Source: Polytrichum commune (Eukaryota; Streptophyta; Polytrichopsida; Polytrichales; Polytrichaceae). Taken from it: DNA of 64,000 nt. Shown here piece by piece: positions 1 to 64,000 of this stretch. The stretch covers positions 1,054,001-1,118,000 of the forward strand of contig OX485806.1 of assembly GCA_950295325.1 (NCBI GenBank). The letters run 5' to 3'. Both the position numbers and the translations under genes were made by a program. The notes beneath the pieces were generated by a model. The model did no database searches. It was not told the origin of the DNA and worked only from the letters and a program-made list of their open reading frames with translations. How positions within the stretch are numbered: position 1 is the first letter of the stretch; every line of letters begins with the position of its first letter.

Positions 1-3000
1 TAGCTTGTGAGTAGGGTTGAGATCTTCCATGGCTTCATCTGCACCCTGCTTCTCTAAACCCCTTCCTTTACGTGTAGACATTTCTGCCTTCCTGCGCTCT
101 AAGACTTCTTGCATGGACTTAAGCTTGGCCTCTTTTTCTGCCTTCTTCGTATCTGATTCTTCCCGCAGCTTGGCGTCCCTCTTTTCACGATACTGTTCAT
201 AAAATCTTCCTTTTGGTTCTTTGGGCGAAAGTAACTCTGTTCTTGCAGCAGGCGGACCTGCAGGTGCTTGCTCAACAACACTCTTGGATGAATCCATGTC
301 AAAGTCACCCGGGGTGCTCCAACCAGATGGTGCTCGGCTGGCTCCTTGATCAGGCAAGGAAACTTGCAGAATATGTTTAAATGAGTCTATGGTAGTCTCA
401 ACACGCACACCATCTCTCCAACCAAGGCAAGTTTGCCCTCCGATAGCTGCCTGAACTGCAACCAGAGAACATGAAAGTAAGTTTTTACTAAGACGGGATC
501 CCAAACACACGAGACACAGATTTTTGTTCTGTACTTCTAGTACATAAGGGTTGAAGGTTACCATCTAGTTACTGTACATCTAAATCACTGAACAACACTG
601 TGAACAAGTTGTATGACAATCCTTCATTGAACAGCAACAGGTCATTGTCACATTACTTTTATGTGCAGAGGATGGTATATAATAGAAAGACATAAACCTG
701 CAGCCATTTGACAATGCAGTATAATTATGACTTCATTTATCCCACACTGACCATTCTACAGAGAAATGGACTTCACAACCATAAAGATATAGAATCCTAT
801 GCCCTTCTAGTTCCAGTCAAATCATAGAGTAGGTAGACAAACTGAATCAAATAAGCTCAACATGGAGTATAACACTGGTTTGCATCAAATAAAGTCCATG
901 CTGGGAGTCTAACACCTGATGTACAGAACCACGAAATACTCCAGATTACGAAGAAGCTGAGGTTTAGGGTTTAAAGTTTAGGGTGTTAGGACAATTACTC
1001 ACCCTGTTTCAGGAGAGAATCTTTCGACTCTCCAGAATCCTGCTGAACCGCCTCATCACTCGTGTCAGCCTCCTTCAAAGCACTCTGCCCATTCCCAGTT
1101 GATTTTGTAGTTGCACTGCTTGCACTCTTCACAACCACTCCAGAACGACGCACACTAGCCCGCCCGACTTGCACTCTTCGCATTGGTGAAGATGATCGAC
1201 GCCGCGGTGAAGATGATCGTTTCGCTGCAGGAACTGAACTTTGAGGTCGTTCAGTGGCTTTAACACCTGCCGCAGGACCCTCTGCAACCTTTTTTGTTAC
1301 AGATGATAAGTGACCTGTATTTGAAACAGGAGGTGCAGCTGGAGTAGTATTTCCTTTCTCAACATCGGGCACTCCACGTGAAAGCCTTCTCTTGTGTTCT
1401 TGCCACGAAGTAGATGGAGAAGGCAACACTTTCGCATTAGGTCCAGAAGGTTTGTTACTGTTCTGTTGTTCCGGTGTGCTGGAGAGGGTTTGTCCTGGTT
1501 GTTGAGTTTGTGTTACCATCACCCGGGGAAGTGTGCGTCCAGTCGGCTCAGATTTTCCTGTGACAGTGGCCCAGCTGGGAAGAGCCTCCCCTTGCCTTGA
1601 TGGCACAATAAGGCCACTGTGCTGACCAGTAGGGCTCTGTTGGTTTCCTCGCACTGTCATGTGGTAGCCATCACTTCCGGATAACAATGGCCCACTTTTT
1701 GCCTTCACAGCCAACGGAATCTGATGAGCTAAGTACTGTGGAGGGGGACCCCATGCTCGGCGGTGTCGCTGGCCATGCACACCAAGGTTGCTTGCATCCA
1801 CCAAGTCATTCACCGGCTCACTAGAAGAAGCATCCAAAGAATGCCGAAGTCGAGGGAGCTGAGAGGAGTGTGAAATCGGCCACCGCCCAATTCCGTTTGA
1901 GTACAAGGAGGTGTTAATTGGCTGACCATTGGCCGATTCAGGTCCTTCATCCCAACTGGCTTGAGATGACGCACCACGAGCTCGCGTGTACTCACTGCTG
2001 TAGTCACCTGCTCTGCTGGGACTTCTCGTATGGGACCTCAAGTCACCCGCCTCACTAGTAATGTCTGACCATAAGTCGGAATCTCGTGACTCACGTCGCC
2101 GGAGCTCAGGGCTTGTGGGCACATTTCGAAGGCTCGTTGTATCTGACAGAGGCCATTCGTTCTCATTCCAAATGCCGGACTCCTTACATTTCTTAAATAT
2201 TCCCATGTACATAACACAAGCATCCCTGGTCCAACACAAAGACAAGATCAGTATGAACGTTCATTGAATACAATGCAGGATTGGAAAGGAATTGTCCAGG
2301 AACCTCTCTCCAACAAGTGCTTTAGGAAATCCGGAAGAGTTAGTTTTATATAAGAGGATCAAATGGATAACACCAGAAGTAGTACCCTAAGCGTGTTGCA
2401 CCGAAACAATCTGCAAACACCAGCAGATGCTCCATCTTTTGCATGTCGAAACCTGCTGCAGTTGCCCGCGCAAATGCCATTCCCTGCTCCTTATGCAATA
2501 ACATTTTCTGTGTATCCATTGCGCGCAATAAGCGCCGCCTGCAATAAAGGCCATAACCTAATTAGATGACTATTCACAGAAGGCCTGTGTGGAAGATATT
2601 CAATGAATGGAAAATGCCTCATGGATATATTGCAGTGCTCACTCATCAACCACCTGTATAAAATGATCGTTCATTTACTATCAATGCAAGTGAAGATGGA
2701 AAACAATGGCATACCGTGCATTTTCATCTGGTTTGGGAGACTCTGTATCATCTAGAGAGTTTTGTCGTGACTATATTTTTGCAAAACCAACACAGAATAA
2801 GAGAATATCAGTACTGGAAGATAAGGAAAAGCAATTGAATTGTAATTTTGAATGATTTTCTCCACACCAAACAGGGGAGAGTGCTGATAAACAAAATACT
2901 CAAGGACTAAAGTAAAGGCAATACCGGAGTTGGTGTCGGTGCTTGGTCGAGCGTCAAAATTGGAATCTTGCTGGCTGCATCACCCAGAAAACCAGACACT

Positions 3001-4385
3001 GATATAAATTCAAAAGTTGCTAGAATTACTGCAAAATTCACTACAACGAAACTTGATGTCTTCTCTTTATGTGTGAAAACTGCTTATTTTCACACCATTA
3101 CACAACATGACACCACCACAACTCCAGAAACATGAATAATACTTGACAATAAGGACGAAACAAAGCGATAAACAAAGTCCCAATGCCACATCAGATTAAA
3201 CAAATGCACAAAATAATCAACAACACAGCCTGTGCTTCTCTTCATTTCAACAGGGAAATAGTGGAGAGTTCTGAATACCTGCTGATGCTGCCACTGCTGG
3301 AACACTAGGAGGTGCAGCGCCAACCTGGATGCACAAATGGCAGCACTACCTTAGATTTAAAATCATAGAAAATAATTGAAGTATAGTTTATTATTGGAAA
3401 TAACTTTCCTTAAAACTTCCATCACAAGAGCTGGCAAGACAGTCTCAGGTAGATTCCCACCTTTGTTGATTCATTTGAATGATCCCTAATTGCGCCCTGC
3501 AATTGGACAAGTTCAGCTTCAACAGTGCCAACTCGCTCCAGCACTTCAGGTGTGCTCACAAAACGGACAAATCTAATCCGCAGAAGCCCACAGAATGCCA
3601 GTTAGCAGTGTGTGGTTCAGCCATTACCATGCCTCATGAAGACTAAACCAAACAGTAAACCTTACAGCTCACACTATTCATCTTGGGAAGATTTTAGGGA
3701 AGTGTCCGAACCTTTCTATAGTTCCCTTGGTGAACCATGTTAAAGGAACAGACTTTCCCCCAGTTCCATAGCCACGTGGAGGAGTCAATTTAATTTCCTT
3801 TGTCCCAGTCCCATACTGCTCTTCGGCAGCCTTCAAGTGAACTAGGAAAGGCTTCAGCAATCCAGAAGCCAATCGTTCCGTCTCCTCTCCGCAAGCAACG
3901 ACAAGTTCACACCTGCATCAACCAAGAACCGATGACATTCAAAGATCATTCAAAGGTCATTCAAAGATAACATCTACTCCCTTGTTCACAAACTTCCTTC
4001 TTTCCTACCACTGTCCACTGGAGTGATTCTTAATCCGAGACCTGATGTCTATCTAATAAGGTTTATTGTTCTGTGAAAGTTATTTCTAAATCTCATGTGG
4101 GATAATCAGAATTGTCGCCCTCCAATGCTTTAATATGATGGTAGGCCAGAAAATGCCACTTCCAAATTCAATAGGTTACTTTTGGCTCTCTTAGCTTCCA
4201 TAATTTCAGCAATTCTGCTGCCACTTTCACATGATAAAGTAAACAACTAACCTTGAGAATCCAGGTTAAATAACTACAGAGAGCCCTATGCAATAACATT
4301 AAGGTAGGATTACAAGTAGAACGGACCTGTTCCTTGAAGGAGTGAGCTGGAACACAACATAATCAAGGGCAATGTCTGGCTTCAT
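1..4385 (-). CDS. CIP7: COP1-interacting protein 7-like protein (5' part, runs off the left edge)
   Basis: The coding exons I place are 4327-4385, 3712-3912, 3461-3572, 3279-3324, 2925-2974, 2715-2770, 2386-2538, 1003-2225 and 455 down to the window edge. All have GT-AG borders and matching phases, giving 785 codons in view. The start ATG at 4385 opens a short exon reading [19 protein letters not shown], which continues into [19 protein letters not shown]. This is the conserved N-terminus of the CIP7 family. Further family blocks are [20 protein letters not shown] (about residues 70-95) and [16 protein letters not shown] with [10 protein letters not shown] (about 185-225). A long Ser/Pro/Arg-rich region follows, then [20 protein letters not shown] and a Lys/Glu-rich helical stretch near the edge. 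In Arabidopsis, CIP7 is a nuclear COP1-binding positive regulator of light-responsive genes. That function is carried over here by homology only. The C-terminus lies outside the window. Confidence 0.87.
456..1002 (-). other. Last visible intron of the CIP7-like gene
   Basis: Read on the minus strand it begins GTGAGT after 1003 and ends TTGCAG before 455. The phase-1 junction joins LLKQ to VQAAIGG. A short plus-strand stretch at about 961-990 carries two TTTAGGG-like words, which I read as chance or a telo-box-like motif rather than a telomeric array. Confidence 0.7.
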
Positions 4386-6900
4386 CTTTGTTTTGCTTGT
4401 AGCTTTGTGCTCTGTCCAGAATGACATGCACAACAATACCGCCTAGCCTCTATTTACATTCTCCCACTTACACAGGCATAAGGAACAGCTCGCCCATACT
4501 TCCATCACTGGCAAAATCAATTGCTCATTGTCTCAAGGATCTCATTCTCTAGAAGGAACATATATACAGTCTGAGCACAAGGGATCCTTGTTCCAATCCG
4601 TGCAAATTACAGACAATCAGCTCTTTGGGCTTTTGCCCTCGAGGAACTTCTTTTAGTGAAGACTCGACCAATTGTTTTCTGCCTCCCTGGTTCAAAAAGT
4701 TGAGGACAGTGTTAGACTGGCAAAGAAGAGCACATCTTCAACTAAGTGAGAAACTCCAACTCAATAGGAGGAGGCACACAAACACAGTAGTAGGAAGCTG
4801 AAACGTCACAAAATTTCACACTCTGCAAAACACTCATTGTGTTGATACCATGATTGGACACCAAACTCTAAAGCAAGGTTGTCATTTAGCAAGCAAAGTA
4901 TCTAGTGAAAGCAAAGCATTACCAATATTCGGGTTCTTTTGGTTCCAATCTTCTGCAGACTCGGGATCAGAACAATCTTAAACTAAACCAGGGAAAACCC
5001 ACACACGTATGCACAAGGCCCATGGAAACACAGTATATGCAGATCTGACCTAGAAACCTTCAACTCTTCAGAAATTCTGGGCCCATTAAGGAAATGGAGC
5101 AAACCACTCAACAAACCCAGTCCAGTGCGTAATTTAGATCTTTAGTGTGTGTGTGTGTTCAATGATTGTGTAAGACTTCTGAATTTGAGTCTCTCCCATT
5201 ACAGACTCATCACTTGGGGTTGTTCGACCTCACTGCATCCAAATCCACGCTCAAGTAATGAGCTCCACCTTAAAACACACAGATTGCAGACGATATTCCT
5301 TCACATTCACCAATTAGTGACCCAACGGCTCCTTTAGTATCTTATCACTATGATTCATCATACTTGGAGAGTGAGATGCAACTGGCTGTCAAAATATAGC
5401 CAACGCTCTTGCAAAGATTTGCCCAACTTGCAGATACTCTCAAAATCATGGCTATGGGAATAAATTTCATTCACTCGGAGGAAAGCCATGTGGAGAAGTA
5501 TGGGGGCACGCACCCCCTTGTAATAATAACGTTATCCTGGAGTTGAATACCCGGATAGAACCTTCCGAATATGATCGCAGCCACCGATATTGCAGGAAAG
5601 TGACCCTTGAATCATACTGCACGCGAGATCCGAAGTCTTAAAAAAACGGCAGGAACAGCGCTTCTCAGGCTATTTCCCAACACTTTTGCAGCTTGCTACT
5701 CCGGCTCCCAATCCAGTCCATCAATGCCATGAGCTTCCAGCCAATCCGCACCCTAAATCTAACGCCTTGATCGGCCCTCCCGAACAACCTGAATGAAAAA
5801 TCCGCTCGGTTCCTCACCACTCCTCCTAGGCTACCAAAAGAAGCTAAGTGCAACCCACACCACTTAGATTGGCCCACACACTCCACACTCCACCGCTGCT
5901 GATTCCCGTGTTCGAAATGCTGCGTCACATAATGGGATAAGACAAACTTGGCATGTAAGGATGCAATTCAAAGTCGAGAATTTTCTGCCCAGGATCGAGC
6001 CAAAAACACCCAAAAATGGTGCCCAAACATCCTTAACCAGAATCAAGAACAATTCTAGGTTACAAGACCAAGCCTGTCTGAGTTTACGACAAAAGCTTTG
6101 TAAATATCCACTAGAGGAAATCCAAGAACACTAACCTCCGTCTCACCTCGCAACAGCGGTACTCATCAAAACACTAGAACCAGAAATCCTCAAATCCGCC
6201 ACTCCTGGTGCGATCACCTGCAAATCTAGCCTCCAAGCTCCACCACCCAACCAATGCAGTGGACAACACACACACACACCCCAAACACGCACTCAAGCTA
6301 CCCAAATCTCAGGATCACAACAACCACTCCTGTAAAGTCCACAGCCTGCAAACCTCCACACAGCATTCTAAGCTCCTCTAAATGCTTCTTCCTCTTTCTC
6401 TTCCTCTTCCGCTCATCTGGTAGGGAGGTAACAACAGATGAGAACTTAGTGGGAGCCTGAGGAATGGATCAGAATAGCTGCTGCACTCTCCACAGCCTGC
6501 AAACTTCAACACACCATCCTAAGTTCTTCGGGATACTCCTGGATACTCGCTCGTCTTCCCCTTCCTCTTGAGCTCGTCTGGGTGGGGAGGGCGAAAGCAA
6601 AAAGATGAGAGGTCAGTTGAATGGATCCAAGAGATTAAGAATGTGGGGATTGAAAGGAGGCGTTGGGGGAGCGTGGTTTGATGCGTGAAGTCTGGGCAGC
6701 AGCCGCCAGAGGGTGATAGAGAGGGAATCGAGGCCGCCAGGGGCGAGAGAGGCGAAGGCGACGGAGGAAGCGGGAGATTAGAGCCAGGGAGATGGGCGAT
6801 GGTGAATGCGAGCCAAAAGCGAAGCAAAGCAGGAGATCATTCACGAGGCCGCCAATGCGACCGCGGCGGAAGGGGGGGAGGGACGGACGACAACCTCATA
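4386..6900 (-). other. Probable 5' leader and promoter-proximal region of the CIP7-like gene
   Basis: No coding exon fits between the start codon at 4385 and about 6900. The far end (about 6510-6900) is GC-richer than its surroundings and pyrimidine-rich on the minus strand, as plant transcription starts often are. I infer a leader of up to 2.5 kb, probably with introns; the transcription start cannot be placed from sequence alone. Short open frames here on both strands (for example 6519-6827 and 5665-5928) have no recognisable protein similarity and look like composition effects. Confidence 0.4.
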
Positions 6901-7043
6901 CCCTGAATATACCCGTCGTGTAGGTCAGGAAGGAGAATGACATACCCGGTATGTATCCGGGTATTGGGTGGCGGGTTTATATCCGATGGGATAAGAAGCT
7001 GCTCGATGACGTCGGCGGGTGGGTAGATGGGTGTGATGGGTGA

Positions 7044-7978
7044 CAGTGTTCAAGATTGAAGCCTTCAATGCCCTTCAAACGCGATTTGGCCCTTCAAAAT
7101 ATACCTCTCTCAAAACAACCCTTCACAACGCAACCCCAATTTGAAAATGAAGACATCACTTGAAGACCTCAGGGCCGCTTTACACCTAGAGGCCGGGCCA
7201 ATTTGTTGTGTAAGAGGCTTGAAATCCTCACTTGTGATTGGCCAAAAGGTTGAAATTGGTCCCAACCCCTTTACACCTAGAGGCTGGGGCGATTTGGTGG
7301 TATGAATTTCTTAATCAAAAAAAGCATGGTATGACATGGCTCGAGCTCGTTGAATTGGGTGCACCCAAAATGGAGGGCCAATTCTTGGCCTCGGGCCCAA
7401 TGTCACATTTCAAATAAATAAATAAAACTTTCTTATAAAAAATATGATTTTCTCAACAAACTATGTCCATTGGATTATGTGGGAATATGAACGGCTCTAT
7501 GCTAGATTATGCTAGATCCGTTGGATTATGCTAGATTTATTGAATCGGCCTAGCTTCTTGGCCTTAAGGCATTTACATATGGGAAACTTGGCCCCCATCG
7601 TAATCTTATTATAATGTGTAGTTGAGGCTGGTCTCCAACCCAAAAGGGGCTGAAATTTCATGCAATCGGCCTCAAGGGGAATTGCCCCGGCCTCTAGGTG
7701 TAAAGCGGCCCTTAGTATAATCCGCCCGCCACAAGAACCAACAAGTGTAGGGCATTGTCACTACAAGAAGTGGAGTTAGATGGTTGATTCTTAATTCTTC
7801 ACATTGTACTAGAAACATGTACCATATAATTCATGCACAAATTTAATATGAGTTTTGTATTTCATTTTTATATCTTTGGATTGACGTCTTGGATTTGAAC
7901 TAGCCCTTCAGTTGAAGGGCTTAAATTTGAGAGCCCTTCAACATGAAACTCATATGAGGGCTTCAATCTTGAACATTG
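7044..7978. mobile_element. hAT-like non-autonomous DNA element with a nested insertion
   Basis: The ends form inverted repeats: CAGTGTTCAAGATTGAAGCC at the left pairs with a right end whose reverse complement starts CAATGTTCAAGATTGAAGCC. They are flanked by ATGGGTGA (7036-7043) and ATGGGTGT (7979-7986), an 8-bp target duplication with one mismatch. A CAGNG terminus with an 8-bp duplication is the hAT signature. Several CCCTTCAA words lie just inside both ends, like subterminal transposase-binding repeats. No transposase is encoded. About 540 bp of its interior is a second element (7172-7711). It sits about 150 bp beyond the GC-rich start of the CIP7-like leader. Confidence 0.75.
7172..7711. 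mobile_element. GGGCC-ended inverted-repeat element (PIF/Harbinger-like MITE) nested in the hAT-like element
   Basis: The left end starting GGGCCGCTTTACACC and the reverse complement of the right end agree at all but one of about 32 positions. Flanking triplets are TCA and TTA, compatible with a decayed 3-bp TWA target duplication as made by PIF/Harbinger transposases. A third, internal copy of the motif TTTACACCTAGAGGC lies near 7269. There is no coding capacity. The superfamily is inferred from end sequence and flank length only. Confidence 0.65.
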
Positions 7979-8029
7979 ATGGGTGTGATACCTATAAAAC
8001 TTTAAAGGTGTAATTTTAAGAATTAACCA

Positions 8030-8895
8030 ATGGTAAGATATGTAAATGAGTGGTAAGGTATATGGGGATGAGACAAAAACTATCCAACATGTCATTGCTT
8101 GGCAGATTAAACGAAAACTATCCAACATCATGAGCTACACATGGACATTATGATCAATTTTTTTTTAATGTTGATGCAATTAATCATATTTAGGTATCAT
8201 GCTCATTTTTTAGATGGATTTTTGGAGAAACAAGTAAGAACATATTTTTGAGTGAAGTTATCAAAAGGGAAACTTAGCTGAGAGCAAGAGAGATCCAACG
8301 GTACGCTGCGAGGTGCAATAATGACTTCTAGCCAACATCTACATGTTTAGGTTTAGGTTTAGGTTTAGGTTGCAACATAAGCACTCTAGGAAACTAAATA
8401 ATTAATGACATTTTGAAACGGAGTCTGTGGGCCCCCAAGGTCATGCCATAAGGTTCATGTCATTGTTTGGTAGATAAAATAAAAAATATCCTACATGTCA
8501 TTGCCTTGTAAATCAAACAAAAACCGATTGTAAGATATGTAAATGAGTGGTAAGGCATTCGGGGATGAGACAAAAACTATTCAACATGTCATTGCTCAAT
8601 AGATAAAACAAAAACTATCCAACAAGTCGTTGTTTGGTAGATAAAACAAAAACTATCCAACATGTCATTGTTTGGTAGATTGAATAAAAACTATACAACA
8701 TGTCATTGCCTAGTAAATGAAACAAAAAACCGATGGTAAGGCATGTAAATGAGTGGTGAGGCATACAGGGATGGGACAAAAACTATTCAACATATCATTG
8801 CTCGGTGGATAAAACAAAAACTATCCAACAAGTCATTGTTTGGTAGATAAAATTAAACTATCCAACGTGTCATTGTGCGGTAAATAAAACAATGA
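8030..8895. repeat. Degenerate tandem array with higher-order period
   Basis: Units of roughly 40-55 bp built on the word ACAAAAACTATCCAACATGT followed by CATTGTTTGGTAGATAAA recur at about 8030-8135 and 8440-8895. A longer module that opens GGTAAGATATGTAAATGAGT recurs near 8030, 8531 and 8737, giving a higher-order period of about 205 bp in the second block. Sequence between the blocks (8140-8440) is unrelated and includes a short hexamer run. No open frame is conserved across units. Confidence 0.7.
8345..8370 (+). repeat. Short TTTAGG hexamer run (telomere-like)
   Basis: Four consecutive GTTTAG hexamers are present. The usual plant telomere unit is the heptamer TTTAGGG, so this is either a variant or a simple sequence repeat. 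It is too short to claim an interstitial telomere. Confidence 0.6.
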
Positions 8896-9082
8896 ACATG
8901 TGTGAAAGTTGCTTCACTGGATTCTATTCAAAAATCTCTAGAGCAAGTTCTTGTAGGTGCATGGGGATAGCCAGGTGCCTCCACTATAACCAAGACTTTG
9001 GTTATTTGGTAAAGTAATGTGGGGATGGGCCTTAAGATGAGCACAATGTTTGGGCCATGGTCGATGGGTCTTTAAGTGGCTC

Positions 9083-9440
9083 GTTTTCTTAATTGGGCCC
9101 CTAGATTTGATTGGTATGTGGTACGGTGAGGATCAAAGAGCAAACATCATAAAGACACTTGTTTCAAAGAGATTGGACTACATCTTCAAATATTAATAAC
9201 TTCTTTACACTCAATAGTGACACACAATTGGGAGGACCTATGTATCCAACTAAGAAATCAACAAACATGCACTTCCAATAACCATAACTAAATCAAGGTT
9301 GACCCGATTTTCAATCCGGTTTTTGCACATATTTCATCACCTATTTGATATTGCAACACGAGTTTTATAGTGTAAATCTAATCGGTAGAAGTTGGAGAAC
9401 ATGGAAAACGAGCCAAATAACACCCACACATCTCAAGGTA
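9083..9440 (+). repeat. Dispersed repeat family 1, copy 1
   Basis: This roughly 350-bp segment recurs at 23096-23655 and 57757-58130. It opens with TTTTCTTAATTGG and a tract around GATTGGTATGTGGT. It continues through AAAGACACTTGTTT and AGAGATTGGACTAC, and closes near AATCGGTAGAAGTTGGAGAA. The copies are diverged, with no shared open frame or clear termini. The first part is shared with repeat family 2. Confidence 0.7.
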
Positions 9441-9535
9441 GAAGCTTCTAATTTTGTCAATGACTCCAATTTTGAAACCTATTTTTCCCTCAAACTAGGC
9501 AACTTCAAGTATGTACCATTCAGCATGAACACTAA

Positions 9536-9736
9536 GGCCCACTTCACACACGAGATTGAGAGCCCGTGACCATTACATTTCAAGCACTCTCATTGATGGA
9601 AAAGGCGGAGCCAATCCTATGCGAACTTGGACCACACTAGATGATTATGGAAGTGTCTTGGGACGACCTTTGGACACATCTTTTGGACTCTCGAATTGGC
9701 ACGGTCACGGCTCTTGGCTCATGTGTGAAGTGACCC
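9536..9736. mobile_element. Tourist/Harbinger-like MITE, copy 1
   Basis: Its inverted ends read GGCCCACTTCACACACGAG at the left and, as reverse complement, GGGTCACTTCACACATGAG at the right. It is flanked on both sides by TAA (9533-9535 and 9737-9739), the classic 3-bp target duplication of PIF/Harbinger elements. The inverted similarity continues inward through GAGAGCCCGTGACC. It is 201 bp with no coding potential. A longer relative lies at 16374-16859. Confidence 0.75.
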
Positions 9737-9783
9737 TAATGTGGATGTGTGATATTCAAATTTATTTTTCTTTCTCTTTGCAC

Positions 9784-9900
9784 TCACTTGAGTAGGATAT
9801 GAAACACGCCATTAGTGTGGGGTAGTTGGAAATCCAAATCGAGTCCGTACTCATTTGCCTCATCATTCTTGTCACATAGGCTTTGTCCAAGCATATGTGA
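9784..9900 (-). repeat. Fragment of repeat family 2
   Basis: The words GTAGGATATGAAACACGCC and TTAGTGTGGGGTAGTTGG match the tail end of family-2 copies at 17144, 22285 and 56030 in the same orientation. Only about 100 bp is recognisable before the GA repeat begins. Confidence 0.5.
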
Positions 9901-9914
9901 GGTGTCATGGTTGT

Positions 9915-9918
<4 letters not shown>

Positions 9919-9969
<51 letters not shown>
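9919..9969. repeat. (GA)n microsatellite
   Basis: About 25 uninterrupted GA dinucleotides. Open frames across it, such as the Ser/Leu-rich minus-strand frame at 9784-10176, are artefacts of the repeat. Confidence 0.95.
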
Positions 9970-9973
<4 letters not shown>

Positions 9974-11523
9974 TGTGGGGTCACTTTTCTCAATTGGATA
10001 CTATATTTGACTAGTACATGGCAAGTTTTGTAGTTAACCCTTGAGAACGGGTTTACATTAGCCTCCAAAACTAGTAAAACACCAAATTGAGTAATCTTGT
10101 TGGTTGATATTAGAACTTCAAACTCCACGAGTTTACATGAGGCCCAAGGACAAAGCAAGAGAACATGAAGTGGCAATAATGTGGCATTATTTTATCACCA
10201 AAATTTGTTGGTTCCAACTCCATAAAACACTGAACCCAATACAAGCAACCAAACTTTAAGCTTGGGTTTACTCTCAAGTTTGAAAGCAAGGTCCATAAGG
10301 GGAGTTTTGGACCCCAACCTTACGGACCATATGCTAAGGTCAACCAACTTCTATTTGGACACCTAATATATGTGAGTGGTACATATAAAAATTCAAGTAA
10401 TCACAAAGGATTCACAAATCTTTCATAAAATTGCAAAGAGCAAAATCCCAAGTTCTACTCCAAACTCCCATGCATTTTGCAAAGTCCCAACTTCCGAGCC
10501 TTGCCAAATCTTGTTACAAGAAGACAACACGTTTTTATTTTTATTTTGCCCTCTCCATGGATGTAAAACATGATATTATTATTGGCAATTTAACTTTGTA
10601 ATATGTGATTGCTCATTGAACAAAATGCTGAATCGGAGTTGTTGTTTTGATTATTTTACTAGGTTATAGAATAAGCAAACCAATATCAACGTGATCGTCT
10701 CCAAGAACAAATGGACTTGTGCATTGGTTGCTTTTGGGTTCAGATTTAGACGGTGTCTTTTAAATGTGTGAGACAACGAGTTCATCAATAGTGAACCTTT
10801 ACATGATTAGGGGGTATTGCACATTCTAAGATATGTTATCAAATATACTTTCAAGCATCTTACAAGAGTTGTCACAAGATATCACTTTGAATGTGTTATA
10901 CATAGTAATATCATCCCATATTGCATCCGGAAGCAATCACTTAAGAAAATCATCATCAATGTAAATCTCAATGATTTGATGAAAAACTTTATATGAATGG
11001 CTACAATCATAAGTACAACTTTTAAAGTGGTCGACAAGTTCACTGTCTACACATGAAAAAAATCATGATTGATATTGACCACTTTGAGATAGATTTATCC
11101 ATTTGAAGTTGAAAGCCACTTTTTAGGACATTTTGTCCTTCAAGGATTGAGTACTTGGTTATTTAATGAATCTTTGTATCTGCACCCGAGTCGAGACTTA
11201 ACCTTGGAGTTTGGGTGGTCACCTTTGGCAAACCCAACTCCAAGGGTAAGTTCCACCTTTTTGGTGCCAAATTTGTTGTCATGTAAGAAATCATAGACTT
11301 AGAAACGGGATCTAGTGTACAACCAAAAATGGTAGAACCTTGCTCTCCACTAATCACTAATGCTTGAACTTGATGGGACTTAGAAATTGGGACCTTGATT
11401 CTTCCATATTGGAAATGAAGCGTCACCCGTCACATGCCATAAACTCAATCGATTGTTGATTACTGTGACTTTTTTGATAAATTAGTGACATACACATTGA
11501 TTTTATTACAAGTTGTATCAATT
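9970..11523. other. Intergenic DNA without recognisable genes
   Basis: AT-rich sequence. A piece near 9980-10030 resembles the head of the dispersed repeats (CTCAATTGGATACTATATTT). I see no coding exon, RNA gene or terminal repeats elsewhere in this stretch. Confidence 0.5.
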
Positions 11524-11856
11524 CACTAGTAGAAAACTATGCTCAAAAAGAATTGCAGCATAAATTGGTTACGGTTTTTTTGACATGCCTGATATGCAAT
11601 CGTTAAATGACAACATATTTGTTTTTTTTTGGTTTAGCAACTAAAAATGTAGGAATTTGGGGCGTGTAATCGCCTGTTGGAAAGGTCTTGAAAATACCTT
11701 TCCAACGGTATATTGCACGCCCTAAAAGTCTTAAAATTATAGTTGCAGAACAAGAAAGAAAAATGTGTAGTCGTTTAGCGACTGCATATCAAGCTGGTCA
11801 AAAGGACTGCAACCGATATTGGTTGCCGTTTTTTTGGGCATAGTTTTCTATTGGTG
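11524..11856. mobile_element. CACTA-ended fold-back element (hairpin MITE)
   Basis: The left end is CACTAGTAGAAAACTATGC. The reverse complement of the right end is CACCAATAGAAAACTATGC. CACTA followed by AGAAAA-type sequence is the signature of the CACTA (En/Spm) superfamily. The two halves are imperfect inverted copies over their whole length, not just at the ends. They meet in a perfect 11-bp stem, GTTGGAAAGGT (11676-11686) with ACCTTTCCAAC (11696-11706), around a 9-nt loop. Flanking triplets ATT and CTT do not match cleanly. There is no transposase. A transcript across it would form a long double-stranded hairpin. Confidence 0.8.
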
Positions 11857-14573
11857 CTTGCATGATATAAAATGTGATTGATTAACACTTCAATATGAGT
11901 CACATTGCTCTATTTACGGTATTTAGTGTCACTTACACTATTGGAAGTACGCAATGCTATAACTATTATAGATCTCATTCTTTTTAATCACCAACAATCA
12001 ATTTGGTTGTTTGGACATTATAGAACATTAACATATTTACTTGGTCAAAACTTATGTTAATAGATACACATTATAACAATGTGTGACTCCAAATAGTAAG
12101 TGACAACCAACACCCTAAATGGTGTAGTGAGCACACGGAACGTGTAACATGAACACTAATATCAAGAAGTATCTTATTCAAACCACGTGCATTGAGTGTG
12201 CAAAGCATTTTTCACAACCCTATCTTAGCGGGTTTTCTACAATATCTACACGATGAAGACATTGAGACCGAAAAAATCAACCTTCCGGATTCTTAAAATA
12301 AAGTTAAAACTTCAAACAAAATCCCAAGATGAAGTCCTCCGTGTCATAGGGATTGATCTAAGTGAATTCACAATGACTTAGAATCCACACAACTTGTGTG
12401 TTCACTACAATTGCTCAAACGACTTTATATGTATATAAAGTGACAACGCCATCGTTTAGGATTATAACCACAAGGTTGGGGTGAATGAAGGATACTTCAC
12501 CCAAATCATAGTTGCAAGCTCATATGTGAATCACTTTTTCATGCTTTTGCAAAAATACGGTGGTGGGGGCGTAACCTTAGACTATTTTGAGGAGGCTTGG
12601 TTGTAAGGCACCTATTATGTTGCATGTTTGAGGCCCAAGTCCAATTATGTCTTAGTGGCTTTTCGGGTACACTTGCATTGAGAATATCGAAAGGTTTTGG
12701 GAATGTATCGACCATACTTCTATGTATATTGTCGTTCCAAAGTTCTCCAAAGTGCACGATTTGAAGGCCAATGTGGCCAACGATGTAGAGGAGTTTTTGG
12801 CATGCCTCTCACAAACCCAAATTGTGCTTTAACCCTTAAAGGTCAAAGTCATTTTCACATAGTAAGACAAATTCTTCGGTTTCATAACCAACCAAAGTTG
12901 TAACGTAAGTAAGTAAAAACTATGGGAAGCAAAGTTGTCACTGTTGGTTTAACCCCTAGCTTCTCAAGCAACCAACTTTTGGTTGATGGATGAGTTTTTC
13001 CCTACATTAATCCCACCTAACTCATTCATCTACAATCAAAATAATTATAAACATCAAGCCAACATGGATATCTACGCATAGACACATGAGCAGCGTAATT
13101 TGTAATTGATTAGAATGTGTAAAAATATGTCAAAGCGGGAAGTGATCGTGTTTTTGTTGTGTTGTGAGCTCATGTGAGGGTGTTGACTCCCATCAATAGT
13201 TGCCACTTCAATGCAAACTCTACACAAACATCAAAGATGTTCATTTGGTAAAAGTGAAATGTTATTTGGTGTTCATGTAGAAATGGCCTTTGTGCTAACA
13301 TCGACCGTTCCCATTTCCACATTTGGACATAAGGAATTCTTTGCATATACGTGGTTAGAAATATAGAATAAATTACATGCTCCAAATGCAAGGTGGGCAA
13401 CCTATTGCAATTGGCACATTGGCATGAGAATTTGTGGAGGTGCTCAATAATTCAGTTGTTCGCATCTAATGGATTGCACAAGCCATCTGCTTATTTTCCA
13501 GGTTAATTTGATTGGTCAAAAGTCTTTTAATGGGGATAAAACACGGAATTTTCTCGTGTACCACTTCCTTCAATTCTCATAATCTAAAAATTTTGAAGGT
13601 TATTTGAGCCCGTTTTCCTTCGTTATAGCTCATCTCTCATGTTTCAAGATCCTATGGACAAATCTCATTCTAACCTCAAAACTTGTCCATGTGAATTCCA
13701 CAACCACCATTGAGTGAGATGCACTCAAAACAACCCTTTCATGGGCTTGAGAAGTTAAGCATAAGGAATCATGCAACAAGTCTTCAATGTTTGTGTGTGT
13801 ATATATATATATATACACATACATTGTTCTCAAATAACTTGGTGAACTCATGCCCGCTCCATGGTAAGCTTTTAGAGCTCAAATTGAATAACATCATGCA
13901 TGCGGTGTCTTGCATAGGACATACAACGCATGCACCTATCTTGAATCACAACTTATACTGCATTTTTACACATGGGTACAAATTCAAGTATGAAATTTAC
14001 ACATTCAAATAACCCATTTTGGATCATCTACGATGTTTTCTTTGGAGACCATTAATACCCGGTTCAAACTAAAGATAACAAATGTGAATGGATTTGGGCA
14101 TGTGCTCGTGTAGGTTTTAGTTTGGTTATTGGACCTATGCGTATCTTGAAAGTTAACCCTATAATCACCCCAATAGGTGCATGCATCTAATGGTCCTTGT
14201 GATACCATAGACTCGGTTGGGCAATCATGTCGGCCCAAGCCTTGGAAGACATAAGTTGTATTTGACACGTCACCTGGTCATGGAGCCAACGAAAGACATG
14301 TAGATATTTCCCAAGCATACATGCCCCTACTCTAAGGATCGAGCCACAAGGACATGTCCACCCTTTTTTTTTAAACAAAAATGAAGGGTCCACGTCCACA
14401 TTGTACCCATCCAACAAACGGAAGGGTTGGCGACCTTGCCATTGGTACCCATCTCATAATTGTAGTGCTCAAGAATGGGCAGGCTTGGATTGTGGATGGG
14501 CGCCCTGATGATAATTGCCCACCCTACAACTTATTTGGATATTTGCCTCCCCTTCGTTCCTACCTCACATACT
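11857..14573. other. Intergenic DNA without recognisable genes
   Basis: About 2.7 kb of AT-rich sequence with scattered short frames, none of which shows family motifs or exon-like borders. It contains the small TG/TA microsatellite listed separately. No terminal repeats were found. Confidence 0.5.
13792..13824. repeat. (TG)n(TA)n compound microsatellite
   Basis: A TG run passes directly into seven AT dinucleotides and then ACACATACAT. Confidence 0.9.
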
Positions 14574-15024
14574 GCAGCTCTTTAGCAGTTTGGGCACCTT
14601 TTTGCCTAATAATTAATTAAAGTGTGAAAGTAAGTTAGGAAACCCATAAAATAATATTTTAGAATCAGGTAAATTAAAAAATTACAAGTTATATATTCAT
14701 CCACGTCGTTCTTGTAATTCATGGATGGTTCCCCTAATTTCATACATGGCATCTACGCTTGATCTAAACACCTCCCTTTACCAACATTCCTTACCCTAAA
14801 GTTTGTCTTTTACTTATATGTTAAGGTTTTGCTTGACAACATATTTTGCTTTGATTTGATGCTACTTTGTTGGGATTCATTGAATGTCACTTGCATTGTT
14901 GTAATTTTTTTGCACTCTTTGAATGTTATTTGTTTATTTATTTGACACTCAACGAAATTTATGTCCTAGAAATTTAGGCACCTTTAAAGTTAATTATTTT
15001 TATACCAAGAATGGACAAATGGGT
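14574..15024. mobile_element. Terminal-inverted-repeat element family B, uninterrupted copy
   Basis: It aligns with the two outer parts of the element at 24742-26015: first GCTAATAATTAATTAAAG-type sequence, then TAATTCATGGA, CCAACATTCCTTACC and CACTCTTTGAATGTTAT. Its length of about 450 bp equals that of the other copy minus its insertion (about 444 bp). The left end (GCAGCTCTTTAGCAGTTTGG) is a decayed version of the inverted repeat seen in that copy. The right end is too diverged to define exactly. It preserves the site where the other copy was interrupted. Confidence 0.65.
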
Positions 15025-16373
15025 TGCATGGAGGCACATTGAGTATAAATGGGTGGTGTCACCCACTTTTGTTGGTTGCATTCTTTTTTTCTTTTTTTCA
15101 ATCGGTGGATGGATCCATCTCACTTGACCCTTTATGTATGACTAAGATGGGAACCTTTATTCAAATTAGGAGAAATATTGGGACCACGAGTAACATCACT
15201 TGTTACAATCTCTCTTTAAAACTATCTGTAGGCTGCTATTTGGCTCAACACTTTGAGTGTCGAAAGCTAATTTCAACATTGAATTTATCACAATGTCGAC
15301 ACTTGGCAAAACTTCTCTTCTCCCATAAATTAATATTATGTGACGAACCAAACATCACACTATGACACTCACGCTCCGGTACGTGACCCTAATGTGGGCA
15401 CTTTCAACTCCACATACAATGTTGACCGTCATACTGGATTGAGAACCGTACAACTTAACTTAATCAACAATCGCAAATCAAAAAGATTTATAACCGTTGA
15501 GAGTCAAAACCGGAGTCGAGCTGCAAAAATTGCAAGAAGACAAAGTGAAGTTTTCATTTGACCTTTTTCTTCCCCCCCCCCCCCCTTTTTCCCCAAGCAA
15601 GGTGGACATGCTTAACACGAATGCTTGTCTTGATCGGGCTCATACATTTGAATGATATGCAGTTAGGCGTGACTCCAAGAGCGGATACCAAAAAAGACAT
15701 ATGCTTAAAAGAGATTGGACTACATGCTCAAACCATGATAACCATTCTAAACTTAATACTCAACACAATCGAAGGAACCTATTACGACCTGTTAACGAGC
15801 ACAAGAATCTTGACTTTGATAAAAGATAAGACATCCATACAAACTCCGAAAACTATGAGGGAATTGACTACGGCCTCGATTTGGATTCGGCAACCATCTC
15901 GTGCTAATTAAGCACGTGTTTTGTATCCTCAAAGAAGTGGACTAGCGGGGTGGAAAAGTAACCATTTAACACCCATTTCCCTAAAGGTTGACTTGCAAGG
16001 AGTCACAAAATATCCTTAGGGGGAGGGATTCAAACAATGTCAGAGTGGGTCGAGTGTCCCTCTCGATTGGCAGCTCAAAATGGTTTGCACCGAACTGGCA
16101 TGCTGGATATAGTCCTTCAATAATAAGTTCAAACTGTGGAGCACATTCGACGAGGACGACAATGATGAAGAAAAGAAGAATCTCCACGCCATGGAATGTT
16201 CAGTGTGCCACTTTGGCCAACTTATCCATCTGCCAAAAAAATAAAAATAAAAATAAAAAAAATCATTTTCAGGACCACATGAGCCAAAGGGCCGTGACCG
16301 TGAGCCAAGGGCTTCCGACCGTGTAATTGTGAGGGTCCTTGGCTCTCGTTCAAAGGTTGTACCAGCTATCCAA
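15025..16373. other. Intergenic DNA with a partial family-2 repeat and a poly-C run
   Basis: Position 15572-15585 is a run of 14 C. From about 15635 to 15830 the sequence resembles repeat family 2 on the plus strand (GGATACCAAAAAAGACATAT, AGAGATTGGACTACATGCTC). Open frames here (for example 15558-15911) fall on the repeat and are not conserved as protein. An A-rich run lies at 16229-16262. Confidence 0.5.
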
Positions 16374-16859
16374 GGGCCACTTCACACATGAGACTGAGAG
16401 CCCGTGACCAGTAGCACAGTTCAAGCACTCTCGTTGGTGGAAAAGGTGGAGCCGGTCTAACTTCGCTACTTCACACCACGCCTGAGGGACCGACGGAGTA
16501 TGATGTGAATGCAAGATGGATGTAAAGCTCTACATGGATTCCTACATGGCATCGAATGGATCATGTGTCGTGGTCATTTATATATATTTTTCAAAAATTG
16601 TGTCTTGGAGGTAGGTCTAGGACAAAATCGGGAGACCGTGGCATTCCGAATGCTGACAATTGTTGGTTTCTTCTATTTTATCATGTGTGAGGACCCGCAT
16701 GAATAGAAATTCATTGAAATGGCATTTGGTTGAGGAACCGGTCACATATGGCTTCACACTACGTGATTTTGGAGGTGTCTTGGGACGGCTTTTGGGCACT
16801 TTCTTTTGGGCTCTTGTAATTTCATGGTCATGCTCTTGGCTCGTGTGTGGAGTGGCCCC
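16374..16859. mobile_element. Tourist/Harbinger-like MITE, copy 2
   Basis: The left end is GGGCCACTTCACACATGAG; the reverse complement of the right end is GGGGCCACTCCACACACGAG. Flanking triplets are CAA and TAA, a 3-bp target duplication with one mismatch. It shares its ends and the CAAGCACTCTCGTTGGTGGA and GGTGTCTTGGGACGGC-type interior blocks with the 201-bp copy at 9536, but carries about 280 bp more interior sequence. No coding capacity is seen. Confidence 0.7.
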
Positions 16860-17143
16860 TAAGGTTCTTGACTCTGACATGGTATGTTGGAATTTGCGTT
16901 AGGCCTACTTCTTGGAGGTGGGCTCGATGCAAATTATGATAGACCATGAAACACCATTCATAGTCTACCATGTAGAAATGTATGTGAAGCTTTCGTTCAT
17001 GATAATTTCTTTGGGCCCTTAGGAGTTCACTTTCCAATGTGAAGTGAACTTGGATGGTCGCAACCTTTTGACCAACGAGATATCTTGGAATGCAATGGAC
17101 ACAAGCCTTCGATCTTGTGTGTGAAGTGGCCCTAACTTAAGCT

Positions 17144-17500
17144 AAGCGGGCCTTAAACAAACATTTCTTTTTGTGTTGCTTAACACTCATCTCTTGCAGG
17201 GTATGAAACACGCAATTGATGTGAGATGATTAGCATACCCAAATCATGCCCATAGCCATTTTCCTCGATTTTTTCAAGCAAAGATGAATATCTTATTCAT
17301 TGTCAAAGTATAAATTATCTTTCTCATTAAATGAGTACATAGGTCCCTTCAATTTGTTGACTCTTGAGTTTAGAATGACAAACAAATTTCAAGCACATGG
17401 TTTATTATCTTGTATTTGTCCTTTTGGTGTCCGTTCTAAGATCCACACCTAACCACATGCCATTGAGATATAGGCGTCCATTTAAGACAAGCAATCACAT
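17144..17500 (-). repeat. Dispersed repeat family 2, minus-orientation copy
   Basis: Read on the minus strand it runs from a head near TGGACGCCTATATCTCAATG, through ACGGACACCAAAAGGACAAA, to GCGTGTTTCATACCCTGCAA and an end at TTGTTTAAGGCCCGC. This is the same order as copies at 56471, 56895, 59460 and 59872. It is about 350 bp and non-coding. The end GGGCCTTA hints at a short inverted terminus. Confidence 0.6.
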
Positions 17501-19499
17501 TAGACCCACTCAACACAATTTGAGTTACACACCCTCGAAGGGCAACCACCTAATGGCATGGCAATGACTACAATACACTTGTGATTTAGTGTGGCCCACA
17601 CTATTGATCATTGACCCATAGTAATGAAAGCAAGCCTAATTCGGTTATTTATCTTAATTGGAGACCTATATGTGAGAGGTGGGTCAATGGATGGATGGAA
17701 GGAAATCTAAGAATGAATACCATAAAATAGTTTTTTAATAGAATTTCAATTACAAGGTACTTAGAATTTGTTAATCATTCTAGGTTAGTATTCAACATAA
17801 TTGGGGGTAGCTATGTGACTTTCTTTAGGCTCACAATTAGTGAACTTCGATAATTTATATTTATATGAGATTAGCTTCAAAACTTTATGGAAACAATATA
17901 TACATTTACATACGCACATAAATTCCCACCTTGCTCATTTGAGTAGTATAAGGTAGCAAACTATGCAAAGTAACCAAAGAAGGCCCATCTACCTTAACTT
18001 CTAAATGCTTAGGTTTATTGCTGTGGCCCATCTACTATAGATACTTGGTTAGCATTGAGATTTAATAAACAAACACAATAGTGCAGTGAAGTTGAGAGCA
18101 AGAAAAACTCACAAATTTAGATGAGTTTGCAATGTCTATAAAATGGGGTCTTGTGATGAAGGTTGTGTAATTTTGTTCAATGGTATGTTGTTGCTCTATA
18201 TTGGATTTTGAAACATTTCAAGGATCATGGGTCATCACCACTGGTTCTTTGCCACAATGAGGTGGATTTTAGGTCTTCAATCTATTGATGTCTAAAGTTT
18301 GAATATCCAAATCTACCTTGCAGTGGCAAAGAACTCATGGCAATGACATGTTATCCTTGTAATGAATAGTTTGCGAGAGAACAAAAGGTTGGTAATCAAC
18401 AATTTTTGATGTCTTTGAAACAGATCGCTAGAGAATTTGCGGCGGTTTACAACTCTAGTGTGCTTTATAAAGTGGAGGGTGGCAATTGAATTTGTGAGTT
18501 TGTTGGATGCTGCCACACTCCAATGATCCTTACATTCAATTGTAGGGGCAATACTTATTTTAAAACCATGTAATCATATTTTATTGAGCTGCATAGTTTT
18601 TTTGGGTGAACATAGTTGATATGGTATGGTATGTGAATTGTAAGCTTTTCTGCTACCTCTTCCACCCTGTAGAGAAAAAATGTGCAATATCTTCACTGTA
18701 AACATGTAAGTTTGTGTTTCACCATAAATTTGTTACATGGGCAAACAGAGCTCGGACAACAAATTTGGTTTTTGTTGCAAGGTAGGTGTGCCAATTAATC
18801 ATGTGAATTTACCAAGTTCTTTTTTTGCTTCACAAGTATTTTGGGGAAAACCATTTTTTGAGAACGCGTTGATGGTGGTTGAAGAGTATGATAGTTATTT
18901 TTTGTTCACAATCACATGTCAAGAATGACCAAACCTGGGACTTTGGAAGGCCCGGGAATCCGGGATTACTCGCTTTATAGATGTTGGCTTGGCTCTCCTA
19001 ACCCAGAGAAAAGAGCAGATAACGATCTATCAAGTCTTCTTTTCCATCGTATCCTTGTATCTAATCTATCATGATTTAAAAAGGAACCAGGTGCTCACAT
19101 TAAATAGCTATACTCTGACATGTTGTGTACAAATTCTTAGGGTTGATAGATATAAGTTAATATCACGTATGATAAACAAACACCTTGAACTGCATCAACA
19201 TCAAAATCTGGCAACAGTCTGAAAGTCCAGACAGACGTAAAAACTTGAGGAATCTAGAACGCCTTAGAAATCTGCTAGAAAAATGCACATCATATCACTC
19301 TGCAAAACTTGTATGATGGATTTTGTGGGTGTCCAAGATGGTATTTGGCTGTGACTCTCAAACCCGTATTTGTCAAAACGTCACTAATGTCGGGATAGAG
19401 GGAAACACTCCCACTTTAGTGGATTACACTCGCAATATTTCAAATTCAAATGTATCGCATCAAACTTAACATGGACATAAGTTCTTTGTATACAAAAAT
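17501..19499. other. Intergenic DNA without recognisable genes
   Basis: The first 300 bp includes another fragment of the family-2 head (about 17640-17820, plus strand). The rest is AT-rich with no supported gene. The 3' untranslated part of the minus-strand CRAL-TRIO gene probably occupies some sequence below 20083, but its end cannot be placed. Confidence 0.45.
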
Positions 19500-20082
19500 C
19501 CACAACATTGTGCTTTACTTGACACCTTTTCTATTTAGAGCTCTTTGTCAGCGCTGCAAATGCAAGCCATATTCACTGTCAAGCCAAAGATTGCACTAGA
19601 TGGTAATTTTCGCTAAAAAGGAAGTATTGTACAAACAGGAATTGTTCTCGAACTTCCATTGTCTACATCTCTACAGCAAAAACAGCCCTAGAGGTTCTGT
19701 ACATTCTGGGGTGAATACCTATAACCGATCTCGCCAATAGCAGTATAGTCACTCTGTTGTGTACACAGATTGTGTAAAACTTGTTGTTATTGAGGGGACC
19801 TGGTATATCAATGCCCTTTTTGTGTCTGGTTTTGGAAATCAGACCTCCTCCTCAAGGTTTGCTTGTTTCTATGAACATTCTATGTGGATTTTCGGTCATT
19901 ACACGGACTTTACCATGAGACACAAATGTGTGTTTCTGCTACACTCCGGAACAAGAACTACTGCAGAAACTTTGTGGTGGGTGGTTCATAGATTGGAGAA
20001 GACGAAAATCAGGAAGTATCACCTGTCATCCAAGAAGTCGATGAATGAGACTTGGAGCTTGATACAGGATTTTGATAAAGGA
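19500..20082 (-). other. Probable 3' untranslated region of the CRAL-TRIO gene
   Basis: Immediately downstream of the stop codon on the minus strand. The plus-strand frame at 19759-20091 has no family motifs and overlaps the gene's terminal exon, so I treat it as an antisense by-product. Confidence 0.3.
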
Positions 20083-21644
20083 CTAGCTTAATGGCACTTG
20101 CATCAGAGACTGGGACGAATCTGCAATATATGCAACAATCGAGATGACTTGAGGACCATACCTTAATGAATGCCTCGGGTATGATGAACCAAGCGGCATG
20201 TCATTGTACTGCAGTGGATCCACTTCCAAGCCATAGTCCATCAAAGGTCGCAACTCAAGCTCCTTGTCGTGCTCGAACACAAATTCTGGTATTTCTACTT
20301 GGCCCTTCTTGACATAGTCAACGAGGAATTCAAGCCGATTGATGTACACAACCTTTGAGTAAAAGCTGTATCACATATAAATGTCGGTGGTGGAAAACCC
20401 CATGTCAGCCACTCAAACCAATGGATTCTCTCCTGGCCTTACAAATCATAAGATAGTTCTTCAACTATAGACATGTCCATAATGGCAGAAAATTTTGAGT
20501 GTAGAATATTCAGCAAGCAGATGGCAAGAAAATTTGAAATGTGAGTAGCATGAGTTTCGTACCCCTCACTAAGGAAGAATCGACCAAGAGTGGCGATCAA
20601 CAATCTGGACCGCAAACCCGGGTGGAGAATGTAGACAGATTCAAGTCGTTGCTTCATCACTGTGGGCAGCGATTCGTAGATATCTCGGAGAGTTCGCATG
20701 CCTGGAGAGTTGTCGTTCCGTTGAACTGCTGTGTGGAAGTACATTATCACGAAAGGGCCTGGTTGTAACTCTTGCTGAAGCTTTTGTAGCACATATGCTT
20801 TTAATCTGCCTCCATCAATTACCGGTGCTGCACTGCACCATATGGTCCAACAGATGAACAAGGCTGCCTTGTGATTGACATATGTGTGAACAATTTACTC
20901 CTCTCATGTAATTCAGATCTCTCCCGCTTGAAAACACAAAAGAATTCAAAAGATACCAGACATCAAAATATTGAGACTACGCAACACGAGTGCATGATGC
21001 GTAAATGTCTAATGGTTTTCCATATGTTCTGATGTCTGATGTTGTGAATTCGTAGTGTTAAAAGTAAAAATTTGTGAAAGAAAGCATGACGATGTACTTC
21101 AAAGTAAATTGTAATAAAAGAAGCTTGGAACGGAGGTGAGAGGTTCAAAAGATAGCAGAACACCACATGATGAGACTATTAAGGATTACAGTTGACAATT
21201 CTTTATAATTACATGTTGATAACCTCTTGTGCTATTCTTGATGATGCTGTGTCTCTGCCTGCGTGCATTTTTATTCAATTCCAGTGTTCTTCAAAGTGCC
21301 CAGGATATGGAAGAGGAGTGTTTCGTACCAGGTAAAAACTTGCCAACAATTCTCACAATTTGGCGTCCCTTGACATCAAATCCCTCCCGGCGCAGAACCT
21401 CCAGCTGCTCCAAATCTGAGAAGTCGTCATCGCCACCACGCCCTCCAGCGCAATCCTCAAAATCACTGTCCGGCACCGAACTGTGAGTCGAGGTGAGGCC
21501 GAAAGAACGCGGCTCCACAACTAAGTCGGAAGCCAACACTATGAGCGATTGCTCCCCCTTCGCACCTCCGCTTTTGGAAGCTTTCTGGTTTCTGGCTTCC
21601 ACATCTAAGCCTACGGATGCCTCGTGGCCTGACATTGTGGCCAT
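20083..21644 (-). CDS. CRAL-TRIO (SEC14-like) domain protein, GDAP2 C-terminal type
   Basis: Three exons, 21329-21644, 20563-20827 and 20083-20365, join in frame across GT-AG introns and encode 287 residues ending in a TAG stop. Residues 1-75 are acidic and low-complexity. From about residue 80 the sequence is a CRAL-TRIO_2-type domain: EGFDVKGRQIVRIVGKFLPA, then LQPGPFVIMYFHTAVQRNDN, then YILHPGLRSRLLIATLGRFF, FYSKVVYINRLEFLVDYV and IPEFVFEHDKELELRPLMDY. The closest family I know is the small Arabidopsis SEC14-like protein At4g35750, which ends in the same FVxxHDxxLExRPMMDYG block; the same domain ends animal GDAP2. The fold binds lipids or small hydrophobic ligands; the ligand here is unknown. 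The first ATG of the frame at 21644 was chosen as start. The N-terminal extension is longer than in the Arabidopsis protein. Confidence 0.88.
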
Positions 21645-22200
21645 GCCTCAAACCTCCCTAGACCTCAAACTCGCGCTCTACAACTCCTCCAAGTCGATGC
21701 CAAACCGCACAAACCGTAACAATCTGGACATTGGACATTCAAAAAATGCTGCAAAAAAAGTAAATTTTTTTCTTTTCTTAAACCCAGACAGCAAGGCATC
21801 GAGGCAACACACAATATATAACTTTACAAAGAGCTACAAACGTCCAGAGCGTCCAAGAGAAGCCTACGAAGCCCTTACTAACCCTGCAACCCTCCTCAAA
21901 GGAAAATGATTGTCTCCAAATCCTCGAAATTTCTTCACTTGGAACTGCACACGGACGGAGAAATGAAGAGCTTCGCAAGCGCGAACTGCGAATTACAAAT
22001 TGCGTAAAATTGTGAAGAAATTTGCGGCATCCGCGAGCTCCAGAACGCCATAGCCGAAGCTCTGGCCATGGCACACGCGCTCATCTTTCTCGTGTCCTTA
22101 TCGCTCCGCATCTTTCCAGATCGGACGGCCACGATTCGAATAACTAGGCTCATCTTTTGTACCCGGTCAATGACCGGTTCGGCCTTCTGGATCAAGAGTT
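21645..22200 (-). promoter_or_regulatory. 5' leader and promoter region of the CRAL-TRIO gene
   Basis: This block is GC-richer than the intergenic DNA beyond 22200 and lies directly upstream of the start codon. Frames on either strand here give no recognisable protein. Exact promoter elements are not identifiable. Confidence 0.4.
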
Positions 22201-23095
22201 GTGTTGAGAATTGTTAGAACTAAGCTTAAAGATGAGCTTAGTAGTCGTGTGTTGTTCAGATACTTTTCTCTCTGCACCCGCTTCTCGTAGAATATGAAAC
22301 ACGCAATAAGTGTGAGATGATTAGCAAATCCAAATCCAAATTATTGTTATGTTAGAATTAGATACATTTGTCATATGATCAATTGTTAAGTAAGAGTTGT
22401 TGTTTTTCGTTGTCCAGTGTCCCTCTTGTAGGTCATATTAGTCAAAATTAGTTATTTTTTACCATAAAATGTCATATGTCATCATGTGAATGGTTGGTAC
22501 CTCTTCAAAAATGGAATTTAATTAGACAAACATGTGCCCAAACAAACTTGAATGTATGGTACTTGTCACAACTTGCAAGGGGCTTGCTAGTTGTAAATTT
22601 GTAGTAATCCAACATAACAATATACTTATCCAAAATAATTTACATGCATTGGTCGTGAAGTTTCATCTAAAATGTCACTCTTATGTTTAAATCATATGTA
22701 AACAATCAACATGGAATGGTTCTCACGATTCCTACCTACACAAGACACAATCATATTTTGCTTACATGCATCGATGCATTCTACCAAATCCAACAGATCA
22801 ATGCTGATATATCATGTGCATTAGTGCAATGCACCAACCCCAATGCATTCCACATGTAAAAAACCCCTCGGGCCTCGCCTTTGAAATTTGATACAAGTGA
22901 GAAGTCACTTAGACTAAGTTATTGCCCTAAATTATATGTTAAGGGTCATGTGTCCTTCAAAGCCATCCTAACATGTCTTGTCTTTCTCCCAACTAATCCC
23001 ATCTCTTCGGTAGATACAATTACTTCAAAATTCACATCCATAACTCTTGGTGATTTTATAAACCCAAATTAAAGTATGCAAGTGCTAATTGATTG
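22201..23095. other. Intergenic DNA with a family-2 fragment
   Basis: At about 22285-22345 the words AATATGAAACACGCAATAAG and TGTGAGATGATTAGCAAATC match family 2 in minus orientation. Nothing else is recognisable. Confidence 0.5.
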
Positions 23096-23655
23096 ATTTT
23101 CTTAATTGGACGCCTATATTTGATCGGTGTGTGGTTATGTGAAAATCAAAGAGCAAATGCCATAAAGACATATGTTTAAAGAAATTGAACTAGGTCATCA
23201 AGTTTTACATAGTACTCCACACTCGTTAATTAGGAAAGAAATATAAGCCCTATTATGCAATTACTAGGCCACATGATGCCTTGCTCTCGATGGGTTTGAA
23301 AACGAGCTTGATTCTGGGCACAGAGAGGATATCAAGTTGAATGTGCCACGACTTGTGTGTACACCTCTTTTGAAGAGAGAAGTGAAGCTTATTATGGACA
23401 TGGATGGGTATGGAGAGAGTGGAGGGTGCACCATGATGTAAGCATTTTGTAAATTGATTACAAATAAGAGGACATATGAATTTGATTAAGACAATAAACA
23501 TGCACTTCCAATTACCATTCACGATCCAATTTTTTTGCTATTGCTTCATTGTATTTTTACTAAGGCATTACAAGTTTCGTTGTGTAAATATAATTGGTAG
23601 AAGATGGAGAAGATGGAGAACAAACCAAATAAGACACACATACCTTGAATTGACA
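23096..23655 (+). repeat. Dispersed repeat family 1, copy 2
   Basis: It matches the copy at 9083 in order: TTTTCTTAATTGGACGCCTA, CATAAAGACATATGTTTAAA, then AACATGCACTTCCAATTACC and TAATTGGTAGAAGATGGAGA. About 240 bp between the two halves (roughly 23230-23470) has no counterpart in the other copies and may be an insertion. Confidence 0.65.
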
Positions 23656-24741
23656 ATGAAATGTGTGGAGGAAACTTGCATCACTGCATGCCACATGGAC
23701 CCATGACCATCATGATTCCATGATCATGGAGAATGGGCAAAAGGCATAAAGAACGATGCCGATGTAGTGATAGAATGAGCAATCGAGTTTTAACCCTTAA
23801 TTTCTTAGAGCTTATTGTGGTTCATCTAAAAACTAAGCTTTCTTGCCCTCAATTTTTATTGTACCTAAAGAAAACAAATTGTTGCTAATGATTTTAAGGT
23901 CACATCAATATGCTAACAATATATAGTAATTTTCATGTTTTGTTTGTAATCAATTTGGAATCATTAAAATTCAACAAAATGCGATTGATACATGCAATAG
24001 ACTATAATCCAAACTTTGAAGATCATACACACACTTTGAAGTAATAAAAGAAGTCCACAAAAATTTGGCATTTTTCAATCAAAATAATATGGAGTTACTA
24101 CATACAATGAAATATCAACAAAAGAGAAAGTACACCCATTCCGGATTTCAAAAATATTTTATTGAACAATCTTCTTTTCATATTGGAATGGGATTATGAC
24201 TATTAACAAGAAAATTTTATGTGGAACACAATTATACCTATTACGACCTCCTTAGCACCTTCCCTTTGCCTTTCAAGAGTCACTCATAAGCCCAAATATG
24301 GCCTCTTCGGAATAAAAAGGCCTATTAATGAGTTGGTGCCAAGGACAACACTTCATGGGGTGTAAGACTTAAGTAGGACATGTCTAGGTAGTGCTCGTGA
24401 ATGCTAAATAATTTGGCAAAATATTCTTTGGTACTTGGTGGTAGGGTCACTTGTACGTTACTCCACTTCAATGAAAAGCTTGGAAACTTCAACCCATAAG
24501 CTAAAGGGCGTTGGAGGAAGCATGAAGCAACGACACCCACCCCTAAAGTGGGCCACAATTGAAGGAGAGAGGGAATTATCATATACGAGCCTACCTCTCA
24601 TCATCCATCCTAAGAACTTGACCCTTATAGATGTGTTGCCGAATTGTCTCAAATGACCTTGAGTACACTAACTCAGGATTTTTAAAGCTAGCTCCGGTAT
24701 GAGATTTACTAAAATATGTAATCTTCGGGCTACATACTAAT
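23656..24741. other. Intergenic DNA without recognisable genes
   Basis: AT-rich. A stretch at about 24560-24605 (GAGAGGGAATTATCATATAC with CCTCTCATCATCCATCC) resembles segments at 27225-27270 and, inverted, 27420-27472, so it is probably part of a minor repeat. The minus-strand frame at 24325-24582 is not recognisable as any family. Confidence 0.45.
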
Positions 24742-26015
24742 GTAGCTCTCTAGCAACTTGGGCACCTTTCTAGCTAATAATTAATTAAAGTGCAAAAGTA
24801 AGTTAGGCAACCCATAAAATAATATTCTAGTATTGGGCAGTTTCAAAAAGTAATTTAACATAAGTTAGACATTAACCCCTAAGTGCCCGAGCAACCATAT
24901 ATGGTTGATCAAAAATTTCGGCTCGTTTGTGTGTGGGCAGGTAAAATTCCTTTGACCACGTAAATTTTTTTGGCGGGCAGCATGGAAGGGCAACTTTTGG
25001 ATTGAGGCATTTTTGACCAAAAAGAGTAAATATTCGATTTTAGAGAGGGTCGCAAAGGCATATATGTCCGTGATGTAGGGAATGGGTGGAGAAAGTGCTT
25101 TACTATTTCCTCAATGTTTCAGCTAATTGGACTATTGTACTTGTTTTTGACATCCAAAGAGTTCTCATTATTCATTTCTTTTGAAAAGTGTCGTAGTGGA
25201 AAGACTAAAAAAATTCCGTATTTTTGACCGTTGAATATGAGTATTCACAATTACCAATGTGAAGTAATTTGCAATATCAAATCGTCAAGTGTTAAAATAA
25301 AGAAAATGCATTTCAAGAATTGCAAGGAGGATTGCGAAATGATTGGGATAGCTCTATATGCATACATAGGGTCTTTGGAATCACATTTTCGTATTCTTTC
25401 ACATGTTGGAGTTGTTCATGTCACCTCAAACTCCTAAAAATACTTATGAGCAAATCATACCAACATTGTGGGGAGGGGCAACATACAAAAAAAAGAATGT
25501 ATACATTTCTCTTGTTTGAATCTCACAACTCTTATGCAATCTCGGTCTCAAAATTGGTATGCATACTAATAAACAAGTTCTTTAAACATCTATACGGTTA
25601 GATTTTGGATAAAAGACAAATCCCTCCATTGGGGATTGTATTAAACCCATGCACATATTTCTTAGGAAAAGTGCATTCCGAAAGGCTTGGGCACTTAGGG
25701 GTTAATCCAAGTCATTTCTATAATTCATGGACGATTTTCCTAATTTCACCTATGGCGGTTACGATTAACCTAAACACTTCCCTTAACCAACATTCCTTAC
25801 CTTAAAGTTTGTCTTATACTTGTATGTCAGGGTTTTGCTTTGTGTGAGAGTTATACAAAGTGGTCTTTGTGACAGACTATGTTACTTGCATTATTGTGAT
25901 TTTAGGCACTCTTTGAATGTTATCTCTTTTCTTAGACACTCGACAAAATTAATTTCTCAGAAATTTAAGCACCTTCAAAATGAATTATTATCTGCCCAAG
26001 TTGCTAGAGAACTAC
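24742..26015. mobile_element. Terminal-inverted-repeat element family B, copy interrupted by a TTAA-flanked element
   Basis: The left end GTAGCTCTCTAGCAACTTGG (24742-24764 in full) and the reverse complement of 25993-26015 differ at one of 23 positions. Weaker inverted similarity continues inward around TAATAATTAATT. Flanking 9-mers CATACTAAT and GATATTATT agree at 6 of 9, so the target duplication and superfamily are uncertain. Removing the inner element leaves about 444 bp, matching the copy at 14574. No transposase is visible. Confidence 0.7.
24872..25705. mobile_element. piggyBac-like element (non-autonomous or remnant) with TTAA target site
   Basis: The left end reads TTAACCCCTAAGTGCCC and the right end GGGCACTTAGGGGTTAA, perfect inverted copies of each other. 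Similarity continues inward as GAGC versus AAGC. TTAA duplication plus a terminus starting CCC is diagnostic of the piggyBac superfamily. Just inside the left end is the perfect palindrome CAACCATATATGGTTG, of a type often seen in piggyBac-like subterminal DNA. The related repeat at 14574 shows the empty site, with TTCA where this copy has TTAA-element-TTAA. The 826-bp interior has no intact transposase. A short frame at 25605-25670 (RQIPPLGIVLNPC) is at most weakly reminiscent of one. Confidence 0.72.
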
Positions 26016-26130
26016 GATATTATTTCACGACTTTACGTTGGATGAATGTGAGCTACATTTGTACACGATGAATCACTCTCTCCACGAATATACCAGGCAA
26101 TGTCTACCTTTCATGTGTTGATCATAAGAA

Positions 26131-26270
26131 GGTGGCCTGGGGAAAAGAAAATATAACGCCCGTATATCATACCGGCGTGAATGTGAGCCCGTTAACCCTG
26201 TACTGATCACGGTTCCCGTGATGCAATATAGGGCGTTATGCCTCCTTTTGGCCTGGGGAAAGAGAAATTG
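26131..26270. repeat. Compact structured segment between direct repeats
   Basis: GGCCTGGGGAAAAGAAAAT and GGCCTGGGGAAAGAGAAAT lie about 116 bp apart as direct repeats. Between them ATAACGCCC (26153-26161) pairs with GGGCGTTAT (26231-26239), and an inner perfect hairpin ATCACGG/CCGTGAT (26206-26222) sits on the right. The origin is unknown. It could be a very small mobile element or an RNA-like structure. Confidence 0.5.
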
Positions 26271-26895
26271 GACTACAAAATTACCAAAACTATCATAACT
26301 ACTTGGCCTCCGAGGTGGCATTACATGATTAGGAAAGATGATGACTTTGCAAGAGCATAGCCTTTTGTCATTGGCCTTTAACCACCTCCCCTCCCCTCCC
26401 TTAGAATACAAATAATCTTAAAACTTGCTCTTGTAGTTTCATATGCTTGTTTGCAACTTTGTATAGAAGTTAGAAATGCACCTAATGTGACTAACATGAA
26501 CATTTGAGACTCTTAATGTGTTAGGAAAATTTCGCATGATTTAAAAAAACACATAGAAATTCCATCAGGAGATTCATGCAATTTTTAGTTCATAAAAGTC
26601 AACATCACGTGATTTAATATTAGGTATGATCAATGAATATCAAGGTTTCTTTGCGAGCTGAAACGGTTATACATACAAGCCCTTCCAAAAGCTGATACTG
26701 TTGAGATAACCTACAGTAGTTTAGCCTTCAAATATCGGTTTTTAATAATCATTTGAAATACATATCAATGTTGTTTCAAGTGTGAAGTTCAACCATGATA
26801 TCATGTAGGGCACACATGTACATTTGTAAACTACTCAACTACCAATATGAGATTACTCAATGTACCAATAAATTGATACCCACATGATTTCAATT

Positions 26896-26898
<3 letters not shown>

Positions 26899-26932
<34 letters not shown>
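26899..26932. repeat. (AT)n microsatellite
   Basis: Seventeen uninterrupted AT dinucleotides in a non-coding stretch. Confidence 0.95.
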
Positions 26933-26934
<2 letters not shown>

Positions 26935-27224
26935 CATTGTAAAGGTCTATGATATTGCCTCTATACCCTTGAACATGTTACAAACGTTTTTAGTATCATG
27001 TCCTAACATGCACCAACCTTCAAATTCTCTTCTAATACTTGTATCTATTGACACTGACAAATATCAAGATTCCAACAACACTAGTGTGAACCCAGATAGG
27101 TCTCCACTTTGGGTCAAAAAATAGGTATCATACTTGGCCACAAATGAATCAATAATTGGGTGCAACTTTTACCTTGCCAAACTTATTAGATGACTATGTG
27201 GATCTTTAGCCGGGTGCTTTTACT

Positions 27225-27475
27225 TGGTGAGAGGGAATTATTGCATATGCACATACCTCTCATTCATCCAATGCAACAATCTTGAAATAGTATGCAACTT
27301 GGAAGTCACTTTCTTTAGTTGATTCAACACCGGATCTAGCTTTGAAGATCCTAAATTAGTTTACTGGAGGTCATTTGAGATGAAACAACAACAACCCAAT
27401 AGGGCGTCAAGTTTTTAGGTATGTTGGATGAATGAGAAGTATTGTATCTTTGTATACGATAATTCTCTCTCCCTT
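27225..27475. repeat. Imperfect inverted pair of a minor repeat
   Basis: GAGAGGGAATTATTGCATAT with CCTCTCATTCATCCA at the left is mirrored by the complement of 27420-27472 (GAGAGAGAATTATCGTATAC and TTCTCATTCATCCA). A third relative lies at 24560. It is non-coding. Confidence 0.4.
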
Positions 27476-27999
27476 TGTACCCTCCCTATGATTATGTGAG
27501 TTTTTAAGTTTAGTTTTTTGGAAATCACATACTGCAATGACAAATTCCCCCAAGTTGCCATCACAAGAAAACTAGAAAGATACGACCCCTCACTCCACTA
27601 CTAACCCAACAAGGATGGTCAATTCTACCCCAAAAAATCATCACTGCAGGCATCCAAGGATCCATCCACACCAACACTACCAAAACATTATTACACCCTA
27701 AAATCCCCAATAACAAAATACAACAACTCATGAAAACATTTTCGCAAATATCCATCCGATACCTAACACACGTTATCCTAAACAACAGAAAACTTGAAAA
27801 GAAACAAGCACCAATCCCACTAGACTAGCCATCACATCCTAAACATGACCACACTCTAGTACACATGAAGACAAAATACACCATAATCCTACACCTAAAT
27901 CAATATATAATCTTAACACCTTCCAATCCACCTAGTGAAAAATAGGCATTCAGCTACCTTCACCCACATCCATACAGATTAGTCATGATTGAGAGTGCA

Positions 28000-29640
28000 A
28001 CAATGTAATAACATGTAATAACAAGATAGATTAGTCATGTTTGCATGAGTTGTTGTGCTTTGATATTTGAGATTGTACTGCAATAGTCTGCGATTACTAA
28101 GTCTTTGTTGCACTCTCAATCTTCCTGCAAACCACTCTTGGTCATGTCTCTTTAATTGGAACTTTGTTGGCCTTTAGATACACAGACCACTCTAGATCTG
28201 TAGTAGAATGTGCGAGGTCTGTTGCAACAAATTGCTTACTTGTTGAATTGCTATCCTTCCTAGTGGTTCGGTGTTGATTTGGTCCCTGTGCGGTATTCAT
28301 GTCGTTGTGTGTGGATCCCTGTGTTCAATGTGAGTTCTTTGTATGTAAATTTAGGGCATGTTGTGTTCTGTCGCTAGTGGTTGTTGCTGCTATGAATTCT
28401 GTTGTCTTTGTTGAGACATCCCATAGAGCGTTGAAGTTTATAGGCATGCCTCATCCTCACCAGTGTGTGTCTCACTTGCAAGCTTGCTGCACCTTCGGTT
28501 ATCATGTGCAAGGATCGTCACCTTTCTGTTTTCTAAAGAGAGATAATTGATCCCCTACCGGTGGATGATCCCCCATTGATATATAGGCCACCTCTTTTCT
28601 ATTCAGTTGATGCTTCTTCATCTCCGTTCATCTTAGTGAATGTATTTGCAGCTTTGCCTTCTTTGTGTTGTCCTAGCTTTCCGTATCTTTGGAGAAGTAT
28701 GCAGCTAGTTGTGGTGGTGGTTTGCAGAAGGGTTCGATTGTGTTTCAGAACCGATGTCCTCTTGAGATTCCCAAGCCCACTTTCTGATTAATTTTTTTTT
28801 GCTTAAAAACATGTTTTCTTGCGAGTTTCTTGCTTCTGGTCACTTTGCATTTCTAGCAATACCATAGCTTGCACTTCCAGTAGATCATCACATAGTAGGC
28901 CTACATACTAGGCATATACATAGTGCCGATCAATGGTTATAATTCTCCTGCTAAATCTGGAAGAGAACTAGTGCAGATTTGTCTATCTGGTGCCTATCTA
29001 GTGCAGATTCTTATTTATATATATTGTTGTGAGATCAGAGGGATTCAGGTCTTGATTTACACACAGCAAAGAATTGTGCGAGCACTTTTTGTTCTCTTAA
29101 TTTTTCTGGATTTTCAATATGCTAACCACGACTTAATTACACAGGTGCAGAAATCTTTTCTTTCTTGGCGAATGCAATTATCTTTGTTCTTGCAACCCAT
29201 TCATCATGATAGGGAAAGGAAAGGAGATTCTGCCAATTGAGCTTCCATGGAAAGATTTTGTCCAGTCCGCTCATGGATGCATCACTCTTCTTCAATTTAC
29301 GTACCCAGGTGAGCAGAGATGAGCCGCAAGTATTCAAGGAATGCTACCAGGTTCTAATCAGGTTTGCAGTTTGAGAGATGGATCGATAGTCGAGAAGCGT
29401 TTCAATGACTCACCTGCATCCTGGTACGGTGAACGAACCAGGGATGTTGCAACAATGCACCGAAGTTTCTGGTTTATACATTGCGCCAGTCGAATATCTG
29501 GACCACTTTGAGAAACTTCGCCTTCATAATCTAATGAGTATTTTGCAGATCATGAGTTATTTCATCAACTATTTCATAGGTGCAGGCATGTTATCGTTAT
29601 TTCACTGCATGTATACAAATGTTTGAACACCAGCATTTGA
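28000..29640 (+). other. Unresolved T/G-rich stretch with protein-like fragments
   Basis: Composition changes here to T/G-rich on the plus strand with higher GC, like transcribed plant sequence. Short frames look protein-like (near 29225-29310, KEILPIELPWKDFV followed by HGCITLLQFTYPG; near 29362-29510, RFNDSPASWYGERTRD). They do not connect into a gene by clear splice sites and I do not recognise the family. It could be a pseudogene, a gene 3' end or a non-coding transcript. Confidence 0.25.
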
Positions 29641-29728
29641 GACGTAGGGTTGCGTCCTACGTCGGTGAAATAACTTTGCAAATCTACCAAAGCTGTAGTT
29701 TTCTGCAGATTTGCCAGTGACGTAGGAC
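29641..29728. repeat. Compound inverted repeat (hairpin)
   Basis: GTCCTACGTC (29654-29663) pairs perfectly with GACGTAGGAC (29719-29728). Inside it GCAAATCT (29678-29685) pairs with AGATTTGC (29707-29714) around a 21-nt loop. A further GACGTAGG at 29641-29648 could pair alternatively with the first arm. The arms are asymmetrically spaced (14 versus 4 nt). Confidence 0.65.
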
Positions 29729-31942
29729 AAGATTCTAATGACTCAGGTCAATTGCCCAGAACGCAAATGCTTGTAGTGTCGATAGATTCTACAACATATT
29801 TGCAATATAATGTTGTTGGGCTCTAGAGATCACCTCCACTTGATGCAAACAACCTCTTCTACTTGAGAATTAGGATATGTATGTAATGGGAACAATTCTT
29901 GAGAAGGATATATTAAATGCATTCTTCAAGATTGTTTAAGTTTCCGTAATCTTGTATGTTCCTGTGTCATGACCAGTTGTATCCATGTGTGTGATTTTCA
30001 CTTGCGCATGAAACTCTTACCACCTTTGATAAATTTTAAAGTACTCAGATGGGTAGAAGGATTTGGTTAGCTAGTGGCATACATTGCTGATTTTGGAATA
30101 GTTCGGTTTTGGAATGCAGTGGAATTTATTCATAAAACACCCCTCCTGATTCTTGATGAATGGCTACTTTGAAGGGGGTTCACCCCCCTAATAATTATCC
30201 AAGGTGAGCATCTTCCTCTGAATTCTGATGGCTTAAACTTTAGACATTAAACCAGGAGATTTCTTTCAAGAATGAAAAGGGCAGAGAATGAATAAGTTGT
30301 GCCAGTGTTATTCAGTCCACTTTTCTTATGCTCTGCCTTCTAATGATCAGATTTATGTATGTTAAATTTGTGTTGCATTAGCAATTCTATGATAAAATAT
30401 CAACAAAAACCACATTGAAAAATGGATCTCCCTAGTTGTAGTGAACATGGTTATTGGAAGTGTATGTTTGTTGACTCTTGAACCCCTAAATGTGTCAGAA
30501 TGAGGTTTTTTTTATGGTTATTTAGGTGAGTGAATTTGAGTGTTGTTTTTATTATGATTTTCTTAATATACACTAGGTGCCATAAGATTTGGAATCCATT
30601 TGTATAAAAACATTGCAAATTGGATAAGATTCGAGACCTACAATCAAGCAACACATAGGCTAGTAGAAAATCAACACATTGGACGATATAGCACATGGTG
30701 GTCTCATCTTGAAAATTCCGTCCACTAGGGTGTGTGTCTCTCGTGCTCCAATGCCAGTGCAATCTACCTTGACACCTGCTATTGAGTCAACCCTAGTATG
30801 ATGGAACAACCATATAAATTGCGAAGAGTCATACCTCTAGATCATTATTCAAACTTGACTATAGATCTTTCTAGTGCAACATACTCTATGTTCATCATTT
30901 ATTAATACCTTAAATAAACATATAGTCATTCAAAGGTTTGTGGGGTCATTTGTAGGAACACACCTTGGATGTATGGGTTGACGATTTTTGGAGGATCCCC
31001 AACAATACTAGATACCATACTACTTGGGCAGTTTTGAATATTGGAGTCTAATATCTAATTCATTTCCCAAAATGGATTTCAACAAACTTGGCAATCAAAG
31101 TTTTCCCCCCAAATTTACATTGTTAAATTTCACATTTCTAAATCCATTATTTCCGCAATATATTTTGGTATTAGGAACTCACATAATTTCTGTCGAAGTC
31201 CTCCAGGTGGAATGGTCCATCATTTATTTAAGAATGCATATCTATAGGCTCACAACTTCCTAGTACCAATGCAAATATGCCAGCATCGAACCAATTTTCT
31301 AGGTAGTTTCAATAAGAATGAGAGGCTTCAATGCTCCTACTTTTGGGATTTTTCGACATGCTCAAACTATGCATTGATTTCATTAACATGGAGAAACGAC
31401 ACAACAATATTCTCCCACATATTCGGGAAAGGTTAGTCTTGGCAAGCTTATCATGGGAAGGCAACAACTCTTGATGGGTTTAACAATGTTGTGACAACTT
31501 TGCATATGTAGCATACATATACATTGTTTATGGTAAACATTGTAGGCATACTTATAGTGTGAAGTAAACTTTGATGCACTAGAGTGTGGTCCATAGTATA
31601 CATCATCATTGTTTAAAACAATGTAAAAACCTTATACTTGAAGGAATTGTTTTTGCATCAATCTCTCCACATATATGAGATTCATGTAAATCCTAATTTT
31701 TTGCACTAACATTGAAGAAGGGACATTTGAGGAAATGATTAAGTTGAATTTGGTTGACAATGTTATAGAAAACGAATTGGCGGTTATATTTCACATTCGA
31801 AATCATCTAGATAAGATGGGTATGAATTGATTCTCACTTTGGTGGAATGTCTCTCAAATGCACAATGTTTTTAGTCCAATTGAAATATTGTGACCTATGA
31901 CGTGGGCCTCTGATGTTATATAATGTGAGTTGGAATATAATG
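29729..31942. other. Intergenic DNA without recognisable genes
   Basis: AT-rich. Short frames such as 30451-30762 (minus) show no family motifs. No terminal repeats or RNA genes were seen. Confidence 0.45.
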
Positions 31943-32139
31943 TGTCACGTTCCTCTTTTACACAAGAATAATATAATCATGAATGTGCAAGAGACACCAC
32001 TGAGTATGTTACAAAAGCTTTACAACTTAAACACAATATTGTGATTGCTATGAGCTCGAACCACCCGACCATAGGAGAAAAACAATAACACAATTCTCTC
32101 TCCTCCCCCAAGCTCTCTCTTATGTCCCAAAGGCACTCC
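31943..32139 (+). repeat. LTR-like direct repeat, copy 1
   Basis: It opens TGTCACGTTCCTCTTTTACA and continues through ATTGTGATTGCTATGAGCTC, CCACCCGACCATAGGAGA and a CTCTCTCC tract. The same order occurs at 33945-34145, about 2.0 kb further on in the same orientation. A TGT-start repeat pair suggests LTRs, but no primer-binding site or retroelement proteins lie between, and similarity ends after about 200 bp. Confidence 0.5.
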
Positions 32140-32477
32140 TAATCTTATCAATCTTAATCCATAGTATCTAAGAGATACTTTTAGAAGTCTCATGTCTTAC
32201 AAAATTAGATTGGACTTCCTTATCTATATACATATGAAGGTCCCTGCAAGTTATATATGTATATACTTTAATGGTATTGAAAACAAAAATATTGTCAAAT
32301 ATCCGTACCCTACTATTTTAGATAAAAATGTGACTTCCTCATTATAGATACCCAAATGGTATCTAATAAAAACAATACCAATCCAACATTGGCTAAAACA
32401 CTTATTGTATAAGAGGGAGTAAATCATAAGCTATATCATATATCAAGCAGATAGAAGAAACGCTGACCCCTAATGGG

Positions 32478-32509
32478 ATTTTATTTTATTTTATTTTATT
32501 TTATTTTTT
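32478..32509. repeat. (TTTTA)n microsatellite
   Basis: Six imperfect TTTTA units. The following 130 bp (to about 32640) is less AT-rich than its surroundings but has no recognised identity. Confidence 0.85.
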
Positions 32510-33944
32510 GGAACTTTGTGTAAGCGCTATCTATGTTGGGTCACCCGTTTAGCATAGACTCGCTATACACGGATGGCTTCCACCACCACATAAAAATGCC
32601 CTTTGAGGATAGCGGTGCCGCCCAACAAGGGAGGAATTCTAATCCCGACTGCATTATTTATGCAAATTCTTATATAACAAGCACATAGACATGGTTGTAA
32701 CTAGGTCAAATTATAAGGTAGTACATCTATGAGTTTTTACCAGTATTAAGGGGGTGGGCAGTACTGGTACAACCCTCAAGAATAGTATAACTAATAACAT
32801 AATAGTAATAAGGTCTAGGCAGTAGGGTAATGTAGACTAGAAGGGGTAGCTAACATGTGTAGTAGAGAGAAATCCATTAGAGCTACAAACTTTTTGAAAT
32901 CGCATTATTGCATGAACGCAAATCATGAAACTAATTGTGCCATGGAGAGATGAACAAGAAAGAAAACAATGTGAATTAATATAGAAGTGTGGACTAATAT
33001 GGGATCAATTATTGATACTTATATATCTACATGTAAATTTTTTCAAATGTAATGATGGATTTCAAACACTAATATGCTCACCATGTCTATGTGGATTGCA
33101 CATGCATATAATCATGATTGTTAGTGTAGTAGCGCTACTTCATCACATTCAAGAGAGACTCTGCCATATTCAATGTCATCTTGGCACCCTCATACAATAC
33201 TCTATCCTCACATCATAAATCTGGCTCAATGACAAAGATGATCATAATATTAAAATATATAAAAATAACATCGGTGCTTTTGATTTGCACCGACGTGAAT
33301 GGGATCTTGTTCTTCCTTACCATTATCCCGTTTTACTAGGTAACAAGGTCAGCGCACTTCCTACATTCCGGGAGGTGGGCTCCTTTAAATAATAGTTTCA
33401 ACCGGGGGGGGGTGTCATTTGTGTGTTTTTTATGAATTAGGTGTGGTTGTTTGAGTTTATGGGAGCAAGTCAACTAGGATTTGGTTGTTATTGAGCTTTC
33501 TTTTATTTAGGACAAGGTATGTGAGGTATTTTATGGCTATTTGATGTTTGTGTTTCATGAGTTTTTGACTTCTCGAGGAGGTATTTTGAGTTTTACTAGG
33601 GCTTCAAGTGATTGTTTGTATATGGCTCCTCATACCCCTATTGTGACGGTAATAACATTGTATCCTGTAATTTTTTTAATGTTTGAATGAGGGGGGTCAT
33701 AGTTATTTGTCATAGTTTTTTTCTCTTATGATGAAGATGATCACATTGTAGTAGGTCGTAGGGTTATGATCGTTGCATATTACAATTTGTAGATGTCGAG
33801 GCAAAGGAGTGTATTAAACATGTTAGTGACAAAGAGGAGGGAGTTTAGTGAGCATGTTAGTGACAAAGATGAGGAGGGAATGGAAGATGATAGGGGTAGT
33901 TATAGAGCTTCTATGTATGGTTCCACGTTGACTACATTGAATGT

Positions 33945-34145
33945 TGTCACGTTCCTCTTCTACGCAAGAATAGCACAAGCATGAATGCACTTGAGACACC
34001 AAGGTTGAGAGCTTTCAAACTTTGTACATTACAAAATGATTTACAACTTCATCATGATATTGTGATTGCTATGAGCTCAAACCACCCAACCATAGGAGAG
34101 ACCAAAAAATCCTCTCTCCTCCCTTGAGCTCCCTTTTGTGCCAAA
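33945..34145 (+). repeat. LTR-like direct repeat, copy 2
   Basis: It matches 31943-32139: TGTCACGTTCCTCTTCTACG, CATGAATGCACTTGAGACAC, ATTGTGATTGCTATGAGCTC, CCACCCAACCATAGGAGA. Just upstream (33805-33885) is a small tandem duplication around CATGTTAGTGACAAAGA. Confidence 0.5.
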
Positions 34146-34244
34146 ACAACATTTTTACTTTCTATTTATCATATAGGAAAAATCTTCTATTCCTAGTTTC
34201 TTTTGGTTCTACTATGAATCTTCTATCTTTTGGCTCAATCACAA

Positions 34245-34480
34245 TCCACGAGTTGGAACTGTCTAATTCCAACTTGATGATTCATTCATTCATTATTCGA
34301 GTTGGAACTATCTAAATTCAACTACATTTATTCATTGAGAGTTGTATAGCTCCCATGAATAACATCCATTCGCTTGGAGTTGTCTAACTCCGATGCAAAG
34401 ATCTTTGATACGGAGTTGTCCAACTCCCGTGCACAATTCCTTCATGGGTTGTTTGACCCAATTTTTTCTTTGGAGTTATT
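34245..34480 (+). repeat. Array of short palindromes spaced about 36-52 bp
   Basis: Six diverged units each carry a GAGTTG...CAACTC-type palindrome. Examples are GAGTTGGAACTGTCTAATTC near 34250, GGAGTTGTCTAACTCC near 34377 and GGAGTTGTCCAACTCCC near 34412. Spacing is irregular. The array lies just downstream of the second LTR-like repeat and may belong to the same element. Confidence 0.5.
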
Positions 34481-35419
34481 TGACTTCAATCACCATCTGC
34501 TCACATGCTAAGTACCACAAAATATGGCCAGTCTTTCTTTCTTGCATAATTCAACATTTAATCATTCAATCCAGGTACATCATAAATGTGCTCATTACTT
34601 TGTGAATAGTAATATGTGTGAGTAATTTCCTCTTGTACTTCCATATACTGTATGTCCAAAAACAATTTCTAAATTCTCCACAATGCCTTCATCAATTCAT
34701 CTCTCAAACCTATATGAATTTTAGAAATATAGTCTAGAGCATGCTCGATACTTGGAACGTGGTTACATTCTACTTTTTTATAAAATGAAATGTTGTACAA
34801 ACAACAATGTTAAAAATTGTCTCCAAACTCTTATACCAAGCTTGCGGTTGTTGATTTTAAGAGTAAAGTAAGGCATTCATTACGTTGATTATACTTTGTA
34901 TGAACTTCCCACTCATACTATTATAAACAAAGATGTTATTATTTTCACCACAACACCATAATTATAGGATACTAGTGGGTGTATCTCCAAATATTTTGCC
35001 AACCTCACCACTCACAAGTTGATGCTTAATGCTCACCGCTCACATGTCAAGACTTCCCTAACATTAGTGAATCCAAATCGAGAGGGGTAAAGGCATAGTT
35101 GAGTTATTTATTTATTTTTATTTTTTAATTGTTTTCCCATGCAAGTACTTACACAATGCCACCATGATATGTGTCCTGCACTAAGTCATCAGTAAATTTC
35201 ATGTTTAAGTGCAAATCACTTGTTTTCTTCATTAAAAGATAATTTACTTGCAAGTGTGTCAAATAAACCTAAGTTAAAGAACTCAGTCAAGTTAACTATT
35301 AGATAGTTAGTTCCATCACTTTGGGAGGAAACTCGATTAAATATTTTCTCAAACATGATTGTGCATTGTACTTGAAGTAATCATTGACACCACCATAATG
35401 CAAGATCATTGTTGCTTAC

Positions 35420-35765
35420 CGCATCTCGAATCATACACTTGCCATTTTTAACTGGAAGGTGTTTGATTGGTTGTATCCCCTTGATTATGCCACTTCTGCT
35501 CTTAACTTATAATGTAGTTGACAACGAGCCACACTTCATGTTGGAGTGTCCCTTATATAACATAATTAGAGATAATTTTTCATATTTATTTCAAAATTTA
35601 ATATTGGGGAGTTTCAAGTCTTTCTTTAATTGGGACCATCAAATTGATATAAGCCTCTATTTCACTGAAACTATTGCATTCTGCTAGTCTAAGAAATTAG
35701 CCGGTTTCACACCATCTTGATGCACTTTAATTCCCATAAGCCTTTTGACCTCTGGGAAATTAAAA
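35420..35765 (+). pseudogene. Degraded non-LTR retrotransposon (reverse transcriptase C-terminal region) fragment
   Basis: One frame reads YRISNHTLAI; after a frameshift another reads NEPHFMLECPLYNIIRDNF and then LILGSFKSFF, DISLYFTETIAF, with LAGFTPS after a stop. RISSHxLAIExGR, then (D/E)E.HFxLECPLY.xIRD, is a pattern I associate with the end of LINE-type reverse transcriptase polyproteins. Only this scrap remains, with at least one frameshift and stops. No flanking element boundaries were found. Confidence 0.5.
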
Positions 35766-35899
35766 TTAAAATAATTTAATTCAACTTCATTAGATAGAGA
35801 ACAGTTATTTTTGAGTTAATTTTTAACCGCAAGTGCAATAAATCCTTCCTTAATTGTACCCACAAAACAACTACGGGATGAAGTGAGGTGATGGATGGT

Positions 35900-36745
35900 G
35901 CATGGATGATTTGTATCACAGAGACATTCGTCTGCGCGGGAACAGGATCGTCTTCCACGGGAGAGAGGATCCTACAACCGTGCCTTGGTGGCTATGGCGA
36001 TTATGCTTCGTTTGATGATTGTCCAATTCGGGCAACTACGAGGATTCGCCGCGACAATTTCCAGTAGGAGGAGCACGAAACTGCAGAGTACGACTTAACT
36101 TATTTCCCTTTGGAACTGTGCGAAGAAGACGATTAGAATGAAATTTGATGTGGAAAATTGCGTTCAACTGGTTCTAGGTTTAACAGATTGAAGAACTGGA
36201 CGCTCGTTCACGAGATAGAAACATGGCACCAAGAGATTAATGTGCTGGAAGAAGAATTGTTCATGGCTACGGCGGGTTTCAGAAATTTTCTGGCGCGGGG
36301 ACGGGCCTTCTCAAATAAGTTAATTTTTCATTTTTTGTGTGCAATAGGACATTAGGGTTTTGTTGTTGCAGAGGTTCTGGCGATGGAAGGAAAAGAAGGC
36401 ATGGATCCTGAGGACTCTTCTAGTTATTCATGATCGATAATTTCTAGTCTCAAGCGAATGTTATAGGTGATTGATTGATTGAGGACGTGGAAGTGCATGC
36501 GTGGAGCTGACGGAGAGGCAGTACATGAATTCTCAAATAAGTTAATTTCGATTTGTTCGTGTGCCTTCGGATATTTGGGTTTTGTTGTTGCAGAGGTTTT
36601 GGCGATGGAGGGATGTGAAAGGCATAGATGTAGGCATGGGTCCCGAGGGCTCTTATAGTTATTCAAGAGCGAAGATTTTTAGTTTCAAGGCGAATGTCGC
36701 AGTTAATTGATTGATTGAGGAAGTGGAAGTGCATGCGTGGAGGTG
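35900..36745 (+). promoter_or_regulatory. 5' leader/promoter region of the large plus-strand gene
   Basis: GC content rises from about 35900. TTTTGTTGTTGCAG tracts at about 36356-36369 and 36578-36591 look like splice acceptors of a leader intron. Upstream ATGs are present, for example a 16-codon frame from 36382 (MEGKEGMDPEDSSSYS) and another from 36604. The frame at 36158-36355 lacks an ATG start and I do not count it as coding. Confidence 0.45.
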
Positions 36746-36768
36746 ATGGAGAGGCAAAATATGAATTC
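36309..36768 (+). repeat. Tandem duplication of the leader and start-codon region
   Basis: Unit 1 (36309-36532) and unit 2 (36531-36768) share TCTCAAATAAGTTAATTT, TTTTGTTGTTGCAGAGGTT, TTGATTGATTGAGGA and GTGGAAGTGCATGCGTGGAG, each ending in ATGAATTC. The aligned start codon is ACG in unit 1 and ATG (36746) in unit 2. Confidence 0.85.
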
Positions 36769-39700
36769 GGAGGTGGAGGCAGAAGGGAGAGTGAAGGCAT
36801 TGCCATACAAAGTTCGGGCAGCTTCCAAGGAGTCGCAGGCGCAGCGTGCTTCTCAGATTCTTGACTCTGACCTCCGGACGCACTGGTCGACTTCTACCAA
36901 CGCCAAAGAATGGATCCTACTTGAGCTCGAGGTATATATTTCTCATCTCCGTATACCTGTCTTTGCATGTTTTCCCAGCTGTAAGTCAAGCCACATTTAG
37001 ATATTTCTGGTAGCTTGGGTTTTCTTGTTTTCTAGTATTTTACAGGTTGATCAACCAATATCTGTATAACGAGCATTTCCTTAGTTTCATTAACCTGCAC
37101 AAATGTTCCACTCACTTAAAAATAACCAAACTTTTGATTGTGAAATAAAATGCACAATATTGAATGTATTTGAAGGACCAAAATTGAGCTCATTAGTTTC
37201 ATTGCAAATTCAAGTCATGTATTTGAGTGAAAAGAGATTTTTGGACATTATGTGAAAGAACAAGTGTGCCTTTCCGGTCCAAACCACATCTAAGCAAAAA
37301 CGCACAACTCAAGACTTCAACCTCTGAGATCCTATCAGGAGATGTTAGAGTATGGGGTTCTCTGTGTTGATGAATCATCATAGATGATTCAGCCATGTTC
37401 TGAGCTCCATTATAATAAAATTCGGCTCAATAAAGCTAGGGGCCTACTTGTGAATTAATAGTCCTATCTATCTACCTCTCCAAAAAATAGCATTTTGAGT
37501 ACCAATTATGGTAATAACATATGATAGCTTGTGATGTTTGGAGATAAAATTGAGTCCTTGTTAATGAGCAAAACCAGTTGCTCTTAGTCTTAGCGATTAA
37601 TCATCCATTATGAGAATGGAGTCCTTTATAAACCATAATTCAAGTTCTACAGAAGAAATGATTGTGGGGGATGTAAAGTATGATTTTTGAGCAAGTTTAT
37701 CCTAGAGTTTGTAGATTTTTACTTTTACCTCTTCCTGAACCTCACTGGTGCACTAGTCCATTGTTTTTCAATCAAAATGTAGGATTTTGTATCCAATCTG
37801 GTAACTCTCAAGGCACTAAGCTGGTACAGAACTATGCAAAAGTTTAATGCATTTCTGCAATCCGGGCAGTTCCTGGAATTGGTAGTTTGATGATAGAAAG
37901 GCCCATAGTGGCAGCTTTGAAACAGCCTACTGATATGAGGTCTGCTTCAAATGGGAGCATATTCTGCCATTGAGATCATAACTCACAGGTTGTCCGGAGA
38001 ATGTTGGCATTTTAAAAGTAGATACAACTTGGAAAATTGCTATGGCTGTTGTTAAAGAGTGTTGATGATCAAGGGGTGAATCGACCATTATTCAACTGTC
38101 TATGGGGGCTAGCACCATGCCATACTGGAATGCACCTGACTATAGTCTATACACATGAATGATGTATAAGGAGCTCAACCCTCAAGTCAGCTCTAATGCT
38201 TGCATCATAAGCATCCAAGTGTTTGTTCATTAGCCACATCAAGAAGATCTATCTTCTGAACACAGAAATTGGCATTCAAATGATCATGTTCATGGTTTCA
38301 TCTGTATCCACCATGCTTAGTCACTTTTCTATTGTCTCCTTGAATGGCGACATGACTGGATGAGTTCTTAGAGGCCTGTCTAAATCCTAAGTGATCAATG
38401 CACTTAGAATTTTTTCGGGTGGATGCTCCTGAGAACATGAGACTAAATCAAGGTGTGATTGATTGGCATGGCTTCCTTCAGGAAACTTGCTTACTGTCGC
38501 ACATCCGAATTCACAACAAATCGGTTCTTGAATGGGAAATCTCTATTGGCCTTCGAAATAAGGTAAACGAGATGCATGCAAACTATGTCAAGTGTATTTT
38601 CAGATCCCATGAAATTTTGCTAGACTTCCTCCAATTATGTCTGTGGCTATGCTCTTCATTGCATAGTGGTCTTGTATTTTGTGCCAATGAATTAGTAGGA
38701 AGACCTGAAAATGCATCTGTGCAATTCAAATTAATGTGCTATGTATTTGTAGCAGTTGGTGAGAGTATCTTTTATAGAACTAAATTGTCGTTTTTTACAG
38801 TTGGGCTAAGACTTCTGATGGCACTCCATTCTGTGTAGAGTCATTCAGAAAATTTGATCCACTGCTACTAACAAACGTTGTCATATCTTGAGCAGCCGGA
38901 CACATTTTTGAAAGTCCGGCCTCGGTGTGAAGCCCCTCGAAGGGACATTACGTACAACATAGGTTACCTGCCATGCCGGTATGTGCGGATAACGTGCTTG
39001 CGTGGCAATCCAATTGCGATATTTTATGTGCAGGTCAGTTCCAGGCTGAATTCAATCTTATCAGACTTGATGCCCATTGACGCTTCCCTTTCAAATAGTA
39101 AATGAAGTCTGAAATCCATTGATGCTAACTTTATCTACCTAAACAGAAGGTGCTACTCATCGATCTTGAAAAGGTTCATCTGAAACTTGAGTTATTATTG
39201 ATGCTAGGTCTCAGTATGCTCTACATTGTGATGGCATTGTGATGGAAGGTGGTTTACTATGAATCTCAATGAGATTCAGGATATGATTGTGACATCTCAA
39301 GTATGTTCATGTTTCCATGTACTGCAGCTAATGGGCATTTCAGTTCCTGGCTTAGAACCAGAATTGCAACCAGTTGTGGATCATTTCCTGCCTCAAATAA
39401 TTTCTCGAATTAAAGAGCCCCATGACATGCAACTGCAGGTGTGTGTTCATTCTTTGAAAGCTTTTGGATGTTGTTGTTCTTTTAGGACCGATGTTTGCAA
39501 GTTCTGATTTTGTAAGTTGATAAGCAGATCTGGGATAAAGCATGCAAGACAACATGATAATTCAGGGTACCAAGTATTGGTCACTTATTCACTTGATGCA
39601 ATATCCATGTGCAGCTTCTTCAGGATATTTCACTCCGGTTGTCTCCTTTTTTACAACAGCTGGAGGTATTTTTAGGCCCTTGTCTATTTTCACTTCTGCA

Positions 39701-42700
39701 CACCCACAAAAGCACTGACACTGTATTTATAAAATCTTGGCATAAGTACACACTGTTTTAGGAAATTGTACACTGATGAAGTCGGTGCCTGGGAGGGTTA
39801 ATGCAAGTTTGCAGGTAGAGCTTTCAGTTCCAAGTGAGGCTATGGACTTGTCCATTCGGTTCCTTGCCATGCTGGTTGGACCATTCTATCCGTTTCTGGC
39901 TTTGTTTAAAGCAGTAAGGTAAATCAAAGGACAGTTGTATGCTTATTCTCTTGAAGAGACTGCTTTTAGTGCAATTGTCACTTGTCAGACTAATTATAGT
40001 GATTCTGTCCTCCCTATATGAAGCAGGTTTGATGAATGTAATTGCTTACAAGCTTGATCATCTAATTATTGCTCTTTACCTTATTACTTCATCTGGGGGG
40101 ATACCTATGTTGACGAAAGTACACGATTTGACCTGTCAGAGACACTGAGAAGTTGGTTGCCGCTGGGGGAGCAGATGAAGAGCTGAGCAAAGGTAGCCTA
40201 GTCTCTGTCTTCACAGTTTCATCTAATTTTCAGGTACCAGGAGACGTGCTGCTAATTTCTTGTTGAAAGACTTCCTTGTGCAACAGCTTTGAGTTATGTA
40301 TGAGCACTGCTGAGATGCTATAAAGAAATGTGCTCGTAATACTGCTCAATTTGACTTATTTGTTACATTAAGTAGCACTTTGACTTCATTCTGTGCTGTT
40401 GGATTAGTGTTGATTATATTTCTCATTGGTTTTCAGGCTCCGCCAAAAAGGATACGTAGCCCAGGTCTTTCTGTACAGACCACTGGTCAATCATTGGCAT
40501 TGAGGCCGAATTCAGTTATGTTATTATTGAGAGTTGCATATAAGGACATATCTCTCAATTTCCTTTGTCGAAAGGTATATGCTTAGCCAACCTGAATAAC
40601 TTCACATCTCCATTTGTTATTCAATGTAGGTAATTGAGGAGTGAGTGATTCTCTGCTGATATTGTTTTGAAATGCTCTGGGTTCTGCCCTGACTGGTACT
40701 GGTGTTGTAATGCAATATGTCATTGGCAGATATATCTTCTTCTCGGTTGTTGGTATGAACAGCAAAGTAGATCCAACTCTGCTAATTGCCAGCCACTGAA
40801 GGTTGGATATCATAAGCTTGAACTAAGGGCAACATGTAAACACCTTTTCATGTGATTTGCAGGTGGCCAGACTTTTGCGCAAGCTAAGTTTGTTAAACTC
40901 AGAGAGTGCACTCATAGCAACTGAGGGATCAGCAGTAGGTGTTGAAGATAATGTAGCAGCGAATGACACTCCTCCCATGCGACCAGCAGATTACACCAAA
41001 CTTTTTGGAGAAGACTTTCGTATTCCTGATGATGACACCCTTGAAATAGGTTCTGCGAGTATGATAGATATTCCCTTGGTGGAGGAGGCCCTGCTTCATG
41101 TGTTGTATGCATGTGCGACACAGGTATAATACTCAAATGTTATTGGGGTTGAAGATTGCATTCACTAAAACGTTTCTGGGCAGAATTGCTGACTGCAGGT
41201 GCATTGCGTATGAAGCACATAAGGCTCTGGAAGTCTTTGGTTTGCGATCACCAGGGTTGGACTTGAAGTTCAATTATCAGTGAATCTTCAGATGGAATGC
41301 CACAAATGCAATTTTTATTTCTTGTTGTATGTGGAATGCATTTTTTAATTGAGCAAGAAAATTGAAGTTTTGGGACAATATTCCGAATTGGACAAGTGAA
41401 GTTCTCAAATCTTAGACTTCCACTCTAAGTGTCTACTACTACATGATGGCAAATTTTCTGCATTTAGGAGTGCAAGAATGTACCAAGCAAAAAAACTAAG
41501 GATGTTAAATTTGCATCTTGAGACATTCATCTGGTGAAAAGTATTAGTCTTCTGCTCATAGTTTATTGTTGATAGTTTGTTGTTTGTTTGTTTGTTGATT
41601 TTTTGAAATGCAGCCTCTCATCTGTCGACGATTAGCAGATGCAAAATCTGACCTATCACCAGTGCTCCCTCTCCTACGGTCACTTCTCCCTGGTATTGTG
41701 TTAATGCTATTTCAAACGTTTCCTGATTATATTTACAATGTTAACTTTGTCTCAAAGTTGCAATCTGTATTGAGCCACAATAGTTCTCCAATTCATGGTG
41801 CACCAGCTAAAAAGAGGTTCATCTAGATATTTCACCTTGTAGTCATCAGTACTAGATTCTGATTATGTGAAGCTTCAGAGCATATGTACCTGTCTTTCTG
41901 GAAAATTCAATAGGTTGGTATGAAGGGTTGCTCTTGTAAAATCAGTAATTATTTTCCAGATTCTTTCTCCCTATCTTGGGTCTTTCCACTTTGTTATTGA
42001 AACCTTTTGGCTTGAGATTTGCAGCTCTACGTCCTCCATTGAGCACTGCACCCAATGCAGATGTTGTTGATGAGACATTTTGGCAGTGGCAAATGCCAGT
42101 GGTGCAGCGAGCTTTGAATCAGGTTTGCATTGACATGATCCCTTTCTTGTTTGCCCTACCATTTTGTGTTGTGATGCACATGATGTGGTTCAATTTCATG
42201 AACCAACTTATAACAGGAAATTCTAGCAATTTCCTTCTTCATAACTTTTTTAATTTTGCATCACCAATCTATACTTGAAAACTTGAACCTCTGAAGAGTT
42301 TCTCGCACGAAATGTTGTCCTAAGACGCCAGTATCCATTGTTGTCAGAGCTACTTTCTATCTATTTGAATGTTCTGTTTTTTGATACTGGTTCAGGTATT
42401 AGTGTCATACTGATTTTGTGATTTTACAAGAATGGTCCAGGTGGTGGCTATGGCAACAGCACCTTCATATCGACCACTTCTTGATGCTTGTGCTGGATAC
42501 CTTTCAGCATATTCTCCAGTACATGTGCGGGTCTCTCTAATTTTGCAATAACTGAAATATTCAGATTCTCAGATTGCTTTTGAGTTATTCTCTATATTTG
42601 TTCAAATGCACTGGGACAACTTTCCTTTCACCTCTAGTCCCTTAGTGTGTTGTTGTAGTGCTTTGTGATCCACTGTCTGAAACAGGCACATCATTATCAA

Positions 42701-45700
42701 TGTAGAAACGGTTGTTTGTGTGCAGGAGAAATCTGCCTGTGTGCTCATTGATCTATGTGCAGGCCCACTTGCACCATGGCTGGCTATGATTATAGCAAAG
42801 GTGACGCACTTTCTCAAACATTTATCTTTTGCATTCAAAGAGTTTGAAAAGCAAAATTCTTTTACATATGTAACTCAAATCTGTAACCATGTTTGATGTT
42901 TTGAAGTCATTCTGAGTAAACTTGGAGTCTTAATATATCATGTTTTGCTTGGACCAGGTTGACTTGGCCATTGAGCTGCTAGAAGATCTATTGGGCATCA
43001 TCCAGGTTCCAATCTCTGCCGCTTCTGAATACACCCTTGAATTTATCGATATTTCATGCTTATTTATGACCCATTCTGGAGTCTGCAGACCACCATGTTT
43101 ACACTTTTTATGAACTTTTAATACATCGGTCCTGTGTGACTAAGGTTTGTATGTGTAGTCTATCATTCTGCCCCATCATATTTAGAGCTATTGAGTACAT
43201 GAGTTGGAAATCTTAGTATTATATTTATAAGTTGTTGTACAGGCAGGTCAGCAGGCACCAATGCAAGCTCGTGCAGTTCTGGTGTACATGTTGCTGGCTC
43301 TTTCTGGGCATGTGGATGATGTTCTCCCACAATACAAGGTACATTTAACTATTCAGTCCATTTTACCTCGAGCAGAGGGTGACATGGCCATATGAGTATG
43401 CTTGGGAAGATGTTTTCTGGATTTCATGTCTTTAGCTCTGGTGATATGTGAATGGTGATGGATTCCCAATACTGGTCACTTATTTAATCAATTCTTTGTT
43501 GATAACTTACATTGCTGGTCGTTATGTCCAGTCAAATTCAAAAGTTACATGTGACACATTCTATGTCAGAGGAACCCTGAAATATCTGTGACCCTGAGTT
43601 TGCTTCGAAACGCATAAACAGAAGATGGCCATCTCAAGACTTGATCTCTTGATTTACAGCAAAAACTTGAATATAAAAGTGGTTGTACCCATTTCACCAC
43701 AATTAGCTGGGATCTCAGAGTCTGATAGCCAATTGACACACCTATTTGAATCCCAGTTGACTGTGTGTGCAATTTCCAAAGTAGTAATCAACATTGCTCT
43801 TTCAATGGTGAATGCAGAATGTGAAGCACAAGGTGCTTTTTGTCATTGAGATGTTGGAGCCGTATCTCATACCAGCAATCATGCCTGTGAAAAGCACCAT
43901 AGCTTTTGGGGATGTTTCAGCAGTGGTACTAGAGAAACATGAAAAGACATGTTCCTTGGCCCTTGAGCTGCTACAAACTGCACTTCAAAAACCTTCAGTT
44001 CTACCTGCTATGGAAGCAGAATGGAGGCGAGGTCAGGTTGCACCTAGGTAATGTTGTCACCGTAGACCTTATATTTTGGATCGTCAACATGGATGCATGA
44101 CATGTGTTCTTGTATGTTCATGATAGTAAGATTTTCATTATGTGGTTTCAACACATTGATGAGTTGGCTCCATAGTGAAGTAAAATCTGACAAAAGGCTG
44201 ACGCGGGGATTCAGGGCGCAGCATAGAAAATGCTGGAGAGTTCGTATGAGCAGAATGAATAGATTTATTTATTTATTTCTACCAATAGGCAGACGGCATC
44301 TAAATCTCTGCTTTATTATTCGGGTTTCAGGTTCCCCTTGAGAAGAGCCATATAAGGCTGTAGGCTTACGTACGGTTCAGAAGTCAAGCCCCTGCAGTAA
44401 TCACATGTCTCATTTAGCTTTGTGAGCAATGGGACAAGTGCTTGCGATCGGGCTTTGCACCAAAATAGTTTGATTATAGGAAGGTTCTGCTTTAAAAGCA
44501 TCAACAATCAACAGTGCTCAAACTGTTCTTCTATAACAACATCACATAAACAATGGTGAGCTAAGACAATGGTGAGCTAAGACAATGGTGAGCTAAAACA
44601 ATGGTTAGAATTGAGTATATGTCCAAGAACTATCACTAGTTTAGACTTCTGATAGTAGGGTCATGGGTAGAGGAAGCATCAAATGGTATAGATGTGTTTA
44701 TGGTGCAGTGCTATAATGTGCTGACGTATCGCTGTCAAGCAAAGACACATATACTTTGGCATCCTAGATATGGCATGTGAATCATAATCTCATAGTCCAC
44801 ATTTGAGATCAAAATATTGAAGAAAATGAGGGTAGGAGACTTCTAGCCTAGGCCATTCTCATCTTTTCTTTGTGACAACATGGTTTTTTTGTGCGACTTC
44901 TTTGCAGTGTTCTTCTGTCGATATTGGCTCCACATGTAGCGCTCCCACCTGGAATAGATCTCCTAAAGTGTAGGAGAGAGAGAACTGGTGCATGTGAAGT
45001 AAGCCCTGTTCCTGATGGTCAGAGTATCATCAACTTTGGGACAACTGCTGAAGCAAGTGGTAAGTCGGGACATATCCCTAGTGATATGGTTTGTTTGTTA
45101 TTCTGTGGAATCTAGTTGAGTCTGGAATATACATACATATGTATGTTACACTTTTGTTGTTCCAGACTGTGATGATAGACTGATTGTTATTTCACATGTT
45201 TCTTGACACTTGAAATATGTTTTTTAACAGCATTAGCCTCACTTATTGATGTTAGTCGATTAATGAGTCTTTACAGTATTGGTTTGGCCATGATAGAATG
45301 TTATTTCTGTCTACAATACTTCACTAAATCTCTCTGCTGCTTCTGACCTTTATGAGCAGTAGGCCCTATGTCGGTGGCTGAGGGGGCTATTAAAGGGGAA
45401 ACAAATGAAGATGCGAATTTACTATTTGCACCTCTAGAGTTGAAGGGCTTGGCATTACTCAGCCTAAGCAGCCAAAGTGAGGGGACTTTATCAGAAGACA
45501 AGGCCTTCCTGGATGTGCTGGCCAAGATGGAGAGGAAATCAGGAAAGAAACTACTCTTTGACTTAAGAAGTGATGAACATGAATGGGATCTTCGTAGTGA
45601 ATATTGGCAACTAGTCAATAGTCCAGAACGTGAACTACGAGCTTCCGAATTTATCCGCTTTGCATCTGAGCTTCATATGCGGCAGGACGAAAGTACTGAA

Positions 45701-48700
45701 AGTCAACAATCAGCAATTGATGCTCTACTTCTTGCAGCAGAATGCCATGTAAATCCATTTTTTATGATCTCCTCCAGTGAGTATCAGAACCTGGTCAGTA
45801 AATCAGAAAATGAGTTCCCCATAAACCCTAACATTGAATCATCAAAGAAAACTCCTGGGCTTGACATGCTAGCCTGGCTTGAAGAGGAACGGGACAAAGC
45901 AGTTTTGAACATCCTCATGCGAGCAGCAGAATGGGGTAATGTAGGATTTATTGATGGCAAGAGCACAAACGGAGAAGAGGGGGTTGGTGATCCAGATGAA
46001 TGTTCCTGCCATATAGAGATTGATGAAGAGGACAGTAAAATTGAGGATGCAGTTACACTGGTGAGGCAGCGGCAAGGGCTGCTGTGTCAGTTTCTTGTAC
46101 AACAACTGCAGAGAGATCGTCATAACCTTTATGAAGTTCTCTTGCAGGGTCTTCTATTTGTTCTACACTCTGCAACTAAGCTTTCGTCACCCCCTGAAGA
46201 TATAATCGATGTGATCCTAGCGTGTGCTACTCGTTTGAATGCCTCATTGGTGGCCTATCATAATCAAGGAAATCATGGAGTACTGTCGCAAGGGCCAGGG
46301 ACTTTTCATAGTGTACGGCGTCAGTGGGTTCTATTACGGAAGCTTGTCCTTGTGGCAAGCGGTGGTAGACTACTTGAAGGAGGGAGCTCATCAATTTATC
46401 CAGAAGTCAATCAACTGCATCAAGACTTAATTCCAGGCTGGGCATGGATGTCCCGAATTCCAAAATTCTCTGAATCTACTTATCCTCTGGTTCGGTACAT
46501 TGTCTGGCTGGGAGTGTCTCAATTTGCCCATTCTCAGTCCAAATCTGCTCGGCCTCTTGTAGCTGACATACAAGATCTTACCAACTTACTTCTTATATTT
46601 TCTGATGAACTTGTTTCCGTAGAGCTTTTAAAATATAAGGAATCAAGTGAGGAAGGACCTGTTGTTCAGGCTTCACTTGAAGCTGCCAACATGGTCAGTA
46701 CACTTCAACAACTTGAGCAAGTTGATCCAGGAAGTTTGGCAAAAGTACTGTATCCAGAATTCAGCCGTGTATTCCCAAGGTTGAGAGTGGAGTTCAGCCA
46801 ATTTGCAGATACTCTGTTACAGTCCATATGCTCACAAATTGAAGCAGTACCTTGTAGTTTCATCCCTGATATGCTGAGCTGGTTTTCTGATGTGTGTTAC
46901 AACCCTTTTCCTGGCAGACATGACACAGAGAGCCAAGGCTTGGGAATGAAGGGTTTTACTGTAGGGAATGCCCGATATGTTATCATGCGTCTGTTGGAGG
47001 TGATTATCCTAGAGCATATGGAAGCAATTTTACCTGAGCTTACCCGGGTTTTTCAAGTTCTCGTCTCACTGTGCTCAAGTGGCTATTGTGATGTTCCATT
47101 ACTAGAGGCAGTCCTGAAGGCATTGAAGCCTATCATTTCCCATGCAACGTCAAGTTCCACAGCTTATGAAGGAGAAATGTCCGTTGAGATTTTGTCTTAT
47201 GAGACAATCATGCAGCAGCTAAGCAAGGCTCTCGATAACACTCACCAGCGAACCGGAGTTAAGAGTTCATTATGTCTCTTTCTATGTGGGTTCCTTCTTT
47301 CAAGTTTGTCTACCACTAACTGCAACAAAGTTTTGACTAAGCTTAAAAGCTGGGTTGAATCCACAAACTTTGGGTCATCTTCGACAGGTTCTGTACTGGA
47401 CAATCTTTCTGCTTTTCACAAGATACTAGATGAATGTCTCAGTCTACTCAAAGGGATGGCGGGTGATGATATTGTGCACCCTACTGATAAAAGTGATGTT
47501 AGCCCGCAACAAGGGTTGCATTCTCTTCTTGACAATTCCAAACCTCTGGTTCTAGGGACACCTGAATCTGAAGTTTCAAACTTTTCAGTGGTAGGTGACA
47601 TCACTGAGGCATCTTTGGGTGAAGAGGTTGAGGTCAGCCTTGCAAATGGAGAAATAGATGACAAAGAGATTCTGGAAAAATCTGAGGGTAGTGACTCAGC
47701 AGGCAACACCTATGTCCAACAAGCACAGAATTCATCTGATAACCTAAAATTTGGACAAAATGTTCAAAATCTAGTATTAGCATTAGGCCCAGCTTTGGAG
47801 ATTGCAAGAAACCTGCATCCACAATTGGCAAGTGTGGTAATTTTGGCTGCAGCCCGGTGTTTACATCATGCAGGGGACTGTCAGCCTGCCATAGCAAAGT
47901 CAGGTGCAGAGAGTCAGTTCTTAAAACCATCAGTGAAGGCTCTTGCAGCATCTATACTAAGTTTTCAGAAAATTCATTGCTGGCAAGTTGCAAGCACAGC
48001 TATGGAATACTTACTCAGTTTACCTTCTACCGTGGATGCTTATGAAGATATCTGCATGATATTAACGTATCAGTGTACTCATGCCCCAAGAGTAACTTGG
48101 CGTTTGCTACCCACACAGTGGATTGTTAAGGCCTTTCCATACAAGTCACTGGCTGGATCGTCAGAATTGCTCATTCAGTTGCTGTGCACTATGCTGGAGC
48201 ATCCAGAGCCAGAACAACATGCAGGTGCTTTGAGGCAGATTGAAAAAGTGGTTGACGATGAAGAGAATAACATCAAATCCGCAACTAGGGAGGCTGAACA
48301 TGGCGTACGAGATCAAAGAACGGTTGTGGAGACTTTTGTCTCAGCTATGTGGGTTCCAGTTGTGACAGCTGCTACAACACACAAGTCTACAAACTTGAAG
48401 AATCGAGCTCTAGCAGTTCTCATAAAGATGGTACCATTTGCAGAGTCTACACAACTCCAGTCTCTCATGAGTTCTATTGACATTGTGTTCAAGACGGAGC
48501 CTTTGACCCCGTTAGGTCTTTCACTGCTAGCTCGGGCATGCCTCTACTCAAGTGCTGCTGATCTGGACATTATACCTTCACGAACTTGGAACAGGATCCA
48601 GACCTTAGCCCAATCAAAAGCTGGTAAAGGCTTCTCATCAATTCTGAGTTTTCCTCTAATCTTGTCTTGAGTGTAAAGAAAATATGTCTGCTGGCACATT

Positions 48701-51700
48701 TAGTGGCTTGGACTTGCATGGAAGTTGTGTACCCTTTGCAAGCTCACTTGCAAAGCTGCGTGTTGAATTTTTATCACAAAAACTTCAAAAGATATACATT
48801 GTTCAAAAGTGTAAAATCATATAGTAGAAGTGATGAGGTAATTGTGTTTGTATTTGTATTTGTCTACGACTTAGCAGACAAAGAGATACATATTCTAATG
48901 ACAATTGTTGATGCACAAATGTGTTGTGGTATAATAAATAATGCATTATTTTGAAATAAAAAATTGGTGATGTGTTTATTGTCCATGACTTGTATCATGC
49001 TTTGTGCAAATTTCAATGCTCATAGTTACATGAATGTAGAGTAGTACAACTGATCTGATTGAGCTTATACAGGAGGGAAGTTTGTGGAGGTGGAACGTGA
49101 AATCTGCCGGGCGTTGGTTCAGTTGCACAGTGAGGGAGAAGGTGCCAAGGAGGTATGTTGTCAGCTGACAAGGTGGCTGTATTTGAGAGTCTGGGAATTC
49201 AGAAGCTGTTGTGTTTTGGGGTAAATAATAACCTGATCTCCATGGGTGTGGATCCTTCTGATCTATGGGTTTCAGCAGATTTTCCACTTATCTGTTAAGT
49301 ATTGTGTCTGTGTCTATTTTCTGTGACATTATCTTTCGAGTGTAGCCCTTTTTCAAATCCAGAATGAAGGTTTCCTTCTGGACATATTGCTACTCTTCAT
49401 TAGGCTGAAGTAACTGGATTTGTCATCATCCAAGGCTCTCCTAATCGACGTCATGTTACTATGAGACATTGCTTCACTATGCAGGAGTGTGACTGTTAAA
49501 CATCATTTTTGCAGCATACACGTCAAGTTTTGACAAGCGTTTCAGAGAAGCCCGTGCCTGACCCTTCATTTACTCCAGTCCGTGAAGCTGTTGTGGAGGT
49601 GCGTGCTTGTTTTTAGTACTGATACTCAATACTGACATTGCAGGAACAGAATGTTGACTGCTTTCACAAGTCTGTAAGATTGTTAAATTTTTTCAGGAGA
49701 ATCCTGCTCTTGAAAAGGTTCTGCTACTAGGATATTAATGTATACTATATTCTATATAATAGTACATTGAGCATATGTTATTTGTTTGTGTTGAATCCTT
49801 GCATAATGAATCTATGTACTCTTCCATACATTGACCTTTTCTTGATTTGCATAGGTCCTGGCTAGACTGAGTGTGCTAAGATCCAAGGCTGATGATTCTA
49901 TTTCGACTGCTGTTCAAGAAGCTGCGGTTTGTGTACTTAGTCCCGTGAAACTCTTAAAAAAAATCGGTTCTATATTTCAATTATTGATGTTCTTTTCGGT
50001 ATTTCGGCTATTGATATTCATTTTGATATTTTGATTAGTGATGTTGCTACCTATCATTGTTTGCATTTTTCCTTTGCTTATTGTGTGATGTTTTTGTTTG
50101 ACACCTCAAGATGTTTGGGTTTGTAGGAACTAGAGGAAGCAGAGATTGAGTTGGAGCTTATGAGAGAAGAGGTGACAACCAGGGGTGGAGATAGAGAAAC
50201 ACTCTCTCATGTCTTGTCTCTTACACCTACAGCAGGTATAGTTGTGCTGGTTGTTTCTCTCTTCCAAGGTGGTAAATAAAGAAGGAATTATTATGGTGGT
50301 CATCACATTGACTATTGGCTCAGCTATACTTTGAATGAGATTGTAGGTTCAAGAATGGTCTGCCAATGCAGTATTTACTAGCACTGTGTACCCTTAATAT
50401 TGTGGTTGAAGGCGCAAGGAATCATATCATGTCATTGCTTCAGCTTTCAGTATGCTACCAATGCCAATGTGGAAGTTTAGCAAAGCCATTGACCCTTTGG
50501 AGATATTTTGCATGAAACACAAATGCCTTGAATGTGAATCGTTGTGTCCTTTTGTCTAAAGCAACTGTGACTTTGTCTACTCAGTTCTATATTTTGTTTT
50601 CACTTTTGCAGGAAGTGCAAAGGATAGACTCAAACAGCTCAGGGCTCAAATCATAGCAGAGTATGTAGATTTCTTGTAGCACTATTGCAGCAATTTTCTC
50701 TATTTTTGCTTTGTCATTCACAGGTGTTTGATTGGGATTGTTGCATCTTGTATTGTTAGCATTTTGTATGTGGAGATCAGAAATCTAGGGCCTGTCCACT
50801 CTTGAATAGCTAGTTTAGAATATACCAATTGAGCTTGATGAGAAACAAACCTTTGCTTTCATTTGTATATGTGCCTAGGTGACCTGGAGTAATGCAACCC
50901 GCATTACTGTATCCTATGGTCCATAGGTTCTTAACAGCCACTACTAGTCAAAATTTAAGGAGTATCCATTTCAAATCTTTCTGTTAATTAACATTGCAAA
51001 TATATATCAAACCTAACCTTCTGCTGGTACAATACTCTTTCCTCTTGGTCCATCTTAGCTAACACAACGCTTGTACAGAGAGCATTTGGCTACAAGAGCA
51101 GAAATAGCGGCTCGGCGAGAGAAGCAGCGCATTGCTCGTCGTAAGCGGCAGATTGCTTTGGAAGAAGCAACCCTTCGGGAAATAACGCTTCGTCAAGAGC
51201 TTGAAAAGTGAGATGCTTTGCTATTCTATTTGAACTGGGAACCACCCTGTGTATTTAGCTAACATAAGAGAGAAAACATCCCTACTATAACATAGTGTGT
51301 TCAAGTTCTCAACAGGATTCTGGCAAATATTGCAATCAACATCCTGGTGAGCATAGTTAATAAATTGGAGGTCTTGTCTTCAGGGAGTTGAACTTTCAAT
51401 CACAGAGTTCATAGAAATGTTAATTCTTTTCTGTGAATGTGAATACAGAATGAATGGTTTTGCAGACTGAGATGTGGGATGTTCTTGTGAATGTTTTGAA
51501 GGGAGAGAGCTGCTGAAGCAGAGCGAGAATTAGAAAGACAGCGAATCTTGGAGAAAGAGCGAGCAAAAACTCGGGAATTGAGGCATAGTCTAGATCTTGA
51601 AGCAGAAAAGCGTTCTCAGGTACGAAAAAACTACATATTTGAGGTTTTACTAGGTGCATGTATGTGGTGTAAATTATCTCCAGCCCTCAAAGCAGAAGTG

Positions 51701-53727
51701 AATGTAAGTTTCACCTAATGAATATAGTAGTCAGAGAACAATCCATCATATATCAGAAGCATGTAGGATGTTGAGCTATCATAATGTTCACATGGGTATC
51801 AAAGTATATAAAGACTCAAATACTGAGTAATGTTTGAACTTGAACCAAATAACTTTGAAGTGAGAATCCAATAATGTCCAGGAACTGCCCAAATGGCGGA
51901 GGACAATGAAATGGTACAACATGGGCTATACACCCCAAGATTTCAACTATGTACCATAGATGCTGCTAAGCATCTCTGATATAATGAATCTGGCTATCAG
52001 GTGGCAAGTCACAAACCTAAAAGTAAACATTGTTGTTTCCATGTAAAATGAAGAAACATAGTCAGTTGTATCTTATCATGCATTAGATATTTTGGTACTG
52101 CCTTCATTTGATGCATTATGGACTGTGTAATTCATAATGCTTTTATGGTATAGAGAACATTTTCAATTAAGAACATTCTTGTGAGGTGTTCTTCAGATAG
52201 TGCAATATCTCTTTCCTAATTTCATACTACAAAATCAGTTCATTCAGTGTGATACCCACTCATAGCAAGAACCCATAATTCTTTTGCTAATGAAAAACCA
52301 TTTCAGTAGAATGCTAAGGATACAAATGAATGAAAAATGTCTCATGTGAGAATGCAACGTGACAATGAGCCTATTTGCCCAGACTTGTCGAATAACAAGA
52401 GTCCTTGGGATGCATGAACTAATCTTTTGTACTCTAACTTCTAAATACATGGATAAGGCACAATCTGCAACACCTTGATAACTCTAGAAAGGCCATTTTC
52501 ATCTGAATGCAAATATGTTTACCTCTGTATTGAGAGAACATCAGAAGGAATTGGAGCAAAGGGAGATAGGTGTTGTGAGGACAACATCACGCAGGGAGTT
52601 TGCCAGCAACACCACTCCTAGCAGGTATGTCATATGAAATATTTGAGATAGATTTATTGTACCCCATATGAAAAGTATGGGTTTATCTCGTGAAACGGGC
52701 TTCCTGGTAGATGAGTATATGGTTCTCTATGTGAAGGGGTGTAAATATTTGTAGCTATGAGACCTTTAAACTGATTGGATTCTGAAGTAGTAGACTGGGT
52801 GGTCAAGTTGAGGTGTAGAGCTGACATAATCTTACCATTGACATAATATTGATATAGAGTTGGTGTAGAGTTGGTGTCTCCAGTCTAATGAATTTTATTC
52901 CCACTGGATGGTCATAGGTAAACATGAGTACATGCTGATCCAGAATTCCGTCTATCAACCAACCATCACAAACTTCTAAATTCACATATTATAAACACTG
53001 ATTTGACATTGATTCAATCACGTCAAACCACGCCATTGAATCAATGCCTACCAAACATAGGGTTGCAATTTCAGTCTTTAGTCTCTATATTGTTTAGTTG
53101 CAAGACCTAAAACATTGAATGAATCGTCAGCTTAATGTTGACAGAGTATGAAACCCTGAAATGTATCTATGTCTCAACACTGCCTCATCAGTAATCAATA
53201 ATTCACTTGCATTTTGAGATGGTGGAATTGTTCTTTGTCACAGTCGTCCACGGGAGAGGTACCGAGAACGGCCTGGTCAGGAGGGTCCTTCTCGTCCAAA
53301 CACTGAAACTGGGGCAACCACGCCTCCTGCAACTCCAACAGCAGCAGCAGCAGCAACACACATGGTTACGGCACCTGCACCAACCCCAACCCCAACCCCA
53401 GGCCTGAATGCTACAAATTCTCGAATGTATTCGGGCAACTCATCAGGGTTAGGACGAGAAAATGTGCGGGACCGGGACCGGGACCGAAGCAACGAGAGGG
53501 GGGCTTATGAGGACACAGGAGAGGGAAATGGCGCCCCATCTAGAGATCCGGCCGCTGATGTTGGCAATTTTAATGAGGATGGTGTGTCAGGTATGGATGG
53601 AGGAAATGCTGGTACCTTGGGCAGTGGTCATAGGCAAGGGCCACGTTCGTCTCGACCTCGTCCCGTCATCGAGCGAAGGGAGCGGGACGGAAGGAGGGAA
53701 GGGAAGTGGGAAAGAAAGCAAACTTGA
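36746..53727 (+). CDS. Large conserved plant protein with N-terminal F5/8 type C-like domain, unknown function
   Basis: Twenty-seven coding exons with consistent phases give 2164 residues. The exon map is in the next entry. Residues about 20-140 resemble a galactose-binding-like (discoidin) domain: RASQILDSDLRTHWSTSTNA, EWILLELETCLLSHIRIHNK, SVLEWEISIGLRNK, KVRPRCEAPRRD, YVRITCLRGNPIAIFYVQ. The next 1600 residues look helical and repeat-like (ARM/HEAT-type by impression). Residues about 1880-1990 form a charged coiled coil (ARREKQRIARRKRQIALEEA). The tail has an Ala run, a Thr-Pro run and RDRDRDR, and ends ERRERDGRREGKWERK. I remember orthologues of similar size and order throughout plants, annotated as uncharacterised, and know no established function. 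The ATG at 36746 was chosen because it is the first in-frame ATG before the conserved domain. Confidence 0.88.
44550..44608 (+). repeat. 16-bp minisatellite in an intron
   Basis: About three and a half copies of ACAATGGTGAGCTAAG inside intron 16 of the large gene (44048-44907). An ATTT run lies nearby at 44262-44278. Confidence 0.85.
53338..53402 (+). repeat. Coding low-complexity tract
   Basis: A GCA run encodes AAAAA and a nearby CCAACC repeat encodes PTPTPTP in the last exon of the large gene. These sites commonly vary in length between individuals or species. Confidence 0.7.
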
Positions 53728-54900
53728 CGCGCGAATCGTCAACCCTAACTGTTCCCATTTTATAAAAAACAACTAGCTTTGTGTTGTGCATTCCAAACGA
53801 GGACCGAGCTCTCTCGGCCGGGTGAGGAATACAGATCAAGCCACTGGTGAGATTGACCTCATTTCATTGCAGTCAACCACACCATAAGAAATCTCATGTC
53901 TAAATAGCTTGCCACACACACAACAGAAGTGGTTTGACAGGAGTATTTGCATGTGGATTTGAGTTTCTTGCACCAATTTTTGGGTTCCTACTTTGGTCTG
54001 AGCTTTTCAAGGATTTAATTCAGGCAGATACAACAAAAGAGGATTTCCAAAACGTTTACCGTAATGTAAGTTGCACAGCAAGTGGAATGCATATGATTCA
54101 ATCTCCACTGAACAGCAACTGGATGATGATTTCATGTAAATGAATGGCAGATTCTTTACCTGTGCAATTACAGCCAAATATTTGATTTGTTTTCAGGTGC
54201 TGGAATTGTCGTCGAATACCGTAAAACGTTGGTTACTACAAGTCATTGGTGTTGAGCAGGTCTTGAGTACAGCAGTTTGCGACAAGTGTCAAACACTCCA
54301 GAGGACTCAAAAGGCAACCACAACTCTAGATTGGCAAGTGAAAATTGACAAAATGGGTAGGATTCAAAAGTGACCGTGATTACCTACGTGTTTCCTATCT
54401 ATTGAGTCACTCAGAAATCATGTGTGATCTGAGGTGGCTGGCTATCTCACCTCATGGCGTATTCCTTGGTGTTTTCTTTGTTGACTTATTCTTAGCTTTG
54501 GTATGATGTCCTGTGTTTAAAATCTCTTGCCTCTAAAATCTCCTTACAAGGTGACAGGCCCATCAATGTGAGTGGAGCTTCAGCTTATTCTTTACGGCGT
54601 ATTTCTGGTACACTTTCTTCATGACTCCAAGCTGATCACTAATACTTCTAGGTGGGAGTGGTTGCATATATGCCAAAGCACAGTAGGCTAAAAGAGTGTA
54701 CTTACAGGGTATCAATTGAGTTGAGTCAGTACATGATGCATGCAGAAGCAATTTTTTAAAGCGAACGACAATCCCAAAGTGAGACATTAATATCAGTTTG
54801 GACACACAGCATGCAAGAATGAGGCGGATGTGATTACCTAAACCCGGCACCACTGTTGGAGTTGTCCATTTGTTGGAGCTCGTGGGTACGTATTGTTGAC
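53728..54900 (+). other. Probable 3' untranslated region of the large gene and following spacer
   Basis: Downstream of the TGA at 53725-53727. Frames here (53934-54143, 54140-54373 and, on the minus strand, 54563-54853) show no recognisable motifs. The polyadenylation site cannot be placed. Confidence 0.35.
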
Positions 54901-56029
54901 AACGAGGGTAAGGATATTTCGTAGTTTATCCCAAAAGCTGTGTACTCAAACATTAATCGCACCGTTGGAGGCCGTGCCTTTTTGACCTCCAATTATATTA
55001 AGCGCTGGCCTTGAGGCCGTACCCCAAAATCATGACATGTAAGAAACAACTCCTATCTTGTAGCCAATTGAACCTAGTTTTTGTCCAACTCTAAGCCTGT
55101 AGCCACATGGTTTGGTTGGCTGGCTTGTTTCTTCATAACCTCGATTGCACTAAGGTGGACCATGTGTAATAGTAGTTGTACGACTTATAACTGTGATGAA
55201 TCTCGATCAAACCCCATTTGGTGCAGCATTGAAATTATTGCTCTTGAAGACATCTCGAGAAACGAAACACCTGCATCACCTCTCACCCAATTCCGTCATT
55301 GCCAATATGGATTTGTAGCAAGTTGGTCATAAAATAATGAGTTCTGCTCGGCCCAAGTGACAGGCTACTTAGTATAAGTTACATCAGTGAACAGGTTGAG
55401 TCACAGGGTATTCATGGTGGGCTGTGAATCACAGCAGCCTTTGAACTCACCTCACCTCAATTAAAAAGGGAAATGTAAATAGATAAATAAATAAATAAAA
55501 CAAACGACAAACTCATGATACACAACTACCTGACGAGGACATGCGATTTCTTAAATGGCCAAGATTCAGTTGCGATTCATGTTGAAGTGCAATTTTCAAA
55601 CGATACGAGTTGAGCCCGAAGGAAATGGGGATTGATTTGAACGCGATAGGCATTGAGTGCTTTGCTAGGGCAAGGCCACCGAATAATTGGAGGTCGAGTG
55701 ACGAACGGATTTCGTCAATTTGCGGGAATTGTGGACAAGAAATTTCCAAGAAAGAAAAGTCTTTTTCCACGGGGCCAGTCGTGTGTGACCACCTCGGACT
55801 CGTAAAGTTGGGAGAGCAGTTGAACTATTCATGCGTTGAAGGGCCTTGGGTTTGATGCCAACTCCCCTCATTCATGTTCTCATGTTGGGCGGCCTATAGA
55901 CAATGTCAAAAGAGCGCCACATTTGCATGTTTCAATCAATTAAAGTCGACACGCCATGGGCCACACACACACACCCCCCCCCCCCCCCAAACTCGAGATG
56001 GGTCTAGAATGGTTACTTTTCGCGACTAA
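54901..56029. other. Intergenic DNA without a supported gene
   Basis: It contains a TAAA run near 55481-55498 and a run of 15 C at 55974-55988. An 81-codon plus-strand frame at 55610-55855 contains ICGNCGQ but has no recognisable family or exon borders. The minus-strand frame over the same bases is equally unconvincing. Confidence 0.45.
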
Positions 56030-56360
56030 CCCACTTCTCCTAGGATATGAAACATGCGGTTAGTATGATGAGATGGTTAGCAAACCCAATTCGAGGTCAT
56101 ATGTATTGACTTTCCTCATAAAATTTTGGAGCTCGTATGACTATATTATTCATTGTCAAAGTGAAGACTTTTGTGCTTATTGAATGATCATATAGCCCCC
56201 CAATAATGTTAACTACTCAGCATAGAATGGTCATAATATATTGAGCACGTAATCCAATCTATGGTGAATACACATGTCTTTCTAGTATCCGTTCTTGGAG
56301 CCACACCACACCACACACCATTCACATATAGGTGTTTGATCAAGAGAAGTAATTGGATGA
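56030..56360 (-). repeat. Dispersed repeat family 2, minus-orientation copy
   Basis: GGATATGAAACATGCGGTTA, then TTATTCATTGTCAAAGTGAA and, near the far end, CACATATAGGTGTTTGAT follow the order seen at 17144 in the same orientation. Confidence 0.55.
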
Positions 56361-56470
56361 GGCACATCTACCGTACACCTTGCACTCTCTAGGGGGTTGA
56401 CTCCACTTACCACCTTTTTATAGTTTTGCATAACACTTCAAAGCAACACTATGAGATAAGTGGGCCTAAT

Positions 56471-56805
56471 TCGGTTACTTGTCTTAAATGACAAACTATA
56501 TTTAAGTGGTTTGTGTGTGGTTAGGTGTGAATGGGAGAACATACACCAAAAAGACATGTGTTTGAAGGAGATTGGGCTATGTTCTCAAATTTTGTTAGTC
56601 ATTCTAGGTTCAATACAATCAATGTAATCGGGGGGGGACCTATGTGGTCATTCAACAAGAGAGAAAAACTCCACTTATGAGCTTCAACAATCATGAGGAA
56701 AATGACTACACGTATGATCTGGGTTTGCTAATCATGTCATGCTAATTGCATATTTCATAGCCTATGAGAAGTGGATGAAGAGCTACAATTGTTTGTTTAA
56801 GGCTC
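56471..56805 (+). repeat. Dispersed repeat family 2, plus copy
   Basis: It starts near GGGCCTAATTCGGTTACTTG, continues through ACACCAAAAAGACATGTGTT and AGGTTCAATACAATCAATG, and ends near CATATTTCATAGCCTATGAG and TTGTTTAAGGCTCG. The neighbouring minus copy at 56030 places the two in inverted orientation. Confidence 0.6.
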
Positions 56806-56894
56806 GTTGACCTTGCTCCATTTGTCATTTTGATTTGGGTTGGTTTGCTACAAGTATCCACCTCCTAAGGTTAGTGACCCTACTTCAGCTCCTT

Positions 56895-57235
56895 ACCTTA
56901 ATTGGGACACCTATATTTGAGTGGTATGTGGTTAAATGTGAATATAAGAACGGACACCAAAAAGATATGTGTCTAAGAGAGATGGAACGAGTACATGCTC
57001 ATGATACTCATTCTAGGCTCAACGATCAACATCAATTGAGGGAACTCACATGATCATTCAATGAGAAAGAGAATATTCACTTTGATAATGAACAAGGTAC
57101 TCACTCTCGAGCTCCAACAATTCATGAGAAAAATGAATACAAGCACAATTTCGGTTCGTTGACCATCTTGCACTAATTGCATGTTTCATATCCCACGAGT
57201 GGTAGTGGGCTTGGAGTTAAAAAGCATCAATTGAA
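56895..57235 (+). repeat. Dispersed repeat family 2, plus copy
   Basis: CCTTACCTTAATTGGGACAC, GGACACCAAAAAGATATGTG, CACTTTGATAATGAACAAGG and GCATGTTTCATATCCCACGA follow the family order. It is essentially in tandem with the copy at 56471. Confidence 0.65.
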
Positions 57236-57756
57236 GGCCCACTTCCGTCACCTAGTAAAGTGGGAACCATAGTGAAAAATAAGCTAGTGTGGGTGGAACA
57301 TTCATAGTACGCGGCTATTTGCTATATGTCGTTGTTTCGAGAGGAAACAAATGTTAAATAAGCTCTCTTAGGTTTCTTCATAGCCGAACCGTATAACTCC
57401 CCATGAAATAATTAAAAGTAGTTGAACAAGTCCTCACTATCATGTAGTCGGAGTAACCTTGGTCCACACTATCAATTGTGGAAATGTCATCATCAATAAG
57501 AGGTATAAAAACGCATTGTTGGACCGCAACTCCATAACATCGGTGTTTGTGGAACTTAAGAAACCGTAGACGGGAATCCCACCACGCAAATGTTTAGATT
57601 AGAAAGAATCCACCTCTCGAGGAAGATTCCACACAACCAACACCCATGTGAGGGTGCACTCGGAAACGGTGTGTTCGTGTGGCGGATCCAATTCCCCCCC
57701 ATCCCAAATAGTCGAAAGTTGACCCCGGAGCCGCATGCATGCGGGTGTTATTCTTC
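57236..57756. other. Spacer between repeats
   Basis: No recognisable gene or terminal repeat. The frame at 57590-57835 overlaps the start of a family-1 copy and is not supported as coding. Confidence 0.4.
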
Positions 57757-58130
57757 GGTTACTTTTCTTAATCGGACGCCTTTACGTCGATTGGTGTGTG
57801 GTTCGATGGCGAGGATCAAACAACAAACTCCGTAAAGACACATGTCGACAAGAGACTGGACTACGTCTTCGAATTGTATCAACTATTCCACACTCCAGCA
57901 GTGAGCACAATCGGGAGGGCTTACATGTACGCAGTTAACAAACCAACAAACACTGTACACTTTCGATAATCGTAACTAAATCAAGGGAAATCTGATTTTC
58001 ATTCCGATTTTTGTGGATGTTTCATTGTAGATTTATTGATGCAAGACAAGTTCCATTGTGTATATATATAATCGGTAAAAGTTGGAGAACATGGAAAAAC
58101 AAACCGAATAATGTCCGGAACACACTTTAC
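57757..58130 (+). repeat. Dispersed repeat family 1, copy 3
   Basis: TTACTTTTCTTAATCGGACG, GTAAAGACACATGTCGACAA, AACTAAATCAAGGGAAATCT and AATCGGTAAAAGTTGGAGAA match the copies at 9083 and 23096 in order. Confidence 0.7.
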
Positions 58131-59459
58131 CTCTTCACCCGCCCGACCGCCTCACTCTCTTCAATGTTGTGGCTCATCCTAATTTCAATGCCGGGATTTA
58201 AAATAATAGCAATTAAAACCTCCAATGCTTTGTTTCTCGTACTTGGTACTTTGTAATGAGCCTTTCCGCTACAATGATTTTCCAGTGAAGTTTCCATGAA
58301 CAAGTAGGACTTGGTTTGGGGTATTGGACTCCAAAATATCCTCCAAGTACCCAAATGTTGAGCTGGCATCCCCTTGCCCTGCCAACTCGAGCACCCCCCT
58401 GCCACGTCGGACGCGCTGAGGGCCTCTGCCCCCCGCCCCCCAGATCTACACCCCTCATAGATTTCTCCGTCCATCTACGAAACCGTAGAGTAGTGGACGA
58501 AGAAATCTTCACAAAGGCAGTTTCAGGTCCACATGTGCTCGCTAGGTAGATATGAGAGGGCTCAGTACGTGTTTGGTAGAGGATGTTGTAGAGAGATCTA
58601 GCAATTTTGAAGATATTGGAGGTCCACAAAGAGTCTTCATAAAGCAAAATTTTGTAAGAAAGGTCAGTAGCAGATTCTTGGGGTTTTTTCTTTTTCCCAA
58701 TGGACGAATTGGATAGGTTACTCTCCTAAGGGTGCCAAAGTCGCCGCATTTTGGAAGATTGTACGTGTATGAAAACGGTTATTTGTACTTCCGTCCATAT
58801 GCTTCTTCACTCCAATAATGATTTGTAATATACGTATATGAGAGCCTCCTCAATGGTCTCTATCTATTTTATTGCGGTCACTTAAAGCAGTTCATGTCCA
58901 CCCTTTTTCCGACAACGGATCGACATTAGTTTCTCAAGACGTTTGAGATTACATTGAACGAAGTTGCCTTTGAGGAATCTTCTTAGCATATCATATGGGC
59001 GATGCCAATCAATATATATGTGGCGAGCATTTCATTTCAAACACTTGAAGAATGTTCCAATTAGCCATTGCAATTTCCTTGGAGATTCGCAAAAACAAAT
59101 ATGGCCTAAAGCTAGATATCACCTCGGCCATCATCTACAGAATCGAAACATTTATGTGTCCTCCTCCTTGATCTCCGAGAATTGAACCACATTGGCTATA
59201 CACTTTACATTGAACATAATTAGGAATATGTGTTATAGATGGAATCCCATGTCTTCCATCCATAGAGACTTAAAACATCTCAATTTTGGCAATATTTTCC
59301 AATTTTAATGATATTTGGAAGAATGTAACTATTTCATCTATGAAACACCGACAATTTCTAGTTAGTCACTAGGTATTTCATTTTATTGGTTAAGAAGAAC
59401 TCCACTATGACTTGGAGGTGAGACTTGGGTCGGTGAAGGAATAAGGTGTAGTATGTGGG
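58131..59459. other. Intergenic DNA with a GC-rich patch
   Basis: About 58340-58480 is strikingly C-rich (CCCCCCGCCCCCCAG and similar) in otherwise AT-rich DNA. The minus-strand frames across it (58127-58474, 58213-58647) are Gly/Arg-rich and unrecognised. The remainder shows nothing. Confidence 0.4.
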
Positions 59460-59850
59460 CCTTACTCGGTTACTTTTCTTAATCAAACACGTACATTTGA
59501 GTGGCGCAACGTGGTTAGGTCTACGTTCAAGAGTGGACATCAAAAAGGCATCATGTGTTTACAAGATACTGGACTACGTGTTCAAAACATATCAATATCA
59601 GTTGTTATAGGTTCAATAGTCAACACAATTGGATGGCGGGGCACCTATACGACCATTCAATGAGCTCGTCAAGATTCTTTCACTTTTGATTTTGACTAAG
59701 ATTATCATATGAGCTCCGAAGTTTACGAGGAAAATGAACGTGGCCACAATTCGAATTTGTCGATCATCTCACACCAATTGCAATGTGTCTCGTACCCTAC
59801 GAGAAGTGGATGCGTAACTATAAGTTTACGTTTGAGGTAGGGTTACCTTG
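59460..59850 (+). repeat. Dispersed repeat family 2, plus copy
   Basis: It opens GGGCCTTACTCGGTTACTTT (58-60 kb cluster), runs through GTGGACATCAAAAAGGCATC and CACACCAATTGCAATGTGTC, and ends near ACCCTACGAGAAGTGGATGC. Confidence 0.65.
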
Positions 59851-59871
59851 AGGTAAACAACCCTAATTCAA

Positions 59872-60190
59872 TGACTCTTCCTAGTAGGTACCTATATTTG
59901 AATGGTATGTGGGTTGGTGTGGCTCCAAGAATGGATATTGTAAAAATTTGTGTTTGAATGAAATTGGACCTTGTGCTCAAAATATGATAAACATCCTAGG
60001 TTCAACAATCAACGTATTTGGGAGGAACTTTATGACCATTTGATGAGCATGAGAATCTTCACTTTGACAATGAATAAGATATTCATGTGAGCTCTGAAAA
60101 CCATGAGGAGAGTGGCTATGGCTTGGTCTAGGTCTGCTAACCAGCTCATATGAATCATGTGTTTCATATCATAAGACAAGTAGGCTACGT
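59872..60190 (+). repeat. Dispersed repeat family 2, plus copy in tandem
   Basis: TAGGTACCTATATTTGAATG, AGGTTCAACAATCAACGTAT, CTTTGACAATGAATAAGATA and CATGTGTTTCATATCATAAG follow the family order immediately after the previous copy. Confidence 0.6.
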
Positions 60191-62400
60191 TGATCATCCC
60201 ATTTAGTGCACATGGTAGTAATTCCCCAAAAATGTATTATTTTGCCAAATCTCAATATTAGTGAGGGCCCCATGGGGTGGGCTCTTCATTGGAAACCTAC
60301 ATGATGTGTGTGGGTCACTCATGTATATGAGAAGCTTACATAGAAAGACACTTGTATACGTACTAATGACTTGCTATACAATTGACTCGTGTATTCATAC
60401 TAAACTTTTCAATTTAATGTGATAAATGCCTCCACTATATACACAAAACACATAAGTAGGCCTTCATCACATATAAAAAACTATTCACTTTCCAATGAGA
60501 AAGTCATTGAGCATTTTCCATGCATAACATGTAACTCAAAAATTGCATCAAACCAAAAAAAGACAAGAGCATAATAAGTTAGTTACAACCCAAAGAGAAA
60601 AACTAAAGGAAGCCCATAAGCGCTCCAAGAACATCTAGTTTGTGAAAACCTAGAACTTAAATGCAAACCCTAACAATACATACATAGTAGTCATTAAGGA
60701 CTACGACCATATGACAACAGTGGATGAAACAAACACATCTATTGTCAAATTTTCTCTAAACCTTAGGGCCCCCTTTTGCACATCTACCTTTATTTCATGT
60801 GAACTAATAGCCTTTCTAGATGTACACACTAGAGAAAATTAATACCTCTCCCTTATGTATACTATGTATGTTGATGCCTCAAATACTACCCCTTCTTACA
60901 CTCACATTAGTTTGGTCATGGTATGAAGAGTCCACACCCCGGGGTGAGGGCTAAAATTTTGACTAAGTGATACTAAATTCACAAATACATGCTCATTTAC
61001 CATACATTTCAAAATAATTGATGTGTGTTGTAAGGCATTTGTAGAATGCATAATTTATTTTGGTGAGCTCGAACATGCTTCTTTTGTCTTTTGTCTTTTT
61101 TAGTTGGCGCTATTCACTCATGAGGCATCTCCTAACACCAATAATTTAAAGAGAGCTTGCACTGAGAATTTCTGGCACTTTGACACTTTGGACTCTTGAC
61201 ACATGGGGTTGGCACTTAGCATGACTTATGGTAACCACATGCGGCGACAATATAATTGTTTGGGGGATATTATCTTGCTCATAAGCAATTATTGACCCAT
61301 TAAATCAAGTAATATTGTAATTGTGCATATTTTGTAGTACCTTTTCAGTTGCTTCGAAAGGTTGGGGCTAGTTATTTCCATGCACCATATGTTTATTATA
61401 TATCAACTTGTGGATGGTCGGAAGAGTGCTATGCCCTATGACTATCCTCCACACTTGGGCAATTCTAGTTGGTTGTCCAACTGAGGCCAAACTTAAGCTC
61501 ATTTCAAAAACCATCTCAAAAGGTAGAGCCAATAAGTCATTGCAACATGGTTTAGCCTCAAATTTCATCCACTATGGGTAGGACATGGGAATGTATATAC
61601 TATATACCCTTTTGTGAAAAAATTAAACCGTGATATCCCATAAATAATATAAACCTAATTCATGGAATTTATAACACCCTTACATCATTTTAAGTTCAAA
61701 GTGACATATTGTGTGGGGCCTATTTTATTATGAAGCCACATCAATTTTTTTGATATCATCATCAAAAAAGACTCTATCTTTTGCACCATGTAGTTTTTAC
61801 ATTTTAGGGAATGTCAGCCCCATGGTCCTGAAACTCTAGATCTTATGATGGTTTTAGCCGGGGTCCATCGGGGTGATCTCTTGCTTTCATGAGTTGGGTG
61901 GTTGCTTGTGGTTTAGATTATGGAATATCTTTTCATGTTCCTTGCAATTTCCCCTTGAGAGTTGTTAGCGCCAAGAATTGAGTTAAGCCTTGGAGCCTTT
62001 CGGGCCAGGAGCAATGCTCGACCTTGACACAGTCGTGATAACTATGCAACGAAACTTGACTGAACCTTGTGCTATGATTCCATATGGTTCGTTTCCACTA
62101 CGGGTTAGGAGACCGCCCATGCAATAAGTTATTAGCCTTCGCCGATCCAAACGTGCCTTGATGAAACACACACTAAATATGTGACACTAATTTCATCGCG
62201 TAAAGAAATTTAGTACCACCTTCGCTAATTTGACTCACACACTATTAGCCCACTCTCGCTAAATGGGATAACAAGTGTAGTGGGAAAGAGTAACCATTTA
62301 AGACCCATCTACCGTGCATCTATCTCACTAAGAGAGAGTCATGGATGAGTAGATTCCGAAATGTAGATATCCAGTAGATGAGAGTGGCATATTTCTAACC
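60191..62400. other. Intergenic DNA without recognisable genes
   Basis: AT-rich, with short scattered frames (for example 61368-61568 and 61983-62171, both minus) that show no family motifs. No terminal repeats were found. Confidence 0.45.
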
Positions 62401-62588
62401 TTCCTAGGTAGATACTGGAAGTGTGCAGACTGTGGAGAAGGAGTATTGTTCCAAGAGTGGATTACGCAAATGTACAGGAGGAGTAGGGAAGGCAGAGGCA
62501 GATCTACCCCCGGTGTAGATATTGACCTACCTTGGAGACAGTTCAGCGCGGGGACGGCGGAGTAGCAAACGAGAAGGTGAGGAGAGAG

Positions 62589-62619
<31 letters not shown>

Positions 62620-64000
62620 GAAGGGAGGAGAGAGGGAAAGAGAGAGAGGAGAGAAGGAAAGAGAGAGAGAGAGAGAGCGAGGGTTGGAGGGAGGGAAAAC
62701 ACCATCGCCGATGTGTGGATGTTGCGCTTTCATCAGATGCGCCGAACATACCTGCGGCTCCCTCACCCGTCTCTCCAGCTCCACAACCAGCCGCTCCTCT
62801 CCTGCTGCCGTGAGGAGTCCCGAACAGGACACAATACCCTAGCATCTCGTAAGTATTATGCGCCAAACACATACATGAGATGACATGAAATGAGATGATC
62901 ATCCTCTCGCAATCTGCTCTTCCTCCTCCTGCTGCTGCGGCCCCCTCTTCTTCTTCTTTCTCTTCTGTTGAAGAGTCCGTCCTTGTGTCTTGGTAGAAGA
63001 GTCTCTGTGGCGCTGCTGGCCTTGCGATTTATTTGTGCTGTGATCACCGAGGGTTTGTGGTGGTGGAGGTCGCCTGTTTGTCTGTGGTGGTTGAGATTCT
63101 GAGGTTTCAGGTTTAGTGGAGGCCAGTTTTTGTGTTGTGGTAGTGGTCATTGTGTGTACACTTGTATGTTGGTAGTGTATGAGCATGTCGAGGTTTGGGA
63201 GATCTTAGGGGAGTTTTTCCGCTCCGGGAGTTGTTCGCTGATCTTTGCGAACAGGCTGTGTCTGTGACCTCCCCGAACCTTCTTGTACGGAAAACTAACT
63301 GCGCACGTGTAACTGGAGCGAGCGAGCGAGCGACTGTGGTCTCGCGAAGTCTGTGTGTGGATTGATTTTTGGCTGCGGGGGGAGCTTTTGCTACTATTTG
63401 ACATAGTCTGCGCATTTCCGAGTGACTTGTTTTTGTTGCTACAGTTCGGGTGATTTTAATAGGTTGGTTACACTTGTTCGTAGGAAATTTTGTAGTGGTT
63501 CTGCCAGTCTAGAGGTGTCCATTGTTCCGGCAAGGCATGTCTGTGAAACATGTTTGCGACCGTGGTGCCTGAATTTTAGGTCGGGACTGCTGCCGTTCAT
63601 TTCGCGAGAGTGCGGCCGTTATATTTTTGGCAGCCCCACTTCTAACCTAACTGCTTTTGAGACATGTGCAACCCTTGAGTAGCGCTCATACTGAGATGCA
63701 TCCGAGTAGTGGTATCTATCTTTGTTGTTATTGTCATCTTTGCTCTTTTTTGCATAACAACTCTTATCCTCTTCCCCTTCCGTTAGGATTTGTTGGCAAT
63801 CCAATCAATGTTGCAATGTTTCTTATCTATGTGTTGTGCCGCCGTAACTGCTCCTTCCCCTGCCATTTTTCCTTCACCTTCTCCTCATGACTGTGAAGGC
63901 AGGGGGAAGAGGCTTTCCTCTTTGCGTTGATGATGCCAAGGATAATATGCTTGTGGTTTGGTGTAGTTGTTTATGAGATATTTTGTGTACATGGATTTCT
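62400..64000. promoter_or_regulatory. Gene-start-like region, gene not identified
   Basis: GC content and CpG frequency rise sharply here compared with the preceding 2 kb. There is a GA tract at the left edge and a GAGCGAGCGAGCGAGCGAC run near 63319-63335. From about 63000 onward the plus strand is T/G-rich, as plant leaders and first introns are on the coding strand, so a plus-strand gene starting around 63 kb and continuing past the window is the best guess. A minus-strand exon-like stretch ends GEERLVVELERRVREPQ before GTATGT (about 62735), leaving the opposite orientation possible. Confidence 0.3.
62581..62692. repeat. Purine (GA-rich) tract
   Basis: About 110 bp of almost pure A/G on the plus strand, mainly GAGAGA with AAAG interruptions. 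In plants such CT/GA tracts are common at promoters and 5' leaders. All frames across it are Arg/Glu or Ser/Leu artefacts. Confidence 0.9.

Follow-up and report, generated by a model that had tools for sequence, protein, structure and literature searches.

A short non-autonomous piggyBac element, probably moved in trans, in the genome of a moss-like land plant

Animal genome engineering relies heavily on piggyBac, a transposon known chiefly from animals, and native members of its superfamily seem little described from land plants. In a 64,000-nucleotide stretch of genomic DNA (the window), an earlier note had read the segment at 24872-25705, from its letters, as a piggyBac-like element with a TTAA target duplication in a plant genome. 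We asked whether that identity holds genome-wide, where a short element with hardly any coding capacity came from, which enzyme might move it, and how it entered a host repeat whose other copies, where read, show a different target. The segment is almost certainly a non-autonomous deletion derivative of a resident piggyBac family, presumably mobilised by a piggyBac transposase acting in trans.

Results

Direct reading of 24872-25705 gives TTAA, 826 bp and a second TTAA, with perfect inverted ends (Table 1). The 17-bp end TTAACCCCTAAGTGCCC at 24872-24888 has its complement at 25689-25705, bearing out the earlier note, whose figure of 17 counts the TTAA; the inverted repeat proper, CCCCTAAGTGCCC, is 13 bp, and beyond one mismatch it extends to 21 bp. 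Short inverted repeats that adjoin TTAA and often start with CCC are a piggyBac feature, and the element has them. At up to three mismatches the end 17-mer finds three matches within the window, against 0.08 expected from shuffles, two of them the element's own exact ends and the third carrying three mismatches. The 834 bp that include both TTAAs hold 14 stops in frame 1 and a single stop-to-stop frame of at least 100 codons (25296-25598, 101 codons), for which no Pfam match was found.

Table 1. Features of the element, its insertion site and the sibling repeat (window coordinates)
Feature	Position	Strand	Basis
Sibling host-repeat copy, empty site TTCA	14560..14834	+	blastn with joined flanks
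Host repeat, left part	24743..24871	+	Joined-flank search; many scored matches start at joined-query position 21-22; edge approximate
Segment from full-length left end	24872..25068	+	91.4% to C7 element over 198 bp; 82.7% to C2, 85.3% to C3
Left TTAA target-site duplication	24872..24875	.	Direct reading; TTAA in 28/28 copies read
Non-autonomous piggyBac element, 826 bp, internal-deletion derivative	24876..25701	+	Letters, copies, full-length relatives
Left terminal inverted repeat CCCCTAAGTGCCC, 13 bp perfect, 17 bp with TTAA	24876..24888	+	Direct reading and copies
16-bp palindrome CAACCATATATGGTTG, element bp 17-32; candidate site for a cysteine-rich domain (CRD) dimer	24892..24907	.	Letters; place compared with T. 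ni piggyBac (available part of PMC7351741)
Segment from full-length right end	25068..25705	+	95.5% to C7 element over 638 bp; 79% to C2 and C3
Right terminal inverted repeat	25689..25701	-	Direct reading and copies
Right TTAA target-site duplication	25702..25705	.	Direct reading and copies read
Host repeat, right part	25706..25875	+	Joined-flank search; runs to query end, edge approximate

The genome searched comprises 407.8 Mb in 64 contigs, with C1-C7 measuring 42-78 Mb each. Queried with the 834 bp, it returned 103 first-look candidates. Of the 40 taken on to scoring, 40/40 aligned end to end at 97-100%. Letter-by-letter reading covered 28 of these 40, and in 28/28 the copy stops at TTAA on both sides; boundaries lying elsewhere had been named beforehand as a possible refutation. 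Genome-wide, the exact end 17-mer occurs 76 times in forward and 75 times in reverse orientation, against 0 for a reversed control, and the 21-base end pattern, at up to two mismatches, 124 and 137 times, again against 0. The 28 copies differ pairwise by 1.3% on average (range 0-2.5%), with 10 identical pairs; C1 and C5 each hold one copy that matches the window copy letter for letter. Because their flanks differ, except for a few (L006, L013 and L028) that lie in one host repeat family, recent transposition is favoured over segmental duplication. Two loci hold longer relatives with exact ends, L072:400-1736 (1,337 bp) and L073:196-1586 (1,391 bp); about 0.5 kb splits the 834-bp sequence near element base 600 in the first and near base 285 in the second.

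The search for longer copies that the earlier note had proposed led to full-length relatives with the same ends, encoding a transposase of the piggyBac superfamily (PF13843). Elements on C2 (7054196-7060175, 5,980 bp) and C3 (11872451-11878518, 6,068 bp) enclose the transposase between the family ends, with TTAA outside; a third on C7 (441585-448905, 7,321 bp), likewise with TTAA-flanked family ends, is the closest match to the window element. Bases 1-197 of the latter map to the left ends of the C2 and C3 elements and bases 197-834 to their right ends, the two parts meeting at a deletion junction at about 25068 with an overlap of about 1 nt. Since the ends match both outer ends of these transposase-carrying elements (C2, C3 and C7), we read the window element, on sequence comparison, as a C7-subfamily member from whose interior about 6.5 kb has been deleted; it has the structure expected of a MITE formed by internal deletion, with both ends common to a longer element and the coding part missing.

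The site that received the element lies in a host repeat. The earlier note had stated that the flanks, joined at one TTAA, match a sibling repeat near 14697 base for base, with TTCA there. A related empty site with TTCA does exist (joined flanks against 14560-14834: blastn, 79.9% over 283 bp), and the alignment is gap-free at the junction, TTAA standing against TTCA; because of small gaps lying about 12-40 bp left of the junction, it is not base for base. Genome-wide, the joined flanks gave 754 first-look candidates, of which 40 were scored at 84-92%, each spanning the junction, and in the 20 best of these 40 the target reads TTCA 19 times, TTCG once and TTAA never.

Because TTAA is thus unique to the window copy among the repeats read, either this copy had acquired a private TTAA by mutation before insertion, or the transposon wrote it. 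On the second account the element would have inserted at TTCA, a target that is non-canonical for piggyBac, with the overhanging TTAA of the element replacing target bases on both sides. The sibling and 20 further empty copies, all TTCA or TTCG, speak for such an event, and mutations at non-canonical piggyBac sites have been reported. The available part of PMC7351741 cuts both ways: the excised piggyBac carries TTAA overhangs once its hairpins have been opened, but the overhang is not needed for TTAA target choice in vitro. Against insertion at TTCA, the 40 scored repeats are 8-16% off the joined flanks, so that a private C-to-A change beforehand would come easily, and among hundreds of repeat copies a transposon would choose one having TTAA; the 28/28 TTAA sites do not distinguish prior mutation from a donor-carried TTAA. 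Elsewhere, one repeat family was hit at the same TTAA by both L013 and L028, and in a related repeat around L006 that TTAA is unoccupied. We consider insertion at TTCA unlikely and favour a TTAA that arose by mutation before the element arrived.

The family to which this element belongs has candidate sources of enzyme. PF13843 (DDE_Tnp_1_7) has 118 matches in the genome, against none in 14 control genomes, and at five close loci (L029-L033) the transposase frame is open over 564 codons (562 residues from the first Met). All five have a family left and right end, spaced 5,979-6,384 bp apart; the three of them other than the C2 and C3 elements, known from their ends rather than their whole sequence, have spacings of 5,979, 6,384 and 6,068 bp. 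Upstream of the transposase frame, the C2 and C3 elements have a long open frame in a different phase, and the transposase region of both probably contains an intron. The C2 protein matches PF13843 at 270.8 bits (E = 2.5e-80), its sole Pfam match up to E = 0.1; in the PDB it has only two matches, 9c0f ('piggyBat transposase', 5.2e-24) and 6x67 ('Transposase', 5.4e-23), the latter of which we take to be T. ni piggyBac. Its Asp motifs, VDEM (D228), MDNF (D315) and GVDVADQ (D432, D435), fall where the 9c0f and 6x67 chains have DE, DN and GVD..DQ. Near the C terminus, five Cys columns and one His column are invariant in six aligned transposases; they may mark the cysteine-rich zinc-binding domain that the superfamily has there. 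A scan of viral contigs found no relative of the transposase.

The five transposase copies nearest the C7 element are 90-100% identical in DNA where aligned; two are partial, all have stops, and no open full-length transposase of the C7 subfamily was found among them. The open frames are carried by the sister (C2/C3) subfamily, which is 80% like the C7 type and only 79-85% like the window element's ends; in five pairs compared, these frames show 0-7 synonymous differences. Because the five C7-subfamily copies carry stops, we infer the present source of enzyme: the likeliest reading is that the sister subfamily supplies it and cross-mobilises the element, although an unseen or lost C7-type copy may do so instead.

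An old, dead family whose members merely drift would be another way to read a short element of this kind, and the stops that interrupt many of the 118 PF13843 matches fit it. It is hard to reconcile, however, with 28 short copies diverged by 0-2.5%, identical ones of which sit on different chromosomes, or with five transposase frames that are still open, and we regard it as improbable; by the same sequence evidence, movement of the non-autonomous piggyBac element was probably recent or is continuing.

A piggyBac look-alike from another superfamily, one whose target is TTAA or shorter (Kolobok, Sola3, PIF/Harbinger or Tc1/mariner), is conceivable in so far as TTAA by itself does not identify a superfamily, Kolobok and Sola3 being TTAA users and a palindromic TTAA alone being unable to tell a 4-bp from a 2-bp duplication, but this is extremely improbable given that the ends and the 197 and 638 bp are common to elements with a PF13843 transposase and that PF13843 is the one Pfam family detected in the C2 protein. 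Kolobok or Sola3 membership was rejected on that ground, and relatives with the same ends but a foreign transposase, which the earlier note had named as refuting evidence, were looked for and not found among these elements. Its piggyBac-like identification is upheld by the TTAA-flanked copies together with the relatives that encode the PF13843 transposase.

A second lineage of piggyBac-derived sequences occurs in the same genome, at L034:1207-3999 (-), L035:121-2922 (+) and L038:1210-4065 (-). Its open frames of 931-952 codons are 39-40% identical to the first lineage over the transposase, with pairwise dN/dS of 0.13-0.14. With about 2.5 kb added on each side, a criterion-based search found no TTAA-ended inverted repeat around L034 and L038; these sequences may be either domesticated genes or elements with other ends.

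Just inside the left end lies the palindrome that the earlier note had pointed out, CAACCATATATGGTTG, unchanged in 28/28 copies read (bp are counted from the first base after TTAA). When the first 116 bp were shuffled 20,000 times by mononucleotide, 17 of the shuffles contained a perfect palindrome of at least 16 bp. At the left ends of the C2, C3 and C7 elements the palindrome is CGACCATATATGGTCG, with CGACC..GGTCG where the window element has CAACC..GGTTG; both arms have changed and the palindrome has stayed perfect, a paired change that may represent one event rather than several. The left end also has a G in the window element where the left ends of C2, C3 and C7 have C. No counterpart was found at the right end of the window element or of the C2, C3 and C7 elements: right ends hold 8-bp palindromes only, at bp 21-28 (C2, C3) and bp 25-32 (C7), and that of the window element has no palindrome of at least 8 bp before bp 136. 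In T. ni piggyBac, the available part of PMC7351741 describes a repeat at one end, palindromic and lying within bp 17-33, that a CRD dimer binds in an asymmetric complex, while that of PMC10140906 reports an internal repeat near both ends. By analogy, the left-end palindrome may bind a dimer of the transposase cysteine-rich domain, and its likeness to T. ni in place and form is the best mechanistic clue in this locus.

Discussion

The ends, the TTAA flanks, the deletion structure, the many near-identical copies and the full-length relatives with open frames are observed; from them we propose the following course of events. About 6.5 kb would have been lost inside a C7-subfamily element, leaving about 197 bp of its left and 638 bp of its right end. 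A piggyBac transposase acting in trans would recognise the CCCCTAAGTGCCC ends, its cysteine-rich domain would also engage the left-end palindrome, and the enzyme would cut the element out, with the seamless return to TTAA that is typical of the superfamily, and insert it at TTAA. Going further, the system might still be working, with the open-frame subfamily cross-mobilising its sister's derivative and occasionally writing its own TTAA into TTCA, a combined reading that we hold only tentatively and think somewhat doubtful as a whole.

The superfamily is already known; the host is unusual, and so is the completeness of the evidence. The short inverted repeats of T. ni piggyBac begin with CCC, as do those of the present element, and piggyBat has an animal host, against the plant host here. 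The likeness to T. ni piggyBac (PDB 6x67/6x68) extends to a PF13843-type transposase with Asp motifs, to the TTAA target and, in the available part of PMC7351741, to a palindromic repeat whose start lies 17 bp in from one end. Unlike it, the present elements have a long upstream frame, a plant host and no matching right-end palindrome that we could see; their full-length forms measure 6.0-7.3 kb, compared with 2.47 kb (from the portion of PMC10140906 at hand), and their transposase is distant (E = 5.4e-23). piggyBat (PDB 9c0f) is the best solved relative of the present transposase (E = 5.2e-24), yet distant in sequence as well. Of four animal piggyBac end motifs named in the accessible part of PMC10813416, three begin with CCC.

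Occurrence of piggyBac in plants has been stated in print, and one review, in its accessible portion, counts piggyBac among plant superfamilies. PiggyBac is listed among seven MITE superfamilies of angiosperms in the section available of another review text (PMC10004981); the plant MITEs filed there as PiggyBac are also short and non-autonomous, whereas the element described here comes with full-length, transposase-bearing relatives and has a moss-like host. For the fern Ceratopteris richardii, likewise a seedless land plant, the available part of PMC6890710 has PiggyBac as a repeat-class entry, with 1230 and 122417 in a repeat table, which we read as copies and bases. In titles and abstract openings of the open-access literature, no native moss piggyBac was found as a subject, a weak negative given that only these parts of the papers bear on it. 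A plant genome that combines a young deletion derivative with matching ends and five elements whose frames are open would allow a plant-native piggyBac enzyme to be tested and would give the history of the superfamily in plants a firmer footing.

Host and surrounding sequence

The plant host that the earlier note had assumed agrees with the LEAFY-type exons, present at three loci of the genome, two of which (L074 and L075) were compared with PDB chains 4bhk and 2vy1, presumably LEAFY of the moss Physcomitrella and of Arabidopsis, respectively. L074 shares 83/103 residues with 4bhk and 77/103 with 2vy1, L075 90/103 and 74/103. At two sites that we take to decide DNA specificity, L075 has Asp and Cys, a pair we believe typical of mosses, and L074 has His and Arg. 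Judged by these exons, the host is a land plant and moss-like.

Within the window, Rfam and tRNA scans gave no matches, and Pfam matches of two frames to Erf4 and nec1 lay far below cut-off and were dropped. A tandem array with a 206-bp unit in 2.1 copies occupies 8456-8889 and overlaps rows of 38-bp period. About 4 kb from the insertion, at 20442-20894 (-), a frame encodes a divergent CRAL/TRIO domain (E = 1.3e-19).
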